Assembly: GCA_028717805.1 (NCBI GenBank)
Contig: JAQUNC010000007.1
Span: forward strand, 1 to 64,000
DNA from: Atribacterota bacterium
GTDB taxonomy: Bacteria; Atribacterota; Phoenicimicrobiia; Phoenicimicrobiales; Stramentimicrobiaceae
Direction of reading: 5' to 3'
Length of the DNA: 64,000 nucleotides
Shown here: piece after piece, positions 1 to 64,000 of the stretch
How positions within the stretch are numbered: the first letter of the stretch is position 1
Layout: each line of letters opens with the position of its first letter
Notes under the pieces: generated by a model
Seen by the model: the letters and a program-made list of their open reading frames with translations, nothing else
Database searches by the model: none
Told to the model about the DNA's origin: nothing
Made by a program: the position numbers and the translations under genes

Positions 1-11
1 TATATTAAAAC

Positions 12-49
12 AAATCCCCTCTTCCTGTCAATCAAGAAAGAGAGGATTT
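12..49 (-). terminator. Hairpin downstream of the BaiN-type gene
   Basis: An 12-bp inverted repeat with one mismatch (arms at 12-23 and 38-49) lies about 25 bases past the stop codon of the first minus-strand gene. Read on the minus strand, the hairpin is followed by a short T run. This is consistent with a weak intrinsic terminator. Confidence 0.5.
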
Positions 50-72
50 TAAAAATGTTTTTTCTTTTTTAT

Positions 73-1314
73 TTAAGCTTTATCGGCAGCTGATTTACCA
101 GCCAGATAACCAGAACTCCAAGCCCACTGCAGATTATAACCACCGCAATCACCATCAACATCAAGTATTTCTCCAGCAAAATATAGATTTGACACAATTT
201 TCGATTCCATGGTCTTGGAATTAACTTCTTTAACGGATATACCACCACAGGTGACCTGAGCATATTTCCAGGATTGGGTTCCAGTTATAGGAAGATAGAA
301 ATTGATAATATTATCTATAATACTTTGAATTTTGTTTTCTGAGATACTACCTACCGCTAAATCAAATTCCATATTTAATGCCCTAAGTATAAATTGACTC
401 AGCTTTTCTGGTAAAATACCCTGCAATAAAAGGATTACCGGTTTTTGTGAATCGCTTTTCGTTTTTCCCGAGAAATATTTTTTCAATTCTTCACCAGTTA
501 AATCGGGCATAAAATTAATCCTAATTGCGACTTCTTTGTCCTGAGCGAGTGCTTCACTAGCCAGACGACTAAGGGAGAATATGGCTGTCCCCGAGATACC
601 ATGTGGTATAAAAAGTAAACCTCCACTTTCGCTTGCCCTTACTTGATTATTCACCAGTAGAGTAATCATTACCTCAGCTAATTTCAATTTATTCAAGAAA
701 TTACCATGGACAAGATTGGTAGTTAATTGTACCAAAGAAGGAAATTGTGGCTCCAGGTGATGACCTAATTTTTTCGCCCAACGATAACCGTCTCCAGTGG
801 CGCACAATTGAGGTGCTGCGAAACCACCAGTAGCAAGTACTATTGTGTGCGCATAAAAGGAAGGCGAGTGTTTCAAAATAATTTCAAAGGTAGAACCGAT
901 TTTTCTTATTTCCTGAATATCAACACCGGTAATAATTTCTACTTTTAACCGCCTTAGCTCTGCTGCTAACAATTTTTGAATAATAAAGGCTTCTCGGGAA
1001 TAGGGAAACGCCCTACCTTCATGGTCAATATAAAATTTTAGACCAAGTTTTTCAAAAAACTCCCTGGTCCTGGAAAAATCAAACCCTGTTAAGGCAGGCA
1101 GAACAAATTCCGAGAAGCAGCTATGATAGTGAGATAAATTAAGATTAATATTGGTAAGATTACCTTTACCATCACCTGTGACCGAAATCTTTCCTCCTAT
1201 ATGATTTTTCCTTTCCAATAGTAAAACTTTAATTCCCCTATTAGCCGCAGTTATGGCTGCCATTATTCCAGCTGGACCTGCTCCAATAATTACCAAGGGT
1301 CTGATAGGATTCAT
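73..1314 (-). CDS. BaiN/HI0933-type FAD-dependent oxidoreductase
   Basis: This 413-residue cytoplasmic flavoprotein belongs to the HI0933/YhiN/BaiN family, whose members are FAD enzymes of mostly uncertain substrate. An N-terminal Rossmann dinucleotide site (GAGPAG, about residues 12-17) is followed by the family segment GGKISVTGDGKGNLTN. The C-terminal FAD-contact segment GGYNLQWAWSSG is intact. Length is normal for the family. Its start overlaps the stop of the upstream C_GCAxxG_C_C gene by four bases (ATGA type), so the two are translationally coupled. Family membership is clear. A role in bile-acid or aminoacetone chemistry, known for some homologues, should not be assumed here. Confidence 0.85.
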   Translation of the reverse strand: MNPIRPLVIIGAGPAGIMAAITAANRGIKVLLLERKNHIGGKISVTGDGKGNLTNINLNLSHYHSCFSEFVLPALTGFDFSRTREFFEKLGLKFYIDHEGRAFPYSREAFIIQKLLAAELRRLKVEIITGVDIQEIRKIGSTFEIILKHSPSFYAHTIVLATGGFAAPQLCATGDGYRWAKKLGHHLEPQFPSLVQLTTNLVHGNFLNKLKLAEVMITLLVNNQVRASESGGLLFIPHGISGTAIFSLSRLASEALAQDKEVAIRINFMPDLTGEELKKYFSGKTKSDSQKPVILLLQGILPEKLSQFILRALNMEFDLAVGSISENKIQSIIDNIINFYLPITGTQSWKYAQVTCGGISVKEVNSKTMESKIVSNLYFAGEILDVDGDCGGYNLQWAWSSGYLAGKSAADKA

Positions 1315-1733
1315 TGCCTTTCTCTTTTTCTCTTTTCCTTACTAATAATATAATCTAAAATTTCAGCTCCTTTTAGAATCACATCAAAGCACTTCTTTTC
1401 TTCTGTACGATACTTATCTTTTAATGGTTTACAATCAAAATCACCTAATTTTTTAGTATAAAGTTCGAATAATTCTTTACATATATCTTTAATTTCAGGG
1501 TTTTGGTGAGCATGATCTTTCACAAACAGGTAGCCGAGCACCATAACAGAAGCAGTTACTACACCACACACATTTTCAGTACCCATTCCTCCTCCAAAGG
1601 CAGCAGATAATCTCAAGCAATCCCTAGATAAACCAAGATTATAAACTTGATTCGCCCCGTAAAGAATGGTCTCAGCACAATTAAGATCATTTTTAGGATA
1701 AAAACCCTGTTCAATCAGTTCCTTTAATGTCAT
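1311..1733 (-). CDS. C_GCAxxG_C_C family protein
   Basis: This 140-residue protein matches the small redox-associated C_GCAxxG_C_C family. Cysteines are visible at 19, 39, 56, 85, 101 and 115, with a glycine-rich GGGMG at 47-51 followed by CG at 56-57, the arrangement that gives the family its name. The cysteine pattern suggests metal or redox-cofactor binding. The family has no firmly established biochemical function. The gene overlaps the BaiN-type oxidoreductase start by four bases, which supports a joint redox role. The lysine/arginine-rich C-terminus (KRKRERQ) is a small oddity. Confidence 0.8.
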   Translation of the reverse strand: MTLKELIEQGFYPKNDLNCAETILYGANQVYNLGLSRDCLRLSAAFGGGMGTENVCGVVTASVMVLGYLFVKDHAHQNPEIKDICKELFELYTKKLGDFDCKPLKDKYRTEEKKCFDVILKGAEILDYIISKEKRKRERQ

Positions 1734-1823
1734 TTCTTCTCTTACTCCTTATTTGTCTCTATTGTTCTAATTTTCTATAAATGCTGTTTTATTAAATACC
1801 TTAATTTAATATAGAAATATGGA

Positions 1824-2678
1824 TTATTCAAACTCCTTTAACATCTCATAAAACTCTTCTTCTTTTCCCTTTAAAATATGGTAGCAATGTTCATCTGAGG
1901 GGAAGACACCGGTTTTTACTTCTTTCACATATTCCTTAAAGGCATTTATTTCCACTTCTGCTACATTGGCATATTTTTTGACAAACTTAGGGGTGAAGGC
2001 CTGGAAGAGACCGAGCATATCTCCACAGATTAATAGCTGTCCATCACAAGGTCCTCCGGCACCTATGCCATAAACAGGAATAGCGAGCTTTTTGGTTAGG
2101 AAGGTGGTTAGCTCTGGTGGAACAGCCTCTAAGAGCAGGGCATAGGCTCCTGCTTCCTGGATAGAAAGGGCATCTTTAATCAGCTCCCGGGCGCTCGCTG
2201 CATCCCGGCCTTGTGCTTTAAAACCACCTAACTGACCTGAACTTTGTGGAGTTAAGCCGATATGTCCCATGACTAAGATACCAGCATCAGCAATAGCTTT
2301 AATCTGGTTACAGACTCTTTGTCCCCCTTCTAATTTTACGGCATCCATATCCGCTTCTTTTAAGAAACGGCCGGCATTCCTTACCGCCTCTTCACAGGAG
2401 ACCTGATAAGAAAGAAAGGGCATATCACCGATACAGAAGGTATGGGGTGCACCACGCCGGACTGCCTGGCAATGAGAGATGCAGTCCTCCATGGTAACCG
2501 GAACAGTACCCTGATAGCCCAAGACTACCATACCCAGCGAATCACCTACCAGGATCATATCCATAGCAGCCTGTTCGGCAAAAGAGGCCATTGGGAAATC
2601 ATAAGCGGTAATCCACGCTACCTGTTCTCCTTTCTTTTTCATCTCCAAGAAATCTAGACGGGTTTTCTTATTAGCCAT
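1824..2678 (-). CDS. panB: 3-methyl-2-oxobutanoate hydroxymethyltransferase
   Basis: PanB transfers a hydroxymethyl group from 5,10-methylenetetrahydrofolate to 2-oxoisovalerate, giving ketopantoate, the first committed step of pantothenate synthesis. The 284-residue protein shows the TIM-barrel family landmarks: ITAYDFPMA near the N-terminus, the metal/substrate segment VGDSLGMVVLGY, MPFLSY, VKLEGG, GHIGLTPQS and the late GIGAG motif. Length is normal. A strong Shine-Dalgarno (AGGAGG) sits about seven bases before the ATG. panC and panD are not in the window. The next gene upstream is the threonine dehydratase, 70 bases away; both touch branched-chain keto-acid metabolism. Confidence 0.96.
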   Translation of the reverse strand: MANKKTRLDFLEMKKKGEQVAWITAYDFPMASFAEQAAMDMILVGDSLGMVVLGYQGTVPVTMEDCISHCQAVRRGAPHTFCIGDMPFLSYQVSCEEAVRNAGRFLKEADMDAVKLEGGQRVCNQIKAIADAGILVMGHIGLTPQSSGQLGGFKAQGRDAASARELIKDALSIQEAGAYALLLEAVPPELTTFLTKKLAIPVYGIGAGGPCDGQLLICGDMLGLFQAFTPKFVKKYANVAEVEINAFKEYVKEVKTGVFPSDEHCYHILKGKEEEFYEMLKEFE

Positions 2679-2748
2679 ATCTGAAACCTCCTCCTTTTTT
2701 TATTTTGTTATCAGGATTTGATTTTACTATTTACTATTTTATTATATC

Positions 2749-3708
2749 TTATTTGCCATTAGAAATTAAGCTTACCAGTTTATCCAGATCCAGGTTTCCT
2801 CCACTAAGGATAGCCACGGTTTTCTTGTTTTTTATACTAAACTTGTCAGCCATAATAGCTGCAACAGAAACTGCTCCTGATGGCTCCACTAATAACTTTG
2901 CTCTCTCTAACAGAAAAACCACTGCTTTTTTAATTTCATCTTCATTAACCAGCACAATATCATCAACATATTTTTGAACTATTTGAAATGGTTTTTCTCC
3001 AGGTTTCTTTAAAGCCAATCCATCAGCAATGGTATCAACATGCTCTTTCTCCACAATCCTATTTTCCTGCAGGGAAAGCCACATAGCATTAGCATTTAAA
3101 GGTTCCACACCGATAATCTTTACCTTAGGATTTTTCTCTTTTATGGCCAGGGCAATACCAGAAATAAAAGCTCCACCTCCCACCGGACAAAAAATTGTCT
3201 CAGCATCCGGTTTCTCTTTTAAAATCTCCAGCCCAATCGTTCCATGACCGGCAATTAAATCTTCATCTTCAAAAGGACTTAAAAAGGTTAATCCTTCCTG
3301 CTGGGCAATTTCTCTTGCCTTAGTGGCTACATCATTAGAATTTTTTCCAAAGATTACCACTTCCGCTCCATATCCTTTAGTGGCATCTATTTTAATGGGA
3401 GAGGCCTGTTCTGCCATAACAATAACTGATCTTATATTAAATAAGCGAGCAGCATAAGCCACTGCTTGGGCCCAATTACCAGCTGAACAGGTTACCACAC
3501 CTCTATTCTTCTCTTTCTTAATTAAGTTCATCATTACATTCATCGCTCCACCAAGCTTGAAGGAACCGGTAAGCTGTAAGTTTTCTGGTTTGAAAAATAC
3601 CTGACTATTGGTCATACTGCTCAAGGTACCTGAGTATTGCAAGAAGGTAGGATTTTTATATTTCGTTATTTTTTCATAAGCCTGGACAATGTCTGTATAG
3701 TCCAACAT
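2749..3708 (-). CDS. Threonine/serine dehydratase (PLP, fold type II)
   Basis: This 319-residue enzyme resembles single-domain catabolic threonine dehydratases, which deaminate threonine to 2-oxobutanoate through a reactive enamine. The PLP lysine is K51 in TGSFKLGGA, the phosphate loop is present (VGGGAF), and SGGNLD closes the C-terminus. There is no ACT domain, so isoleucine feedback of the IlvA type is not expected. Two departures from the usual pattern stand out. The motif after the lysine is K-L-G-G rather than K-x-R-G, and the substrate loop reads SAGNWAQ instead of SAGNHAQ. These may signal a shifted substrate, for example serine or a related hydroxyamino acid. The SD is GGTGG, 5 bases before ATG. 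Confidence 0.85.
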   Translation of the reverse strand: MLDYTDIVQAYEKITKYKNPTFLQYSGTLSSMTNSQVFFKPENLQLTGSFKLGGAMNVMMNLIKKEKNRGVVTCSAGNWAQAVAYAARLFNIRSVIVMAEQASPIKIDATKGYGAEVVIFGKNSNDVATKAREIAQQEGLTFLSPFEDEDLIAGHGTIGLEILKEKPDAETIFCPVGGGAFISGIALAIKEKNPKVKIIGVEPLNANAMWLSLQENRIVEKEHVDTIADGLALKKPGEKPFQIVQKYVDDIVLVNEDEIKKAVVFLLERAKLLVEPSGAVSVAAIMADKFSIKNKKTVAILSGGNLDLDKLVSLISNGK

Positions 3709-3731
3709 TTAACCACCTCTATATTATGTTT

Positions 3732-4895
3732 TTATTTATTTAAGAAATCAATGGCAAACTGGGCATATAAAGATGTTCCAACTGATAAAACATCTTCATC
3801 AATATTAAACTGTTTATGGTGATGAGGAAAGATAATATCTTTATCTTTATTAGCCGTCCCCAGAAATGCAATGACACCAGGTACTCTATGAAGGAAAAAG
3901 GAGAAATCTTCTGTGGCAGTAGTCTTATGATAGGGAATAATTATATTATCTCCATATAATTTAGTTAAGCTCGTCTGAGCAATTTTAGAAATCATAGGAT
4001 CATTGACGCAGGGCATCGCCCCTTCTATATATTCAAGTTCAGCCTGGGCATTAAATGAAGAGGCAGTATGTTTTATAATTCTTTCCATGAGCAAGGGAAA
4101 TTTTTTTTGGAGATGATAATTAAAGCTTCGGGTAGTTCCTTCAATTACTACCTGATCAGAAATAACATTAAAGTTACCGCCTCCCTTAATTTTTCCTATA
4201 CTTATTACTGCCGGTTCCCGGGGATCGACTTCCCGGCTAATAATAGTTTGTAAATTCATGATTATAGCTGAAGACGCTACAATGGCATCGATACCCATAT
4301 GGGGCATCGCACCATGACTTCCTTTTCCTGTTACCGTAATTTTGAATCGATCTCCTGCCGCAAAGCGAGGACCCGCTTCCAGAGAAAACTTTCCGGAAGG
4401 AAGGTCAGACCAGATATGAATAGCTAAAATCGAGTCGACTCCTTCTAATACCCCCTCCTCTAACATCTTTTTAGCTCCCTGGATAAGCTCTTCTGCCGGT
4501 TGGAATATTAATTTGACTGTTCCCTCAAACTGGTCTTTTAATTCCCATAAAATTTTGGCAGCAACTAAAAGCATAGCAGTATGACCATCGTGTCCACAAG
4601 CATGCATGACACCATCCTTTTGGGAGCGGTAAGACACATTGTTTACTTCCTGAACTGGCAAAGCATCCATATCTGCCCTTAGAGCAACTACCTTTTTACC
4701 TTCTCTTCCTTTAATTAATCCTACAACTCCTGTATCGGCAACTCTTTTTCCTTCAATCCCTATTTTCTTTAATTCTTCTTTAACTCTGTTAGAAGTTTTA
4801 ACCTCTTGCCAGCTGAGTTCCGGATTTTGATGAAATTCTCTTCTTAAAGCAATAATTTCCTTCTGGTATTTTTCTGATAATTCCCTAACATTCAT
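3732..4895 (-). CDS. M20 family metal-dependent amidohydrolase
   Basis: This 387-residue protein belongs to the M20D branch that includes N-acyl-amino-acid and IAA-amino-acid hydrolases. Metal-site motifs are HACGHDGH at 98-105 and FQPAEE at 131-136, with a later HHHKQFNIDED segment. The small dimerisation domain lies between (TGKGSHGAMPH region). It probably releases free amino acids from N-acyl or amide conjugates in the cytoplasm. It ends 23 bases before the threonine dehydratase start, so the two are co-transcribed. The substrate cannot be read from the sequence. The SD is AGGAGA before ATG. Confidence 0.88.
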   Translation of the reverse strand: MNVRELSEKYQKEIIALRREFHQNPELSWQEVKTSNRVKEELKKIGIEGKRVADTGVVGLIKGREGKKVVALRADMDALPVQEVNNVSYRSQKDGVMHACGHDGHTAMLLVAAKILWELKDQFEGTVKLIFQPAEELIQGAKKMLEEGVLEGVDSILAIHIWSDLPSGKFSLEAGPRFAAGDRFKITVTGKGSHGAMPHMGIDAIVASSAIIMNLQTIISREVDPREPAVISIGKIKGGGNFNVISDQVVIEGTTRSFNYHLQKKFPLLMERIIKHTASSFNAQAELEYIEGAMPCVNDPMISKIAQTSLTKLYGDNIIIPYHKTTATEDFSFFLHRVPGVIAFLGTANKDKDIIFPHHHKQFNIDEDVLSVGTSLYAQFAIDFLNK

Positions 4896-4923
4896 CTTGT
4901 TTTCTCCTGGCGATATCTACTCA

Positions 4924-5043
4924 TTAATTCTTTACAGCAATAGCATCGGTTTCAATTAAAACATCTGGAGGAAAAACTTTCACTATTTTTTTACTCCTGT
5001 TCTTTTTTAAAGAATGAAATGTGATTAATTCATGATAATCCAA
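4924..5043 (-). pseudogene. Decayed C-terminus of a RidA-family gene
   Basis: Directly upstream of the M20 gene, a minus-strand frame ends in KVFPPDVLIETDAIAVKN followed by TAA at 4924-4926. This closely resembles the RidA tail (LPKD-x-L-VEIE-IAL-VK pattern). The frame holds about 39 codons back to an in-frame TAG, far short of the normal 125-130 residues. The preceding segment (YHELITFHSLKKNRS) weakly resembles the RidA region before the arginine. No start codon or N-terminal half is visible. RidA hydrolyses the enamine intermediates made by threonine dehydratases such as the one two genes downstream, so the neighbourhood makes biological sense. Confidence 0.65.
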
Positions 5044-5237
5044 CTAAATATTATTCCATTAAATTCAATTTTGCAAGAGATGCTCTACCACTAACATTTT
5101 TTGTTGATTATTTAAAAATTGCAAAACAGACATCTAAAGTTATAAACTTGTAGCAAATAGATTCGGTTTACTCTTAACTATTAAAACATTCGTATGACTA
5201 GAACAAGATTAGCCTTTTAAAAACTTTGCTTTTATCC

Positions 5238-5266
5238 TTGTTCCCTCTGTATCTTTTTATTATAAT
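5238..5266 (+). promoter_or_regulatory. Sigma70-type promoter of thrC
   Basis: TTGTTC (5238-5243), a 17-base spacer, and a perfect TATAAT (5261-5266). The predicted start lies near 5273, leaving a leader of about 90 bases with no obvious attenuator. The rest of the 4896-5363 gap holds the ridA remnant and AT-rich sequence in which I see nothing else. Confidence 0.6.
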
Positions 5267-5363
5267 GTAAGACATAATTTAAATCAGTTGACCATAAAAC
5301 AATCAGGTACCCTTTTTTGCAACAAAGGAAGAAAAAAGGAAATAGAGGTAATTAAGAATAATC

Positions 5364-6869
5364 ATGAAATATATTAGCACCAGGGACAATATTAAAGCAG
5401 TCTCCGGGATTGAGGCAATTAAAAGTGGAATGGTGCCCCAGGGGGGGCTTTTTATACCGAAAGAAATTCCAGCTATTTCTCACCAACAACTTGACAGCTG
5501 GATGAATTTATCATATACCCAATTAGCTCAGAAGATTTTTCAATTATTCTTAGCTGATGATTTTTCTGAAAAGGAAATCACCCAGATAGTTCATCAAGCC
5601 TACCATAAAGAAAACTTTACAACCGAAGAAATCACACCACTTACCAGATTGAATGATCAATTATTTTTGCTGGAGCTTTTTCATGGACCAACCGGTGCCT
5701 TCAAAGATATAGCCCTACAAGCGCTCCCCCTTATTTTATCTTTGATTATAAAAAAACTTTCTATCAATAATCAGCTATTGATACTGGTAGCTACCTCCGG
5801 TGATACCGGTAAGGCAGCCTTGGAAGGATTTAAAAATATACCAGGGATTCAGATCGTAGTTTATTTTCCCTTTCAAAAGGTGAGCAGAGTCCAGGAATGG
5901 CAAATGCTTACTACTGAAGGGAATAATACCCATGTCATTGCTCTAGAGGGTAATTTTGATGATTGTCAAAATGCGGTAAAACAAATCTTTACTGATGCGG
6001 ATTTTTGCCGTATGCTGGAGAAAAAAGGATTTGAATTTTCTTCTGCTAACTCCATCAATTGGGGGCGACTCTTCCCGCAAATAGTTTACTATTTCTATGC
6101 TTATCTATATCTTTTACGGAAAAAGCATATTCGGCATAATGAAACAATCAATTTTGTAGTACCGACCGGAAATTTTGGTAATATCCTAGCAGCCTGGTAT
6201 GCTAAAGAAATGGGTTTGCCTATAGAAAAATTAATTTGTGCTTCAAATATCAATAAGGTGCTGACAGACTTCTTTAATTCAGGAGTCTATGATATAAATA
6301 GACCACTGGTCACCACTATCAGTCCTTCTATGGATATACTTATTTCTAATAATTTAGAAAGATTTCTTTTTGAGATTTCAGGTCGTCAGGGTGAATTCAT
6401 TGTTAAATTGATGAAGGATCTTCGGGAAAAGGGAATGTTTATTCTGGAAGAATCGTTAAAAAACAAGATGAGGGAAATAATTTTTGCTAGCTTTGCCGAT
6501 GAAACTGAAACATTATCCACTATTAAATCAGTATATCACGAGTATCATTACCTTGTTGATCCGCATACTGCAGTAGGGATAAAAGTATTTACTGGCTATC
6601 AAAGAATAAGTACCCAAAAAACCAAAACAGTTATCACTGCCACTGCAACACCCTTTAAATTTAATAAGGCTGTTTTAACTGCCTTAATAGGAGAAGTCAG
6701 AGACCATAAGAAAGAAGAATTTATTCTGTTGCAGAAGTTAAGTAACTATACGGATCTTCCTATACCTGCTATGCTCAGGGATTTGGATAAAAAGCCAATC
6801 AAAAAACAATTCATTTGCCCCAAAGATAAAGTCCAGCAATGTTTATTGGAGATATTAAAAATAGAATAA
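5364..6869 (+). CDS. thrC: Threonine synthase
   Basis: Threonine synthase converts O-phosphohomoserine to threonine with PLP. The protein is 501 residues, the length of the longer bacterial/fungal type. The PLP lysine is K114 in HGPTGAFKDIALQ, the phosphate loop is in TSGDTGKAAL, and VPTGNFGNILA supports the family assignment. The N-terminal MKYISTRD start is typical. It is transcribed alone, divergently from the preceding minus-strand operon, and runs tail-to-tail into phoU with only 16 bases between. The weak SD is GAGGT, with unusually long spacing of about 12 bases to the ATG. Confidence 0.95.
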   Translation: MKYISTRDNIKAVSGIEAIKSGMVPQGGLFIPKEIPAISHQQLDSWMNLSYTQLAQKIFQLFLADDFSEKEITQIVHQAYHKENFTTEEITPLTRLNDQLFLLELFHGPTGAFKDIALQALPLILSLIIKKLSINNQLLILVATSGDTGKAALEGFKNIPGIQIVVYFPFQKVSRVQEWQMLTTEGNNTHVIALEGNFDDCQNAVKQIFTDADFCRMLEKKGFEFSSANSINWGRLFPQIVYYFYAYLYLLRKKHIRHNETINFVVPTGNFGNILAAWYAKEMGLPIEKLICASNINKVLTDFFNSGVYDINRPLVTTISPSMDILISNNLERFLFEISGRQGEFIVKLMKDLREKGMFILEESLKNKMREIIFASFADETETLSTIKSVYHEYHYLVDPHTAVGIKVFTGYQRISTQKTKTVITATATPFKFNKAVLTALIGEVRDHKKEEFILLQKLSNYTDLPIPAMLRDLDKKPIKKQFICPKDKVQQCLLEILKIE

Positions 6870-6885
6870 CAATTATTAAGACTAC

Positions 6886-7554
6886 CTATGTTCCTTTGTT
6901 TTTATCATACTGATGTTTAATCACTTCTCCTTCTACCATAAATACCACATCTTCACAGATATTGGTAGCATGATCTCCCATTCGTTCTAAATCTAAAGCA
7001 AGAGAGATTAAATGGAAAGACCTCTCTATAGTAGCTGGATCGGAGCTCATAAAAGTAAGGAGTTCCCTGATTATCTGATCTCTTAAGGCATTTACTATCT
7101 TATCCCGCTGAAATACCTCTCGGGCAAGTAGGGAGTCATTTTCAATAAAGGCATTTACACTTCCTTTTATCATACCCTGGACAATATCAGCCATTCTGGG
7201 AATATCAATATATGGTTTTACCTGCGGTCTCTCAATAAGAAAAAGGGCGCTTCGAGACATACTTGCCGATAGATCCCCGATTCTTTCCAAATCTCTATTA
7301 ATTTCTAACATCATCAGGATAGTCCTTAAATCAACAGCCATGGGTTGGAATTGAGCAAGAATCCAGATACATTTTTCATCCAAATTAATTTCATATCGGT
7401 CTGTCTTTGGTTCATCCTTTTCCATGACCTCCAGGAGATAATCCTTTTCCTTTTCCAAAAGCCCTTTAACTACTTTTGCCACCATATTTTCAGCTAGAGT
7501 AGCGTATTCTATTAATTCCCGTTTTAATAGTCTGATGCGTTCTTCTAACATCAT
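6886..7554 (-). CDS. phoU: Phosphate transport regulator PhoU
   Basis: PhoU is a cytoplasmic all-helical protein that links the Pst transporter to the PhoR kinase and keeps the Pho regulon off when phosphate is plentiful. At 222 residues it has the usual length and two PhoU repeats. Metal-binding-like motifs E-x3-D-R-Y-E-I-N near 50 and DLERMGDHATNICED near 190-205 are present. It is the last gene of the pst operon, 65 bases after pstB. Start is the first of two consecutive ATG codons, preceded by GAGGGA. Confidence 0.94.
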   Translation of the reverse strand: MMLEERIRLLKRELIEYATLAENMVAKVVKGLLEKEKDYLLEVMEKDEPKTDRYEINLDEKCIWILAQFQPMAVDLRTILMMLEINRDLERIGDLSASMSRSALFLIERPQVKPYIDIPRMADIVQGMIKGSVNAFIENDSLLAREVFQRDKIVNALRDQIIRELLTFMSSDPATIERSFHLISLALDLERMGDHATNICEDVVFMVEGEVIKHQYDKNKGT

Positions 7555-7619
7555 TGTCCCTCATTTTTAATACTAAACATAGCACTCAATAGAAAGATTA
7601 TAACAATGACTTCTTTAAT

Positions 7620-8381
7620 TTAACCAAATTTACCAGTTAGATAAGCCTCAGTCATCCTATTCCTGGGAATAGTAAACAATTTTTCCGTCTCACCAAATTC
7701 AATTAATTCTCCCAGGTATAAAAATGCTGTATAATCTGACACCCGAGCAGCTTGTTGCATATTGTGAGTTACAATAACTATAGTATACTCCTTCTTTAGC
7801 CCTGTTATCAGTTCTTCAATCTTTTGAGTAGAGATAGGATCCAGGCTGGCACAAGGTTCATCAAATAATAATACTTCTGGAGCAACTGCCAGACAACGAG
7901 CAATGCAGAGGCGTTGTTGTTGTCCTCCTGATAATCCTAAAGCGCTTTCATTAAGACGATCTTTTACTTCTTCCCAGATGGCAGCTTTTTTTAAAGATTG
8001 TATCACAATTTCTTCTTTCTTTCTCCTATCTCTAATGCCGTTGACTTCTAATCCATAGCTAACGTTATCAAAAATACTTTTGGGAAAAGGATTTGGTTTT
8101 TGAAATACCATTCCTACTCTACGTCGAATTTCTACTACATCAGTTTTGGGATCATTAATGTCTTCTTTATCTAAGAGGATAACTCCTTCCAGCCTGCCTA
8201 TGGGAACCAAGTCATTCATTCTATTAAACATTCTAATTAAAGTAGTTTTACCACAACCTGAAGGGCCAATAATAGCGGTAATCCTTTTTTTAAAGATACC
8301 AAGATTAATTTTTTTTAATACCTGATTCTGACCGTAATAAAAGGAAAGATCCTTTACTTCTATCTTAGTTTTAGATTCCAT
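7620..8381 (-). CDS. pstB: Phosphate ABC transporter ATP-binding protein
   Basis: PstB is the ATPase of the high-affinity phosphate importer. The 253-residue protein has Walker [10 protein letters not shown], the Q-loop, the signature LSGGQQQRL, Walker B EVLLFDEP and the H-loop VTHNM. The PstB-specific N-terminal [10 protein letters not shown] and the C-terminal [13 protein letters not shown] are also seen. Its start overlaps the end of pstA by 11 bases, indicating translational coupling. Confidence 0.97.
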
Positions 8382-9228
8382 AATAAGTATGACCCCTCTG
8401 TCTCTGTCTCAACATAATGGCCAGAGTAGACATTGATAGAACCAAAATTAATAATATAAGAGCACATCCATAAGCGATTCTGGTTTGAACTTCTGGATGT
8501 ACCCCTTCTGTCATCAAGGCATAGATATGATAAGGTAAAGCCATTACTTCAGAGAAGATGGAATTAGGGTATCCACGGGTATAGAAAGTGGCAGCGGTAA
8601 ACATAATTGGTGCAGTTTCACCAGCAACCCTGCCAATACTCAGTATTATACCGGTTAAGATACCAGGTAAAGCACTGGGTAAAACCACTTTTCTTATTGT
8701 TTCCCATAAAGTAGCACCCAGAGCCAGTGATGCCTCCCGATATGATTGAGGTACCGCTAAAAGTGCTTCCTGTGTTGCGGAAATAATACCTGGTAATATC
8801 ATGATCCCTAGAGTCAAAGAACCAGATAAGATGGATACTCCAAATCCTAAATATTTGACAAAGACAGCTAATCCAAACAAACCAAATACTACTGAGGGCA
8901 CTCCTGCTAAATTATTAATACTAATTCTAATTATATTAATAACAACACTCTGTGGGCTGTATTCACTTAAATATATGGCACAAGATACTCCCAGGGGAAT
9001 AGCAAAAATCATGGCTCCCAAGGTAAGATAAAAAGTTCCCACAATAGCCGGAGCTACTCCGCCAGCAGTCATAGATCTTTTAGGCACCTGAGTCAGGAAT
9101 TCGTAGGATAATACACCAACTCCCTGAACTATTACGAAATATAAAATTAAACCTAAAAAAAAGATTGTAATCAAGATACAAAGAAAGAGCAAAAAAAATC
9201 CAAATTGCTGTTTAATCTTATTATTCAT
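8371..9228 (-). CDS. pstA: Phosphate ABC transporter permease PstA
   Basis: This 285-residue inner-membrane permease has about six hydrophobic segments, the first near 10-35. The ABC permease EAA loop reads [27 protein letters not shown]. It pairs with PstC to form the phosphate channel. It lies four bases after pstC and overlaps pstB by 11 bases. Length and order are those of a standard pstSCAB operon. Confidence 0.95.
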
Positions 9229-9232
9229 AATT

Positions 9233-10189
9233 TTACCTTCCCAGACCTAATTTTAAGCGATAGCGCCGACTGACTATTTCAGCAATAATATTGAACAATA
9301 AGGTAATCAAAAACAAAACCAAGCCAATGGCAAATAATGCATGGTAATGGATACTGCCCACCACTGCCTCTCCCATCTCTGCAGCAATAGTAGCAGTCAT
9401 AGGTCTTACCGGTTGAAAGAAAGAAGTGGGGATAATTGCCGCTCCGCCAGTAACCATCAAGACGGTCATGGTTTCCCCAATTGCCCTACTCATACCCAGT
9501 ATAATTCCTGTAGAAATCCCCGAACCAGCTGCTGGGATAATTATCCTGGTTAGGGTTTGCCATCTATTACCTCCTAAAGCTAAAGAAGCTTCACGATAAC
9601 TCTGAGGTACAAAACTTAAAGCATCTTCAGAAATACTGCACACAGTAGGAGTAGCCATAATTCCTAATATCAAACTACCGGTAAAGGCAGTCTGTCCTAC
9701 CGGAAGGTGAAAGATTTTTTGTAAATAGGGTGCAACCAGAACCATACCAAAAAATCCATAAACAATAGAAGGTATGCTGGCTAAGATTTCAATGATAGGT
9801 TTCAAGATAGCCTTCTGCCAATGATTAGCTAATTCATTGATAAAAAGTGCACTGCCTACACCTAATGGTACACATATCATTACCGCCCCAATGGTGACCA
9901 GGAAAGAAGCCATAATTAAAGGAAGAATACCAAAATTAGGTGGATTATAAGTAGGATACCATTCCTTACCCAATATAAATTCCAGGATTCCTTTTTCCCT
10001 AAAAACTGGTAATCCAGAAGTGAATAAAGTGATAGTAATTCCTACCAGAAAGAATAGTGAAAAAAAAGCTAATATAGAAAATACCCATCTAATTATTTTC
10101 TCTTTCTCTTTATACATTGATATGATTATCTCTTTTTCCAAAATATTTATTAATTTTATAAGCCAACAACCGGATAGGGTATATATCAT
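9233..10189 (-). CDS. pstC: Phosphate ABC transporter permease PstC
   Basis: This is a six-segment inner-membrane permease subunit, partner of PstA. The EAA loop reads [27 protein letters not shown]. The reading frame opens at 10189 (318 residues), where an AGGGGA sits only a base or two from the ATG. The more family-like start is the ATG at 10117 (MYKEKEK), which gives about 294 residues and a first membrane segment near residue 12. Neither start has an ideal ribosome site, so the N-terminus is uncertain. Confidence 0.93.
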   Translation of the reverse strand: MIYTLSGCWLIKLINILEKEIIISMYKEKEKIIRWVFSILAFFSLFFLVGITITLFTSGLPVFREKGILEFILGKEWYPTYNPPNFGILPLIMASFLVTIGAVMICVPLGVGSALFINELANHWQKAILKPIIEILASIPSIVYGFFGMVLVAPYLQKIFHLPVGQTAFTGSLILGIMATPTVCSISEDALSFVPQSYREASLALGGNRWQTLTRIIIPAAGSGISTGIILGMSRAIGETMTVLMVTGGAAIIPTSFFQPVRPMTATIAAEMGEAVVGSIHYHALFAIGLVLFLITLLFNIIAEIVSRRYRLKLGLGR

Positions 10190-10235
10190 TTCCCCTGTCT
10201 GGTATATTTAGCTAATAATTTTATTATAATATCAG

Positions 10236-11069
10236 CTACTGAACACTAAGAAATCCATTTTCTTCCACTAATTTCTGTCCTTCTGCGCTTAATACAAAAT
10301 CAAGGAACTCTTTTGCTATCCCCTCAGGTTGACCATTGGTATACATAAACAATGGTCTGGCTAAGGGATATAAATTTGCATTAACTGTTTCCTTACTGGG
10401 TATAATATCATTAATCTTTATAGCTTTAACCTTATCGGTAACATATCCTAAACCCACATAGCCTATGGCACCAGAAGTATTAGCAATAGTAGTGGCTACA
10501 GCAGCATTGGATGATTGCATAAGGGCATCGGCTCTCAACTTATCTTTCTGTAAAGCTAATTCATTAAAAGCTTCAAAAGTGCCACTGGCGGAATCTCTGG
10601 AGACAACTACAATCACTTGGTTGGTTCCCCCAATTTCTGACCAGTTAGAAATTTTTCCGGTATAAATATCCTTAATCTGGTCCAGAGTTAATCCATCAAT
10701 CTGATTAACGGGATTTACGATAACTGCAATGGCATCTCTGGCAATAATGTTAGCGTAGATTTCTACTCCTTTTTCCTGAGCTATCTTAATCTCTTCCTCT
10801 TTTGCTGGCCGGGAAGAATTTCCAATATCACAGGTACTATCAATAAGAGAAACAATGCCTACACCTGATCCACCACCCTGTACTGATATATCAATATCCA
10901 GATTTTGATCCATAAAGACTTCGGCACATGGTTGGGCAATAGGAAGCACAGTGGTAGAACCTTTTATAACAATTACTTTTTCAGAAGCAAGAATACCAAA
11001 ACTTATTAGTAAGAAAGGAAGTGTGATAAATGCCAGAAAAATACAATTTGATTTTTTTGAGATTTTCAT
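10236..11069 (-). CDS. pstS: Phosphate-binding protein PstS
   Basis: This 277-residue substrate-binding protein captures phosphate outside the membrane for PstCAB. It carries a signal peptide (basic MKISKKS, hydrophobic core to about residue 28). There is no lipobox cysteine, so it is either cleaved and periplasmic or anchored by an uncleaved helix. Phosphate-site motifs GSTTVLP, GGGSGVGI and SRDSASGTFEAF are clear. It is the first gene of the pst operon and follows a Pho-box promoter. The SD is AAGGAGAG before ATG. Confidence 0.95.
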   Translation of the reverse strand: MKISKKSNCIFLAFITLPFLLISFGILASEKVIVIKGSTTVLPIAQPCAEVFMDQNLDIDISVQGGGSGVGIVSLIDSTCDIGNSSRPAKEEEIKIAQEKGVEIYANIIARDAIAVIVNPVNQIDGLTLDQIKDIYTGKISNWSEIGGTNQVIVVVSRDSASGTFEAFNELALQKDKLRADALMQSSNAAVATTIANTSGAIGYVGLGYVTDKVKAIKINDIIPSKETVNANLYPLARPLFMYTNGQPEGIAKEFLDFVLSAEGQKLVEENGFLSVQ

Positions 11070-11111
11070 TTTTTCTCTCCTTTTTTTAGATGTTTTACAT
11101 CTATTCTTTTA

Positions 11112-11170
11112 ATTATAAAATAAAGGAGGTTTGTTAATAATATATAAATAGATTGTTAATTTTTGGTTAA
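11112..11170 (-). promoter_or_regulatory. Pho-box promoter of the pst operon
   Basis: On the minus strand four hexamers recur exactly every 11 bases: TTAACC (11165-11170), TTAACA (11154-11159), TTTATA (11143-11148) and TTAACA (11132-11137). A perfect TATAAT (-10) follows at 11112-11117. PhoB/PhoP-family regulators bind tandem TT(A/T/C)ACA-like repeats with an 11-base period just upstream of the -10. The cognate phoB and phoR genes lie next to this site. Confidence 0.75.
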
Positions 11171-11252
11171 TTTTAATATTTTTTAAAAAATTCTTTTTTC
11201 TTTTTACCCTTCACCTTTAAAGTAAAGGAAAAATATCTAATTACTTAATTTT

Positions 11253-13004
11253 TTAAGATAAGATAGGATTAATAGGCAAGATAACCTTTACTTTAGTACC
11301 TAAGCCTGGCTGACTGTCAATTTCTATATCGCCCTGATGTAATAGTACAATATGTTTAACGATGGAAAGCCCTAACCCTGTTCCCCCTTCTTTTCGTGAT
11401 CTTGCTCTATTTGCTACATAAAAGCGTTCAAAAACACGGCTTAGCTCTTCTTTTTTTAATCCAATACCGGTGTCGGCAACTTCTATTTTTATCCTCTGCT
11501 CAGTAATTAATTCCAGAGAAATAGTTATACCACCCTTGTCGGTAAATTTAATTGCATTATCAATCAAATTAATAAACATTTGCTCAATTTTAAACTGATC
11601 AGCCTCAATCTTGGGTAAATCGAGCGGGATATTAATATTAAATCTCAGGTTTTTATCTTTTAGAGAAAGTGCAAAAATTTTATGCATATTAACTACTATC
11701 TCACCTAAATCCACCTTCTCAAGATGCACTTTGCCTTCTTTATCTTCTAACTCAGATAAAAAAAGAAGGTCATTAACCATATTAATAATTCTTTCTAAAT
11801 TTCTTTTGATAATGGAGAGATATTTTTCTCTATCCCTGGCACTAGCACCTTTTAAGGTCTCCAGATACCCTTTAATAGAGGTAAGAGGTGTCCTTAATTC
11901 ATGAGAAATATTGGTTACCAGTTCCTTTTTCAACTGCTCTAATTTTCTGGAGGTGGTTATATCATACAAAACCAGAACAGACTTACTCTTTTGGTCCAGA
12001 TAAGTTCCCTTGCCCAGATAAATGTTTCCATTTAATTCAAACTCAGTGCTAAAATTCCTTTTCTTTTCTATTAATTCACTTACCTTTTGATTCAATTTAT
12101 TTTCTCTCAATATCTCCCAAAAATACTTATCTTTACTATCATAAGAATAGGAGGAGAATATTTTATCAAAATGACTATTACTTAAAATAATCCTTCCTTC
12201 CTCATCTACCAGGGCGATGCCACTGGGAACGGAAGCGATGATACTACTTAATTCTTCTCTCTGTTGTGATAATCCTCGTATAATCTGGCTTAGCTTTACA
12301 GTCATCCTGTTAAATTGATTAATAAGTTCATTGATTTCTGGCTCTCTGGAAGGTAATAAAATTCTAGTTTCCAGATGGCCTTCTCCCACTTCCCGGAATC
12401 CCTGGATCAATTCCTTCATGGTTCTTTTGGTTTTATGATCAACTAGATAGGCAATCCCCATTGATAGCAAAATCATCAGAACACTAACAAGAACTATCAT
12501 ATTTCTTAGTCTGCTTAAAATAAAATTTAGTTCTTCTAAAAAGGTACTTAACCTGATAATTGCCTTAAGATTATTTTCAATAAAAACAGGAATCGCGACA
12601 TAGAGCATATCCTCTTTTGTGGTGCTACTGTATCTTATCCTGTGTGCTATTTCCCCCTGTAAAGCTACTTTTACTTCTGGTCTGTTGAAGTGACTTTCCA
12701 TCTCTGATAAATCCTTAAATGTTTCAGCTATTACTTTGCCATCAGTGAGGATAATTGATATCCTTGTCTCTGACTGGTTAAATATCTCTTTAATAAGATT
12801 TTCTAATTCTAGCCAGTTTTCCTGTTCGAAAAGAGGTTCTATAACTGTTTGTATAGTGGAGGAAAGATCGGTAAGTTCTTTAATTTTGCTGTTGATATAT
12901 TGAGATTTGATAAACGAGGAAAGGGAAATTAAACATAATATTGAAAATAAAACAATAATAATAAGATAAACAAGTATATTTTTTAGCAAGCGCAACTTAA
13001 TCAT
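11253..13004 (-). CDS. phoR: Phosphate sensor histidine kinase PhoR
   Basis: This 583-residue membrane kinase has two transmembrane helices (about 10-32 and 168-189) bracketing an extracytoplasmic sensor of about 130 residues. HAMP (190-245), PAS (250-350), HisKA with phospho-acceptor H368 (NISHELRTPL) and an ATPase domain follow, with N, G1 and G2 boxes (DNAIKFT, VADTGIGL, GGTGLGLSIV). The large periplasmic-type domain matches the Gram-positive PhoR/WalK layout rather than short E. coli PhoR. Its start overlaps the stop of phoB by four bases. The target is inferred from the flanking pst operon and Pho box. Confidence 0.88.
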   Translation of the reverse strand: MIKLRLLKNILVYLIIIVLFSILCLISLSSFIKSQYINSKIKELTDLSSTIQTVIEPLFEQENWLELENLIKEIFNQSETRISIILTDGKVIAETFKDLSEMESHFNRPEVKVALQGEIAHRIRYSSTTKEDMLYVAIPVFIENNLKAIIRLSTFLEELNFILSRLRNMIVLVSVLMILLSMGIAYLVDHKTKRTMKELIQGFREVGEGHLETRILLPSREPEINELINQFNRMTVKLSQIIRGLSQQREELSSIIASVPSGIALVDEEGRIILSNSHFDKIFSSYSYDSKDKYFWEILRENKLNQKVSELIEKKRNFSTEFELNGNIYLGKGTYLDQKSKSVLVLYDITTSRKLEQLKKELVTNISHELRTPLTSIKGYLETLKGASARDREKYLSIIKRNLERIINMVNDLLFLSELEDKEGKVHLEKVDLGEIVVNMHKIFALSLKDKNLRFNINIPLDLPKIEADQFKIEQMFINLIDNAIKFTDKGGITISLELITEQRIKIEVADTGIGLKKEELSRVFERFYVANRARSRKEGGTGLGLSIVKHIVLLHQGDIEIDSQPGLGTKVKVILPINPILS

Positions 13005-13678
13005 TGTTCTAATTTATAACCGATTCCCCTTATATTTTTAATCAAACATCTCTTAAAGCCTAATTTTTCTCGTAAATTTTTAATATGAACGTCAATAGTG
13101 CGCTCCAGAACAGCCTTTTCTTCACCCCAGAGATAATCCAGTATCTGTCCCCGGGTAAATACCCACCCCTGTTTATTAGCCAGTAAACTTAAAATCTTGA
13201 ATTCAGTGGCAGTGAGAGGCACTTCCTTTTTATTGATAAATACTCTGTGCTTTTCTGTTTCAATAATAAAATCATCATCCATTATAATTCTATTCTCTCT
13301 TGATTTATTGGTTTGTCGTCTTAGTACTGCTTTTACTCTAGCTACCATCTCACCTGGAGAAAATGGTTTGGTGATATAATCATCAGCTCCTAGTTCTAAA
13401 CCAAGAATTTTTTCAGTTTCCCCCATAAGAGCGGAAAGAATAATAATGGGTATATTGCTATATCTATCTTCTTTTTTTAGATATTTACATACCTCAAACC
13501 CGCTCTGATCCGAAAGCATAAGATCCAAGATAATTAAATCAGGTATTTTTTTATTCAACTGATGATAAAAAGTTGTTGCATCTAAAAATCCGTCTACCCA
13601 AAAATTAGATCTCTCTAGATGCAAAGCAATAAGATCAACAATATCCTGCTCATCATCAATAACATAAATAAGTGGCAT
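13001..13678 (-). CDS. phoB: Phosphate response regulator PhoB/PhoP (OmpR family)
   Basis: The protein has a receiver domain with acidic pair D8-D9, phospho-acceptor D52 (IILDLM) and switch lysine (ITKPFSPGEM). An OmpR-type winged helix follows, with a recognition helix in VDVHIKNLREKL. I take the ATG at 13678 (225 residues), because it puts the start directly before the conserved PLIYVIDDE strand. A longer frame from a TTG at 13705 is possible. It should bind the repeats before pstS. A palindromic repeat lies within 45 bases of the start. Confidence 0.9.
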   Translation of the reverse strand: MPLIYVIDDEQDIVDLIALHLERSNFWVDGFLDATTFYHQLNKKIPDLIILDLMLSDQSGFEVCKYLKKEDRYSNIPIIILSALMGETEKILGLELGADDYITKPFSPGEMVARVKAVLRRQTNKSRENRIIMDDDFIIETEKHRVFINKKEVPLTATEFKILSLLANKQGWVFTRGQILDYLWGEEKAVLERTIDVHIKNLREKLGFKRCLIKNIRGIGYKLEQ

Positions 13679-13720
13679 CAAATTAATATATACCTTCCTA
13701 TCCAAAAATCATTAATTATT

Positions 13721-14032
13721 CAAGGGGAATCCTTCCCCTTGAGAACCCCTGAAATACATCTTTTACTTAAGGTAGATAATTAATCTATATTTTAATTTAT
13801 TTTATCCTGAGGTTCATATTATCAGGTGGTAATTGTCCTCAGTATATTCAAGGGGAAGGATTCCCCTTGAGAACCCCTTTTTCTCGTATATAGTATATTC
13901 AGTATATGGTAAATCGTATAACGTTGTAATGCGTGGTGCGTAATATACTATTATTATATAATAGTAAAATTATTTACATTTATTGTTTTAGGATTCTGAG
14001 GAATCATAAGCTTTGGTGTTAACTGTCCTCAG
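13721..14032 (-). repeat. Two tandem copies of a composite intergenic repeat
   Basis: Copy 1 (13721-13842) and copy 2 (13849-14032) have the same parts in the same order. Each begins with a perfect palindrome with AAGGGGAA arms (13722-13740; 13849-13869) followed by GAGAACCCCT. An AT-rich spacer follows. Each ends with CTGAGG-N24/25-CCTCAG (13807-13842; 13996-14032), whose inner bases are also conserved (TGT before CCTCAG). A third copy lies at 30181-30335. No coding potential is visible. The repeat fills most of the 13706-14099 gap. Confidence 0.7.
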
Positions 14033-14099
14033 TTTATTCAAACAATTATTTTGAGAGAAAGTTCAATGTTTATTTACCTTATAAAGAAAATATTTTTGT

Positions 14100-15785
14100 T
14101 TACCAATTTATGATTACTTTTTTCTGATTATCCTTACTTTTAACCTTCTTTTCTACAAAAATTTTATCTCCAGTAAAAGGATTACGCTCTGTATAATACA
14201 TAAGAGCAGAATATGTTGAGGGTGCCGGAATAAAAATCTGTACCTGCTCAGGTTTTATCTTTAGTTCCTGCTCAATATATTCTTTTAGATGTACCATATC
14301 CTTTTCTCTACAACCAGGATGAGCTGCCATAAAATAATAGGTAAGATATTGTTTAAGCCCTTCCTGATCATTAATCTGGTTAAATAATTTTTTAAATCTG
14401 CTTAACAGATTATTATTATCCTTGCCCATTAAGGTTAGAATTTTGGAATCGATGTGTTCAGGAGCAATCTTTAGTTGTCCGGAAAGATGATTAGTAATAA
14501 GTTCTCGGAGATAATGTTCACCATATTTCTGATCTGCTAATACCAGATCATAACGAATCCCGGATGCAATGAATGCCTTTTTTATTCCTTTTATTCTCCT
14601 GATTACTCTTAATAATTTGATTTGTGCCTTATGGTCAACTGATGAATTGACACAAAAAGAAGGGAATAAACAGCGTTTCTTTCCACAATAATCACCCCTT
14701 CTCTTTTGGGTACATTCCATACCATACATATTGGCAGTGGGACCACCTACATCCAGGATATATCCTTTAAAATCTTTCCGACAGGTTAATTTTGTGATTT
14801 CGTTGATAATAGACTTCTGACTTCTGGATTGGATATACTTTCCTTGATGTACAGTAATGGCACAAAAATTGCATTCTCCAAAGCATCCCCGATGAGAAGT
14901 AACTGAAAACTTTATTGTATCCAAAGCCCTTACTTTCCCCCACTTCCTATAATAAGGATGAACTTCTCTTTCATAATCAAATTCGTATACTTTATCTAGT
15001 TCTGTTGTTGTTAACGGATAAGAAGGGGGATTATGAATTAGATAACGGTTATCATATTTCTGAGAGAGGGTTTGGCCGGAAAAGGGATTTTGATTCTCAT
15101 AAAAGAGATGGAACATTTCTATAAATTTTTTCCGGTCTTTTCTTACTTCGGAAAAAGAGGGTAAAATAATGCTGTTCTGGACTGGTGATTTTGAGATATA
15201 ACAGATACCTCTTAGGTCATCAACTTGCTCCTGTCGTTTAAGCCGTTCCGCCAGCTGTAATACGCTCTTTTCAGCCATACCATATATCAAAAAATTTGCT
15301 TTACTATCTAATAAAATAGAGTGTCTGATTTCATTATCCCAGAAATCATAATGAGCCAGTCTTCTTAAGCTGGCCTCAATACCACCTAAAACAATAGGCT
15401 TGGTATTTTTAAAATAACGCCTTATGAGATTGCTATAGACAATAGTAGCTCGATCAGGTCTACGATTATTTATTTCACCCGGTGTAAGGTCATCCTTTTT
15501 TCTCTTCTTACCAGTAGCAGTATAGTTAGCTATCATGGAATCTAGGGAACCTGCCGTTACTCCCCAAAAAAGTTGTGGCTCCCCCAGGCGACCAATATCT
15601 TTGGGATTATCAATATCAGGCTGAGCAATAATTCCTACCCGGTAACCGGTATTGAGTAATAGTTTACCAATAAGGGCTATTCCTATAAAGGGGGTATCAA
15701 TATAGGTATCTCCGGTAACTATTATTATATCCAGACTAGTCCAGCCTAATTGTTTCATTTCATCTTTAGTAGTTGGTAAAAACAC
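14100..15785 (-). CDS. YgiQ family radical SAM protein
   Basis: This is a member of the large YgiQ/UPF0313 radical-SAM family, whose reaction is unknown. An N-terminal B12-binding-like region precedes the radical-SAM cysteines CFGECNFC (CxxxCxxC) within SVTSHRG. A second cysteine-rich stretch follows (CTQKRRGDYCGKKRCLFPSFC), as is usual in this family. I place the start at the GTG at 15785 (562 residues), because it follows AAAGGTG at proper spacing and gives the family N-terminus (M)FLPTTKDEM. The frame is open to a TTG at 15833. The gene is alone, with repeats on its 3' side. Confidence 0.9.
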   Translation of the reverse strand: MFLPTTKDEMKQLGWTSLDIIIVTGDTYIDTPFIGIALIGKLLLNTGYRVGIIAQPDIDNPKDIGRLGEPQLFWGVTAGSLDSMIANYTATGKKRKKDDLTPGEINNRRPDRATIVYSNLIRRYFKNTKPIVLGGIEASLRRLAHYDFWDNEIRHSILLDSKANFLIYGMAEKSVLQLAERLKRQEQVDDLRGICYISKSPVQNSIILPSFSEVRKDRKKFIEMFHLFYENQNPFSGQTLSQKYDNRYLIHNPPSYPLTTTELDKVYEFDYEREVHPYYRKWGKVRALDTIKFSVTSHRGCFGECNFCAITVHQGKYIQSRSQKSIINEITKLTCRKDFKGYILDVGGPTANMYGMECTQKRRGDYCGKKRCLFPSFCVNSSVDHKAQIKLLRVIRRIKGIKKAFIASGIRYDLVLADQKYGEHYLRELITNHLSGQLKIAPEHIDSKILTLMGKDNNNLLSRFKKLFNQINDQEGLKQYLTYYFMAAHPGCREKDMVHLKEYIEQELKIKPEQVQIFIPAPSTYSALMYYTERNPFTGDKIFVEKKVKSKDNQKKVIINW

Positions 15786-16090
15786 TTTTTTCACCTTTCT
15801 CTTTTCAACTTCTTTACTGAAGAAGAGCAACAATAAAATTGTAACTCAGTTTGTTGTATAATGTATAGTATTAATTTAATTGGTAGAAGGTAGAAGGTGG
15901 CTAACAACATTTAGTGACTAGTTTTTGGTTCTAAGGGCAAACTGTTTTAAATTATATCTGATTATTTGTCTTTCCCAAACCTTTTCATTATTTAATTTTT
16001 CCTTCCCTCTTCCCTAAGAATATTATAAATTAGTTTTCAAAAAAATTTTGTGGTATCGGGAATTTTCAAATTACCATGCTAAAATATAAT

Positions 16091-16855
16091 CTAAGTTAAA
16101 CCATAATCTATTTCTCCCCACATCCCTATCTTATCATCTTTAATGATAACAACTCCCCGAAGACCGCAAATACATTGGACTAGATTTAGTGCTTTTCTAA
16201 TATCTTCTTTGGTTTGAATGATATTCCCGATAGCCGTAGCTGCCGCATCAGCCAGGGAAGCGGAATAAGAAATTACTGTAACTGCATCTGCTTTACCCAT
16301 ACTAAAGGAAGGTCCTACTGTTCCCGAAGAAGTACATATTCCTAAACCATTTTTACGGGAATCTATCTTAAGATACAATTTATTGCTGAGAGGAGAAGAA
16401 CCGGCATAAATAATTACCCTCCTCAAAGAAGAACTTTTAATATAAAGATCGCCACCATTCTCAATTATCACTTCATCTATTCTGGTAAGTAAGTCTTGTG
16501 CAACATTTTGGGCAATACAACCTGCCACAGAAGCCATGGGACCTACTTGACAGCTTGTAGATACTTCAATCATTTCCCTTATCATGGGATGTGCCTTATT
16601 ATCAAAGGGATAGGGGGTGAGAGTAGTTCTAAATAGCGGATTTTCCTTTATATAATCCTCCAGTAATGACCGGTAATACTTTAAGGAAGCAAGGGCTTCT
16701 TCTTCAAGTATCACAGGAGCTTGTATTAACAAATCACTTTCTTTTTCCTTTACCGGAAAGGAAACTAAATCAGAACTCTTAATTGCTTTGCGATAGGAAC
16801 GAATACTATGGCCAGGATCAAAATTATATTGATTAAGAAAATCTTGTTTTTTCAT
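16091..16855 (-). CDS. UPF0280/COG2122 ApbE-like protein
   Basis: This 254-residue protein is of the UPF0280 family, distantly related to the flavin transferase ApbE. The family core is seen in QVGPMASVAGCIAQ, ENGGDLYI, SSGTVGPS and DAAATAIGN. In methanogens a COG2122 member (MA1715) is reported to support sulfide assimilation alongside the DUF39 and NIL-ferredoxin proteins. Here the three genes are neighbours in one operon, with small gaps of 26 and 43 bases. A role in sulfur delivery for homocysteine synthesis is therefore likely but inferred. It is the last gene of the operon. Confidence 0.85.
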   Translation of the reverse strand: MKKQDFLNQYNFDPGHSIRSYRKAIKSSDLVSFPVKEKESDLLIQAPVILEEEALASLKYYRSLLEDYIKENPLFRTTLTPYPFDNKAHPMIREMIEVSTSCQVGPMASVAGCIAQNVAQDLLTRIDEVIIENGGDLYIKSSSLRRVIIYAGSSPLSNKLYLKIDSRKNGLGICTSSGTVGPSFSMGKADAVTVISYSASLADAAATAIGNIIQTKEDIRKALNLVQCICGLRGVVIIKDDKIGMWGEIDYGLT

Positions 16856-16881
16856 AACCCTTTTTCGTTATTACTGGGTAA

Positions 16882-17289
16882 TTAAAAAATAATTTCTATA
16901 GCCTGTACCGGACAGGCATCGGCACAATAACCACATACCACACAATCCTGATAGTTGAATTCTAAATAGTATGTTTGTTTATTAATTATTAAGGCACCTA
17001 CCGGACAGATGGATACGCAGGCACCACAATGATTACACTTCAGTTTATTCCAGGATATTTCCTGTTCTAAAAAATCAACTTTTATATTCTGCTCCTTCAA
17101 GTAAGTAAAGGCTTCGTCTATCTGTTTTTTATCACCTCTAATTTCAATTACAAGCTTGCCTCCTAAGGAGGGTTCAAATTTTGCCTGCAAGATATTAATC
17201 CACAGCTCATATTTCTTAATCAAATAATAGGTAATCGGTTTTTCCACCGTAGAGGGATTAAAACGTAAAATAGCTTTTTTCTTAATCAT
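16882..17289 (-). CDS. NIL-domain two-cluster ferredoxin
   Basis: This 135-residue protein has an N-terminal NIL domain (residues 1-78), the small ligand-binding fold also found at the C-terminus of methionine ABC transporters. A bacterial ferredoxin domain follows with two [4Fe-4S] sites: C85, C88, C91, C95 and C116, C119, C122, C126. The combination matches the partner protein of DUF39 in anaerobic homocysteine synthesis. It should supply electrons for reductive thiol formation. The SD GGAGGAG immediately precedes the ATG by two bases. Confidence 0.92.
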   Translation of the reverse strand: MIKKKAILRFNPSTVEKPITYYLIKKYELWINILQAKFEPSLGGKLVIEIRGDKKQIDEAFTYLKEQNIKVDFLEQEISWNKLKCNHCGACVSICPVGALIINKQTYYLEFNYQDCVVCGYCADACPVQAIEIIF

Positions 17290-17332
17290 TACTCCTCCAA
17301 AAATCTTTCCTGACTTAGATTAATTGCCTCAA

Positions 17333-18505
17333 CTAACGAATTTTAATGGTCTTTAATCTACCTAATTCCCCTTGGGAAGGAAAAAATTCAATAGGCTCCT
17401 GTAAAAAAAATTGTCCTTTTCCAATCCATTCTTTCAAGGAATGAGCAATAATTCTCGCTCTGGCATAACTGGATAAGGAAGAGGTCGGAACTTTTTTGCC
17501 CTTAATGTCTATCTGACCAGATCTAAGTTGGGCGTAATTGACCCAGCCCAGGGATGGTTTATCAGGATGTGGATAACTATAATCTAAGATTTCAGTATAT
17601 ATCTCCTCATCTTTAATACTAACTACTCTCATCATATCTTCATCAAGAATGGGTATGGGTATGCCAATACCAACATATAAAGAAACACCATATCCTGCAA
17701 AATAGGCAGCTTGAATAAAATCGGGTTTCATTTTTTTCAGGTTTCCTATTAACGCTAAAGTTGCTCCCTGCCTTGTCACAATCTCCTTCTCTGGAATAGT
17801 AACAGTTCTGGGACTGAATTGGGTACCCTCCCAAATAACATAACCCTCTGTACCCCCAATAAAGATACGGCTTCCAATCCCAATACTCCTTAAGCTAGGA
17901 TCATTCAACAAGGGACTTAATTGTCCACTGGTGCTGTAGCTGGCATTGCCTAAATCAGGAAGAAGGATACCCATATAGGTATATATTTTTTTTGTTGATT
18001 GATTTACCGCTACATTATAATTCTGATAGGTATTTCTGGGATTGACCATAAAAGCCTGATTTACTGTTTCTTTGGAGATAGTTGCTTCAACTTCACGAGC
18101 AGGATAACAATCGGTTCCATTGGAAAGTGCTTTTAATCTAATATCCTTCCCTTTTACAAATTCTTCGATGACATGGGCTCCACCATAATCATTTCTTTCT
18201 GATTCTGATAATTGAGTAGCACCTAAATAAATATCAACAGCAGCCAGACCGGCATAAGCCATTACATCATTGAGCCACACCTTTTGCATTTTAATAGGTG
18301 GATCACTATGTCCTACATTAAAAAATGCTCCAGAGGAACACATGGGACCGAAGGTACCGGTAGTTACTACATCAACCAATTTGGTAGCTTCTTCTATTCC
18401 CTGTTCATCTTTTAAGGCAATTACTTCTTCTGCAGTCATTACAACTGCTTCTTTGCGAGCAATTTTTTCATTAATCTCCTGATATGTTCTTTTTAATTTA
18501 CCCAT
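17333..18505 (-). CDS. DUF39 homocysteine biosynthesis protein
   Basis: This 390-residue protein is of the COG1900/DUF39 family, which makes homocysteine from aspartate semialdehyde and a sulfur donor in anaerobes. The conserved cysteines are C56 in GPMCSSGAFFNVGHSDPP and C133 in TDCYPAREVEA, at the spacing expected for the family. It is the first gene of the operon and is followed by the NIL-ferredoxin and UPF0280 genes. No CBS domains are fused. Regulation probably acts through the structured leader just upstream. Confidence 0.92.
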   Translation of the reverse strand: MGKLKRTYQEINEKIARKEAVVMTAEEVIALKDEQGIEEATKLVDVVTTGTFGPMCSSGAFFNVGHSDPPIKMQKVWLNDVMAYAGLAAVDIYLGATQLSESERNDYGGAHVIEEFVKGKDIRLKALSNGTDCYPAREVEATISKETVNQAFMVNPRNTYQNYNVAVNQSTKKIYTYMGILLPDLGNASYSTSGQLSPLLNDPSLRSIGIGSRIFIGGTEGYVIWEGTQFSPRTVTIPEKEIVTRQGATLALIGNLKKMKPDFIQAAYFAGYGVSLYVGIGIPIPILDEDMMRVVSIKDEEIYTEILDYSYPHPDKPSLGWVNYAQLRSGQIDIKGKKVPTSSLSSYARARIIAHSLKEWIGKGQFFLQEPIEFFPSQGELGRLKTIKIR

Positions 18506-18674
18506 GAACTATCTCCATTCCTATTTCTAAATCTGGATAAAAAGTATTTTATTGGAGTGGTTTTAAGGAAATACCTCAGATTTAAAAAAACTATTTTAGA
18601 GTACCGGAATTTCTAAAATCCAGTACTATAAAAACATTTCCCTAAATATTAAATCCAATAAAATCAATTGTCAA
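18506..18674 (-). promoter_or_regulatory. Promoter and structured leader of the homocysteine operon
   Basis: On the minus strand TTGACA (18669-18674), a 17-base spacer and TAATAT (18646-18651) form a near-consensus promoter, with transcription expected from about 18639. The leader of about 134 bases holds two overlapping hairpins. The first has a 9-bp stem (18619-18627 with 18600-18608, one G-U pair). The second has an 8-bp stem (18612-18619 with 18593-18600) followed after two bases by seven T residues (18584-18590), which looks like a terminator. The two share bases, so they look mutually exclusive. A further long-range stem (AAATCTG with CAGATTT) lies nearer the start codon. The remaining 18675-18955 is AT-rich with nothing recognisable. 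Confidence 0.6.
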
Positions 18675-18955
18675 ACCATTTTTATTTAACCATGAAAATC
18701 AACTTCATCTTCTTAGATGATAGTAATGATTAAATAAATTAATTTTACCATAAAGATTAATATACTAATTGAATATTTTTTACCTGGAGTCTAAAATAAG
18801 AGGCCGTTCTACTTATATTTATTCATTTAAACTAATGAAAAAGTATCACAAAAAGGGGATTAGAAAGGTAAAATCTCAGCTAGGATTTCTTAAAAATAAC
18901 TGTTATACAAGTTTGAGGATATTTGCTTGATTATCCAAAAATAATAAATTTTTCA

Positions 18956-19777
18956 TTATACAGAATTATGGTCAGCTGTTAACCTTCCCTCTCGGTAAGC
19001 CTTGATATATTCGCAACAATAATTATCCTTCCCCAACAGGGTTAAAGAAGTCTTAATCATAGCTATCAATCTTTTATCAGTAGGATCAATTATGGCGGCA
19101 TTCATGCCACAAGACATAGTTAGAATCATGAAAACCTGGTTAATCAGCTTTCTTTCCGGAAGACCATAAGAAATGTTGCTTAAACCTATTACTGTTTTAA
19201 CTTCAGGATAAATTTCCTTTACACCACGTATGGTATCTAAAACTATTAAACCATTTTGATCATTAGTTCCAATTGGAACTGCCAGAGGATCAATATATAT
19301 ATCTGCCAAGGGTACGCCAGAATCTGTTAACACTTGTATTAATTTACGGGCAATTTCAATACGTGTTTGGGCATTATCAGGAATACCTCGTTCATCCATA
19401 ACCAGAGCTACTACAGCGCATTTATAATTTTTTATACTGGGTAGTAGTCTATCCATCTTTTCTTTTTCTCCAGTAACGGAATTAATGAATGCCTTTCCAT
19501 TAGCCCAATTATGTGCTGCCAGACCTTTTTCAATTTCTTCAGCATTGGGGCTATCAATACATAAAGGAACTGCTGCTACCTCCTGTACAGTTTTAACCAG
19601 CCATTTCATATTCTCTTTACTGTTACCACTGGCAGCGGAGGCATTCACATCCAGGATATTGGCTCCTCCCTCTACCTGTTTCCTGGCTAATTCCTGAATA
19701 GATTTTACATCTCTATTTTCAATCATCTTTCTGACTCTTTCTCTGGTAGAATTTAATTTTTCACCAATAATTAGCAT
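18956..19777 (-). CDS. Methyltetrahydrofolate:corrinoid methyltransferase (MeTr-like)
   Basis: This 273-residue TIM-barrel pterin-binding protein resembles AcsE/MtgA-type methyltransferases and the folate domain of MetH. Landmarks are IIGEKLNSTRE at the N-terminus, GGANILDVNASA, PLCIDSPN, INSVTGEKEK, VALVMDERGIPDNAQTR and YIDPLAVPIGT. It moves a methyl group between tetrahydrofolate and a corrinoid protein. It is the last gene of a cluster that also encodes EtfA, EtfB, a MetF-like protein and a corrinoid protein. It lacks a MetH-type homocysteine domain. The SD is AAGGAG, six bases from ATG. Confidence 0.9.
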   Translation of the reverse strand: MLIIGEKLNSTRERVRKMIENRDVKSIQELARKQVEGGANILDVNASAASGNSKENMKWLVKTVQEVAAVPLCIDSPNAEEIEKGLAAHNWANGKAFINSVTGEKEKMDRLLPSIKNYKCAVVALVMDERGIPDNAQTRIEIARKLIQVLTDSGVPLADIYIDPLAVPIGTNDQNGLIVLDTIRGVKEIYPEVKTVIGLSNISYGLPERKLINQVFMILTMSCGMNAAIIDPTDKRLIAMIKTSLTLLGKDNYCCEYIKAYREGRLTADHNSV

Positions 19778-19893
19778 AACTAAATCTCCTTTTCATATTT
19801 CATATAAGTAATTGAAATTTCATAAATTTTGAAGTGAGAAACCTTTTAATTATCATCTTTGTCTGAATGATGAGGCATATTCTTATTCTAATT

Positions 19894-20913
19894 TTATAGT
19901 TCAGTTATTTCGTAAATAATTTCCGGAATAATTTCAAATAAATCTCCTATTACCGCTATATCGGCTATTTGCATCATAGGTGTATGTGGATTTTGGTCAA
20001 TAGCTATTATTAAGTCACAGGACTGCATTCCTACCAGATGTTGTATCTGTCCCGAAATACCACAGGCTATATAAACCTTTGTTTGAACTGTTTGTCCTGT
20101 TTGTCCAACCTGATGGGCATAGGAAATCCAGCCTGCATCAACAGCTGCCCTGCTTGCTCCTAAGGCTGCACCTCCAACCTTTTCGGCAAATCTTTTTAAG
20201 AGATCAAAACCCTTCTTCCCCTGCATTCCTCTTCCCCCTGAAATTATTATCTGAGCATCAGCGAGATTAACAGCAGTTTTAGTATCATGGAAAACACTAA
20301 TTATCTTCTTAATATTTTTGATATCACCATTAAAAATCTTCTCTTTTATTATTCTACCGGTACAAGTATAATTGGGCTCTGGCATCTTCATAACCCTTGG
20401 TCGAACAGTTGCCATTTGAGGTCGATAATTTGAACTGCGTATAATAGCCATAATGTTACCACCAAAAGCTGGTCTGGTTTGAAGTAGATCCCCGCTCTCT
20501 GGGTCAATGGAAAGTCCTGTGCAATCAGCAGTAAGGCCAGAATGGGTCATGACAGCGACCCTAGGAATCAAAGCCCTTCCCCTTGAAGTAGCTCCACATA
20601 TAATTGTTTCAGGCTTATATTTAACAATAATTCTCTTTAATATTTTAGATTCCAGTTCATCAATAAATCCAGAAAATGCCTTATTATCTAATATTATTAC
20701 TACATCTGCACCATAGGCAAAAAGCAGTTCCAAATTATCCTCTAACTTAGAACTCAGAACAATAATCCAAACCTCACTATTCCTCAAATCAGCTAAATTC
20801 CTAGCTACTCCAATTAATTCATAAGTTACTGTTTGTATTTTCCCAAATAAGAGTTCTGCTATTACCCAAATATTACGATACTTTTTCCTATCAAATTCTG
20901 TAGTAACCTTCAT
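19894..20913 (-). CDS. etfA: Electron transfer flavoprotein alpha subunit
   Basis: This 339-residue EtfA has the C-terminal FAD-binding domain, including GASRAAVDAGW, GQTGQTV, YIACGISGQIQHL and AIDQNP. The N-terminal half carries the ETF fold. It pairs with EtfB, 15 bases upstream, to carry electrons from a flavin or pyridine dehydrogenase. No acyl-CoA dehydrogenase is nearby. The partner is instead the MetF-like/corrinoid system, which is unusual. Whether the pair is of the bifurcating type cannot be judged by eye. Confidence 0.92.
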   Translation of the reverse strand: MKVTTEFDRKKYRNIWVIAELLFGKIQTVTYELIGVARNLADLRNSEVWIIVLSSKLEDNLELLFAYGADVVIILDNKAFSGFIDELESKILKRIIVKYKPETIICGATSRGRALIPRVAVMTHSGLTADCTGLSIDPESGDLLQTRPAFGGNIMAIIRSSNYRPQMATVRPRVMKMPEPNYTCTGRIIKEKIFNGDIKNIKKIISVFHDTKTAVNLADAQIIISGGRGMQGKKGFDLLKRFAEKVGGAALGASRAAVDAGWISYAHQVGQTGQTVQTKVYIACGISGQIQHLVGMQSCDLIIAIDQNPHTPMMQIADIAVIGDLFEIIPEIIYEITEL

Positions 20914-20928
20914 ACTATCATCCTTATA

Positions 20929-21717
20929 TTAAATTATATTGCGCATTCTTAATTCTCGCAGCAAGCTTCTGGCACATTCTCTAGCCGATCCTTCAATCCT
21001 TTTAGTACTGGCATGCCTTGGAGCAGGCTGTTCTATTTTTACTACCCTGGTTGGTGAGCCATCAAGCCCAATCTTTGTTTTTTCAATTTTTATATCTTCT
21101 GGCTTCCAAACTGGAATTTCCCGCTTCAGAGAAGCTAATCTCCCTTTGAGGGTTGGTACCCTGGGAATATTAATATCTTTTACCACAGTCATCACTGCAG
21201 GCAGTGCTATTTCACAAATATCGTAACCATCTTCATGCATTCTTTTCACCCTGATAATAGAAGATGATAGCTCTTCTACTGCCATAACATAAGTGGCCTG
21301 TACCCAATTCAAATGAGCAGCGATACCAGGACCTACCTGGGCTGTATCTCCATCTATGGCCTGTTTACCACAAAGGACCAGGTCAACTTTACCTATTTTT
21401 TTTATTGCCCTGGCTAGAACATAACTCGTTGCCCAGGTATCTGAACCAGCAAAATCCCGGTCACTAAGTAAAATTGCTTTATCCACTCCCAGAGAAAGAA
21501 CTTCTCGTAGTGCTTGTTCAGCTTTAGGAGGACCCATAGTGAGGGCTAAGACTTCTCCACCAAATTTATCTCTTAACTGTATTCCTTCTTCTACTGCATA
21601 GGTATCAAAGGGATTAAGAATTGCTCTTACTCCTTCTCTAACTATTCTTTTTGTCTCCGGATCAATTTTGGTATCATTAGTTGCTGGTACCTGCTTGATG
21701 CAAACTACTATCTTCAT
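20929..21717 (-). CDS. etfB: Electron transfer flavoprotein beta subunit
   Basis: This 262-residue EtfB starts with the classic KIVVCIKQVP. It also shows NPFDTYAVEEGIQLRDK, LCGKQAIDGDTAQVGPG and the C-terminal recognition-loop region. It forms a heterodimer with EtfA downstream. It lies 24 bases after the MetF-like gene, supporting use of ETF as redox partner of that protein. The SD GGGAGGA is strong. Confidence 0.93.
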   Translation of the reverse strand: MKIVVCIKQVPATNDTKIDPETKRIVREGVRAILNPFDTYAVEEGIQLRDKFGGEVLALTMGPPKAEQALREVLSLGVDKAILLSDRDFAGSDTWATSYVLARAIKKIGKVDLVLCGKQAIDGDTAQVGPGIAAHLNWVQATYVMAVEELSSSIIRVKRMHEDGYDICEIALPAVMTVVKDINIPRVPTLKGRLASLKREIPVWKPEDIKIEKTKIGLDGSPTRVVKIEQPAPRHASTKRIEGSARECARSLLRELRMRNII

Positions 21718-21741
21718 AATTCCTCCCTGCCTTTATGCTGC

Positions 21742-22539
21742 TTAAACTAAGGTTTCTTTAATCAAATCAAACTGGTTTTTTATTCCTAATAGAGATAAAT
21801 AAACACCACACCCCGGATATAAATTATGAAGAACTTTTAAATTTGCTATAGGATCATATTCACCGTTCATGGTTATCTCATAACCTACTACTTCAGAAAG
21901 AAGATGTAGCTTTTTACTCATCCATGCTTCTACTATTACTGGTATTTGGGGATACTTTTTAAGAAGTTTATTTATTACCTTATTTCTTCCCAATAATGGT
22001 TGAGTAATGATAAATGTAGCGCCGGCTTTAATCTTTTTTTCCATCTTTTCAAATTCATGCTCCTCCGGTTCATAAGGATTAAAAGCAACCCCCAGAATAA
22101 AAGCCCCAGGATACTCTCGGCTTATATATTTCAGCAATTCGACAGAAGTAACAGAATCAATATTGGTTAAATTTACATCTACGGGTCGGAGCTTGGGAAG
22201 ACGAATAGATCCATCTCCAGTAATTACCAGAATATACTTAATGCCTTTTCGGAGGCAAGCATTAAGAATATTATCCAGGTCATCCTTTCTATGGAAAGTA
22301 TTAAGATGAATCATTACCTGTTTTAGCATTACCGGAAGCTTAAATTCTTCAATTATTTCAGTCCCCTGGAAAGATAAATTACCCATAGTATTATCAGTAA
22401 TACAAACACAATATCCACTGTTAATAACCTTCATATATCTAGTGTAAAATTTTTCAAGGTCTGACTCCAGGTTTTCTGAATCCTGTTTTGGTGGTAAAAC
22501 TTCCACCAAGTAATTCTTGTTACGAATGTGATGAATCAT
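21742..22539 (-). CDS. Short MetF-like (methylenetetrahydrofolate reductase fold) protein
   Basis: This protein has the MTHFR barrel: EVLPPK near the N-terminus aligns with the conserved E-x-x-PPK of MetF, LVITGDGS with the folate/FAD-site T-GD segment, and GATFIITQPLL with the late strand. I place the start at the ATG at 22539 (265 residues), because GGAG stands seven bases upstream. The frame is open to a GTG at 22569 with no ribosome site. It is shorter and more divergent than the canonical metF at 26269. Flanked by a corrinoid protein and ETF, it may oxidise methyl-folate to methylene-folate with ETF as acceptor. That role is inferred. Confidence 0.75.
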   Translation of the reverse strand: MIHHIRNKNYLVEVLPPKQDSENLESDLEKFYTRYMKVINSGYCVCITDNTMGNLSFQGTEIIEEFKLPVMLKQVMIHLNTFHRKDDLDNILNACLRKGIKYILVITGDGSIRLPKLRPVDVNLTNIDSVTSVELLKYISREYPGAFILGVAFNPYEPEEHEFEKMEKKIKAGATFIITQPLLGRNKVINKLLKKYPQIPVIVEAWMSKKLHLLSEVVGYEITMNGEYDPIANLKVLHNLYPGCGVYLSLLGIKNQFDLIKETLV

Positions 22540-22570
22540 AAAATTCTCCGATGAATTGAAATTTTTCACT

Positions 22571-23203
22571 CTAAGCTATAAATTTTTTAGCATCTTCGGC
22601 TGCAGAAGCAGCATCAGGAGAGTAGCCATCAGCACCAATTTGTTCTGCATAATTTTGGGTTATGGGAGCTCCTCCAATCATTACTTTTACCTTCTCACGC
22701 AAATCTGACAATTGAAGGGATTTGATTACATCCACCATGTTAACCATAGTAGTAGTTAAGAGTGCTGACATTCCTAATATATTGGGTTTGTATTCTTTAA
22801 CCGCAGATACAAACTTATCTGCTGAGACGTCTACTCCTAGATCTATAACTTCAAAACCTGCTCCTTCTAACATCATTTTTACTAAATTCTTTCCTATATC
22901 ATGTAGATCTCCTTTTACGGTTCCTATTACTACTTTGCCTATATTTTTTACTCCTGTTTCAACTAATTTAGGCTTTAATACATCCATTCCGGCATGCATA
23001 GCTCGGGCAGCAATTAATACTTCTGGCACATATACTTCATTATTCTTAAATTTTACCCCGATAATATTCATTCCTTTGATTAAGCCATTTTCAAGTATCT
23101 CTTTTGGAGACAATTTTTCTGCTAAAGCCAGTCGAACCAATTCTTCTACTTTACCTGCATCACCTCTTTGAAGTGCTTCAGATATTTCATTCAAATCTAA
23201 CAT
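22571..23203 (-). CDS. Corrinoid (B12-binding) methyl-carrier protein
   Basis: This 210-residue protein is of the MtbC/MttC/MtgC type, a cap helix domain followed by a cobalamin-binding Rossmann domain. The cobalt-ligating motif D99-x-H101-x-x-G104 is intact (GDLHDIGKN), as are MSALLTTTM and VMIGGAPITQNYA. It carries a methyl group on cobalt between a donor methyltransferase and MeTr. No donor enzyme of the MttB, MtaB or MtgB type is in the window. It is the first gene of the cluster, with SD GGGGGGA. Confidence 0.92.
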   Translation of the reverse strand: MLDLNEISEALQRGDAGKVEELVRLALAEKLSPKEILENGLIKGMNIIGVKFKNNEVYVPEVLIAARAMHAGMDVLKPKLVETGVKNIGKVVIGTVKGDLHDIGKNLVKMMLEGAGFEVIDLGVDVSADKFVSAVKEYKPNILGMSALLTTTMVNMVDVIKSLQLSDLREKVKVMIGGAPITQNYAEQIGADGYSPDAASAAEDAKKFIA

Positions 23204-23465
23204 CTTATATCCCCCCTATTATTTATAGTTTCTCTTAATTTTAAAGAATAAAAAAATCTAATACTATATCAGGATTGTCCTGTTAGGTAATTTCTTGCTT
23301 TTTTTAAGAATATTATTGTATATTTAGACTTTTGGAAACTTAACCTAATGGGAAATGCCCTAAAGAAACAATTACTATTATAATGAGTTAACAGAAAATT
23401 AGGAGCTTAAATATATCAGAGGAAAGATAGAGGAATTATAATAAAAGTAAAATGGATTAGAAACA

Positions 23466-24779
23466 CTATCTCTTCATTTTTTCCTTATAATCAGAAGTAG
23501 ATATTCCTTCTATCTTTTTAAAAACTTTACAAAAATAGCTTTGATCGGGGTAACCTACCTCAAAAGCAATTTGAGTAGAGCTCCATGAAGTATTCTCTAA
23601 TAATTTCTTTGCTTCCTCGATTCGTACCTTGGTAAGATATTCCAATATGGTAGAGCCAGTTTCTTTTTTAAAAATATGGCTTAAATAATAAGAACTCAGA
23701 TATACTGCTTTACTGATATCCTGTAATGTTATCTTCTTCTTATAGTTTGACCGAATAAACTCCCTTACCTTTCTAATAATATCAACGTTTTTAATATTCC
23801 TATTTTCATATACTGATTCAGTAAATCTATCCAGAACCTTTACAATCCAGATACACAATTCTTCAATAGATTTTAGTTTACCGATTTCCTGGATATATTC
23901 AAAATTTAATCCCAGAACCATTTCTAATTCAGCCTTGGCTTCCACAGCAGCTCGAGAAAGGATAACTGCCAGCTCTAGGATACGAGCCCTAACCAACTCA
24001 ATCTGACCGGCATTCTTAAATAATATCTGACCTAAAATTTCATTTAATACTTCTTTAGCGCCCTCTTTATCACCTAATTTCACTCTACGCAGCAATTCTC
24101 TCTCTGTTTTTAAAGGATAAAGCGAAGAGATGGGAAGGGGAGAATTTTCATCTTCTACGTTCTGCTCTAGTAACTCTATTTCTGTCCTTTTTATACGCTG
24201 AATCTCTTCAGAAATTTTTGCTTGTTGCAAATACTTTTCCTGACGCAATTTAATATCAATTAATTCCATCTTTACCAGGTAGTTTGCCATGATATAAAGA
24301 ATATCAGCAGCAGCTCTTACCCTTTCTTCTGATACTATCTTTATCTTGCTAAGAGCTTTTTGTAGGAGTAATTCTTCTACCCCTAAAGATTTGCTTATTT
24401 TCCTCATCTCTTTCCATAAAGAAGTGTCTGGCTCTCTCATTAACACTCCGCCGGAAACAAAATTACCTAATAATTCACCAGCACACCAAAAAGGAGCTGA
24501 CCATTCGATTAGTCCAGCATGACATTGATATATATAAGGAAAACCAAATTCGCTACTCTTTTCGGCACTATTATAAAAGGCATTGAGACAGTTCTTTTCT
24601 CCTATAGAATTCTTCTGAATTAACTTACAAAATTCACAAAAATATCTACCACTATGAGTAGGAAAAATAAATTTACCATTTCCTGGCACAAAAATCACGC
24701 TTATTCCTACTGCCCGATAATAGGAATCTATTAGCCATCTTACGGTATCAATAATTTTAAAATTTTCTTTCTGACTCAT
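23466..24779 (-). CDS. PocR-domain AraC family transcriptional regulator
   Basis: This regulator of about 437 residues has an N-terminal PocR ligand-binding domain (to about residue 180; CEFCKLIQ, CHAGLIEWSAP and the glycine-rich GNFVSGGVL). A central helical linker follows, then a C-terminal AraC double helix-turn-helix (residues 335-437; ISKAVYLSSYYLSHIFKKE and STQIAFEVGYPDQSYFCKVFK). PocR domains sense small metabolites and often stand next to corrinoid methyltransferase genes, as here. ATG at 24779 is preferred over the GTG at 24791. It lies upstream of the corrinoid operon in the same orientation and probably activates it. Confidence 0.88.
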   Translation of the reverse strand: MSQKENFKIIDTVRWLIDSYYRAVGISVIFVPGNGKFIFPTHSGRYFCEFCKLIQKNSIGEKNCLNAFYNSAEKSSEFGFPYIYQCHAGLIEWSAPFWCAGELLGNFVSGGVLMREPDTSLWKEMRKISKSLGVEELLLQKALSKIKIVSEERVRAAADILYIMANYLVKMELIDIKLRQEKYLQQAKISEEIQRIKRTEIELLEQNVEDENSPLPISSLYPLKTERELLRRVKLGDKEGAKEVLNEILGQILFKNAGQIELVRARILELAVILSRAAVEAKAELEMVLGLNFEYIQEIGKLKSIEELCIWIVKVLDRFTESVYENRNIKNVDIIRKVREFIRSNYKKKITLQDISKAVYLSSYYLSHIFKKETGSTILEYLTKVRIEEAKKLLENTSWSSTQIAFEVGYPDQSYFCKVFKKIEGISTSDYKEKMKR

Positions 24780-24950
24780 TTTTTGCACCACTTCATATAT
24801 AGGAGAGGTAATTTCACGACTTTACCAGAGAATGCCCTAATAATAGTGTCAATAGGATAACATTATATTATGTGCATAGTAAATCAATGATTATCCCTTT
24901 CTTTAATAAGATAATTTGTATGATTTCCAAGATGTCTTTACATATCTATT

Positions 24951-26053
24951 TCTTTCCTATAACAATAGAATACTATTTATCTGGGTTCCGGTAAAGTGAA
25001 TTTACGTTTACCATTGATAAATTTCTGGTAAGGAATCTTTCCCTTTAGACGATTACCCTGATTCGTTCTTTTAAAATTATAATAGTAGATGAACTTTTCC
25101 AAATAATCCTGTAACTGGTCCAAAGAGGTATAGATATTCTTAATCATTATTAGTTGGTAAAACTCTTCTAACAGTGTTCTGTTAAATCTTTCTACGATAA
25201 CGTTACTCCTGGGACATCTGGGCTTAATCTTAGTGTGAGCGATACCATGCTTGGCCAGAAATGTTTCATAATCATGCTTGCCATTTTCCCAGTAGGTGGT
25301 ATACTCTTTGCCATTATTGGTTAAGATGTGATCTAAGGGAATATGAAACACCTCATAGACTGGTATCACTTTGGTCTTGACAAGGTCAATAGCACTGTCA
25401 GTTCTCTTATTGGTATAGACATTGGCAAAGCTGAAGTGGACATAGGCATCAATACCGACCTGCTGGTAGATCCTACCCAAGCCCTTGATGGTGCCCACAT
25501 AGAAGGTATCCTGGCAGAAGAGAGCACCGGGATAGAAAGCCTGGATATGGATTTCTTCTCTCTTTTCTACCTCTCTGAGATACCTTTTTCGGTAATGACT
25601 GGATTATCCGAGTATTCCTGGGCACAAAAGAGTCTATCTAGACGTTTGTTTAACCCTCTTCGTCTTGGGACATGATAGATGCCGGTTTCACTGATGGTAA
25701 TACCCTGTGCTTTCAGCTCATTGGATATTCTTCTGAGTCCATGGGTCGGGTAATCTGTTGTGTAATTGTAAATGATTGTCTCAGATTTCAGTTTGATCTG
25801 ATTGGGCATGTCGGACCTAGACTTTTGTCTATTGAACAAACCTTGATAATCGAATTTGTTGAATCTTTTTTAGCCACTAGTAATAGACCGTTCTGGATAC
25901 GTTAAACAATCTACAGGTATCAGTAATGTTCTTGTTTTTATATGCATGTTAGGATACACTATGCTTTTAATGAGCAATGAAATCATCTATGATCATGTAT
26001 GCTCTCTCCTTCCTATTTAAAATTTGTTTTTCAACTATATTCTATAGGAAAGA
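24951..26053 (-). mobile_element. Decayed IS481-like insertion sequence
   Basis: An inverted repeat TCTTTCCTATA (24951-24961) and its complement (26043-26053) bracket a transposase remnant, giving an element of about 1.1 kb, a usual size for IS481. The ends are only 11 perfect bases, and no target duplication was identified. The transposase inside is broken, so the copy is dead. Confidence 0.6.
24977..25933 (-). pseudogene. Broken IS481-like transposase
   Basis: Three frames must be joined to rebuild the protein. The N-terminal helix-turn-helix (NITDTCRLFNVSRTVYY) is cut by TAG at 25877-25879 and then shifted in an A run. The middle part (YPTHGLRRISNELKAQGI) ends after a shift in an A5 run near 25587. 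The catalytic core then continues (CQDTFYVGTIKG, with the first catalytic D). The second catalytic aspartate is replaced: the motif reads LTNNGKEY where LTDNG is expected. The glutamate in VERFNRTLLEEF remains. Several independent lesions show this is not an active transposase. Confidence 0.85.
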
Positions 26054-26162
26054 CAACATGCATGACCAATTTTTTTAAACTAATTTATACTAAATTGTTA
26101 ACACTACTCGAAATTAGTACCTAAATATTTAGCAAAATTTTACCTGAACCAAACATTATGAA

Positions 26163-26191
26163 TTGACATCTTTATCTTAAAATGATAATAT
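26163..26191 (+). promoter_or_regulatory. Promoter of metF
   Basis: Perfect TTGACA (26163-26168), a 17-base spacer and TAATAT (26186-26191). The expected start is near 26198, about 70 bases before the metF ATG. It lies just outside the decayed insertion sequence. Confidence 0.6.
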
Positions 26192-26268
26192 CTGTTCAAT
26201 TTAATTAATAAAAGCTATCTTATAGATTTTCTTGTTGGAACCATATAACTTTCAGAAAGCCATTCTAA

Positions 26269-27192
26269 ATGAGACTAAAAGAAAAATTAGAAAAGAAAAA
26301 ATTTGTTTTTACTGTAGAATTGGATCCGCCCCTTAATGTGAATATTGACTATCTACTAGAAAGTATTAAAAAATATTTAAATCTAACTGATGCTATTAAT
26401 ATCACCGATTGTCCCTTAGCCTGCTTAAGAATGGGACCTATTGCTCTCTCTCATATTATTCAGGAAAGTGTGCATTTAGAAACTATCTTTCATATTACTT
26501 GTAGAGACAGAAACTTGTTAGCTTTAAAGGCGGAATTGCTGGGAGCTTATGCTTTGGGTGTGAAAAATATTCTTGCTCTGTCCGGAGATCATCCCAAAAT
26601 GGGAGATCATGCCCAAGCTACTGCCGTTTTTGATGTAGATTCCATAGGCTTAATTAAAATTATTCAGGAATTAAATCAAGGATATTTTTCTAGCAATAAA
26701 ACTTCTAATTATAAAACTGACTTTTTTACAGGTGTAGCAGTAAATCCAGGATCTAAAGAATTTGATAGAGAATTATCAAGATTGGAAAAAAAAGTATCTG
26801 CTGGAGCAAATTTTATCCAGACCCAACCTATTTTTAGTATAAAAATACTGGAAAATTTTCTGAATATTACCAGTCACATAATCATTCCTAAAATTATCGG
26901 TATAATGCCATTAAGAGGTAAAAAGATGGTTGATTATATTGAAAAAAATCTTTCCCATATTTTTATTCCTGACAGTATAAGATCTAGGATGATTAATTCG
27001 GGCTTAGAAGAAGGTATAACTATTGCGCAGGAGCTAGTTAAAGAACTTCTGACTATAAAAGAGATAGCGGGCATCCATATCTTTCCTATGAATAAATTGT
27101 CGGTTATTCCTCGACTAATCGTTAAAAATCCAGATGAACATTTAGATTATTATTCCCCTGAAGTTTTTTCGAAGATGGATACTATCTTATGA
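26269..27192 (+). CDS. metF: Methylenetetrahydrofolate reductase
   Basis: This 307-residue MTHFR reduces 5,10-methylenetetrahydrofolate to 5-methyltetrahydrofolate with FAD. Landmarks are VFTVELDPP (catalytic Glu region), HITCRDRN, LLALKAELLGAYALGVKNILALSGDHP and GANFIQTQPIF, followed by IPKIIGIMPLRG. It is full length and much closer to canonical MetF than the short protein at 21742. It is a single-gene unit on the opposite strand from the methyl cluster, with its own promoter. The ribosome site is weak. Confidence 0.9.
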   Translation: MRLKEKLEKKKFVFTVELDPPLNVNIDYLLESIKKYLNLTDAINITDCPLACLRMGPIALSHIIQESVHLETIFHITCRDRNLLALKAELLGAYALGVKNILALSGDHPKMGDHAQATAVFDVDSIGLIKIIQELNQGYFSSNKTSNYKTDFFTGVAVNPGSKEFDRELSRLEKKVSAGANFIQTQPIFSIKILENFLNITSHIIIPKIIGIMPLRGKKMVDYIEKNLSHIFIPDSIRSRMINSGLEEGITIAQELVKELLTIKEIAGIHIFPMNKLSVIPRLIVKNPDEHLDYYSPEVFSKMDTIL

Positions 27193-27782
27193 TTTTTTCA
27201 GTACCTATTGTTATCCTGATATAGGCAGAGCAATGCCAAATTTTGGCAGAACAGCCAGAATGCATTCTCTCATTCACTTATGGCAATTATATCAGCATAC
27301 CGTTACCGTTTGAAATCTAGAAAAGATAAAATTCGCTTCACTGGTATATAAGACAGATTTAACTTAGCAAACTGTTGTATAGAAATTCCTTCCCCTGTTT
27401 ATTGTTGTAATATAGCTTTTTACGACAAACACCCTTCACTAAGAAAGACCTGGCAGTAACTTGAATTAAACGATTAACAGAATAGGATAGTTGAACCTTT
27501 AGGCTTCATCTAACATAATCAGAATATGTACTGGTATCCTTCCGAAAAAATATGTTCCATTGGAATACACATTATATTTTAATGACTGAAGGAAGGAAAG
27601 TGAGATAAAATAATGAAAGAAAATAGGATCCATTGTAGCAATATCATTAATTATGCTTGATATTTCACGTATTTCAAGAATAACAGAGAGATATTTAAAA
27701 AAATCTTCCTCAAGAAAGGAATAGATAAATACCCCGTTTATTGCTATCATGTAAGATATAAATAATTCTATAAAATTTTCTG
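27193..27782. other. Gap of 590 bases with no convincing gene
   Basis: The stretch is AT-rich. A 15-base perfect palindrome (TGCCAAA-T-TTTGGCA) lies at 27234-27248. A minus-strand frame of 83 codons (27499-27750) ends in GRIPVHILIMLDEA, which resembles the Walker-B segment of TraG/VirD4- or HerA-like ATPases. It has no Walker A and no good ribosome site. It looks like decayed sequence rather than a working gene. Confidence 0.4.
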
Positions 27783-29291
27783 TTATTCTGTTACTACTTT
27801 ATTCCCCTCAAAAATTTTTCGAAAATGAAAACCAGTTATAGCGTAAGTGATTGCTGCCGGGAAAAGTTTAGGTCGATGAAATAGAGTCCAGAAAAACATC
27901 TTCCAGTAATATTTCCTTCCCCTTTCCTTAATTCCCAGATACCAAACTGATTTAAAGAAGGCTGCCAGGTAAATCCAGCGCAGGCGATTTATCCGTATTT
28001 TAAATTTTTTGGTATTTAAACTTTTAATCAAAGATAATACTCTATTATAATAATAATTTGGTGAATAAATGGTATGTAATATTTTTTGGTAACCCTTTAA
28101 CAATTCTTGATAATCCATTTTGGGAATAAAATTAATAGTAAAATCAGTGTTGCTACCGCTGGGTATTCTCAAAAAGCGTTTCTCTTTAATAAGTCTTTGA
28201 TATAATTTAGTTCCTACCGGTGCATTGAGAAGACCAACCATAGCTGTGACAATGCCACTCTTCTGAATAAAATTAATCATTTCATCAAAGATACTGGGAG
28301 GATCATGGTCAAATCCCACAATAAAACCACCGGTTACCTGAAGTCCACATTGTTGCACCTTATGGACTGCATCAATTAAATTACGATGTCTATTCTGGTT
28401 TTTATGACATTCTTCCAGGCTTTCTTCATGAGGAGTTTCAATACCAATAAAAACTGAATCAAAACCTGCCTCTACCATCATATTCATTAGCTCCTCTTCA
28501 TCAGCAATATTAATGGAAGCTTGGGTACTAAAAGAAAAACAGTGTCCTTTTTCTTTATTCCAGCTAATCAGGGCAGGCAGGATTTCTTTCTTTAATTTAC
28601 TCTTATGAGCTATAAAATTATCATCCACCATAAAAACTCCTTCCCGCCATCCCAATTGGTATATTTTATCTAACTCTTTCAGTAGTTGATATTTTGATTT
28701 AGTCCTGATCTTATGACCAAAAAGCATGGTGACATCACAAAAATCACAATCAAAGGGACAGCCCCTGGAATACTGCATACAAAGAGAGTTATATTGTTTT
28801 AAATCTTTAATTAATTCCCAGGCCGGAACCGGGGAATGCTCCAGATCAGCTTTTTCTTTACTGGCGTAAATTCTTTTCAGATTCCCCCTGTGCAAATCTG
28901 CTAAAAACAAAGGTAGGGTCACTTCTGCTTCATTCAAAACTAAGTAGTCTACCTGGGGAAAATCCTGATAAGCGGCTGTAAAAAGGGGACCTCCTGCTAC
29001 AATAATTGCTCCGATTCTCTTGCATTGTCCAATAAGGTCGGTTACTGATTTTCGCTGGATAGACATGGCACCGATAAAAACATAATCAGCCCACTTAATA
29101 TCCTGTTCAGTCAGACAATCACCAGCAGAAAGATCTATCAACCTTTTTTCCCACTCAGCAGGAAGTAAAGCAGCTACAGTAAGCAATCCCAATGGGGGTA
29201 AGCTGGCTTTCTTTGCCACAAATTTGAGAACATATTTATAACTCCAGAACGTTTCGGGATAAGAAGGATAAATCATTAATATTTTCATCAT
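27783..29291 (-). CDS. B12-binding domain radical SAM protein
   Basis: This 502-residue protein has an N-terminal cobalamin-binding-like domain (residues 1-150; ending near LVLNEAEVTLP). A radical-SAM barrel follows with cysteines in SRGCPFDCDFC (CxxxCxxC) and GIETPHEESL. The C-terminal region is basic and partly hydrophobic (FKIRINRLRWIYLAAFFKSVWY), of the DUF4070 type seen in HpnP/HpnR-like enzymes. Such proteins methylate or rearrange unactivated carbons, often in lipids or cofactors. The tail suggests membrane contact. It lies 15 bases after pgeF. The substrate is unknown. Confidence 0.85.
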   Translation of the reverse strand: MMKILMIYPSYPETFWSYKYVLKFVAKKASLPPLGLLTVAALLPAEWEKRLIDLSAGDCLTEQDIKWADYVFIGAMSIQRKSVTDLIGQCKRIGAIIVAGGPLFTAAYQDFPQVDYLVLNEAEVTLPLFLADLHRGNLKRIYASKEKADLEHSPVPAWELIKDLKQYNSLCMQYSRGCPFDCDFCDVTMLFGHKIRTKSKYQLLKELDKIYQLGWREGVFMVDDNFIAHKSKLKKEILPALISWNKEKGHCFSFSTQASINIADEEELMNMMVEAGFDSVFIGIETPHEESLEECHKNQNRHRNLIDAVHKVQQCGLQVTGGFIVGFDHDPPSIFDEMINFIQKSGIVTAMVGLLNAPVGTKLYQRLIKEKRFLRIPSGSNTDFTINFIPKMDYQELLKGYQKILHTIYSPNYYYNRVLSLIKSLNTKKFKIRINRLRWIYLAAFFKSVWYLGIKERGRKYYWKMFFWTLFHRPKLFPAAITYAITGFHFRKIFEGNKVVTE

Positions 29292-29306
29292 AATAAACCC
29301 TCCCTA

Positions 29307-30191
29307 TTATTCTCTCAACATAATTCCAGCAGCAAAACGACCTGTACATCGATGTTCTTTTCTATTGGAAAAAAATAGATTAGAATGACAGGAAGTACAC
29401 AGATAGGCGATTTCGATATGCTCCTCCGGTATCCCACAACTTAACAATTGTATTTTGTTAGCCTGCCACAAATCGAAAAAAAACCTTTCACCATTAGAAA
29501 AAGAACGAATTAAATTTTGCTCTTTTGGAAAAGACTCCTTAACTTTATATAATACATCCTTTCCCACCTGATAGCAACAGGGACCAATAGAAGGACCAAT
29601 AGCACAGATAATATCCAGGGCTCTGCAGTGATAATGAGATTGCATTAAACGAATAGTTTTCTGAGTAATGAGGCCGACTGTTCCCTTCCATCCGGCATGA
29701 ACCAGAGCAATAACCTTTTTTCTATAGTCAAAAAGTATTACTGGCACGCAATCAGCAACAAAAATTAGAAGACAGATATTTCTATAAGCAGTAATCATAG
29801 CATCACTGATTTGCACTGGATTAGTTAAATCCTTGTTATTCTTTAATCCCTTTCTGTTGTTAATTAAAAATACGTTCGTTCCATGTTCCTGCTGAGTAAA
29901 AATAAAACTTTCAGTAGATATGCCGAGGGATTTAGCCAAGCGGTCACGGTTTTTGAGAACATGTTCCTCTCTATCTCCCACATGAGAAGCTAAATTAAAA
30001 GAATGAAATGGTTTTTCACTGTAACCACCATGTCGGGTAGTGATGAAATGCAGAACATCTTCATGTTGAGATAAACCGAGAAAGCGAGTAATTGGAATGC
30101 CATCTAAACCAACTTTAGTAAAAAATATATTTGATTTGATGTTATCTTTGGATTCAATCATAACATAATCTACGGGATAATCAAGAGGCAT
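29307..30191 (-). CDS. pgeF: Multicopper-oxidase-like purine nucleoside phosphorylase (YfiH/PgeF)
   Basis: This 294-residue laccase-domain protein is of the YfiH/PgeF family, cytoplasmic enzymes with purine nucleoside phosphorylase or adenosine deaminase activity, also linked to peptidoglycan editing. Zinc-site motifs are VADCVPV, VHAGWKGT, IGPSIGPCCYQVG and CTSCHSNLFFSNR. The first ATG (30191) is favoured because GGGGGAAGA stands just upstream. This purine-rich site is one arm of the dispersed repeat, which overlaps the first codons. A downstream ATG at 30158 has no ribosome site. Confidence 0.9.
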   Translation of the reverse strand: MPLDYPVDYVMIESKDNIKSNIFFTKVGLDGIPITRFLGLSQHEDVLHFITTRHGGYSEKPFHSFNLASHVGDREEHVLKNRDRLAKSLGISTESFIFTQQEHGTNVFLINNRKGLKNNKDLTNPVQISDAMITAYRNICLLIFVADCVPVILFDYRKKVIALVHAGWKGTVGLITQKTIRLMQSHYHCRALDIICAIGPSIGPCCYQVGKDVLYKVKESFPKEQNLIRSFSNGERFFFDLWQANKIQLLSCGIPEEHIEIAYLCTSCHSNLFFSNRKEHRCTGRFAAGIMLRE

Positions 30192-30335
30192 TCTTCCCCC
30201 TGAGAATCCCTGTATTATTATTGAGTATATGGTATTTAGTAAACCGTAGTAGTGTTCCTATATAAAGTAGTTATTGTAGTTATATATTTTATAGGATCCT
30301 GAGGGATTATAACTTTGGGCAGTAAATGTCCTCAG
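30181..30335 (-). repeat. Third copy of the composite intergenic repeat
   Basis: The head palindrome is degenerate here (30181-30211) and is followed by GAGAATCCCTG. A spacer shares GAGTATATGGTA-like sequence with the copy at 13849. The tail CTGAGG-N25-CCTCAG (30299-30335) has inner bases close to those of the other copies (GATTATAA...AAATGT). It overlaps the start of pgeF and lies in the gap after the DUF2461 gene. Confidence 0.65.
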
Positions 30336-30367
30336 AAAATTAAAAATTTTTAACTAAGTTACTTTAG

Positions 30368-31084
30368 TTATTGCTTTTCGCTATAGACATACTTGGTTAT
30401 CCAATTGTAAAGCTGAGACCAATCTTTGTAAATATTATAAACTAATTTCAGAAGATCTCGATTGTATAGTTCAGGAGGAATAGACATCTCTCTATAGACC
30501 AACAGACCATTAAAACGAATTAAATCTTTCAGCTTGTCATTGCTTACCTGGTATCCCTCTGGAATATTTTTATAATAGTTTCCACTTATATGATATTCCT
30601 GGTTTCCTTTTATCTTATCAATTATTTGCCATAATTCTTCTCCACTTGCCTGATCGACAATTGCTTCACGAAAATAACGCAAAGCCTTACGGGAAAATAC
30701 TTGGATACCTGCGGACAGATATAATTGCTCCGGCCTTAATTCGAAATAATAACCTGGAGATTTTTTTGCTCTCCTTATACCTTGCCAAAACCACAGGCCC
30801 AAGAATGGTCGGTAAGGATTCTGGTCATTTGAAAACCTGGCATCCTGATAGATGCGGCATATGGAACGATTAACTCGTGGATCAGCCTGAATCCCGGGAG
30901 ATATTTTTTGCAGCATATCCCCAAGCTCTGCTACAAAAATACTGGCTGGTTGCAACACTTTTTTGCTATAATCCTTTTTGCGTGCTAAAAACCATTCACG
31001 ATTATTATTCTCTTTCAAATTTTTTAGAAAGAAGACCGTTTCGGCAGAAAAACCTTCAAAGCGACTATGTTTGCGGACTAACAT
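30368..31084 (-). CDS. DUF2461 family protein
   Basis: This 238-residue protein matches the DUF2461 family of unknown function. Typical elements are FLKNLKENNNREWF near the N-terminus, RDVNRS-like PRVNRSICRIYQDARFSND, PYRPFLGLWFW, GYYFELRPEQLYLSAG and the C-terminal LYNWIT. Length is normal. The SD is GGAGGT before ATG. It is the middle gene between an HD-domain gene upstream and pgeF downstream. Nothing in the context reveals a role. Confidence 0.88.
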   Translation of the reverse strand: MLVRKHSRFEGFSAETVFFLKNLKENNNREWFLARKKDYSKKVLQPASIFVAELGDMLQKISPGIQADPRVNRSICRIYQDARFSNDQNPYRPFLGLWFWQGIRRAKKSPGYYFELRPEQLYLSAGIQVFSRKALRYFREAIVDQASGEELWQIIDKIKGNQEYHISGNYYKNIPEGYQVSNDKLKDLIRFNGLLVYREMSIPPELYNRDLLKLVYNIYKDWSQLYNWITKYVYSEKQ

Positions 31085-31120
31085 ACTAATTTACCTCCAC
31101 TAATTGTTCAGGTACGCTCT

Positions 31121-31699
31121 TTAAGCAAAACCCTTTAATCCAATTTCTTCTGCAACTTCTTGCATACCTTTGATAGTATCATCAATTAATTGTGAAAGTT
31201 CTATACCAAGCATTTCAGCTCCTTTCAGAATAATATCGCGGTTAACTCCTGCTGCAAAACGTTTATCCTTCCATTTCTTTTTAACTGATTTAACCTCCAC
31301 ATCAATCACGCTTCTGGAAGGTCTCACTAAAGCAGTAGTCACTACTAATCCCGTTAATTCATCAATAGCATAAAGAGTCTTTTCTAATGTTGTTTCCGGT
31401 TTTACATCTGAACATATTCCCCAGCCATGGCTAATTACGGCACGGATATAATCCTCTGGCCAGCCTTTTTCTTCAAGTATTTCTTTGCTCTTCTGGCAAT
31501 GCTGCTCTGGAAATCTATAATAATCAAGATCATGAACTAAACCAATTATTCCCCATTTCTCTTCATCTTCACCATTTTTCCTGGCCATATAACGCATTAC
31601 CCCTTCCACCGCTAGAGCATGTTTTATAAGACCATCATCCTGATTGTACTCTTTTAATAATTGTAAGGCATCTCCTCTGGTGGGATTATATCTGTTCAT
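31121..31699 (-). CDS. HD domain metal-dependent hydrolase-like protein
   Basis: This 192-residue protein has the HD phosphohydrolase core: IKHALAVEGVMRYMA, GLVHDLDYYRFPEQHCQKS (metal-binding HD), ISHGW and IDELTGLVVTTALVRP. This subgroup is often annotated HDIG-domain protein. The substrate is unknown; nucleotides are typical for the superfamily. The SD GAAGGAGG is strong. A copy of the AGGGGA palindrome lies 22 bases upstream of the start. Confidence 0.85.
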   Translation of the reverse strand: MNRYNPTRGDALQLLKEYNQDDGLIKHALAVEGVMRYMARKNGEDEEKWGIIGLVHDLDYYRFPEQHCQKSKEILEEKGWPEDYIRAVISHGWGICSDVKPETTLEKTLYAIDELTGLVVTTALVRPSRSVIDVEVKSVKKKWKDKRFAAGVNRDIILKGAEMLGIELSQLIDDTIKGMQEVAEEIGLKGFA

Positions 31700-31720
31700 G
31701 ATAACCTCCTTCTCAAGATA

Positions 31721-31750
31721 TTCAAGGGGAATTCTTCACCTTGAAAACTT
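31721..31750 (-). repeat. Dispersed AGGGGA palindrome, degenerate copy
   Basis: TTCAAGGGGAA is paired with TTCACCTTGAA around a three-base centre, followed by AACTT where other copies have AACCCCT. It lies immediately upstream of the HD-domain gene start, in the same orientation as the other copies. Confidence 0.5.
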
Positions 31751-32112
31751 CTTAAGTTAAGCTAAAATTATATTTTATTCATCCCCACCTATCTTGTTTA
31801 TTAACCAAGATAGGATTTCTTGAACAAGTATTTTGCTGGCACGTTTTCAGGATATTCTTCCACTGATTTTTTTGGTTTTAACACTTTTATAATAAATCCT
31901 ATTTTGATCTTATCTTAAAATTTAACTTATAGTATATTGTTTCTTATTTACATAAAGATATTTCTAGGTATCAAATTTTTTTAAACTCCGACACTTCGAA
32001 ATGGGTCTTCAATTATTGCATCATTATAGCATTATATCAATAGAATGAAAAGCAAACTATTATTTAGTATATTTTCTTTAAAGTCTTACCGTCTTCCAGT
32101 CAATCAAAGTTC
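31751..32112. other. AT-rich gap between galK and the HD gene
   Basis: It contains a perfect 9-bp hairpin (CCTATCTTG at 31788-31796 with CAAGATAGG at 31806-31814). There is no T run on either strand beside it, so termination of galK transcripts is possible but weakly supported. I see no gene or other structure in the rest. Confidence 0.4.
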
Positions 32113-33282
32113 TTACATATGACCAATTTTTTTCTCCCAAAGACCATCGGTAATTTGTACCGATAAAAAACGAGGTAATTTATTAAATACCAGCTCATAT
32201 TTTCCCTTAATTGCAGAAAATATCTTGTTTACTTTCTCCTTCTTAATTAATGCCAGTACACACCCTCCAAAACCAGCTCCCATCATTCTGGCACCTATCA
32301 CTCCTTCACTTGCTCCGAGATAATCTACAATAAAATCCAATTCAGGACAACTAACTTCATAAAGGTATTTAAGCCCATTATGTGTAGAATAGAGTAATTG
32401 CCCTACCTGATTAAATGATTTATTCTGTAAAGCCCGCACCATCCTCTTTACCCTTAGATTCTCTTCAACAATGTAAATTATTCTTTTAAATATAGTAGGT
32501 GGAAATTTGTTCCTGAGTTGTAGTAGATCTTTTAACTCTACCTCTCCTAATGATTTTAACTGTGGATTAAGAAACTCTTTCAGTATCTCTAAACCGGTTA
32601 GGCATTCGGAACGCCTTATATTGTAATCACTTTTTTCTAAACTGTGAGAAACCGTTGTATCTATTAATATAAAAGTATTATTGCTCAATGGTAAATAAAT
32701 ATATTGGTAATCCATATTTTGAACATTTAAAAATAGAGCATGATTTTCCTTGCCCATAATGGAGACAAATTGATCCATAATTCCACATTTTACACCTATA
32801 AAATCATTTTCTGCTTTTTGAGCTAATTCAGCCATATTTCTGGGATTGATATTTAGACTAAATATCTCATTTAGGGCAAATAAAAAGGCGACCTCCAGTG
32901 CAGCTGAACTGGAGAGACCGGCTCCCACAGGTATGTCGCTGGTTACATAAACATCTAATCCTGGGTAATCTGTAAAATCCAGTTCCTGCTGCAGGATAAA
33001 TAGGATGGCTTTTAGATATTTTGCCCAACCATCTTCTCTCTTTATTGGTATAAGTGGATATTCTTGCACAATTAATCCGGGATACTCTGTAGAATATGCC
33101 CTTAATACCCTGGAATTATTTTTTCTTATGCCTAAACTAATATAGCGATTAATGGTTGCCGGCAATACAACACCCTTGTTATAATCAGTGTGTTCACCAA
33201 TAATATTTATTCTCCCTGGTGCATGATAGAATAAAAAATCTTTCTCATCCTCAAATATATCGCTAATATTTGTGCCCTTCAA
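32113..33282 (-). CDS. galK: Galactokinase
   Basis: GalK phosphorylates galactose to galactose-1-phosphate. The 389-residue GHMP kinase has the galactokinase signature GRINIIGEHTDYNKG, the ATP loop VGAGLSSSAALEVA, CGIMDQFVS with the catalytic aspartate, and GARMMGAGFGGC. The start is a TTG at 33282, nine bases after AAGGAG. No galT or galE is nearby. The next gene upstream is pyrE, about 100 bases away. A substrate other than galactose within the GHMP family cannot be excluded. Confidence 0.92.
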   Translation of the reverse strand: MKGTNISDIFEDEKDFLFYHAPGRINIIGEHTDYNKGVVLPATINRYISLGIRKNNSRVLRAYSTEYPGLIVQEYPLIPIKREDGWAKYLKAILFILQQELDFTDYPGLDVYVTSDIPVGAGLSSSAALEVAFLFALNEIFSLNINPRNMAELAQKAENDFIGVKCGIMDQFVSIMGKENHALFLNVQNMDYQYIYLPLSNNTFILIDTTVSHSLEKSDYNIRRSECLTGLEILKEFLNPQLKSLGEVELKDLLQLRNKFPPTIFKRIIYIVEENLRVKRMVRALQNKSFNQVGQLLYSTHNGLKYLYEVSCPELDFIVDYLGASEGVIGARMMGAGFGGCVLALIKKEKVNKIFSAIKGKYELVFNKLPRFLSVQITDGLWEKKIGHM

Positions 33283-33385
33283 AATTCACTCCTTAATAAA
33301 GTTTTATTTATTAACCAATATATTATTAGCTAATTTATTAAATGCTGTACCTTTTTTGAAATTATCATTGAATATTGGAATATTT

Positions 33386-33997
33386 TTAGATAAAACGACT
33401 CCCTGGATTTTCAAGAGGTTTACCAATCCTGCAGAGAGGACATACATCAGCAGTATAGGTATTTATATTCATTTGTAAGGCACTATATAAAGGTAATTTT
33501 AAAGGATATTCTTGGCTCCTTCGATCAACAATACAAGCTACCCCAATTACATTGGCACCCCTTTTTTCTACCAATTCCTTCACTTCTATCGTAGATTTGC
33601 CAGTAGTAACAACATCCTCTGTTATTAATACCTTCTCACCAGGTTTAATCACAAAACCTCTTCTTAATTGCATTATCCCATCTTTACGCTCTGCAAACAT
33701 GGCTTTCTTGTTTAATTGTCGCCCCAGTTCATAGGCTACGATGATGCCTCCTAAAGCCGGTCCTACTACAATTTCCATATCCAGGTGTTTAACCTTTTCA
33801 ACAACCAATTCCAGAACCTTCTTAGCATAAGAAGGATATTGTAATATTCTAGCACACTGAATGTATCCATCACTGTGAATTCCTGATGAAAGTAAAAAAT
33901 GTCCGTCTAATATTGCCCCTGTTTTGTTAAGTATTTCCCAAATCTCTCTTTCTTCAAAAGATAGCATATTATAATTTTTTAACAATAAATTTCCCAT
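33386..33997 (-). CDS. pyrE: Orotate phosphoribosyltransferase
   Basis: PyrE converts orotate and PRPP to OMP. The 203-residue protein shows the substrate segments GHFLLSSGIHSDGYIQ and VGPALGGIIVAYELG, and the PRPP loop VLITEDVVTTGKST. The C-terminal tail carries CPLCRIGKPL, a short Cys pair found in some anaerobe PyrE proteins. It is the last gene of the pyrF-pyrK-pyrD-pyrE operon, 18 bases after pyrD. The SD is AGAGGAGA. Confidence 0.95.
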   Translation of the reverse strand: MGNLLLKNYNMLSFEEREIWEILNKTGAILDGHFLLSSGIHSDGYIQCARILQYPSYAKKVLELVVEKVKHLDMEIVVGPALGGIIVAYELGRQLNKKAMFAERKDGIMQLRRGFVIKPGEKVLITEDVVTTGKSTIEVKELVEKRGANVIGVACIVDRRSQEYPLKLPLYSALQMNINTYTADVCPLCRIGKPLENPGSRFI

Positions 33998-34015
33998 CTT
34001 ACTGCTCTCCTCTTT

Positions 34016-34924
34016 TTATATGATACCACGAATCTCATCTAATGATGGGATTCCTTCTGTTCTTAAAAAATTATCTATCTCAGTAATAATCTGTAAACAG
34101 GAATTAGGATTTATAAAATTAGCAGTCCCAACTTGAATACAGGTTGCTCCAACCATAATAAATTCAAGGGCATCTCGTCCATTACAAATACCACCAATTC
34201 CCATAACCGGTATTTTAACTTTCTGGCATACCTCGTGAACCATACGCAGCGCAATCGGTTTGATAGCTGGACCAGAAAGTCCCGCATATATATTATCAAA
34301 TACAGGCATCCTCCTTTTTATATCAATTGCCATAGCCTTAAAGGTATTAACTAATGATAATCCATCAGCCCCCTCTTCCTCACAGCACTGGGCAATCTTA
34401 ACTATATCATCAGCATTGGGAGATAGCTTGACTATTAAAGGTAATTTATTAACACTCCTTACTTGTCTCACTAATTCTCTGGCAGTACTAGAAGTTATTC
34501 CAAAAAGCATTCCTCCTTCCTTTACATTAGGACAGGAGATATTTAACTCAATCATATCTGCCTCTTCTTCAGAAAGAAGAGCAGCCAATTCAACATATTC
34601 TGCCATTGTTGAGCCGCTTATATTTATAATTATTCTTACTCCCTCATCCCTTATTTTCTTTAACATCGGTAAATCCTGTTTGATAAATAAATCTATTCCC
34701 TTATTCTCTAATCCAATACTGTTCATTATTCCTGAGGCAGTTTCCCAAATTCTAATCCCTTTGTTCCCTGTTCGGTGACATAAAGTTAATCCTTTGGTAC
34801 AAATTCCGCCTATTTGAGAAAGGTCGAAATGCTGCTCAAATCCTGTACCAAAAGTCCCAGAAGCAGCAATAACCGGATTTTTAAAAATAATTTTCCCAAA
34901 TAGTACTTGAAGTATATTATTCAA
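34016..34924 (-). CDS. pyrD: Dihydroorotate dehydrogenase B, catalytic subunit
   Basis: This FMN-binding TIM-barrel oxidises dihydroorotate. In the 1B type it passes electrons to PyrK and NAD. Motifs are [34 protein letters not shown] with the catalytic Cys, and [15 protein letters not shown] take the TTG at 34924 (303 residues): GGGGAGG lies eight bases upstream and the family N-terminus fits. It then overlaps the pyrK stop by eight bases. The frame remains open to an ATG at 34957 further inside pyrK. Confidence 0.94.
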
Positions 34925-35624
34925 AGCAAATATCCTCCCCAGGAAATACAGGGCCATCCTTACAGGTTAATTTATTTCCTTCTCTGGTCTTACAGGAGCA
35001 GGACAGGCAAGCACCTAAACCACATCCCATTCTTCTTTCTAAAGATATAAATATTTTGGTTTTTTCTGACCTTTTCTGGCGCACAATTGCCTTCATCATA
35101 TCTTCCGGTCCACAGGCAAATATATAATCATAACTGTTAATATTTACTTTTTGAGAAATAAATCCACCTATATCAATAATCAATTTATGAGACACCTTTT
35201 CAAATAAATCTACTAAAATTGCTCTTTCTTTGAAACCTAAATAAATATGAACCATCTCTATTGAACTCTGAACTTTTAGTTCTCGGGCAGTAAAATAAAG
35301 TGAAGCTAAGCCCATTCCTCCTCCAATTAAGGCCACCTTCCCTTTTGCTTGAGGAAACCCCCTCCCATAAGGACCAAAAAGTTCTATATTGTCGTTTTCT
35401 TTTAATTTGCTTAATAGATTACTGCCCTCTCCCACTGTCTTATAGATAAAACTTATTGATTTATTATCAAGATCGAAGATACTAAAAGGCCTGCCAAGAA
35501 CAGGGTGATAGGAATTCCAACCTCTAAGCATATAAAATTGCCCCACAGAACCCTTATATTTTCCAGCAATTTTTAGATAGTAGATATCGCTATCTATTTG
35601 GTCATTAAGAATTATCTTTGCCAT
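34917..35624 (-). CDS. pyrK: Dihydroorotate dehydrogenase B, electron-transfer subunit
   Basis: This 235-residue ferredoxin-reductase-like protein has a flavin-binding barrel (GRPFSIFD), an NAD-binding domain ([14 protein letters not shown]) and a C-terminal [2Fe-2S] site in [13 protein letters not shown] followed by a later Cys (LTCKDGPVF). It couples PyrD to NAD+. The start overlaps pyrF by 13 bases and the end overlaps pyrD by eight, showing tight translational coupling. Confidence 0.95.
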
Positions 35625-36466
35625 TTAAAAATATCTTCTTTCATTTTTTGTACCTTTTCTCTGGCACATTCAGCAAAATTATCTTTTTCTTTTATGCCTT
35701 TATGAGCGCCAATAATATCCCGGGAAGAATTAATAATGAATCTCTTTTTCTTCTGTAGTAATGGTGTAAGATTAATTGATTTTCCCCCTTGCATTCCATA
35801 CCCTGGAATAAGAAAAAAAGAATTGGGACAGCTTTCCCATATTTTGCGCATATCCTCTGGAAAAGTAAGTCCGGCAACACCACCGATAAGGCTGAGACCA
35901 CTGGAACCCATAAAGGATTCTCCCCATTCATTGACCTTTTGGGCAATCTTAATATAAAGTGGTTGTCCTCCTACCATTAATTCTTGAAAATCACGTGAGC
36001 TTTCATTTGAGGTATGAATCAATATAAAAATTCCTTTTTTTCCCGTTTCTAAATATTTAAAATAGGGGCTAATACTATCTTTCCCTAAAAAGGGATTCAT
36101 AGTTATAAAATCTACCTCAAAATCTCCCGAAAAATGGGCTTTAGCATAAAATTCTGCAGTAATCTGAATATCACCTCTTTTTATATCCCCAATGACTATT
36201 TTGCCTTGTTCCCTTATATATCGTACGGTACGACTATATGCTTTTAATCCTTCAATACCTAAAGCCTCATAACAAGCTATCTGTAGTTTATAACAGGCTA
36301 CAATATCTTTAGTTGCTTCTATAATATGGCGATTATAAAGAAATATCTTTTCTTCCAGACTGATCAAAGAATGTATTAGATATTCTGGCAATAAATGATA
36401 TCTAAAATCTAATCCAACACATATTGGACTTCTCAAGGCTTCCTCATAAAGTTTGTCAATAATCAT
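35612..36466 (-). CDS. pyrF: Orotidine 5'-phosphate decarboxylase
   Basis: This 284-residue PyrF is of the longer subfamily (type 2) found in actinobacteria and various anaerobes. The catalytic tetrad region is VIGDIKRGDI, preceded by ICVGLDFR. The phosphate loop is IPGYGMQGG. It is the first gene of the pyrimidine operon. The SD AAGGAAGG precedes ATG by about nine bases. It follows the strong terminator of the fab operon, so it must have its own promoter, which I could not pin down. Confidence 0.94.
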   Translation of the reverse strand: MIIDKLYEEALRSPICVGLDFRYHLLPEYLIHSLISLEEKIFLYNRHIIEATKDIVACYKLQIACYEALGIEGLKAYSRTVRYIREQGKIVIGDIKRGDIQITAEFYAKAHFSGDFEVDFITMNPFLGKDSISPYFKYLETGKKGIFILIHTSNESSRDFQELMVGGQPLYIKIAQKVNEWGESFMGSSGLSLIGGVAGLTFPEDMRKIWESCPNSFFLIPGYGMQGGKSINLTPLLQKKKRFIINSSRDIIGAHKGIKEKDNFAECAREKVQKMKEDIFKWQR

Positions 36467-36505
36467 CTTACTAACCTTCCTTTAATTTATAATCAAATAT
36501 AAAAA

Positions 36506-36533
36506 AATCTTCCCCAATGAAATGGGGAAGATT
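36506..36533 (-). terminator. Strong intrinsic terminator of the fab operon
   Basis: A perfect 11-bp stem (36506-36516 with 36523-36533, GGGGAAGATT arms) with a six-base loop is followed on the minus strand by a run of seven T residues. It lies about 200 bases past the last gene of the fab operon and just before pyrF. Confidence 0.85.
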
Positions 36534-36728
36534 CTCATTAACTTCCTTTTTTATTCTTATTAGGTATAAAAATGCTCTGGTTAAAGTGCTCACAGTTGCT
36601 TATTACCTTTCTAGTCTCTCAGGACTAAATTAAAGATACTTTATCAACTGGATATTACCATTTACTATCTTTCATGTCAAATAAAATTATTCAAGCAATT
36701 TTCCTCCGATTGTTATTTATTCTCCAAT

Positions 36729-37844
36729 TCAATGCATTGACGCCAGTAAATATTCATTTTTCAAAATAGCTATTAATTCATTGACTGTTATAATTTCTTG
36801 AATTCGGAAAGCATTTGTACCAGCAAAGGCAAACCCATTATTAAAATCTCCTTTTTGAGCATGAGTAAGGGCGGAAGCAATACAATAAGGTGCGTTCTTA
36901 AAATCACAGGTTTTTAGACATTTCCAATTACATTTAAAAGGCTGCTTATTCCCTTTAGAAACATCCTCTAAAAACTTATTTTTAATTGCCCTTCCTGGCA
37001 ATCCTACTGGACTATCGATAATTACCAGATCATCTTTTTTAGAATTAATATAAGACTGCTTAAACCGCTTGGAAGCATCACATTCTTCTGTGGCTACAAA
37101 ACGGGTTGCCATTTGTACTCCATGTGCTCCTAACTGTAAAAAATGAAAAATATCCTTACCGGTATAGATACCACCAGCGGTAATGACAGGAACTTTCTTT
37201 TGATATTTTTCTTCAAATGACTTTAAGGTAGAAATAGTCTCAGGTAGTATTTTTTCCAGTGTAAAATCAGGGTTATCAATCTGTTCTCTCTTAAAACCAA
37301 GATGACCTCCTGCTAACGGTCCCTCTACAACAACTGCATCAGGTATATGATTATAACTTTTTTGCCAATGCTGGAAGATTAGTTTTACTGCTCTGGCAGA
37401 AGAAATGATAGGAATAGCTTTGGGCTTTTTTTCTCCAGGATAGCGGGGAATCAACTTTTCCATGCCTTTTAAAGGCAATCCAGCACCCAGTAATACTATA
37501 TCCACTTTTTCTTTAAGAGCTATATTTAACATCTCCACAAAATCAGAAAGTGCTACCATAATATTTACACCGATAACTCCATGGGAATTTTTTCTTGCTT
37601 TCCTAATTTCCTTTTGCAATGCCCTCTGATTGGCTTTCTTATAATTGGTGTCAAAATCAGGTTCCATCATACCAATCCCGGCTGTGCCTATGACTCCAAC
37701 TCCACCTGCATTGGCAACAGCAGAAGCTAAACCTGATAATGAAATACCTACTGCCATACCACCCTGAATTATAGGAATATTTATCGTCAAATCACCAATT
37801 CTTAACTCAGGCATTGCTTGTAGTTTCATAATTTGTCTTTTCAA
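36729..37844 (-). CDS. NAD(P)H-dependent flavin oxidoreductase (nitronate monooxygenase-like)
   Basis: This 371-residue FMN TIM-barrel is of the NMO/FabK superfamily (IPIIQGGMAVGISLSGLASAVANAGGVGVIG, VVEGPLAGGHLG, VITAGGIYTGKDI, GAHGVQMATRF). It ends the fab operon, yet fabK proper is already present upstream, so it is a divergent second copy. Unlike FabK it has a cysteine cluster near the C-terminus (C-x3-C-x3-C-x7-C, in CNWKCLKTCDF). The frame opens at a TTG (37844); an ATG at 37829 is equally plausible. The reaction is unknown. Confidence 0.8.
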   Translation of the reverse strand: MKRQIMKLQAMPELRIGDLTINIPIIQGGMAVGISLSGLASAVANAGGVGVIGTAGIGMMEPDFDTNYKKANQRALQKEIRKARKNSHGVIGVNIMVALSDFVEMLNIALKEKVDIVLLGAGLPLKGMEKLIPRYPGEKKPKAIPIISSARAVKLIFQHWQKSYNHIPDAVVVEGPLAGGHLGFKREQIDNPDFTLEKILPETISTLKSFEEKYQKKVPVITAGGIYTGKDIFHFLQLGAHGVQMATRFVATEECDASKRFKQSYINSKKDDLVIIDSPVGLPGRAIKNKFLEDVSKGNKQPFKCNWKCLKTCDFKNAPYCIASALTHAQKGDFNNGFAFAGTNAFRIQEIITVNELIAILKNEYLLASMH

Positions 37845-37858
37845 TCTTCCTTTATGTT

Positions 37859-38287
37859 CTATTTATGCTCCAGGGCAAAAAGAAGTTCCGCCTTAACAGC
37901 AATCTGGCCATCCACAGTAGCAGTACCCCTACCTAGCCCAAAAAGCCCTTTTCTTCTTATTATTTCCACTTCCAATCTTAAGCAATCACCTGGAATTACT
38001 TTCCTCTTAAACACAGCTTTGTTAATTCCTCCAAAATAAACCAGTTTCCCCCTGTTCTCTTTCTGTACTAAAATAGCTACTGCTCCTACCTGGGCCAAGG
38101 ATTCAACCACCAGTACCCCTGGCATAACCATTTCCTGCGGAAAATGTCCCTGAAAAAAGGATTCGTTTGCAGTAACATTTTTATAGCCCACTGCCCTTTC
38201 TCCTGACACAATTTCATCGATACGATCTATCAGAAGAAAGGGATAGCGATGGGGGATAATTTTCTTAATATCATCGATTTTTAACAA
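37859..38287 (-). CDS. fabZ: 3-hydroxyacyl-ACP dehydratase FabZ
   Basis: FabZ removes water from beta-hydroxyacyl-ACP. Motifs are [12 protein letters not shown], the catalytic His segment [20 protein letters not shown] and [11 protein letters not shown] start it at the TTG at 38287 (143 residues), ten bases after AAGGAG. This gives the family N-terminus (M)[16 protein letters not shown] and avoids the overlap with fabF that the upstream ATG (38317) would create. Confidence 0.93.
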
Positions 38288-38304
38288 TTTAAATTTACTC
38301 CTTA

Positions 38305-39543
38305 CTAAGATTGCCATTTTTTAAATAAAAGGCTGACATTATGTCCTCCAAAACCAAAAGAATTGGATAGTGAGTAGGCCAATTCTTTTTCTCCACCCTG
38401 TTTGGGAACATAATCCAGATCACAATCCGGATCTGGCTGTTCCAGACCAATAGTAGGAGGAATAAAACTATCCTGCATGGCTTTTATACAGATAATGGCT
38501 TCCACTGCACCGGCTGCTCCCAGCATATGAGCAGTCATGGACTTAGTAGAACTGATAGGTATGGTGTAAGCACTATCGGCAAAAACACTTTTTATGGCCT
38601 TTGTTTCACAAAGGTCATTATACGGAGTACTGGTGCCATGAGCATTTATATATGATACCTCAGAAGGATCTATCCCTCCTTCCTTCACTGCTTTATGCAT
38701 AGCTAAAGCTCCCCCTTCTCCTTCCGGATCGGGAGCAGTAATATGATAGGCATCGCAGGTTACTCCACAACCAATTAGCTCTGCATATATTTTTGCTCCT
38801 CTTTGCTGAGCATTTTCTAAAGACTCCATTACTATGACTCCTGCACCTTCTCCCATAACAAATCCGCTTCTTTCTGCATCAAAAGGAATGGAAGCTCGCT
38901 TTGGTTCATTATGGGAATATAAAGCTCCCATAGAAGTAAATCCGGCTAAAGCCAAAGGTGTAATAGCAGCTTCGGTTCCTCCACTTAAAATAACCGGAGC
39001 AATACCCTGTTGTAACAAACGAAAGGCATAATGAATCGCTGAAGCACCTGAAGCACAAGCACTTACTACACTTTCACATACCCCTCTTAATCCATATTTA
39101 ATTGCTATACTGGCAGAGGCCATATTGGAAATCGCCATGGGAATAAAGAGAGGTGATACTTTTTTGGGACCATTCCTAATAATTTTTTCATTTTCCTTTT
39201 CCATGGTAGAAAAGCCACCGATTCCAGTTCCTATAATCACTCCCCAATCATTTTCAGAATTACTATTAATTTCTAAATTGGCATCCCTTATTGCTTCATC
39301 TGTTGCTATCATGGCCATCTGGGCATAACGATCCATTCTTTTAGCCTCTTTGTAATCCAAGATGTTCTGTTCCTCTATTTCCTTTACCTCAGCTGCAATC
39401 TTAACCTTAAAATCAGAAGTATCAAAAGACTTGATAAAATCAATACCGCAGGTACCTTTTTTAATATTATTCCAGAATGTTGGTACATCATTTCCAATAG
39501 GTGCCACGGCACCCATTCCAGTAATTACCACTCTATGTCTCAT
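38305..39543 (-). CDS. fabF: 3-oxoacyl-ACP synthase II
   Basis: FabF elongates acyl-ACP with malonyl-ACP. The Cys-His-His triad is seen in [22 protein letters not shown] and [13 protein letters not shown], with the closing [11 protein letters not shown] take the ATG at 39543 (412 residues; [17 protein letters not shown]) over the GTG at 39555, since GGTGG is properly spaced only for the former. It follows fabG directly, where acpP would normally stand. Confidence 0.96.
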
Positions 39544-39557
39544 TCTTTGCACCACCT

Positions 39558-40307
39558 TTATATTTCCATACCGCCATCAACCCGAAAGACCTGACCAGTT
39601 ATATAATTTGCTTCATCAGAAATCAGAAAAAGTGCCATATGGGCTACCTCCTCAGGTAATCCAAGTCTGCCCATAGGTATGTAAGATAATATTTTCTCTT
39701 TCTGCTCCGAGGAAAGCCGATCAGTCATATCGGTCCTAATAAATCCCGGAGCAATGGCGTTAACTGTAATATTTCTGGTAGCTAATTCCTTGGCTACCGA
39801 TTTTGTAAATCCAATAACACCTGCTTTAGATGCAGCATAATTTGCTTGCCCAATATTTCCACCGATTCCCACCACTGAAGATATATTTACAATTCTACCC
39901 TGTCGCGCCTTTATCATAATCTTACTGGCATATTTAGTACAATAAAAGGTCCCCAGAAGATTAACAGCAATAACACTATTAAATTCTTCCTCCTTCATTC
40001 TTATCAACAGATTGTCTCTGGTAATCCCGGCATTATTTACTAAAATATCCAAGCTCTGAAAGTGTTCCAGGGAAGATTGAATTACCTTTTGAGCATCAGC
40101 AGGGCAGCTAACATCTCCTTGAATGGTTACACATTTGCTACCCCAAGAATTTATCTCCAGAGATAAAGATCGGGCTGCCTCTTCATTCTTATTATAGTTA
40201 ACAATTAAATTAACACCGGATTGAGATAGTCTTAAAGCAATAGCCTTTCCAATCCCTCTAGCCCCCCCTGTTATCACAGCAGTTTTGCCTTTTAAACCTG
40301 TTGACAT
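39558..40307 (-). CDS. fabG: 3-oxoacyl-ACP reductase
   Basis: This 249-residue short-chain dehydrogenase uses NADPH to reduce beta-ketoacyl-ACP. The cofactor motif is TGGARGIGKAIA, with NNAG, catalytic S (NISSVVG), Y-x3-K (YAASK) and the FabG C-terminus GQVFRVDGGM. Its start overlaps fabD by 16 bases. The SD GGAGG is good. Confidence 0.95.
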   Translation of the reverse strand: MSTGLKGKTAVITGGARGIGKAIALRLSQSGVNLIVNYNKNEEAARSLSLEINSWGSKCVTIQGDVSCPADAQKVIQSSLEHFQSLDILVNNAGITRDNLLIRMKEEEFNSVIAVNLLGTFYCTKYASKIMIKARQGRIVNISSVVGIGGNIGQANYAASKAGVIGFTKSVAKELATRNITVNAIAPGFIRTDMTDRLSSEQKEKILSYIPMGRLGLPEEVAHMALFLISDEANYITGQVFRVDGGMEI

Positions 40308-41245
40308 AAATTATCCTCCAGTATTCTCAAGGTATTATTCAAGGATTTCAAATCTTCTACATTACTGACCATTATATTTCTATCAATTTTTTTCAAGAAA
40401 CCGCTCAATACCTTACCCGGACCAATTTCAATGAAGGTATCTACACCTTCCTGCAACATCTTTATAATGCATTTTGTCCAGAGAATGGGATACATTACCT
40501 GTTTTCTTAAAAATTCTCTAATCATTTCTTTTTTCTCAATATAGTCAGCAATAACATTGCTGATAACAGGGATTTGAATTTCTTTCACCTCTACTTGCTC
40601 AAGTTCATGGGCTAATTTTTCTGAGGCCGGGCGAAGCATGGAAGTATGAAAAGGAGCACTGACCTGTAAGGGCATAACTCTTTTAGCACCTTCTTTTTTT
40701 GCTATTACTCCAGCTACATCGACCGCTTTGCATTCACCACCAATTACCACCTGTCCCGGGTAATTATAGTTGGCTGGCTCTACAATCCCCTCCGAACTTG
40801 CTTCTAGACATATTCTTTCCACTGTTTCATCTGCCAGACCTAAAACAGCCAGCATCTTGCCAACTCCTAATGGTACTGCTTCCTGCATAAATTTGCCTCT
40901 TTTCCGAACCAGCTGTACTGCAGTAGTAAAATCCAGGACCTCTGCACAAACTAAAGAAGAATATTCCCCTAAACTTAAACCAGCAGTAACATCTGGCTGA
41001 AATCCTCTTTCCTGTAATATTTTCCAGGCAGCAATGCTGGCAGTTAAAATTGCCGGTTGGGTATTTTCAGTCTGATTTAATTCTTGGGCAGCGCCTTCAA
41101 AGCAGAGTTTTGTCATATCCAAGTCAAGGGCTTCTTCAGCAATTTTATATATTTTTCGACAGGAAGAAAAATTTTCAAAAAGTTCCTTACCCATACCAAC
41201 ATATTGAGCACCCTGTCCCGAAAATAAAAAGGCAATTTTCCCCAT
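40292..41245 (-). CDS. fabD: Malonyl-CoA:ACP transacylase
   Basis: This 317-residue enzyme loads malonate onto ACP. It shows FSGQGAQYVGMG at the N-terminus, the nucleophile elbow GLSLGEYSSL, the catalytic His region APFHTSMLRPA and GPGKVLSGF. It lies 17 bases after fabK and overlaps fabG. The SD is AAGGGGTG. Confidence 0.95.
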   Translation of the reverse strand: MGKIAFLFSGQGAQYVGMGKELFENFSSCRKIYKIAEEALDLDMTKLCFEGAAQELNQTENTQPAILTASIAAWKILQERGFQPDVTAGLSLGEYSSLVCAEVLDFTTAVQLVRKRGKFMQEAVPLGVGKMLAVLGLADETVERICLEASSEGIVEPANYNYPGQVVIGGECKAVDVAGVIAKKEGAKRVMPLQVSAPFHTSMLRPASEKLAHELEQVEVKEIQIPVISNVIADYIEKKEMIREFLRKQVMYPILWTKCIIKMLQEGVDTFIEIGPGKVLSGFLKKIDRNIMVSNVEDLKSLNNTLRILEDNLCQQV

Positions 41246-41262
41246 TTTTTATCACCCCTTTA

Positions 41263-42222
41263 TCATAGAGTCTTATTTTCACTTAAATAAAGGGCTTCCC
41301 CTGTAATCACCTGTTCAGCCTGTTGAAAAATTTCGGCAATGATTTCCCGACAACTCTGTTCCTTTTGCACTAAACCAGCAATCTGACCAGCCATAATGGA
41401 ACCCATTTCCATATCACCTTCCCGTACTGCTCTATAAAGTGAACCTTGACCTAATTCTTCATATTCTTCTGGTGAGGCATTTTTTTTCTCCAATCTTTGA
41501 AATTCTCGTGCTAGTTGATTCTTTATTACTCTAACCGGGTGGCCGGTAGCTCTGCCAGTTACCATAGTACTGGTATCTTTAGCATGCAAAATTTTTTCTT
41601 TATATGCTCTGGAAATATTGCATTCATGTGCCACTAAAAATCGGGTTCCAATTTGTACACCTAAAGCCCCCAGCATCAGAGCAGCAGCCAGGCCACGTCC
41701 ATCTCCAATTCCTCCGGCAGCAATTACTGGAATACGAACTGCATCTACCACCTGAGGAATAAGAGCCATAGTAGATAATTCGCCGATATGCCCTCCTGCT
41801 TCCCCTCCCTCTGCTATAACTGCATCTGCTCCCATATTTTCCATTCTACGGGCGATGGATACTGATGGAATAACAGGGATTACTTTTATTCCACAACTCT
41901 TCCAGGAAGAAATATATTTTCCAGGACTACCAGCACCAGTTATAATAACTTCCACACCCTCCTCTATAGCCACTTTCCCTACCATTTCTGCTTCTGGATT
42001 CAAAAGCATAATATTTAAGGCAAATGGCTTTTTGGTTAATAACCTGGTTTTTCTGATTTCTTTTCTTATCCAGTCTTCTGAAGCATAACCAGAAGCAATT
42101 ACACCCAATCCTCCGGCATTGGAAACTGCAGAAGCTAAAACTGCATCAGCTATCCAGGCCATGCCTCCCTGTATTATAGGATAATCAATATTAAGAAGTT
42201 CATTAATAACTGTGTGTATCAT
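41263..42222 (-). CDS. fabK: Enoyl-ACP reductase II (FabK)
   Basis: This 319-residue FMN enzyme reduces enoyl-ACP with NAD(P)H. It carries YPIIQGGMAWIADA, VIAEGGEAGGHIGE (catalytic His region), IPVIAAGGIGDGRG and LGALGVQIGTRFLVAHEC. Its place between fabH and fabD is that of fabK in Gram-positive fab operons, which supports a role in fatty-acid synthesis rather than nitronate oxidation. No fabI is present in the window. Confidence 0.92.
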   Translation of the reverse strand: MIHTVINELLNIDYPIIQGGMAWIADAVLASAVSNAGGLGVIASGYASEDWIRKEIRKTRLLTKKPFALNIMLLNPEAEMVGKVAIEEGVEVIITGAGSPGKYISSWKSCGIKVIPVIPSVSIARRMENMGADAVIAEGGEAGGHIGELSTMALIPQVVDAVRIPVIAAGGIGDGRGLAAALMLGALGVQIGTRFLVAHECNISRAYKEKILHAKDTSTMVTGRATGHPVRVIKNQLAREFQRLEKKNASPEEYEELGQGSLYRAVREGDMEMGSIMAGQIAGLVQKEQSCREIIAEIFQQAEQVITGEALYLSENKTL

Positions 42223-42234
42223 TTTTCATTCCCC

Positions 42235-43218
42235 TTATCTAGTCCAATTGAACAGAATTGAGCCCCAGGTTAATCCTCCACCAAAACCGACCATAATAAT
42301 ACGATGGCCATCCTGAATTATCCCTTTAGCTATCATCTCATCTAAAGCTAAAGGGATGCTAGCTGCAGAAGTATTACCAAAATGGTCCATGTTTTTATAA
42401 AATTTTCCTGGTGATGCTTTGATTTTTTTAGCAACATAGTCAATAATACGATAATTCGCCTGATGTGGAATAATATAATCAATTTCATCAATTGATAGTT
42501 TGTTTTGACTTAAAACTTTCTCAATACTTTTTAACATAATATTAGTAGCAAATTTAAAAATTTCTTTTCCATTCATATAAATATAGGAATGATTTTCTGA
42601 AATTAAATCATTGGTAAAAAATGGATTCTTTAAAGATATTGCCGGCACTTTCAATAATCCTTCTAAATCACCACGTGAACCGGTGTATGTACATATAATT
42701 CCCTCTCTACTACTTCTTTTTAATATAACTGCTCCTGCTCCATCTCCAAATAAAACACAGGTGTTTCGATCATGCCAATCCAGTACTTTAGATAATATTT
42801 CAGCACCAATTACCAGAGCGCATTGACTCTTACCGGTTTTGATAAACTGGTCAGCAATCTGAATCCCATAAATAAATCCAGTACAGCCGGCAGAAATATC
42901 AAAACTGGTAATATCTCTGAGCCCTAACTCTCCTTGAACAAGATTAGCAGTGGAAGGAGTAAAAAAATCAGGGGTAATAGTTGCTAAAATTACCAGATCA
43001 ATTTCCTTGATATCAATCTCGGCATGCTTTATGGCTTTAATAGCTGCTTTTACCGCCATATGATTGGTTTTCTCGCCAGTAGAAATCCTGCGTTCCACAA
43101 TGCCCGTCCTAGTAGTAATCCATTGATCAGTGGTAGCAACAATGCCTTCTAAATCTTCATTACTGACAATCTTTTCCGGTACATATCCTCCCACTCCCAC
43201 AATTTCACTGCAATACAT
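42235..43218 (-). CDS. fabH: 3-oxoacyl-ACP synthase III
   Basis: FabH starts fatty-acid synthesis by condensing acyl-CoA with malonyl-ACP. The 327-residue protein has the Cys in SAGCTGFIYG, the His in IPHQANYRI and the Asn in HFGNTSAASIP, plus TTDQWITTRTGI. It is the first gene of the operon. The SD AGGGGA precedes ATG by about eight bases. It lies directly downstream of the promoter and FapR-like operator. Confidence 0.96.
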   Translation of the reverse strand: MYCSEIVGVGGYVPEKIVSNEDLEGIVATTDQWITTRTGIVERRISTGEKTNHMAVKAAIKAIKHAEIDIKEIDLVILATITPDFFTPSTANLVQGELGLRDITSFDISAGCTGFIYGIQIADQFIKTGKSQCALVIGAEILSKVLDWHDRNTCVLFGDGAGAVILKRSSREGIICTYTGSRGDLEGLLKVPAISLKNPFFTNDLISENHSYIYMNGKEIFKFATNIMLKSIEKVLSQNKLSIDEIDYIIPHQANYRIIDYVAKKIKASPGKFYKNMDHFGNTSAASIPLALDEMIAKGIIQDGHRIIMVGFGGGLTWGSILFNWTR

Positions 43219-43302
43219 CTCTATTCCCCTGGTTATTTTCTTAATTTAGGTATAGATAGAAATTTCTTTTAGTATTTTAGTAACTACATATAATAGTTTA
43301 TA

Positions 43303-43353
43303 TTAATACTATATACTAATAGTAAGTATATATTCACTTCAAACTCCTGTCAA
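43303..43353 (-). promoter_or_regulatory. fab operon promoter with FapR-like operator
   Basis: On the minus strand TTGACA (43348-43353), a 17-base spacer and TATACT (43325-43330) form a near-perfect promoter. The 17-base imperfect palindrome at 43303-43319 (plus strand TTAATACTATATACTAA) covers the expected transcription start. It shares most positions with the FapR consensus TTAGTACCT-RR-TACTAA as I recall it. A repressor here would block initiation, as FapR does in Bacillus and relatives. Confidence 0.6.
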
Positions 43354-43383
43354 TATCTATAAGCAAGATTCTTAGTGAATAAG

Positions 43384-43412
43384 TTTACTAAAACCAAATT
43401 TTCTCTTATAAT
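43384..43412 (+). promoter_or_regulatory. Promoter of the DapA-family gene
   Basis: TTTACT (43384-43389), a 17-base spacer and a perfect TATAAT (43407-43412). It faces away from the fab promoter, so the 240-base gap is a divergent control region. Confidence 0.5.
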
Positions 43413-43468
43413 TAATTAGCAGATTTTCCAACAATAATTTTTTATTAATTAATCAGGAGGTGTTTATT

Positions 43469-44374
43469 TTGACCAATATAAACTTATCTGGTATCTTCCC
43501 ACCCATTGTTACCCCTTTCCAAAAAGAAGAGATAGCTTATAATTATTTAATGGAAAATGTTGAAAAGTGGAATAATAGTGGTATTAAAGGTTTTGTAGTA
43601 TTGGGTTCCAATGGAGAAAATGTTTTCCTTTCCGAAGAGGAAAAAATTAAAGTAGCAAAAACTGTAATTGAAAATGCGGCTAAAGATATGGTTATTATAG
43701 TGGGTTCTGGTTGTGAATCAGCTCGAGAAACTATTTACCTTACCAACAAATTAGCTGGATTAGGAGCTCATGCTGCTCTGGTTGTCACACCCTTCTATTA
43801 TGGCAGTAAAATGAATGATGAGGCACTAATAAAATACTATTCCATGGTAGCTGATAAAACGGAAATACCTATCTTGCTATACAATGTGCCAAAATTTACC
43901 GGTGTTAACCTGAGCATAGAAGCCTTAGCCTTGCTTTCCAAACACCCCAATATAATTGGTATTAAAGATAGCAGTGGAAATGTCAATCAGCTGGGTCGAT
44001 ATCTTAATAAAGTTAATAATAATTTCAGTATCTTAGTCGGTACCGCAGGAGCATTATTGGGGGCACTGATTCTGGGATGCAAAGGAGGTATTCTCGCCTT
44101 GGCTAACATTGCTCCGGAAAAGTGTGTAGAAATTTATCAATTAGTACAGGATGGTAAATTAATGGAAGCAAAAGAGCTTCAGCTACGTATGATACCCGTA
44201 AATCATGCCACTACTACCATTTATGGCATAAGCGGTCTTAAATATGCAATGGATTTATTAGGTTATAAAGGTGGTGTGACCAGGTTACCGCTTTTACCGC
44301 TTAAGAATGAGGAAAAAGAGAAAATTAGAAATATCTTATTAGAAGCTGGTTTAAAAATAATTCCTATACAATAA
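43469..44374 (+). CDS. DapA/NAL family aldolase-lyase
   Basis: This Schiff-base class I aldolase is of the dihydrodipicolinate synthase/N-acetylneuraminate lyase superfamily. It shows GIFPPIVTPF, GSNGENVFLSEEEK, YYSMVADKTEIPILLYNVP (the catalytic Tyr) and the lysine in GIKDSSGN. I take the TTG at 43469 (302 residues), eight bases after a perfect AGGAGG; the GTG at 43460 overlaps that site. The GSNGE motif and the isolated position suggest it is not the lysine-pathway DapA; a 2-keto-acid aldolase such as HOGA-type is possible. It overlaps the convergent B3/4 gene by 11 bases. Confidence 0.82.
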   Translation: MTNINLSGIFPPIVTPFQKEEIAYNYLMENVEKWNNSGIKGFVVLGSNGENVFLSEEEKIKVAKTVIENAAKDMVIIVGSGCESARETIYLTNKLAGLGAHAALVVTPFYYGSKMNDEALIKYYSMVADKTEIPILLYNVPKFTGVNLSIEALALLSKHPNIIGIKDSSGNVNQLGRYLNKVNNNFSILVGTAGALLGALILGCKGGILALANIAPEKCVEIYQLVQDGKLMEAKELQLRMIPVNHATTTIYGISGLKYAMDLLGYKGGVTRLPLLPLKNEEKEKIRNILLEAGLKIIPIQ

Positions 44375-45026
44375 TTGAGTATTTAGAGTTTTTCGCACCA
44401 GCGTACTCTTGTAAGCAGAATAGTGTCTTTTCCAGTGAATTCTGTAAAGGGCCTGTTCCTTTAAAATCAATGATAACAATCACTATTTCTCTGGTTTTGG
44501 CGGTAATCATTGACCTCTCTGAATCACTGGTAGGACTACCGAAGGCACCCCGAGAATCTCTGAAAACCGGTAAATGAGCAATATTCATCATTCCTCTTCC
44601 AATGGCTTGATAGTTTTCCTTTTCCTTACCTATATCAAAGACAATTGGTTCTGTTAATTTATTGTAATCATAGCATCCTATAGAAAAATAGAATAAAAGA
44701 GAGATTAAATTGATAATATCAACCGCGTTGTTAATCTGATATAGTTCTTTTCCTTGAATAACTCGCCGTAGCAAAGCCTCAGCAGAACAACGATATCGTG
44801 CTGGTTCTTTTCCCAGGGCAAGATAAGCATCCCGAGTATGTCTTATGACAGAAAGTTCAGCTATTTGATTCTGGCTTAGAGAATTTTTAATCTGAGAAAC
44901 TGCTTGCTTAATCTCATACCAGAGAAGTTTGTTTTTCTTTTCATATTTAATATCTGATTGAATAACTCCTAACCTTATATTAGAACAGACTTGTTTTAAT
45001 TTATCGGAAATTATGATATCAACCAT
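44364..45026 (-). CDS. B3/B4 tRNA-binding domain protein
   Basis: This 220-residue stand-alone protein has the B3/4 fold of phenylalanyl-tRNA synthetase beta chain (YRCSAEALLRRVIQG, GSPTSDSERSMIT). Stand-alone members are thought to edit or bind mischarged amino acids or tRNA. The specific target is unknown. It has no clear ribosome site and its 3' end overlaps the convergent aldolase gene by 11 bases. Confidence 0.8.
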   Translation of the reverse strand: MVDIIISDKLKQVCSNIRLGVIQSDIKYEKKNKLLWYEIKQAVSQIKNSLSQNQIAELSVIRHTRDAYLALGKEPARYRCSAEALLRRVIQGKELYQINNAVDIINLISLLFYFSIGCYDYNKLTEPIVFDIGKEKENYQAIGRGMMNIAHLPVFRDSRGAFGSPTSDSERSMITAKTREIVIVIIDFKGTGPLQNSLEKTLFCLQEYAGAKNSKYSIIV

Positions 45027-45146
45027 TATAATTAATCCAAACTAAAAAATTAAATCACTATTAATAGAGGGAAAGAAAATAAATTGTAGATCAGTCTGGT
45101 TATTTTCCCCATCAATAGATCGGTTCTAGCTACAATGCCGTATAAA

Positions 45147-45992
45147 TTAAAAAATATTTCTGGTAAAAGCAGGGAGCACAAAGGCAGCTTTATGAATATC
45201 AGTATGGTAATATTTTAATTCTGGTAATCCTTCCACCCGTTCTGCTATAAAATCCTTAATGGGATGATACTTTTTAGAACAAAAACTGAATCCAATCATA
45301 CCACTGGGATAGGTAGGCACCATAGTGTAGTAATATGCAGCAATGGGAAATATTTTTTTCATAAATCTAAAATTATTCTGGATAAAACTAGTGTGCCAAA
45401 AGATTGATTCCATCTGGCTCACGGCAATCCCATCCTTTTTTAAAGAATAAAATATAGATTGATAAAATTTTTTGGTGAATAGAGTAGTACCAGGTCCGAT
45501 AGGATCTGTAGAATCAACAATAATTACATCATATTGATTTTTTTTAGTAGTTAAAAATTGGGCTCCGTCTTGAAAATAGAGATGTACTTTATCATGATTA
45601 AAACTTTTTGCCAAACTTGGAAAGTGTCTCTGGCAGACCTCAATAACTTGCTTGTCAATCTCACAAACGTCCACTCTATTAACTTGAGGATGTTTTATGA
45701 TTTCCCGAACAGTTCCACCATCTCCTCCTCCTATCACCAATACTTTTTCTGGCTGTGCATGGGTACAGAGAGGTATATGGGCAATCATCTCATGATAGCT
45801 GGCTTCATCTGCTTCAGTAAGCATAATAATACCATCATTAACAAGAATTTTACCAAAGGCAGATGAATATAACACACAGATTTCCTGAAAGGGTGACTTT
45901 ATTCTTTCCAGGACGTTATCAACTTTTATCTGTAGATAACGTCCATTTTCTTTTCCGTATTGCTCTCCAAACCATAATTCAATCTGACTCAA
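45147..45992 (-). CDS. speE: Spermidine synthase (aminopropyltransferase)
   Basis: SpeE transfers an aminopropyl group from decarboxylated S-adenosylmethionine to putrescine. The 281-residue protein has VLVIGGGDGGTVREI, VDVCEIDKQVIEV, DVIIVDSTDPIGPGTTLF with the catalytic Asp, and YYTMVPTYPSGMIGF. The start is a TTG, with GAGG about 11 bases before it. It is the last gene of the speD - SpeD-like - speE operon (gaps of one and five bases). Confidence 0.95.
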   Translation of the reverse strand: MSQIELWFGEQYGKENGRYLQIKVDNVLERIKSPFQEICVLYSSAFGKILVNDGIIMLTEADEASYHEMIAHIPLCTHAQPEKVLVIGGGDGGTVREIIKHPQVNRVDVCEIDKQVIEVCQRHFPSLAKSFNHDKVHLYFQDGAQFLTTKKNQYDVIIVDSTDPIGPGTTLFTKKFYQSIFYSLKKDGIAVSQMESIFWHTSFIQNNFRFMKKIFPIAAYYYTMVPTYPSGMIGFSFCSKKYHPIKDFIAERVEGLPELKYYHTDIHKAAFVLPAFTRNIF

Positions 45993-45997
45993 GGCAA

Positions 45998-46390
45998 TTA
46001 CTTCCTCAGAATATAGTGAATTTTCATATCTTTTGCCTGAAAGAATTTTTGGGTAAAATCGGCAGCAACCTGAGGATCATAATATTTGCAGCTAAATATG
46101 TCAATATAGGCAGCATTGGTTAGATTGGTAAAATGACCGGAAATTAAAGATGTCTCAATGAGTTGGGTCATAGAAAAACCTGCTACCCTTTCATCTTCCC
46201 CAAAATCTACTACCTGAGTATCCCCAAATTTCTTCATCTCGATTAAGTGGCATAATTCATCTACATAACGTCTTATTGCTTCTGCATCCCGAATCAAGGC
46301 AGGATTGCAGTGATGTAAATCAATACTGGTAAGTAAGCCCCACATATTTTCCTTTAAAAATATTTCTTTCGAATCCTTAATCTTTTCCAT
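45998..46390 (-). CDS. Second SpeD paralogue, candidate pyruvoyl amino-acid decarboxylase
   Basis: This 130-residue protein is related to S-adenosylmethionine decarboxylase but differs from the adjacent true SpeD. The catalytic triad spacing is conserved exactly: S81, H86 and C101 match S63, H68 and C83 of the neighbour. The surrounding sequence is quite different (IETSLISGHF in place of AESHFTIHTWPE), so self-cleavage to a pyruvoyl group is plausible with a new substrate. Such SpeD homologues in bacteria and phages have been shown to decarboxylate ornithine or arginine. Placed one base after speD and five before speE, it could supply putrescine or agmatine. The activity here is inferred. Confidence 0.75.
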   Translation of the reverse strand: MEKIKDSKEIFLKENMWGLLTSIDLHHCNPALIRDAEAIRRYVDELCHLIEMKKFGDTQVVDFGEDERVAGFSMTQLIETSLISGHFTNLTNAAYIDIFSCKYYDPQVAADFTQKFFQAKDMKIHYILRK

Positions 46391-46391
46391 T

Positions 46392-46790
46392 TTAACATAC
46401 CCCTACCTTAGAAGATGATTTTTTATCTATCTTTAATGGAAATTGGATGTTACCTCTTTTCATTTCTGTAACTGATAACATTTTTACGTCCAGCTCTTTC
46501 TCGATATAGTCCAATGCTTTCTGGCTATTTATAGTTTCTCCACAGGTAAATATATCCAATGCGGCATAACCATATTCAGGCCAGGTATGAATCGTAAAAT
46601 GAGATTCAGCTATAATAACAACACCGCTGACTCCCTGGGGTGCAAATTGATGAAAAGACGTTTTTAAAGCAGTAGCCCCGGAGATTCGAACTGCCTCTTT
46701 TAATACTCTTTCAAGTTGGTTCTGGTTGTTGAGTTTTAACGAATCACATTCATACAATTCCACTAAAAGATGATTTCCCAAATAATCCAT
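46392..46790 (-). CDS. speD: S-adenosylmethionine decarboxylase proenzyme
   Basis: This 132-residue class 1B SpeD starts with GNHLLVELYECD. The self-cleavage serine is S63 in IIAESHFTIHTWPEYG, with H68 and C83 (DIFTCG) completing the triad at the same numbering as Thermotoga SpeD. It makes the aminopropyl donor for SpeE. It is the first gene of the polyamine operon, with SD GAGGG. The length is typical. Confidence 0.96.
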   Translation of the reverse strand: MDYLGNHLLVELYECDSLKLNNQNQLERVLKEAVRISGATALKTSFHQFAPQGVSGVVIIAESHFTIHTWPEYGYAALDIFTCGETINSQKALDYIEKELDVKMLSVTEMKRGNIQFPLKIDKKSSSKVGVC

Positions 46791-46936
46791 TTTCTTTACC
46801 CTCTTTTTTCCATTAAAATTATTTAAGAAACTAACATAAAATAACAGAAAATTTTATAAAAATCAATCTTTTTTTCATAAAATTTTTATTTTACCACTAA
46901 CCTGATCTGACTAATTTTCTAATCCTTCAAAATATC

Positions 46937-47650
46937 TTATTTTTCTTGTTCTTTTATTAAATTTAATGCTAATTCCACCATCTCATTAAAGGTCATCTCT
47001 CTATCCGTAGAGCTGGTTTCCTCCCCGGTAATCAAGCTATCACTTACCGTTAAGATAGAAAGTGCCTTTACTTTATATTTTGCTGCAATGGTATATAAGG
47101 CAGCAGTTTCCATTTCTACCGCCAATACACCATAAGATGCCCACAAAAGCCAGTAATCGGGATCATCGTGGTAGAACATATCAGTAGTGAGAATATTTCC
47201 AATCTTTACTGGCAAAGATTTCTCCTGGGCAATTAACTCAGCTTTCCTGAGAAGTTGATAACAAGCAGTGGGGGAGTAATCATTCCCATTGAAGCGGATT
47301 TTATTCAAACTGGAATCAGTGGAGGCACTCATAGCTAGGATTATATCGCGCACTTTTATATCAGGCTGCAATGAACCGCAACTACCAACCCTGATTAAAT
47401 TGCGAACCTGATATTGGTTAATCAGTTCGTGGAGATAAATAGAAATAGAGGGTATACCCATGCCGGTTCCCTGTACAGAAACTAATTTCCCCTGATAACG
47501 ACCAGTAAAACCATACATTCCTCTTACCTTATTGTAACAATATGATTCTGCCAGGTAATTCTCAGCGATGTATTTAGCTCGCATGGGATCGCCTGGTAAT
47601 AATACAATAGGAGCGATATCACCCGCTTCCGCATTAATATGAATACTCAT
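46937..47650 (-). CDS. deoD: Purine nucleoside phosphorylase DeoD-type
   Basis: This 237-residue hexameric PNP cleaves purine ribo- and deoxyribonucleosides with phosphate. Motifs are [50 protein letters not shown] and SDSLITGEE. The SD AAGGAGG is strong. It is upstream of the polyamine operon in the same direction, about 150 bases away. A 5'-methylthioadenosine salvage role linked to polyamines is conceivable, but the sequence is DeoD-like rather than MTAP-like. Confidence 0.94.
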
Positions 47651-48053
47651 TATTAAATACCTCCTTAATTTTATAATATTAAAAACAAAAAAACCAGAAA
47701 TTTTTTATATTATTTTAAAAATCTTGGCCTTTTTGCCATTTTCTTTTTCTCTAATCAGTCTTTTCAGTGCAAATTACTTAGCGACATTGCTCTATACTGG
47801 AACTGCAGGAGAATAACATGGAATAAAACTTTACATCTTAACCTTTATATTTAAATAAAGAGCAAGGAATCAATAAAAACAATAAAAATCAACTGAATAC
47901 CATCTATTCTATAAATAATAACTTAACATGTTTTTATTACTATTTCAATTGGTTATTATTTATAATCATTTTGCTTGAGGATGTACTTATAATACATTAT
48001 AATATAATAATCTTAAACATCTTAAATATTTATTAGGTAAAAGGAGATTTCTC
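47651..48053 (+). promoter_or_regulatory. Divergent gap with htpX promoter
   Basis: TTGAGG (47975-47980), a 17-base spacer and a perfect TATAAT (47998-48003) precede htpX by about 50 bases. An AAAGGAG ribosome site is just before its ATG. The remainder of the gap is AT-rich, with nothing else I can recognise. Confidence 0.5.
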
Positions 48054-49025
48054 ATGAATCTGCAAATGAAAATGTGGATTTTAGTTATATTAATGTTTGC
48101 TATACTTTACGGTGTTATTGCAGGTATCGGTACTTATATGGGAGCCGGAAGTGTTGTGAGCTATATCATACTGGCTATAGGAATAACATTGTTTCAATAT
48201 CTTATCGGTCCCAATATGGTTGCTTCTATGATGAAAGTAAAATGGGTAAACCCATCAGAAGAGCCTGAACTTCATCAGATGATAGAAGAAATGTCTAATA
48301 AAGCAGGTATACCTAAGCCCAAAGTCGGTATTTCACAGGTAGCAGTTCCCAATGCCTTTGCCTTTGGTAGAAGCCTTAAAGATGGTCGAGTCTGTGTAAC
48401 CAGTGGAATGCAAAAACTACTAAATAAAAATGAATTGAGAGCGGTAATAGGTCATGAACTTTCTCATATCAAGCACCGGGATATGATTATTGTCACTGTA
48501 TTATCAGTTATCCCTCTGATACTTTACTGGTTAGGTACACGTTTGATGTACGGAGGGACTTGGCAAGATAGAGAAAATAGAGGATCAGCTGCCCTTGTTG
48601 GCATGATTGCCTTCCTTTTATATTTTGTGTCTAATCTGTTAGTACTTTACGGTTCTAGGATTAGGGAATACTATGCTGATCAGGGGAGTGTCAGTTTAGG
48701 GAATCCTCCTCATCAGCTTGCTTCTGCTCTATATAAATTAACCTATGGCTCTGCTAAACTTAAAGGAAGTCGGATGGGAGAACAAGCACTCAACCAGGTT
48801 GAGGGTTTTCGAGCATTTTTTCTGAACGATATTGCCAAAGCTTATCAAGAGTTCAAAACCCTAAAAGAAGTTGATCAAGATCTTAGTGGCACCATTGATG
48901 CTCAGGAGTTACTTGCTTTGAGAGAAAAAAAAGTGAGCATAAATGCACCTGAAAAGATGATGGAAATCTTTACCACGCATCCTAATATGTTAAAAAGGAT
49001 TAAAACTTTATCTCTTTTATCTTAA
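48054..49025 (+). CDS. htpX: HtpX-like M48 membrane protease with EF-hand loop
   Basis: This 323-residue membrane zinc protease has two N-terminal transmembrane helices (about 8-28 and 33-53), the zinc motif HELSH at 134-138, two further helices (about 143-160 and 178-200) and the downstream glutamate region REYYADQGS. It is expected to degrade damaged membrane proteins. A perfect 12-residue EF-hand calcium loop, D274 to E285 (DQDLSGTIDAQE), sits in the soluble C-terminal part, which is not found in E. coli HtpX. Calcium sensing is inferred from that motif alone. Confidence 0.88.
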   Translation: MNLQMKMWILVILMFAILYGVIAGIGTYMGAGSVVSYIILAIGITLFQYLIGPNMVASMMKVKWVNPSEEPELHQMIEEMSNKAGIPKPKVGISQVAVPNAFAFGRSLKDGRVCVTSGMQKLLNKNELRAVIGHELSHIKHRDMIIVTVLSVIPLILYWLGTRLMYGGTWQDRENRGSAALVGMIAFLLYFVSNLLVLYGSRIREYYADQGSVSLGNPPHQLASALYKLTYGSAKLKGSRMGEQALNQVEGFRAFFLNDIAKAYQEFKTLKEVDQDLSGTIDAQELLALREKKVSINAPEKMMEIFTTHPNMLKRIKTLSLLS

Positions 49026-49287
49026 AGATAAAGATAATATGCTTCCTCTTTTCTTACTTCTCTATGTAATAACATCGGGATCTCAAAAAATTCTGATACT
49101 ATTAAATATTCTTTTCTAATTAAGTACAATGTATACTAAATTAGTTTTAACATCAGGGTAGGGGGAACATGAGCAGAAATTGCTCAATCTGAATTTCTAA
49201 TGCATATCCTATCAATTAAAAATATCTATGCTTTAATTAGAACTATCATTCCTAACTCAATTTTATTTTTTCATTCTTACTATTTGA

Positions 49288-50196
49288 TTACGATAAAAGC
49301 CCTAATCTGATTTTGATAAAATCGAAGATGACATCAGGAATACTAACATCACAGCAACTTTCAATTCCTTTAAAACCCGGTGAAGAGTTGGCTTCACAAA
49401 TTTTAAAACTCTCTCCATCAAATAACAAATCAATCCCGGCAATATCTAGATTTAATACTCTGCCGCACTCAGTAGCTAACCACTCAACTTCTTTACTTGC
49501 CGTAAAAGCTTTTACTTCACCACCACGAGAAAAATTGGCTTTAAAATTACCATCACGAGAGATTCTTTCCATACAGGCAATTACTCTGCCTCCCACAATG
49601 AATACTCTTAAATCATGCCCTTTACTTGTTTTAATGAATTCCTGGATAATAAAATTAGCCTGGGTTTTGGCAGTATCGATTAATTGCATTAGGTCTTCCA
49701 GATGTCCTTGATTTTCACATAAAAAAACTCCACTGCCCTGTGAACCAGAGATAGTTTTAACTACTATAGGAAAACCTATGGTCTCTTCAATTAATTCAAT
49801 ATTTAAGGGATATCTAGCCAGCATAGTACGGGGAACAGGGAAATTATTGGCAGCTAAGATCTGTTGTGTATATAATTTATCTTTAACTATTTCAATGCTC
49901 TGTGAAGAATTAAAGGTATTAACCCCCAATCTCTCCAGATGTCGAATAACTGCCAGGGAAAAATAAGGTGTACTGGCACCCTGTCTTGGTAATAAAAATT
50001 GTGGTAATTTGGTATAATTATTATCCACGATTACACTTTTATTGTCATCCCGATTAACCAGCAAATCAAATTGTTCCGGACATAATATTTTTAAACTTAT
50101 ATCTCTTTGTTCTGCTGCTTCAAGAAAGCGATTCATTTCATATTTATCTGATGTTATTTCACTCTGCCGCTGTTTATAAAGAATCCAGCCTTCCAT
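49288..50196 (-). CDS. RimK-family ATP-grasp glutamate ligase-like protein
   Basis: This 302-residue ATP-grasp enzyme is related to RimK. An N-terminal pre-ATP-grasp domain contains FLLPRQGAST and VNTFNSS. The ATP-grasp fold follows with FPIVVKTISGSQGSGVF, IIQEFI, DLRVFIVGG, GNFKANFSRGG and LDIAGIDLLF, ending in CEANSSPGFKGIE. The family adds glutamate or related amino acids to proteins, F420 or other acceptors. The acceptor here cannot be told. It is a single gene with SD AGGAGA, convergent with htpX. Confidence 0.85.
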   Translation of the reverse strand: MEGWILYKQRQSEITSDKYEMNRFLEAAEQRDISLKILCPEQFDLLVNRDDNKSVIVDNNYTKLPQFLLPRQGASTPYFSLAVIRHLERLGVNTFNSSQSIEIVKDKLYTQQILAANNFPVPRTMLARYPLNIELIEETIGFPIVVKTISGSQGSGVFLCENQGHLEDLMQLIDTAKTQANFIIQEFIKTSKGHDLRVFIVGGRVIACMERISRDGNFKANFSRGGEVKAFTASKEVEWLATECGRVLNLDIAGIDLLFDGESFKICEANSSPGFKGIESCCDVSIPDVIFDFIKIRLGLLS

Positions 50197-50394
50197 ATAT
50201 TTTCTCCTATTTATTATTTATTAATAGAATTTTTCTTTTTTATCTAACTTGAAAAGGCTTTAAAATATTTTTTATTCTGAATAGCATCATGAAATTGAAT
50301 TCTAATAAATTACCTCTATCACCTTCTAAGAAGGTGTTTCCCAAGGTCAAATAAAAAAAGTGTGCTTCTAACAATAATCTAAAAAAAGTAAAAC

Positions 50395-50826
50395 TTATTT
50401 GCGCAGATAAAGACCTACTAATTCTGCTTCTGCTAAGATATGTCCTTCCATGGCTTTTAATAAATCTTTTTTGCGACAACCCTCTTCTAAATCGAGTTTT
50501 GTATCCAGGGCATATAGTTTAAAGAAATAACGATGGGTACCGGATGGAGGGCAGGGACCTCCGTATTCTAATTTCCGAAAATCATTTAATCCCTGAGTAC
50601 CGGGCACTTCACCCTCTTCTATCACATCAGTTACATGAATATTAAAAACAATCCAGTGGATCCAGGTGCCTGCCGGTGCATCAGGATCCTCTACTATCAG
50701 TGCTAACCTTTTTGTTTCTTGCGGAATATCCTCAATGATTAAACTAGGACTGATATCTTCTCCATCGCAGGTAAATTTTTCAGGAATATACTCTTCATGT
50801 TCAAAGTCAGGACTACTTAATTTCAT
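50395..50826 (-). CDS. YbhB/YbcL family PEBP-like protein
   Basis: This 143-residue protein is of the phosphatidylethanolamine-binding/Raf kinase inhibitor-like family. It shows FTCDGEDISPSL, VEDPDAPAGTWIHWIVFNI, YGGPCPPSGTHRYFFKLYALD and the C-terminal AEAELVGLYLRK. The bacterial function is unsettled; a ligand-binding cytoplasmic protein is likely. The SD is AAGGAGG. It stands between nadE and the RimK-like gene in the same orientation. Confidence 0.92.
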   Translation of the reverse strand: MKLSSPDFEHEEYIPEKFTCDGEDISPSLIIEDIPQETKRLALIVEDPDAPAGTWIHWIVFNIHVTDVIEEGEVPGTQGLNDFRKLEYGGPCPPSGTHRYFFKLYALDTKLDLEEGCRKKDLLKAMEGHILAEAELVGLYLRK

Positions 50827-50955
50827 TTTCTAAACCTCCTTAAAATAAATTTTCTGACTCCTTCATCTTTAAGAATCTTTTTAAATTTATATTTATGTAA
50901 ATATTATAAAACAAAATATTTAATTGTCACCCATAATAAAATTTAATTTCTATCA

Positions 50956-51873
50956 TCATCTTAGTGAGCCAGCATAATAGGCTAAATCAAATACATATAC
51001 TATCTGTTCTAATGCTATGCCCAGTAACTGACTTATCTCTTCAGGTGGCAAACCATTTTCTTTGGCTAATAATATTAAGTCTATCTCTTCATAAGGAAGC
51101 CCAATCATAGTTCGGTCATCCAGACCAGGCAACAAATCCGGTGAAGGTTCTTTCTCTATTAAATGGTTAGATATGTTCAGATACTTAGCTAACCGTCTTA
51201 CCTGAGTCTTGTATAAACCTATGATGGGCATAATATCAGCCAGATGATCACAACCATATTTTACAAAAAGACCAATGTGCTGTTCTGTTTTATTGGTACA
51301 ACCAACCACAATTCTACCTTCCAATTCTGCATAATAATAGAGTATTGCCATTCTAAAACGGTTTTTTGCTTGCAGAATTGCCTGGCCTCTCTGGATATAG
51401 TTATGATAAGGTTTCCCCTCTTGTCCCTTTAACTTCGAGGCAAAGGGAGTTTCTCCGCTAATGCTCTGATAATATTGATAGGCTTTTTTAAATAGAAAGC
51501 CTTTTATCTTATTTTGGAAAGGGATTTTACTGGCAAAACCATATTTTTTTATTTTAAGGTCTCTCAAAAAAGGAGTAATATCAATGACCTCCCATGGTAT
51601 CCCCAGCTCCCTGACAAGATCAAAAGAATCTCGCAAATGCATCTGGCTTGATTCGCTATCGGGTAGCAGAAGGGCTTTTACCATATCTTTTCCCAATGCC
51701 CTGACACACAAGACAGTTACTACTGATGAATCCAATCCTCCGCTCAATCCAACAATGACACGCTGTTTTTTAAATTCCTTTTTAGATTTAATAATATCTT
51801 GTACCAGGTCATGACAAACATTTTGAGCATCTATTCTTATCTTATCTTTCAGATACTCGAGTTTTTCATTCAT
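50956..51873 (-). CDS. nadE: NH3-dependent NAD+ synthetase
   Basis: NadE amidates deamido-NAD with ammonia. The 305-residue protein has the PP-loop GLSGGLDSSVVTVL, VGCTNKTEQHIGLFVKYGCDHLADI and PSPDLLPG, with no N-terminal nitrilase domain, so it uses free ammonia. It is somewhat longer than the 245-275 residue bacterial norm because of an insert of about 35 residues (YHNYIQRGQ region before the NTE loop). The ribosome site is weak. Confidence 0.92.
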   Translation of the reverse strand: MNEKLEYLKDKIRIDAQNVCHDLVQDIIKSKKEFKKQRVIVGLSGGLDSSVVTVLCVRALGKDMVKALLLPDSESSQMHLRDSFDLVRELGIPWEVIDITPFLRDLKIKKYGFASKIPFQNKIKGFLFKKAYQYYQSISGETPFASKLKGQEGKPYHNYIQRGQAILQAKNRFRMAILYYYAELEGRIVVGCTNKTEQHIGLFVKYGCDHLADIMPIIGLYKTQVRRLAKYLNISNHLIEKEPSPDLLPGLDDRTMIGLPYEEIDLILLAKENGLPPEEISQLLGIALEQIVYVFDLAYYAGSLR

Positions 51874-51996
51874 TCCAGAAATACACTTTCTTTTTTTTAT
51901 TACAATAATTTTATTAATTAGGACTAAAAATTTACTAATTTTCTGGTAAAATAGAAAAAAATATCTATAATAATATATTAGCGGGTAAAATAAAAA

Positions 51997-52746
51997 ATGA
52001 CAAAAGCAATTTTATTTGATCTTGACAACACCTTAATATTATTCGATGAAGTGAAATTTTTCAAAGCCTATATTAAAAAAGTCGCTCCAATTATGTCTGA
52101 TATTGTCTCACCCCATACCCTTTGGCGATTGGTGCTAAATGCTACCAAAGCGGTTTTGCACAACAATGGTAAATTAACAAATCAGGAAGTTTTCTTTCAT
52201 ACCTTTACTCAGGGACTGGAAGATAAAACTGAAGAAATATGGAATCGCTTTCAACAATTTTATGAAAATGAATTCGACCACCTAAAAACTTTAATTACTG
52301 TAAATAAAGGTGTTTCAGAAATTTTTTCTATCCTTTCTCAGAAAAGAATAAAAATTGTGATTGCCTCCAATCCCTTCTGGCCATGTTCAGCAATGGAAAA
52401 AAGAATGGCTTGGGCAGGCTTAACTAAAGAACAGGTTCATTTAATTACCCATCTGGAAAATATGCACTTCTGTAAACCTCGTTTGGAATATTACCAGGAA
52501 ATCTGTAATAAAATTAAGATAAATCCCGAAGATTGTCTGATGGTTGGAGATGATCCGGTTAATGATATGATAGCAGGAAAGACCGGTATGAAAACCTTTT
52601 TAATCACTGATAGTAGAAGGTTTAGTAATACATTAAGGATTATTAGTAAAAAAATAAGATTTAGCAGAGGCAAAAAGCGGGTCAAGCCTGATTATACCGG
52701 TTCTTTAGTTCAAGTTCAGAAAATTATCCCGTCATTTAATTCATAA
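51997..52746 (+). CDS. HAD superfamily hydrolase
   Basis: This 249-residue HAD phosphatase has motif I FDLDNTL, motif II VIASNP, the motif III lysine (CKPRLEYY) and motif IV VGDDPVNDMIAG. A helical C1 cap lies between motifs I and II. Substrate specificity cannot be told. It is a single gene, divergent from nadE and convergent with the LysE-type gene. Confidence 0.88.
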   Translation: MTKAILFDLDNTLILFDEVKFFKAYIKKVAPIMSDIVSPHTLWRLVLNATKAVLHNNGKLTNQEVFFHTFTQGLEDKTEEIWNRFQQFYENEFDHLKTLITVNKGVSEIFSILSQKRIKIVIASNPFWPCSAMEKRMAWAGLTKEQVHLITHLENMHFCKPRLEYYQEICNKIKINPEDCLMVGDDPVNDMIAGKTGMKTFLITDSRRFSNTLRIISKKIRFSRGKKRVKPDYTGSLVQVQKIIPSFNS

Positions 52747-52777
52747 TTATCCTGTTTTAACTATCAGGTAGTATAAA

Positions 52778-53398
52778 TCACGCTCTAAAGGCAGCTATTA
52801 TAACATCATAAATGAATTTTCCACTAAAGAACAAAAGAAATATACCACAAACAGCAAAAAGAATCTGCTGTAATCTCCGCCCGAAAAATCGACCACCTTT
52901 AAAGGTCAGAGAAGAAAGAAAAAAGTACCAGCAAAAATCACAACCCCAGTGCAACAGAATAAAAGAAATTAAGCCAACTAATCCGAATTGATAAGCACCA
53001 GTGATTAACATAGCTCCTATGGTTGCCCACCATATTAAAAAATAGGGATTGGCAATACTCAATACAATACCGGCTTGCAAGGGAGTATAGGAAGAGGTAG
53101 TCTGTCCTACTCTGGCATTAGATATATTTTTCAATAATCCAATTCCCATTTTAAGTAAAAATAAACCTCCCAAAATACCTATAACCATCTTAATCCAGTT
53201 AATTTCCAGAAATTTACCCAGACCAACTATTATTAATAAGATAAGTGGTAGTTCTACCATGAGGTGTCCCAAAGCAATAAAAGCACCAGCTTGAGGCTGC
53301 TCAGTGCCTTTGCTTACCGTTACAGCGGTAATGGGTCCGGGAGCCATTACTCCTGACAAAGAAATAAGAACTGCTTTTAGTAAAAAAGAAATAAACAT
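52778..53398 (-). CDS. LysE/RhtB family amino-acid exporter
   Basis: This 206-residue inner-membrane protein has six predicted helices. It carries the family N-terminus with GVMAPGPITAVTVSKGTEQPQAGAFIALGH and SIANPYFLIWWATIG. It probably exports amino acids or related small molecules. It follows the molybdopterin operon in the same orientation, 25 bases after mogA/moaB, and may be part of that transcript. A link to the cofactor pathway is not evident. Confidence 0.87.
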   Translation of the reverse strand: MFISFLLKAVLISLSGVMAPGPITAVTVSKGTEQPQAGAFIALGHLMVELPLILLIIVGLGKFLEINWIKMVIGILGGLFLLKMGIGLLKNISNARVGQTTSSYTPLQAGIVLSIANPYFLIWWATIGAMLITGAYQFGLVGLISFILLHWGCDFCWYFFLSSLTFKGGRFFGRRLQQILFAVCGIFLLFFSGKFIYDVIIAAFRA

Positions 53399-53422
53399 TT
53401 CTTTGGTACATTTTTCTCCATA

Positions 53423-53914
53423 TTATTCATTACCACATTCGATTGCCTCGCCCTTTAATAGAGCAATGCCATGAGGTAGGGCTTCTAAAATAACATTGAG
53501 TGATTCCCGTACTCCTTTAGGACTACCCGGTAAATTAATGATGATGCTTTTGCCTCTAATACCCGCTATAGCTCGGGATAATATGGCATGAGGTGTTTTT
53601 TTAAAGCTTTCCATTCTTATAATCTCACTTATTCCAGGTACTGACTTTTCTATAACAGCTCTAGTTGCTTCAGGTGTCACATCTCTCTGTGCCAAACCTG
53701 TACCGCCGGTGGTAAGAACCAGATCGGCATCATACATCTCAATAGCTTCGATTAATGTAGTTTTAATTACACCCAGTTCGTCTGGAACAATTGTATACCA
53801 TACCACCTGGGCTTTTACTTTTTTCAGTAAATTTTCTATAGTCTTTCCGCTTATATCTTCTCTTTGTCCTTGCGCTCCCTTATCACTTACGGTAATAATG
53901 GCAACCTTAATCAT
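53423..53914 (-). CDS. Molybdopterin adenylyltransferase-type protein (MogA/MoaB)
   Basis: This 163-residue protein is of the MoaB/MogA fold, which activates molybdopterin by adenylation before metal insertion. Motifs are ITVSDKGAQGQREDISG, LVLTTGGTGLAQRDVTPEAT and INLPGSPKGVRE. It is one base after the moaC-MOSC stop, its ribosome site lying inside that gene. MogA and MoaB are not easily separated by eye. Confidence 0.92.
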   Translation of the reverse strand: MIKVAIITVSDKGAQGQREDISGKTIENLLKKVKAQVVWYTIVPDELGVIKTTLIEAIEMYDADLVLTTGGTGLAQRDVTPEATRAVIEKSVPGISEIIRMESFKKTPHAILSRAIAGIRGKSIIINLPGSPKGVRESLNVILEALPHGIALLKGEAIECGNE

Positions 53915-53915
53915 A

Positions 53916-54908
53916 TCAAGCTATCACCTCTATAGAGTCCCCTACCTGAATAGTGCCTCCCCTAACGACTTGAGTAAAAATCCCTTCCTGTGGCATAATA
54001 GAACGAACTTTCTGTTTACGAACCACAATATCCACATCATGGTCTTTACCTATCTGAGTAATACTAAGGATAACTTCTGGTCCTATCTTAATTATAGTAC
54101 CTATGGGATATTGGTATAAATCTTCCAGACCCTGAAAGACTATATTCTCAAAGAGGTCTCCATAATTCAGTTCATACCCTTCTTCCTTTTTCTTTTCCAA
54201 ACTGGATAGACTTAACAGGCTTACCTGTTTATGATCTATTCCTGCATGTATATCTCCTTTTAGCCCAACATTTTCAATCACAATGGCGCTGGGTACTTGC
54301 TTTTTGGGAATTTTTCGGCTATCTCCCACACAAACTGCTAATACCACTCCTTTTTGCTGGTTTTCTCTATTAACTGCTTCCTCTTGATTATCCTGTACTC
54401 CTTCATGTTCTATCTTGAGATATGATTTTCCCTGATAATGACCACTCTGCCCACCGTCTTTTTCCACCAGGTGAATATGACTTATTTCCATACCCCGTTC
54501 TACTGCCTTGCATATATCGTAAATGGTAAGGGCAGCCACTGTTACAGCATGCAAAGCCTCCATTTCCACTCCAGTTTTACCAGTAGTCATGACAATGGAA
54601 CGAATTAAGATGCTGTTCCTTTCTTCCATAAAGTAAAAATCCATATCCACATTGGTCAGGATAAGAGGGTGACAGAGGGGAATCAATTGACTGGTCTGCT
54701 TGGCAGCCATGATTCCAGCAACCTGAGCTATACCCAAGACATCTCCTTTAGCCATCTTTCTATCTCTAATCAAAGCAAGGGTTTCCGGTTTCATGATAAC
54801 TTCCCCTTCCGCAATAGCAATCCGGTGAGTATCCTGTTTTTCTCCCACATCAACCATACGCGCCCTTCCTTTTTCATTTAAGTGGGTGAACCATTTCTCA
54901 CGATCCAT
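53916..54908 (-). CDS. moaC: MoaC-MOSC fusion protein
   Basis: This 330-residue two-domain protein has MoaC at residues 1-158 (MVDVGEKQDTHRIA, LIPLCHPL, GVEMEALHAVTVAALTIYDICK, EKDGGQSG), which with MoaA makes cyclic pyranopterin phosphate. A linker leads to a MOSC domain at about 185-330 (GLKGDIHAGIDHKQVSLLS, NYGDLFENIVFQGL, QEGIFTQVVRGG). MOSC domains handle sulfur or bind the cofactor. The fusion ties an early and a late pathway step in one chain. The SD is GGAGG. The gene lies three bases after moaA. Confidence 0.93.
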   Translation of the reverse strand: MDREKWFTHLNEKGRARMVDVGEKQDTHRIAIAEGEVIMKPETLALIRDRKMAKGDVLGIAQVAGIMAAKQTSQLIPLCHPLILTNVDMDFYFMEERNSILIRSIVMTTGKTGVEMEALHAVTVAALTIYDICKAVERGMEISHIHLVEKDGGQSGHYQGKSYLKIEHEGVQDNQEEAVNRENQQKGVVLAVCVGDSRKIPKKQVPSAIVIENVGLKGDIHAGIDHKQVSLLSLSSLEKKKEEGYELNYGDLFENIVFQGLEDLYQYPIGTIIKIGPEVILSITQIGKDHDVDIVVRKQKVRSIMPQEGIFTQVVRGGTIQVGDSIEVIA

Positions 54909-54911
54909 TAG

Positions 54912-55922
54912 CTAACCTCCTATCTCAGACATATTAAATTCAGAAATATGATTATCTCTGATATGATGTCTGAATGGTTTAATGCGTATCGCTTCTTCCA
55001 GACTTTCCTGGATGATCTTTCTTCGCAAATTTCGGTTTTCCAAAGGTAGAGACCGTAATCTCCCTTTAAGGTTAATTTCCTTAGAACTATAAAGACAAGG
55101 CCTTAATTTCCCTTCAGCAGTTAATCGAATACGGTTACACCTCGCACAAAAATGCTGACTGATTGCAGTAATGAAACCTATCGTTCCTTTTGCGCCAGGC
55201 AATTGATAATAAACCGCAGGACCACAAGCCTCTTCATTTAATGACGGTTTTAAATCAGAAAATTTTATTTTCATCTTTTCTAGAATAGTTTGAGCAGAAA
55301 CATAGTGTTTCATATTCACTTTGGTTAATTGCCTATTGGTAGGCATTAATTCGATAAACCGAACATAAACTGGCTTATCGAATGTCAGCTGAATAAAATC
55401 TTCTATTTCGTTCTCATTGATTCCTTTTAATAAAACTACATTTATTTTAACTGGAGTTAAGCCAATTTTCAAGGCAGTATCAATGCTTCGTAATGCCTTC
55501 TCCAGCCCATCAAATCCGGTAATTTGTTTAAATTTTTCTCTTTGTAATGAATCGAGGCTAATATTAACTCTTTTCAAGCCGGCATTTTTTAAAGAAGTTG
55601 CCAAGTCAGCCAGAAAATAACCATTGGTCGTCATGGAAATATCCTCTAATGTTCTTATCCGGCTTAATTGCTTGATTAAATCAACAATTCCTTTTCTAAC
55701 TAAAGGCTCCCCTCCGGTCAATCTAATCTTCGTCATTCCCAAATCACCAGCAACCCGGGCAATCTCTGCAATTTCTTCATAACGAAGAATCTCTTGATGA
55801 GGAATAAAGTAAAAATTTTTCTCTGAAGTAGAACAATAAATGCATCTAAAGTTACAACGGTCAGTCAATGAAATTCTGAAATAGATAATTTGTCGATTAT
55901 ACGAATCAATTAATTTTTCCAT
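54912..55922 (-). CDS. moaA: GTP 3',8-cyclase MoaA
   Basis: This 336-residue radical-SAM enzyme starts molybdopterin synthesis from GTP. The N-terminal cluster is CNFRCIYC (CxxxCxxC) in RISLTDRCNFRC, with RLTGGEPLVRKG. The C-terminal cluster is in FCARCNRIRLTAEGKLRPCLYS. The usual C-terminal double glycine is present as IGG at the very end. It overlaps the 3' end of the moeA-PBP gene by 17 bases. Confidence 0.96.
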   Translation of the reverse strand: MEKLIDSYNRQIIYFRISLTDRCNFRCIYCSTSEKNFYFIPHQEILRYEEIAEIARVAGDLGMTKIRLTGGEPLVRKGIVDLIKQLSRIRTLEDISMTTNGYFLADLATSLKNAGLKRVNISLDSLQREKFKQITGFDGLEKALRSIDTALKIGLTPVKINVVLLKGINENEIEDFIQLTFDKPVYVRFIELMPTNRQLTKVNMKHYVSAQTILEKMKIKFSDLKPSLNEEACGPAVYYQLPGAKGTIGFITAISQHFCARCNRIRLTAEGKLRPCLYSSKEINLKGRLRSLPLENRNLRRKIIQESLEEAIRIKPFRHHIRDNHISEFNMSEIGG

Positions 55923-57885
55923 TTAATAATATGTTGCCACATTCGTTTAGATCATATCCACCAAGCTGGGCAACCTGCTCCTTAAAATGATTTGTTCTTA
56001 TTATTTCTAATATCTTTTTTATTCTCTGGCTATGAAAATATCTTTCGGGAATAATTAAATCATAGCGCTCTTTAATGAGAGGGACAAAGTCCAGATTAAA
56101 TGCTTTAGCAGCTGAAAAAATTCCTAAACCTACATCTACTCTTTGGTTGACAACTGCAGAAGCTACCATTAGATGGGTAAATTCCTCCTGATTATATCCT
56201 TGAATTGAGGTAGGATTAATATTGTTCTTTTTAAGCAAATAATCTAAAAGAATCCGTGTTCCCGACCCTTTTTGTCGATTAATATAACGAATATCATCTC
56301 TTGCTAAATCTTTTATTGCCAAAATGTTTTTAGGATTGCCTTTTGCTACCATAAAGCCCTGCTGTCTAAAAGCCATATTTACTACCGCGACACTTTGACT
56401 TATTAAAACACGCTTGATATAGGGAAAATTATATTCTCCACTTTCCACATCCAAAAGATGAGAAGTTGCCAGGTGGGCAATCTCCTGTTTCAATGCTAAC
56501 AGTCCTCCCATACTTCCGGTATGAAAAGATGCTAGACGAAATTCTGGCGAATTGGTTTGCAACTCATTCTTTAAAATATCCAATATCAGATCATGACTGC
56601 CGATAATAATTATGGTGTTATCTATATTAAAATCATGCTCTAATAATAATTCTGCTTCAGTTTCTTCTTTAAAGCTCAAACCTTCGCTAAGTGACGGTAT
56701 TCTAATAAGTGCATCAGCTTCTACCAATGACGAAATAATCCCTGCTCCGCGATTTAAGGGATATGCCATTATTTTATCATCAATCTTAGCTAATTTTACC
56801 CGAAGAAATTCTTCATTTCCTAACTTGGAAACTATCTTTTTAGCCATTAATACCTTGGTCTTAATCCTTCCTGGAGGGCTCAGCCTTAAACTTTTATAAA
56901 CCAAAGGCAAAACAAATTCCCATGCTGCTAATAAGTAAGAAACCGGGTATCCCGGTAAACCAATAACGGGAATACCTTGAACCATCCCGGCTAATGTAGG
57001 CTTTCCTGGCATCATAGCTATACCATGAAATAATATTTCTCCCATATCTGCCAGTACTTTTGCAGTAAAATCTTTACTACCAGCAGAGGTTCCTGCAATT
57101 ACTGTAACAATGTCATTATCTTTTACTGCTGACTGTAATATCTTTTTTAAATCCTCTTTAATATCACGAATAATTGGATATATAACAGGCTCTCCACCCC
57201 ATTGAATCACCGAATTTGATAACATTCTAGAATTAAAATCAAGGATATCCCCTGCTTTTATCTCTCCTTCATCAAGTCCGACCAATTCTTCTCCAGTGGG
57301 AATAATAGCAACTTGCGGCTTCTTCCAAACCTCTATTTCTGATATCCCTCCTGCCATTAAAGCACCTATATCCACCGGTCTAATTTTATGATTCGCAGTT
57401 AATATGAGTTGGTGAGTGACAATATCTTCTCCTATATTACGAACATTCATACCCGGGGAAACAGATTGAAATATTTTCAGTTGCGCGAAATTCTCTTTCT
57501 GATTCGGCACATTACTATCCGTTCTAACAGGAACTACATCTTCAATTTTTATCACTGAATCAAATTCTTCTGGTAAAGGATCTCCGGTATTTACATATAA
57601 AAAATCTTTCTTATGACTTAGAATAATTGGATTTTTTTCTGAGGCATCCTCTGCACTGCGGGAATGTACGGCTATTCCATCCATGGCTGATGCAGTATAA
57701 TGCAAAGAAGATCTTCTAGCAAAAACAGCTTTAGAAGTAATTCGCTCAAGCGATTTTTCTACCGAAAGCAACTCATGTTTGGAGTTTAAAGTAATTAGAC
57801 CTTCTGTAATGGCTTTCTCGATTTTTTGCTTTGCTTCCTCTAAGGATATTTTCTTCAAATAAATATTTCGTTCCATCATAAACAT
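55906..57885 (-). CDS. moeA: MoeA fused to a C-terminal PBP-like domain
   Basis: This 659-residue protein has MoeA at residues 1-405 (TASAMDGIAVHS, NTGDPLPEEFDSVIKIEDVV, IIPTGEEL, GTSAGSKDF, GLPGYPVS), which inserts molybdenum or tungsten into the cofactor. A PBP-like domain follows at about 425-659 (IIIIGSHDLILDILKNEL, GSMGGLLALKQ, RQKGSGTRILLDYLL, GYNQEEFTHLMVAS), resembling the ModE/LysR-associated anion-binding domain of COG1910. It could deliver or sense the oxyanion. A dispersed palindrome abuts the start codon; nearby in-frame ATG codons leave the exact start open. Confidence 0.92.
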   Translation of the reverse strand: MFMMERNIYLKKISLEEAKQKIEKAITEGLITLNSKHELLSVEKSLERITSKAVFARRSSLHYTASAMDGIAVHSRSAEDASEKNPIILSHKKDFLYVNTGDPLPEEFDSVIKIEDVVPVRTDSNVPNQKENFAQLKIFQSVSPGMNVRNIGEDIVTHQLILTANHKIRPVDIGALMAGGISEIEVWKKPQVAIIPTGEELVGLDEGEIKAGDILDFNSRMLSNSVIQWGGEPVIYPIIRDIKEDLKKILQSAVKDNDIVTVIAGTSAGSKDFTAKVLADMGEILFHGIAMMPGKPTLAGMVQGIPVIGLPGYPVSYLLAAWEFVLPLVYKSLRLSPPGRIKTKVLMAKKIVSKLGNEEFLRVKLAKIDDKIMAYPLNRGAGIISSLVEADALIRIPSLSEGLSFKEETEAELLLEHDFNIDNTIIIIGSHDLILDILKNELQTNSPEFRLASFHTGSMGGLLALKQEIAHLATSHLLDVESGEYNFPYIKRVLISQSVAVVNMAFRQQGFMVAKGNPKNILAIKDLARDDIRYINRQKGSGTRILLDYLLKKNNINPTSIQGYNQEEFTHLMVASAVVNQRVDVGLGIFSAAKAFNLDFVPLIKERYDLIIPERYFHSQRIKKILEIIRTNHFKEQVAQLGGYDLNECGNILLNGKIN

Positions 57886-57889
57886 ATCG

Positions 57890-58057
57890 TAAGGGGATTC
57901 TCCCCTTAAACCCCTTATATTGTAAAAATATTCCTTCCTTTTTCATTCTCTATTTTTACTACTCAAAAACTATAATTTCAAATATACCTTGTTTTATAAT
58001 ATTGTTTAGTATATTTGTCCAGCAAGGTCGTAAGGGGATTCTCCCCTTAAACCCCTT
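57890..58057 (-). repeat. Two copies of the dispersed AGGGGA palindrome
   Basis: TAAGGGGA-TTC-TCCCCTTA followed by AACCCCTT occurs at 57890-57916 and again, identical, at 58031-58057. The first copy is five bases upstream of the moeA-PBP start codon. Between them is AT-rich sequence. Confidence 0.75.
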
Positions 58058-58112
58058 TTTTCATTAACTCTATATCAGTTTCGCTTAAATATTATAATAT
58101 ATTGTAATAAAA

Positions 58113-59384
58113 CTAAAATATAGTAACGCTAACCTTTTCTCCCTGATATAAACCTTCTTGATTGAGTTTGATAGTAATATATCCATCAGCTTTGGCTAAA
58201 GAAGAAATAATTCCAGACTTACCCAAAATCGGTTCAGCCCACAGTTGGTCATTCTTACTTTTCAGTACTACCCTTACATATTCTTCTCTGCCAGCATCTG
58301 AAAATACATTACTTTCTAGTAAGGCATCAACCATTTTTCTTTGTCCAATATGAAGTATTTCACCTTTTAAGTCAAACATTATTCTTTTTACCACATTATC
58401 AAAAACCATCATGGCTGAAACAGGGTGTCCGGGCAAACCAACAAATAATTTTTGTTTATTTAAAGAAAGAATAGTAGGTTTACCAGGTTTTAAGGCTAAG
58501 CCGTGAACCAGGACTCCAGGTGAACCAAGATTATTCAATACATCTAAGGTATAATCTCTAATACCCACTGAACTGCCTCCAGAAATTAAGACTAAATCAA
58601 TTTCCGGGGTATCTAAACATTTCTGAAGTACATTTTTCAACATCTTTTCATTATCTTTGATAATGCCAGCATAATAGGGAATACAACCTACTTGCTTTAC
58701 TGCTGCACCAAGTGCAAAAGAGTTAATATCACGAACCTGGCCTGGTTCAGGTTTTTGATTTATAGAAATAATTTCATCACCGGTAGAAATAATTGCCACT
58801 ACTAGTTTTTTGAAAACTTTGATTCTTTCTAAACCCAGGGCTGCTAACAAGCCAATATCCTGTGGTCTCAAGTAACAACCTTTTTCTAAAACTCTTTCAT
58901 TTTTCTTGATATCTTCATCTTTACGCAATACATTTTCCCAGGGAGCTACTGAACGACTTATTTCAATCACTGTAGGGCTTAAGTCTTCTGTATACTCCAA
59001 CATAACTACTGAATCAGCTCCTTCTGGTAACATCCCTCCAGTTGAAATTCTTGCCACTTGTCCCTTTTGCAATACATAAGAAGGTTTTTCTGACATCTTT
59101 ATCTCACCAAGCAAATCAAGATAAGCTGGCAAACTATCACTTGCTCCATAAGTATCACTAGCCTTAACTGCGTATCCATCCATAGTTGATCTATTAAATC
59201 CAGGTATATTCTCAGTTGAAATAACATTTTCTGCTAACACTCTTCCATAAGCATGGATAAGGTCTATTTGCTCATCACGATTCTTAAAAAATGTAGCAAA
59301 ATCAAAAGATTGACGAAAAATTTTTAGGCTTTCTTCAATTGTTGTGACTTTAAATAGTGGTTGAACCATAAAAACATACATCAT
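58113..59384 (-). CDS. moeA: Molybdopterin molybdenumtransferase MoeA
   Basis: This 423-residue, single-unit MoeA shows FNRSTMDGYAVKASD, ARISTGGMLPEGADSVVMLEYTE, LRPQDIGLLAALG, ISTGDEI, SGGSSVGIRDY and GLPGHPVSAMM. It is the first gene of the molybdopterin operon and the second MoeA in it. Many tungsten users carry two MoeA proteins, thought to split Mo and W insertion. The start ATG at 59384 touches a copy of the AGGGGA palindrome; ATG codons at residues 2 and 6 are also possible starts. Confidence 0.93.
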   Translation of the reverse strand: MMYVFMVQPLFKVTTIEESLKIFRQSFDFATFFKNRDEQIDLIHAYGRVLAENVISTENIPGFNRSTMDGYAVKASDTYGASDSLPAYLDLLGEIKMSEKPSYVLQKGQVARISTGGMLPEGADSVVMLEYTEDLSPTVIEISRSVAPWENVLRKDEDIKKNERVLEKGCYLRPQDIGLLAALGLERIKVFKKLVVAIISTGDEIISINQKPEPGQVRDINSFALGAAVKQVGCIPYYAGIIKDNEKMLKNVLQKCLDTPEIDLVLISGGSSVGIRDYTLDVLNNLGSPGVLVHGLALKPGKPTILSLNKQKLFVGLPGHPVSAMMVFDNVVKRIMFDLKGEILHIGQRKMVDALLESNVFSDAGREEYVRVVLKSKNDQLWAEPILGKSGIISSLAKADGYITIKLNQEGLYQGEKVSVTIF

Positions 59385-59410
59385 CAGGGGATGCTTCCCC
59401 TGAAACCCCT
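59384..59410 (-). repeat. Dispersed AGGGGA palindrome at the moeA start
   Basis: TCAGGGGA-TGCT-TCCCCTGA followed by AACCCCT. The 3' arm (minus strand) runs directly into the moeA ATG. Confidence 0.7.
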
Positions 59411-59451
59411 CTCTTAAATAGTATATAGTAAATTTTGGTTATTGGTATATT

Positions 59452-59488
59452 AAAAAATCCTGTATGGAATTACCGTACAGGATTTTTT
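59452..59488 (-). terminator. Bidirectional intrinsic terminator
   Basis: A perfect 13-bp stem (59452-59464 with 59476-59488, AAAAAATCCTGTA) extends by two or three more pairs into the loop and has A/T runs on both sides. It separates the decayed acyl-CoA region upstream from the molybdopterin operon. Confidence 0.8.
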
Positions 59489-59742
59489 TCTTCTTTCCAA
59501 TACGGGAGGCTCAAAAATTTATTAATGAACCTAGCGGTTAACTACCATAGAACAGGTCTTTAGGATAGTTAACTCGAAGAAATTTGTTCATTTTACCAAA
59601 TAACTTACTAATTATACCTAAATTAGTCTATTTTTTCAAAGAATAATGCCAATTATATGAAGTGAGCATATCTTTTGTTAGCTACTCGGTAGGTTGTTTC
59701 CAAAAAACAAATAAAATCTTACACTACCTTTATTTATTATGC
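59489..59742. other. Gap with nothing recognised
   Basis: AT-rich sequence between the terminator and the hbd remnant. No frame of note and no repeat seen. It may be further decayed coding sequence. Confidence 0.3.
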
Positions 59743-60222
59743 TCAAAACCTTCTTCCTGCCTTCTTCCCTAGAAATTCTCCTCTTACTATTTTCTTCAAT
59801 AAGGGATGAGTATATATTTGCTATCACAATATTCATGATCAAAGTTCCTATTTTAGTCTAATGGATACAAAAACCTATTAAATCAGCTAAATGCAAGGAT
59901 CCAATAAGTAAATTTGCTCCTAATTTCATTGCCACATCATACCCTAAACTAATGTAATTCCTTCTACATATAAAAAAAGCTTCATTAATTAGAGATCCTA
60001 AATTTCTACTCACAATTCCACCAGTAGATTATCTTCCAAAACCTATATTTCCCAAACTGATTACCGAATTTTTGAACTTTTTTGATTATATTTTCTGATG
60101 TAAATAATCCAGGAATTATTTCAACTAGCTGTATTGCCAAGCTAAGTTAAAAAATGCATACTAATAAATGGCTCTGTATTATTTAATGTATCAGATAGTT
60201 CAGTACTCAATAAAGAAATAGT
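59743..60222 (-). pseudogene. Decayed 3-hydroxyacyl-CoA dehydrogenase (hbd-like)
   Basis: Pieces of the enzyme appear in order on the minus strand, in shifting frames. They are LSTELSDTLNNTEPFISMHF (compare SITELA...FIGMHF), QLVEIIPGLFTSENIIKKVQ, SLINEAFF, DVAMKLGAN, LADLIG, and THPLLKKIVRGEFLGKKAG near the end. At least three frameshifts and several stops separate them, and the N-terminal NAD-binding domain is missing. It joins the thiolase remnant at about 60222 without a gap. Confidence 0.8.
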
Positions 60223-60925
60223 TTACCATTAACATTAACTTTCTCTATATCAAATTCTAATTTTCCTTTTTCATCTACTATTTTTACAGTAAACGCTTCA
60301 TTAATTTCAAAAAGATCAATATAGCTAATTCTCAAATGTAACTTTCTTAAAAGTTGCTTGATAGCTTTTGCAGAACTAATACATTTAATGTTTGGATCAA
60401 TGCCAACAGAAGCATAAGCTCTAATGTGTACCATTGTTTCTAATTTTAGTTCTTTAGACCTATCTTCAGACATAACTAAAACAGCTGATGCATTATCGGC
60501 TCATGTGCAACTAAAACCTGCTGTTACTGTACTATTTTAGAAAAGCTATTGATAGTATCTTTAATTTTTCCAAAAAAGTATCAACTCGAAGGGCTTTGTC
60601 TACCTTAAAGAAATGGGCTAATAATCTTTATTAACTGCCAACAATTTTTATTAGTAAAACTTCTTCTTGTAATTTTCCTTTTACCAAGACTTATTGGGCT
60701 TTATGTTGACTATGTAAAGTAAATGGATCTTGGTCTTTTCGAGTGATATGATATTGATCAGTAAGTTCTCTCCACCTCTCCTATCAAATAATTTGTTAAA
60801 GACCAATGATTTTACAATTGGAACGCCTAAGTCTTCTGCAATCAATTCTTTTAATATACCTCCAAAACCACCTTAAACTAAACAAATCCCTTCTATAATT
60901 ATAGCATTGTTACCTATTTATTATT
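60223..60925 (-). pseudogene. Decayed acetyl-CoA acetyltransferase (thiolase)
   Basis: The minus strand shows thiolase pieces in order: a start-like IIIEGICLV and GGFGGILKELIAEDLG, then DQYHITRKDQDPFTLHSQHKAQ, VDKALRVDTFLEKLK, TVTAGFSC and ADNASAVLVMSED. The last stretch is an open frame (60207-60473) running to EINEAFTVKIVDE and DIEKVNVNG. Stops and frameshifts separate the rest. About 160 residues holding the catalytic Cys domain are deleted, and the C-terminal GHP and CGG motifs are missing. It cannot be functional. Confidence 0.8.
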
Positions 60926-61320
60926 TCCCCTATTTACCCATTAAAAGAAGTCTAAAAAGGTTTTATTTAGAAATACAAAAGCAATTCTTAAGTATTGCAT
61001 TACATAATATTATAAAAATATTTTTTAGTACAATTAATTTATTGTAGATATTACATGGTTTGCCTAAATATAGACTTGCATAAAATAACTAGTTTTGTGA
61101 TATGAATTTCATCATATATAATTATGAGAGCGGCTAAACAAACTCGTTATAATCTTTAAGATAAAAGCCAATTCTTAATTAAATGTAGAGAAATATCATT
61201 TATGGAAAGTTTTTATTAGCATTATTTATTTTATAAATAAAATATACTATTATCTAAAAGTAATCTTAATATTATTTTAAAAACTTAAACCCCAGATAGT
61301 AAAATAAGGGATTTTAATAA
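60926..61320. other. AT-rich gap after the alcohol dehydrogenase
   Basis: Very AT-rich sequence without an open frame, hairpin or repeat that I can support. Confidence 0.3.
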
Positions 61321-62484
61321 TTACCAAGCATTGTGATAAATTTTAATAATATCTTCTAGATTAAGTTTCCTGGGATTATGCACTAGCAATCTTTCCGCCT
61401 TTACCGCAATTTTAGATAATTCTTCAATATGTTCTTTACTAACACCTGTAGCTCTCAACCTTTGTGGAATACCTATATCTTCAGAAAGCCTCCTAATTGC
61501 ACTAACTGTCTTACTTGCACTTTCTATAATTGAAAAACCATCTACCTGCTCTCCTAAAGCTGCTGCAATATTTTTAAATTTTTCATAATTTCCTGGTAAA
61601 TTAAACTCTATGACTGATGGCAACATTAACGCATTAGATAAACCATGGGGAATATGATATTTACCACCCAAAGCTAAACCCAAAGCATGTACAGCGTTAC
61701 ATCCTGCAATCGAAAAAGAAATTCCAGCAAAAAGACTAGCAATAGACATGTTATAACGTGAAGCCACATCCTTATCTCCCTGAAAAACAGCTTTCCTAAG
61801 GCTTCTACCAATTAAAGAAATCGCTTTGAAACTAATAGTATCTGTAAATATATTTGCATCTAGCGAGGTATAAGACTCAATTGCATGACATAAAGCATCC
61901 ATACCTGTATGACCAGTAATTTTTGGAGGCATACTCAATGTCAGAATCGGATCAACTATTGCAAGATCAGCAAATAAATAAGGACTATATATAACAACTT
62001 TTTCTTCATTTTCATCGATTAATACAGAAACATTTGTTACTTCACTTCCAGTCCCAGCAGTTGTAGGAATCTGTATTTTTTTTAATCCTGGTTTCCGTAG
62101 TTTATCAAAACCATAATAATCATTGAGCTTACCTCCATTAGTAACTAATACAGAAACTCCCTTAGTTACATCTATAACACTCCCTCCACCTATTCCTACT
62201 AGGAGGTTGTAATTTCCTCCTTCCATTTCTTTTACACAATCATATACTACTTTTGCATGAGGTTCTGGTTCAACTCTATCAAAAATACCTACAACTAAAT
62301 TATTATTTTCCAATATATTCTTTATTCTATCAATTATTCCAGCTTGTACAATTCCTATATCTGTGATTATCAGAACTTTATTTGCACCTAATTTAGTCGC
62401 CTCTTCTCCAATATTTTCAATTGAATTATTCCCTATTAATATCTTTGAAGGAGTTAGTATAGAAAAAATGGATTCTATTTTCAT
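61321..62484 (-). CDS. Iron-containing alcohol dehydrogenase
   Basis: This 387-residue group III (Fe-dependent) dehydrogenase has an N-terminal NAD-binding domain (VGIGGGSVIDVTKG) and PTTAGTGSEVT. The metal-binding half has GHTGMDALCHAIESYTS, with the later histidines in NAVHALGLALGGKYHIPHGLSNALMLP. It interconverts alcohols and aldehydes with NAD(P)H. It lies 57 bases after the AOR gene, so aldehydes made by one can be used by the other. The SD is AAGGTGAG. Confidence 0.93.
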   Translation of the reverse strand: MKIESIFSILTPSKILIGNNSIENIGEEATKLGANKVLIITDIGIVQAGIIDRIKNILENNNLVVGIFDRVEPEPHAKVVYDCVKEMEGGNYNLLVGIGGGSVIDVTKGVSVLVTNGGKLNDYYGFDKLRKPGLKKIQIPTTAGTGSEVTNVSVLIDENEEKVVIYSPYLFADLAIVDPILTLSMPPKITGHTGMDALCHAIESYTSLDANIFTDTISFKAISLIGRSLRKAVFQGDKDVASRYNMSIASLFAGISFSIAGCNAVHALGLALGGKYHIPHGLSNALMLPSVIEFNLPGNYEKFKNIAAALGEQVDGFSIIESASKTVSAIRRLSEDIGIPQRLRATGVSKEHIEELSKIAVKAERLLVHNPRKLNLEDIIKIYHNAW

Positions 62485-62541
62485 ATCCTCTCACCTTTCT
62501 TTATATTGTATAATATCGCGGTATTTTCAGTAGTAATTTAA

Positions 62542-64000
62542 TCATTCTAAATTTATTTCAACCCTTCCAAATTCATCCCATTCTCGAATTTGATAATATC
62601 TCTCCAGCATTCGGTCTAATTGAGGATTCTTTTCCGCATAACCTCCTTTCACCCGGGCAGATTTTAGAAGTCTAGGAGGGAGAGTATCATCCATGCGAGT
62701 AAAGCCGATCTTGTTATTAAAAGCCCTTTTTAGATTGAACAGTTTATTTCCCAAAAGTAATAAGCCTTCAACATCCAATTCCCAATTGGTAACTAAATTC
62801 AGCCACTGGGTTATTTGTTCCGGTCCAATGCCTCCTAGAATGATAAATTTACAAATCCCCAAGGCATTCAACACTGTCATAAAATTCTGCATCTTGATCA
62901 CTAAGGCTACATTTTCTTCCCAGCTTCTTGTTGGCCCAAACCCAATGAGAGAGGGATTAAATCTGCCACTCTCTGCTATATAACTAAGACTCTCCAAATG
63001 ACAAGCTCCTCGATTTGCTGTGGCGTAATTTAAAGCCATGGTTGCCCAAAGCCGGGGATCATGAAAGGCTACTTCTAAACCTTTTACATGCATAGCAAAT
63101 TCTCTTGCGATACCCCCAATATGAGACGCAGCATTTTTAGTTCCTTCAGAAAGGATGGCACCAATAGCATCCTTGTTCGTAATTTTGGTAATCAGTTTCA
63201 ATATTGCATCCCTGTTTCCCCATTCGACCTTGATACCCCCAGTATCTTTCTCGGTGATAAGGCCATTTTCGTATGCCTCCATGGCAAAGGCAATGACACT
63301 GCCTGCAGACATAGTATCTAGACCGTATCTGTTACATAGATCAGCTGCTTCAATCAGGGTAGCTAAATCATCATTCAAGAGCATGGAACCCAGACCAGCG
63401 ATGGTTTCATATTCTGGTTGCTCTGTTTCCTCGCCCTCATATGGTCCACTTAAAATCTTTACCGTTTTTGCGCATCTGATCGGACAGGCAAAACAACTGT
63501 GATGCTTGACAAATGCTTTTTCTGCCATAGTCTGCTGGCTTATCTTCAGTGATTTTTCTTCCCAACTTGTTCCACGCCAATTCATGATGGGCAGGTCTCC
63601 AGACATTTCTGCTCCGGGAACTGAACCTGAAGTACCATAATGGGAGAAGGCTCTAGTGGCCTCTTTGATCGATGGAATATAGCCTTTGATTGAACGAATT
63701 AACGCATCCTTGTTTTCAAGGTCAACCCTTTTTGTACCCCTTACTACTATGGCCTTTAACTTCTTTGCTCCCATCACTGCACCCAATCCGCCTCTGGCTG
63801 CTACACGCATCTCATTGTACTCTGTAAACACTGAAATACCAGAAATCTTGACCAAATTTTCCCCAGCAATTCCAATACACATGGAGACTGCCTGATTATC
63901 AACTTCTTCTTTCAATCGTTTACTAGCAGTAGAATTATCTTTTCCCCATATCCTCTCAGCTGATCTTATTTCTACTTTATCATTATCTATCATAATATAT
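62542..64000 (-). CDS. Aldehyde:ferredoxin oxidoreductase, partial
   Basis: This tungsten/molybdenum bis-pterin enzyme oxidises aldehydes to acids and reduces ferredoxin. The gene runs off the right edge: the frame stays open through 64000 and the usual first 110 or so residues are missing. Visible motifs are RVAARGGLGAVMGAKKLKAI, the cluster cysteines in SCFACPIRC (CxxCxxxC), HVKGLEVAFHDPR, ATANRGACHLES and the fourth Cys in LGICKF. The MIDNDK codon near the edge aligns with an internal region, so it is not the start. It needs the cofactor made by the nearby moa/moe genes. Confidence 0.92.
   Translation of the reverse strand, partial: YIMIDNDKVEIRSAERIWGKDNSTASKRLKEEVDNQAVSMCIGIAGENLVKISGISVFTEYNEMRVAARGGLGAVMGAKKLKAIVVRGTKRVDLENKDALIRSIKGYIPSIKEATRAFSHYGTSGSVPGAEMSGDLPIMNWRGTSWEEKSLKISQQTMAEKAFVKHHSCFACPIRCAKTVKILSGPYEGEETEQPEYETIAGLGSMLLNDDLATLIEAADLCNRYGLDTMSAGSVIAFAMEAYENGLITEKDTGGIKVEWGNRDAILKLITKITNKDAIGAILSEGTKNAASHIGGIAREFAMHVKGLEVAFHDPRLWATMALNYATANRGACHLESLSYIAESGRFNPSLIGFGPTRSWEENVALVIKMQNFMTVLNALGICKFIILGGIGPEQITQWLNLVTNWELDVEGLLLLGNKLFNLKRAFNNKIGFTRMDDTLPPRLLKSARVKGGYAEKNPQLDRMLERYYQIREWDEFGRVEINLE

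Follow-up and report, generated by a model that had tools for sequence, protein, structure and literature searches.

A strongly oriented family of composite intergenic repeats with an intrastrand-triplex motif in Atribacterota

Introduction

The question raised by the present locus is what kind of element stands twice in tandem, and a third time farther on, between the genes of a 64,000-nucleotide stretch of contig JAQUNC010000007.1 from an Atribacterota bacterium—the whole stretch analysed here being referred to as the window—and how such an element multiplies. The original prediction described a composite repeat with two palindromic ends and a variable middle, and offered a MITE-like element, a structured RNA or a protein-binding array as its possible nature. 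No paper on repeats in Atribacterota was found in the collection searched. Repeats with an intrastrand-triplex motif have been reported so far mainly from Proteobacteria and Cyanobacteria; the instability surrounding them is unexplained, and the best-studied motif is without strand bias.

Results

Repeat copies in the window

The three copies are present as described, all on the + strand: units 1 and 2 as a tandem pair (13720-13842 and 13848-14032) and copy 3, with the same architecture, at 30181-30335. Each of them consists of a 10-bp hairpin TCAAGGGGAA-nnn-TTCCCCTTGA, followed by GAGAA(C/T)CCCT, an AT-rich body and CTGAGG-N24/N25-CCTCAG. On the + strand, the left module reads TTCAAGGGGAAnnnTTCCCCTTGAGAA(C/T)CCCT, the left end of the units being CAAGATATTCAAGGGG, and the right module is CTGAGG-N24/25-CCTCAG.

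The left module of unit 1 (13720-13750, − strand), i.e. the 10-bp hairpin plus a third tract, contains a class I intrastrand-triplex motif with the strict site at 13722-13750; it is followed by an AT-rich body (13751-13805), of which contig C23 of this genome carries near-identical copies, and by the right hairpin (13806-13847, − strand), CCTGAGG-N24-CCTCAG with the TATA joint to unit 2. In unit 2, a perfect 8-triad class I motif, AAGGGGTT-CTC-AAGGGGAA-TCC-TTCCCCTT, forms the left module (13848-13879, − strand), and the AT-rich body (13880-13994) leads to the right hairpin CTGAGG-N25-CCTCAG, then TTTATTC (13995-14038, − strand); unit 2 is present in the congener G004, too. Copy 3 has a degenerate left module lying outside the strict triplex definition (30181-30211, − strand) and the right hairpin CTGAGG-N25-CCTCAG (30298-30336, − strand). 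Folded as single-stranded DNA, unit 1 (z −4.0) and its right hairpin (z −3.7) surpassed their shuffles, whereas the stretch tested for copy 3 folded no better than shuffles (z 0.19); copy 3 is decayed. A solitary degenerate left module without a right one is found at 31715-31753 (− strand), where it immediately precedes the ribosome-binding site belonging to the ORF 31121-31699 (−).

The window also contains sister modules of the pattern T(A/C)AGGGG..CCCCT(T/G)AAACCCCT, represented by the types TAAGGGG/CCCCTTAAACCCC and TCAGGGG/CCCCTGAAACCCC, all three being class I triplex motifs on the − strand. The module TCGTAAGGGGATTCTCCCCTTAAACCCCTT (57887-57916) is separated by 2 bp from an ORF starting at 57885 (−), an identical one follows 141 bp further on (58028-58057), and TCATCAGGGGATGCTTCCCCTGAAACCCCT (59381-59410) is located at the start of the ORF 58113-59384 (−), downstream of a Moco riboswitch. 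It should be noted that the last module sits between that riboswitch (Rfam RF01055; 59474-59591, − strand) and the coding sequence, and overlaps the predicted ORF start. A PyrR binding site (RF00515; 36499-36640, − strand) scored above the gathering score; it and the Moco riboswitch are the sole Rfam matches in the window, both lying elsewhere than the repeats, which have none.

The left module as a triplex motif

Read on the opposite strand, the left module is AGGGGTT-nTC-AAGGGGAA-nnn-TTCCCCTT, the 33-nt strand being AAAGGGGTTCTCAAGGGGAATCCTTCCCCTTGA. According to the published rule, an intrastrand triplex is built from three stems, each 6-15 nt long and together forming valid triads, joined by loops of 1-6 nt (PMC4666352). 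Our own implementation of this definition, applied to the whole window and to 20 dinucleotide shuffles, yielded five strict sites in the window—one each in units 1 and 2, plus the three sister modules, every one of class I and on the − strand—against a single match in the 20 shuffles; by sequence, the left module is thus an intrastrand-triplex motif of class I.

Among 205 oriented copies, 138 carry all seven triads, and conservation is mostly 1.3-1.9 bits over the stems and the third tract but 0.46 bits in the middles of the two loops. Double compensatory stem changes amount to 8, compared with 1.6 in shuffles (maximum 6 of 300); such changes exist but are few in the left stem, and the signal is modest because the stem hardly varies and the copies are related. 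In the sister type, one A-T pair has been lost on both sides of the stem. Since the excess of triad compatibility over shuffles is small (1316 vs 1304) and no covariation of G-runs between third-tract length and stem length was seen, the triplex itself is not proven; judged from its sequence, the motif fits a triplex and may form one. Footprinting in E. coli detected no stable triplex in cells (PMC4666352).

Copy number and taxonomic distribution

At up to three mismatches, the left module gave three matches in the window vs 0.54 expected. With up to two mismatches, the left module (TTCAAGGGGAAnnnTTCCCCTTGAnAACCCCT) has 31 sites in the 2.27-Mb genome of origin, compared with one for the reversed control. 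For the survey of 60 relatives a longer left-module pattern was used, by which the genome of origin has 18 copies: two genomes of the same family contain 194 and 159, several of the same order 4-9, and all 37 genomes from outside the order none. Within one family, the copy number ranges from 0 to 194.

A scan of 84,980 species genomes revealed 73 stretches, nearly all of them in Candidatus Atribacteria MAGs, the exceptions being three gut-derived contigs, from Clostridia and a Deltaproteobacterium. Clostridia gut contigs (L051, about 410-600; L103, about 5282) carry similarly built G4 triplex-like repeats, with AAGGGGTCCAAGGGGAACATTTCCCCTT alternating with AGGGGGTACAAGGGGGCAGAGTCCCCTT. Viral contigs contained no exact match to the module, and a virus origin of the units was rejected on this ground.

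The right module and unit structure

A hairpin abutting the module on its upstream side was found for 77% of the array-internal modules, the figures for first modules and for shuffles being 3.8% and 3.1%; its right arm meets the next module at GATA. The arms have many unrelated sequences, among them TATCTTGTTT/AAACAAGATA, TATCGAAATTGC/GCAATTACGATA, ATCCTGAGGA/TCCTCAGGAT and long ones around GTATCGGAATTT, and the hairpins end in GATA(T/A)TC, a motif standing on both sides of the units. As a general part of the element, the right module therefore survives as a structure but not as a sequence, the literal CTGAGG...CCTCAG with its inner bases being rare (five strict sites in 25 genomes): it is a slot in which complementarity is kept and sequence is interchangeable, CTGAGG/CCTCAG representing one rare type. 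Within one repeat, one hairpin is thus preserved by sequence and the other by shape alone.

Units are mainly 70-85 and 120-150 bp long and follow each other head to tail in arrays. The notion of two kept ends around a free middle applies beyond the window, the composite element recurring in a fixed orientation throughout the genome and in those of relatives. A unit is made up of a constant left module (third strand AGGGGTT and hairpin AAGGGGAA/TTCCCCTT on the gene-sense strand), a short AT-rich body and an interchangeable right hairpin. A palindrome GTATCGGAATTT-n5-AAATTCCGATAC, the outer arms of which vary, follows the last modules in many places (e.g. L095, L057 and L086) and may represent a separate repeat family.

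Orientation

Compared with both flanking genes in 93 regions, the module points with them in 71 and against them in five, the remaining regions being divergent (13) or convergent (4); GC skew on the strand with the G-rich motif is positive in 80 regions and negative in nine. In the window, the + strand has a skew of −0.15 and all modules bear the motif on the − strand. Of the other genes in the module loci, however, 88% share one direction, and gene direction and replication strand are therefore inseparable; gene orientation was for this reason rejected as the established cause of the bias, the divergent and convergent regions (11:3) pointing weakly to the replication strand.

Gain and loss of units

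Close relatives differ by the gain and loss of entire units. At the 13.7-kb locus, the two units of the window face one decayed unit in the congener G004 and none in other relatives, the extra one being unit 1 (128 bp), which is 96-98% identical to the units on contig C23. Copy 3 is missing from the matching gap in three congeners, the congener flanks of copies 2 and 3 being too diverged for exact base-level empty sites.

The genomes G008 and G009, about 95% identical over orthologous stretches, allow a finer view. Indels of at least 30 bp occur between them in 11/11 module-bearing intergenic regions vs 1/12 without modules, the control regions being few and shorter; with the comparison restricted to regions of at least 100 bp, the proportions are 11/11 vs 1/4 (p 0.009). 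Many of these indels correspond to one unit (74-151 bp), and the breakpoints on both sides then fall within modules. Between the loci L058 and L062, a 127-bp insertion stands at a bare TAAGATAATC, the empty junction being without a module, and units can therefore reach new places. The insertion is flanked by a 9-bp near repeat, CAAGATATT/TAAGATAAT, which is inexact, so that the search for target duplications returned, for one insertion, a resemblance but no exact duplication.

Two further loci deserve mention. Contig C23 (L007, G000:C23) contains a partly masked tandem array of the 128-bp unit beside a sequence resembling, by eye, a cobalamin riboswitch; at this locus, the riboswitch-like part is retained in congeners, which lack the array. 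One and the same start-codon position is occupied by triplex-like modules of different sequence types in the window (57887-57916), in G004:C33 and in G001:C44, which suggests either conversion between types or selection for the position.

Discussion

A proposed mode of rearrangement of the triplex-motif units

The reading that we find somewhat more convincing than not is that of mosaic, BIME-like arrays whose triplex-motif units are rearranged either through stalled forks and template switching or through unequal recombination. The strand with the G-rich motif would have leading-strand sense and serve as the lagging-strand template; when single-stranded, it could fold into stable hairpins or a triplex, at which the polymerase would stall. 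Stalling, in turn, might lead to slippage, to template switching at the microhomology GATA(T/A)TC, or to unequal recombination or conversion between modules, with whole units being added, removed or transplanted, head-to-tail arrays as the outcome and any effect on adjacent genes as a by-product. In E. coli, triplex-motif loci are rearranged far more than controls (PMC4666352). The anatomy of the units, their copy numbers, the orientation bias and the gain and loss of units are observed, and triplex formation, fork stalling and the copying route are inferred; unequal recombination in its pure form is opposed by the 127-bp insertion at a module-free empty junction. A dedicated enzyme for the spread of units was not found. 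With the strand bias, the unit structure and relatives about 95% identical that differ unit by unit, the comparison of breakpoints can probe motif-driven rearrangement.

Alternative explanations

The main rival, rather unlikely in our judgement, is a non-autonomous single-strand transposon, for which a Y1 transposase of the IS200/IS605 or RAYT type, acting in trans, would read the end hairpins on the lagging-strand template and insert the unit next to GATA(T/A)TC. It would account for the two subterminal hairpins per unit, the orientation fixed relative to the replication strand, the GATA(T/A)TC on both sides of the units and the clean 127-bp insertion without exact target duplication, and Y1 transposases are present in 22 of the 25 genomes. 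Yet no Y1 gene was found in G008, which has 194 copies (the genome being 87% complete), and the sequence retrieved on either side of the examined Y1 loci contains no module. Y1 enzymes recognise specific hairpins, and the right hairpins of the units are unrelated in sequence. Clustering of the ORFs at the loci around modules, seeking a transposase or an autonomous partner, returned housekeeping genes only and no multi-copy transposase-like ORF. Of the proposed MITE-like character there thus remains that units appear and disappear as units, while terminal inverted repeats (the left end CAAGATATTCAAGGGG and the right hairpins being unrelated), an exact target duplication and a linked transposase were not found.

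As to the structured RNA of the original prediction, which the modules may be, compensatory changes occur, though few of them in the left stem, and gene-proximal modules are often placed immediately 5′ of ribosome-binding sites. An effect of the modules on the downstream gene is possible. The corresponding rival, which we consider improbable, is a cis-element of the 5′ untranslated region: a hairpin upstream of the ribosome-binding site that would tune mRNA stability or translation, with selection keeping the gene-sense orientation. Among the 93 cases in which a start was recognisable, 29 have the gene-nearest module at 20-39 nt from the start codon, immediately 5′ of the ribosome-binding site; the C23 array has a conserved promoter-like stretch on one side and, on the other, the ribosome-binding site of an adenosyltransferase-like ORF; two congeners retain a single module, of a different sequence type, at the position of the 57.9-kb site; and the eight double compensatory cells exceed the 1.6 obtained by shuffling. 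On the other hand, many relatives carry no module at the corresponding sites (the C23 array is missing in four congeners), the genes flanking the modules look functionally unrelated, a recognisable ribosome-binding start is missing within 600 bases of 53 out of 146 gene-proximal modules, copy 3 is decayed, and the replication strand also explains the orientation bias.

It is very improbable that the units are minimal ORF-less cassettes of an attC-like, non-integron single-strand system, joined by a recombinase that would read the folded right hairpin by shape and not by sequence on the lagging-strand template, its constant partner site being the G-rich triplex hairpin. The protein-binding array of the original prediction is the least supported and scarcely credible, since a nucleoid or regulatory protein reading three G4/C4 boxes would fit the main type, with its boxes exactly 11 bp apart, but the boxes of the sister type are about 10 and 9 bp apart—helical phase is therefore not kept—with varying loop lengths, and there is no candidate protein.

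Comparison with known repeat systems

Based on the above results, the family is a strongly oriented new form within a known class of bacterial repeats. It has points of contact with the potential intrastrand triplex motifs, comprising PIT/TM_ECO and the G/C-rich motifs of ITxF (Holder et al. 2015, PMC4666352), which likewise consist of a hairpin and a third G tract with short loops, are intergenic and present in many copies, differ greatly in copy number between near relatives and occur at strongly rearranged loci. TM_ECO, however, is of class II (C-G-G order), has 9-nt stems and no strand bias, and stands singly or in inverted pairs (PMC4666352), whereas the Atribacterota family, from a different phylum, is of class I, with stems of 7-8 nt, head-to-tail arrays, a second hairpin per unit and a strong orientation bias. 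Identity with TM_ECO, the consensus of which is CCCTCNCCC-N3-6-GGGNGAGGG-N3-GGGNGAGGG, was rejected, as the stem sequence and order differ.

With BIMEs, REP elements and REPINs the family shares intergenic mosaic arrays of palindromic units and expansion at the level of the unit. It does not belong to the BIMEs, in which REP units alternate while the Atribacterota units run head to tail, nor to the REP/RAYT system, there being no module around the Y1 loci examined and no Y1 found in G008. The pneumococcal BOX (boxA-boxB-boxC; PMC3049150) resembles it as a modular composite repeat with a variable middle and a variable number of units, but shows an excess between convergent genes and a leading-strand share of no more than about 61% (PMC3049150), compared with 4/93 convergent regions and 80:9 by GC skew here.

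Miniature elements derived from IS200/IS605 similarly have hairpins near both ends, lagging-strand orientation and no clear target duplication; the present family differs by a right hairpin unconserved in sequence and by a copy-richest genome (G008) in which no Y1 gene was found. Integron cassette arrays, finally, are also composed of head-to-tail units, each closed by a palindrome (attC) conserved in structure and not in sequence. Membership among the integrons was rejected, no integron integrase having scored above the curated cut-off in the 25 genomes, and, unlike integron cassettes, the Atribacterota units are without an ORF and spread over the whole genome.

Follow-up and report, generated by a model that had tools for sequence, protein, structure and literature searches.

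In the energy metabolism of anaerobes it has long been asked what carries the electrons of the methylene-tetrahydrofolate (methylene-THF)/methyl-THF step and if there is a bifurcating methylene-THF reductase (MTHFR) (PMC8515935, PMC8760232, PMC13391211). Type I MTHFRs, such as the MetF proteins of E. coli and Thermus, are TIM barrels, and in the MetVF-type enzymes (types II to IV and X) a MetF-fold subunit is combined with a dedicated electron-transfer module (PMC8760232, PMC8515935). Coupling of an MTHFR to EtfAB was once proposed for acetogens and was judged unlikely in C. ljungdahlii, in which each etfAB adjoins another dehydrogenase (PMC8515935). None of the MTHFRs in the scheme of types I to IV has an ETF (PMC8760232), and full-text searches of the literature found no MetF-EtfAB enzyme; an ETF-linked MTHFR type is thus absent from published schemes.

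Two other kinds of system resemble the locus described here. Bcd-EtfAB, CarCDE, Ldh-EtfAB and EtfABCX each consist of an EtfAB with b-FAD and NAD motifs and a partner oxidoreductase encoded alongside. The chloromethane cmu genes form a corrinoid methyltransferase cassette with a URO-D methyltransferase. The mec cassette for dichloromethane (PMC9768040) has a PocR sensor, a corrinoid protein and an MeTr-type methyltransferase in common with the present cluster. In contrast to both cassettes, this cluster has its own MTHFR homologue and EtfAB, and URO-D genes adjoin it only in relatives and not in the genome examined. The consistent association of this homologue, MetFs, with its own ETF points to an unrecognised electron route at the methylene-/methyl-folate step. 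We assign a probability of about 0.7 to the overall reading, which is based on sequence comparisons and predicts an ETF-linked MTHFR with a bifurcating-type ETF that serves methyl oxidation in Atribacterota.

Organization of the metFs cluster

The window, a 64,000-nucleotide stretch from the MAG of an uncultured, deep-branching member of the Atribacterota, was analysed by ORF and profile searches. A sequence-only reading had described five adjacent minus-strand genes with a PocR regulator upstream, and all six minus-strand genes were confirmed. The PocR-AraC regulator (23466 to 24791, with an alternative ATG start at 24779) matched PF10114 and HTH_18. Next come an MtgC/MtbC-like corrinoid carrier protein (22571 to 23203; B12-binding and B12-binding_2 domains) and MetFs, a short, divergent MTHFR homologue (21742 to 22539; PF02219, 52 bits against a cut-off of 24). 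These are followed by EtfB (20929 to 21717; assigned from motifs and best PDB matches), a 339-aa EtfA (19894 to 20913; assigned from motif and alignment) and MeTr, a methyl-THF:corrinoid protein methyltransferase (18956 to 19777; PF00809 [Pterin_bind], and NF005719 at 343 bits). No cobalamin or folate riboswitch was detected at the operon at the gathering threshold, and a promoter and terminator scan of the operon gave signals no more than in shuffles.

A gene for the HcyBio homocysteine biosynthesis protein (PF01837; minus strand, 17333 to 18505) lies beyond a 450-bp gap from MeTr. In relatives whose contigs reach past MeTr, no HcyBio gene was observed beside MeTr; the following slot in Atribacterota loci was occupied by RACo (L013 and L022) or by FolD and then RACo (L019). 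Homocysteine genes were rejected as module members because of this absence, and HcyBio is probably a separate unit. On the plus strand, an ordinary 307-aa MetF, MetF2 (26269 to 27192; PF02219, 135 bits), belongs to a separate clade and is located near the module yet outside it, with no ETF link.

MetFs is an MTHFR-type protein

The metFs gene was upheld, but the start at GTG 22569 (ORF 21742 to 22569) in the sequence-only reading was replaced by a conserved ATG at 22539, which gives a protein of 265 residues. A stop codon was present 5' of this ATG in five relatives. Recoded in-frame stops were rejected as an explanation, as these codons sit upstream of the true start and outside the gene.

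An AlphaFold model of MetFs had a pLDDT of 88 and a pTM of 0.89, and in a fold search with this protein PDB matches 1 to 20 were all MTHFRs, with E values down to 8e-12. Residues E13, T48, D109, K169 and Q180 were equivalent to E28, T59, D120, K172 and Q183 of the E. coli enzyme and were invariant in an alignment of 17 MetFs rows. The earlier assignment as an MTHFR-type protein was therefore borne out by the fold and by catalytic residues held in common with type I enzymes. Flavin and folate sites are likewise predicted, with the pocket judged from residues and fold only. Unlike type I MTHFRs, MetFs is short, has a divergent C-terminal third and is encoded with EtfAB. In the divergent region the positions of E. 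coli Q219 and F223 were not conserved, in a part of the alignment that is uncertain, and the folate/NADH pocket could be only partly checked by alignment. In a tree with other MTHFRs, MetFs formed its own clade (support, 100/100). From these features we propose that MetFs is the subunit of a methyl-THF/methylene-THF oxidoreductase.

The very long branch that connects MetFs to other MTHFRs (2.55 changes per site) and the divergent C-terminal third would also fit a noncatalytic or differently acting TIM barrel. Such a protein would not be expected to keep the catalytic residues and match the MTHFR fold, to be, in 20 of 37 genomes, the one MTHFR homologue present or to have MeTr, FolD and Fhs as neighbours, and we consider this explanation improbable.

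Linkage of MetFs and ETF across genomes

EtfB was encoded directly after MetFs, on the same strand, in 34 of the 35 testable related loci, and the same adjacency was found in 5 further genomes. The intergenic gaps were mostly -4 to +33 bp, and in a single case (L037) MetFs and EtfB are naturally fused in one ORF of 535 aa. Because the adjacency recurs across three phyla, the MetFs-EtfB set is far beyond chance, and the earlier claim that the two proteins belong together is well supported. The conserved core was the trio MetFs-EtfB-EtfA; the full five-gene set, proposed earlier as the unit to look for, was not the core. The L037 fusion model had a pTM of 0.51, and hence no MetFs-ETF interface was predicted.

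The usual partners of ETFs are acyl-CoA or lactate dehydrogenases. The cluster ETF might accordingly serve such an enzyme, with its position beside MetFs being incidental. One locus (L046) has a MetFs with no adjacent ETF, beside an Fhs-like ORF, and the only ETF of that genome is unlinked. The recurrent adjacency and the fusion are contrary to this idea. Moreover, 15 genomes contained no ETF besides that of the cluster, and 11 of these had neither an acyl-CoA dehydrogenase (PF00441) nor an FAD-oxidase of the lactate type (PF02913), so that in many genomes no other partner was evident, near or distant. The window's genome has one other ETF, which adjoins its own FAD-linked oxidase, and the reported lack of an acyl-CoA dehydrogenase extended to the entire genome (no PF00441), which led us to reject an ETF serving such an enzyme there. 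Absences in related genomes are provisional, since all are MAGs. Incidental linkage appears very improbable, and MetFs-EtfB-EtfA is, on the sequence data, likely an ETF-linked methylene-THF reductase/methyl-THF dehydrogenase. The three kinds of finding named beforehand as contrary to the sequence-only reading, namely a gene set that is not conserved, a MetFs model lacking flavin and folate sites and a consistent pairing of ETF with a distant dehydrogenase, were not encountered, with the pocket judged from residues and fold.

The MetVF types share the principle of a MetF-fold subunit with a dedicated module, but here EtfAB takes the place of MetV, RnfC2, HdrABC-MvhD or NuoEFG. MetV (PF12225) was present in 3 of 37 genomes and absent from the other 34, including the window's genome. 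A MetVF-type MTHFR was rejected on this basis and because MetFs branches apart from the MetVF clade (100/100).

The cluster ETF has signatures of bifurcation

The b-FAD motif DGDTAQVGP (position 122), the NAD motif RDFAG (position 87) and the SPT anchor (position 221), whose roles were taken from PMC9232219, were all present in EtfB of the window. DGDTAQVGP was kept in every EtfB of sufficient length, and the RXFXG NAD motif was altered in 3 loci. The best PDB matches of EtfB were CarD, EtfABCX, Bcd-Etf, A. fermentans Etf and LctB, all bifurcating, with scores of 191 to 232 bits compared to 106 bits or less for other PDB matches. For EtfA, too, the best PDB matches were the five bifurcating ETFs. 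EtfA R147 aligned with LctC R205, which contacts N5 of b-FAD (PMC9232219), and QTRPAFGG was present in all EtfA proteins of sufficient length. Due to these signatures, the ETF probably couples NAD and ferredoxin; the earlier view of ETF as electron acceptor was right as to the link but probably not as to a simple acceptor. The bifurcating complexes have an acyl-CoA dehydrogenase, a lactate dehydrogenase or FixCX as partner, whereas the partner here is an MTHFR-type barrel.

A nonbifurcating ETF, linked to MetFs and passing electrons as a one-partner carrier to the membrane or to another dehydrogenase, would be consistent with the absence of an N-terminal ferredoxin domain from the cluster EtfA, and sequence signatures by themselves are no proof of bifurcation. 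Nevertheless, Bcd-EtfAB bifurcates though it too lacks this domain (PMC9232219), and both the motifs with R147 and the exclusively bifurcating nature of the closest solved relatives are against a plain carrier, which we regard as unlikely. If MetFs-EtfAB is an ETF-linked MTHFR, bifurcation or confurcation is fairly likely.

Proposed reaction and its energetics

MetFs would hold flavin and folate in its MetF-type barrel and pass electrons to and from the alpha-FAD in the EtfAB dedicated to it. As EtfAB is of the bifurcating type, its beta-FAD could connect the methylene-/methyl-THF couple (-200 mV) with both ferredoxin and NAD(H). Oxidation (confurcation) would convert methyl-THF, reduced ferredoxin and 2 NAD+ to methylene-THF and 2 NADH; reduction (bifurcation) would be the reverse. 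Based on potentials given in PMC8515935 and PMC13391211, supplemented by general background values, electron transfer from methyl-THF to NAD+ was calculated at +23 kJ/mol and confurcation at -2 to -12 kJ/mol.

Such an enzyme could allow anaerobes to oxidise methyl groups to NADH or to gain reduced ferredoxin while making methyl-THF, and could open a concrete route of methyl use or synthesis without acetyl-CoA synthase to uncultured Atribacterota, Spirochaetota and Bacillota. Whether it represents a fifth MTHFR type, the first based on ETF and truly bifurcating or confurcating, and found in MAGs only from at least three phyla, is in our estimation an even question. The three-gene set, with its natural fusion, is small enough for direct expression and testing.

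Neighbouring genes and the direction of flux

MetFs neighbours in other genomes were MeTr, FolD, Fhs, RACo and URO-D methyltransferases. An MeTr homologue was present in 25 of 36 related loci; Spirochaetota operons had the order MeTr-FolD-Fhs-MetFs-EtfB-EtfA, and Clostridia loci had Fhs-like genes beside MetFs. In Atribacterota-type loci the corrinoid protein gene was kept next to MetFs, with the PocR regulator upstream of it in the Atribacterota relatives. MeTr would connect MetFs-EtfAB to the corrinoid protein, and uptake of corrinoid-borne methyl groups under PocR control would be the likely physiological use in Atribacterota, with oxidation through FolD and through Fhs, which we infer to be present in the window's genome. 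Wood-Ljungdahl acetogenesis was rejected, as CODH/ACS (PF03598) was absent from this genome; it was present in 3 of 37 genomes.

The reported lack of a donor methyltransferase was accurate for the MttB/MtgB family, which was rejected as a donor since PF06253 had no match in the whole genome; only 3 of 22 genomes contained it. The URO-D (MtaA/CmuA) family had been overlooked: two or three such genes lie directly upstream of PocR in L015 and L017, and URO-D matches numbered 5 in the window's genome, none adjacent to the cluster, and 33 to 54 in each of five genomes. An MtmB homologue (PF05369) was also detected on contig C55 of the window's genome. Donors may be URO-D-type methyltransferases, or MtgB-type enzymes in other JS1 genomes.

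The same core enzyme could instead run in the biosynthetic direction, with ETF bringing electrons from NADH, perhaps with bifurcation, MetFs-EtfAB making methyl-THF, and MeTr, the corrinoid protein and a homocysteine methyltransferase acting as a split methionine synthase. The genomes in which MetFs is the sole MTHFR favour methionine synthesis, as most contain a stand-alone homocysteine methyltransferase (PF02574), a co-occurrence in keeping with an alternative raised in the sequence-only reading. A PF02574 protein adjoins RACo in the window's genome (contig C24; unlinked to the cluster and next to a 234-aa protein without a Pfam match), a corrinoid protein and RACo in G074 and an ORF resembling LuxS, as read by eye, in G066. 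HcyBio genes also follow the cluster in the window. Against this, the relatives showed no HcyBio genes beside the module, the window's genome has the second MetF, and the G074 cluster also holds two URO-D genes. PocR control and the corrinoid protein, with URO-D or MtgB neighbours, fit inducible methyl uptake and favour methyl oxidation in Atribacterota. Methionine synthesis is thus a tentative alternative of appreciable weight, and we lean slightly towards a mainly oxidative flux in the window's organism.

A further locus bears on the donors. The legend of Fig. 6 in PMC10826368 gives rhaR, mtgB, metH, polX, carD and carE for the JS1 mtgB locus; the Etf is there read as a caffeyl-CoA reductase Etf, and the legend names no MetF. 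The window's genome differs from that locus, as described there, in having no MttB-family protein. L013 and L022 have the order PolX-like gene, PocR, corrinoid protein and EtfBA, and from the resemblance of this gene order to the legend they probably represent the JS1 mtgB locus type.

A divergent MTHFR homologue encoded with EtfAB

The window is on contig 7 of a genome that is 2.27 Mb in size and 97% complete, and a genome scan identified Atribacterota MAGs as its closest named relatives. All genes of the cluster lie on the minus strand and, in order of transcription, encode a PocR-AraC regulator (23466-24791), a corrinoid carrier protein (22571-23203), the MetF-like protein MetFs (21742-22569), EtfB (20929-21717), EtfA (19894-20913) and the methyl-THF:corrinoid methyltransferase MeTr (18956-19777). 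The conserved start of MetFs (265 residues) is the ATG at 22539, because the frames of five relatives have stop codons just upstream. Riboswitch and promoter scans yielded nothing for the MetFs operon.

An AlphaFold2 model of MetFs, built with 36 orthologues, exhibited a confident barrel (pLDDT 88, pTM 0.89), and its first 20 PDB matches were all methylenetetrahydrofolate reductases (MTHFRs; E down to 8e-12), ahead of unrelated barrels. Equivalents of E. coli Glu28, Thr59, Asp120, Lys172, Ala177 and Gln183 were invariant in the alignment, which was unsure in the short, divergent C-terminal third. Phylogenetic analysis placed MetFs in a separate clade (support 100/100, stem 2.55) that contains no type I MetF, MetVF-type MetF or homocysteine methyltransferase-MetF fusion; its exact position is unsure because of long branches. 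Of 37 genomes, 20 have no MTHFR homologue other than MetFs, and only 3 have MetV.

Conservation of the cluster

Screening 85,462 prokaryote species genomes yielded 36 related loci. Most are labeled Atribacterota, Spirochaetota or Bacillota (rumen Clostridia and Erysipelotrichaceae among them), and a few carry other labels. All the related genomes are MAGs, and absences are therefore provisional. The sequence-only reading had described a five-gene module; conservation elsewhere held for the MetFs-EtfB-EtfA trio, and extended to MeTr in 25/36 loci; the corrinoid protein, like PocR, occurred mainly with Atribacterota-type loci. The trio is the invariant unit. Of the 35 loci whose contig permits the test, 34 encode EtfB after MetFs in the same orientation, as do 5 additional genomes, with gaps of -4 to +33 bases in most loci. 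In the sole exception (L046), an Fhs-like ORF adjoins MetFs and the genome's only ETF is unlinked. A single 535-residue open reading frame joining MetFs and EtfB through a short linker was seen once (L037:10001-11605) and is usable as a single-chain construct; a model of this fusion had a pTM of 0.51 and gave no interface.

The remaining neighbors are genes of folate one-carbon and corrinoid methyl metabolism. The order in Spirochaetota is MeTr-FolD-Fhs-MetFs-EtfB-EtfA (L029, and L050 by homology); Clostridia loci L024, L025 and L035 have an Fhs-like gene, a URO-D protein and a CobW-type GTPase near MetFs. FolD and RACo lie downstream of MeTr in L019, and RACo is present in L013 and L022. Proteins from L016 (labeled Deltaproteobacteria) and L017 (Actinomycetota) were 75-83% identical to an Atribacterota protein; these labels fit poorly, and either transfer or a binning/labeling error may account for the Atribacterota-like clusters.

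The ETF partner and a proposed mechanism

The cluster EtfA was the only ETF in 15 genomes, 11 of which lacked both acyl-CoA dehydrogenase (PF00441) and FAD-linked oxidase (PF02913). The sole other ETF in the window's genome adjoins a FAD-linked oxidase (PF02913). Judged by sequence, the cluster ETF is of the bifurcating kind. The top five PDB matches of both EtfB and EtfA were CarDE, Bcd-EtfAB, EtfABCX, Ldh-EtfAB and A. fermentans Etf, with plain human and bacterial ETFs well behind. EtfB has the DGDTAQVGP, RXFXG and SPT segments, and EtfA R147 aligned with LctC R205; in Ldh-EtfAB, mutating these sites compromised the function of b-FAD, the reduction of NAD+ or coupling (PMC9232219).

We infer that MetFs would take electrons from methyl-THF, or pass them to methylene-THF, exchanging them with the alpha-FAD of EtfAB, whose beta-FAD would couple them to NAD and ferredoxin. 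Reduced ferredoxin has a potential of -450 to -500 mV. The E0' values published for the methylene/methyl-THF and NAD couples are -200 and -320 mV, respectively (PMC8515935, PMC13391211). Calculated from the potentials, direct NAD+ reduction by methyl-THF costs ~23 kJ/mol, and adding reduced ferredoxin (-450 to -500 mV) gives -2 to -12 kJ/mol.

MTHFRs have been classified as types I to IV (PMC8760232) or as single MetF and MetFV 2S, 3S, 6S and X (PMC8515935). An earlier proposal of EtfAB coupling in acetogens was judged unlikely to apply to C. ljungdahlii (PMC8515935). No MetF encoded with EtfAB was found in the open-access literature searched. MetFs-EtfAB is best filed as a new MTHFR variant joined to a known ETF kind.

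Direction of flux

Reductive use of MetFs-EtfAB is suggested by the distribution of stand-alone homocysteine methyltransferases, which are present in most genomes with MetFs as sole MTHFR. One adjoins RACo in the window's genome, another lies inside a URO-D/corrinoid/RACo cluster (G074) and a third adjoins an ORF reading as LuxS (G066). The sequence-only reading had offered a split methionine synthase as its alternative; the stand-alone homocysteine methyltransferase domain of the window's genome lies on contig C24 (L091:257-4516) in a row with RACo and a 234-residue protein lacking a Pfam match, and the three are candidate parts of such an enzyme. Acetogenesis is an unlikely purpose, since acetyl-CoA synthase was not found in this genome.

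The methyl oxidation originally proposed is slightly favored for the window's organism (probability of about 55%), with reduction allowed in other organisms. Oxidation in Atribacterota is suggested by regulation through PocR, an MtgC/MtbC-type corrinoid carrier, upstream URO-D genes and RACo. Two or three URO-D genes lie directly upstream in L015 and L017. Also counted for oxidation were URO-D expansions of 33-54 matches per genome in five genomes of other lineages (G058, G059, G060 and G062, with L023, L024, L025 and L027, and G064, with L029); these genomes are almost without MttB, and the expansions possibly represent broad O- or S-demethylation. A published JS1 locus, listed in a figure legend as rhaR, mtgB, metH, polX, carD and carE (PMC10826368, Fig. 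6), fits the L022 order PolX-PocR-corrinoid-Etf, with a betaine donor; the authors named its ETF as caffeyl-CoA reductase subunits. The mec cassette for dichloromethane likewise combines PocR, URO-D and a corrinoid protein (PMC9768040). The window's genome has a second, ordinary MetF, which could serve methionine.

Fragments resembling an IS3-type transposase (24977-25839) lie immediately upstream of the window's PocR gene, a position occupied in relatives by URO-D genes, and may have displaced donor genes. An MtmB (monomethylamine methyltransferase) homologue of 462 residues, with an open frame free of internal stops, is a possible methyl donor enzyme (contig C55 of the window's genome; L067:8954-10342, minus strand) and shares its contig with an ETF-FAD-oxidase gene set. 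A URO-D protein on contig C12 of the same genome (L065:7481-8740, minus strand) is encoded within a sugar-type ABC transporter/dehydrogenase cluster that includes a LacI-type regulator, and could act on methylated sugars. Elsewhere in the window, a molybdenum/tungsten cofactor riboswitch (RF01055, 57.6 bits; 59474-59591) and a PyrR binding site (36499-36640) were detected, both on the minus strand.
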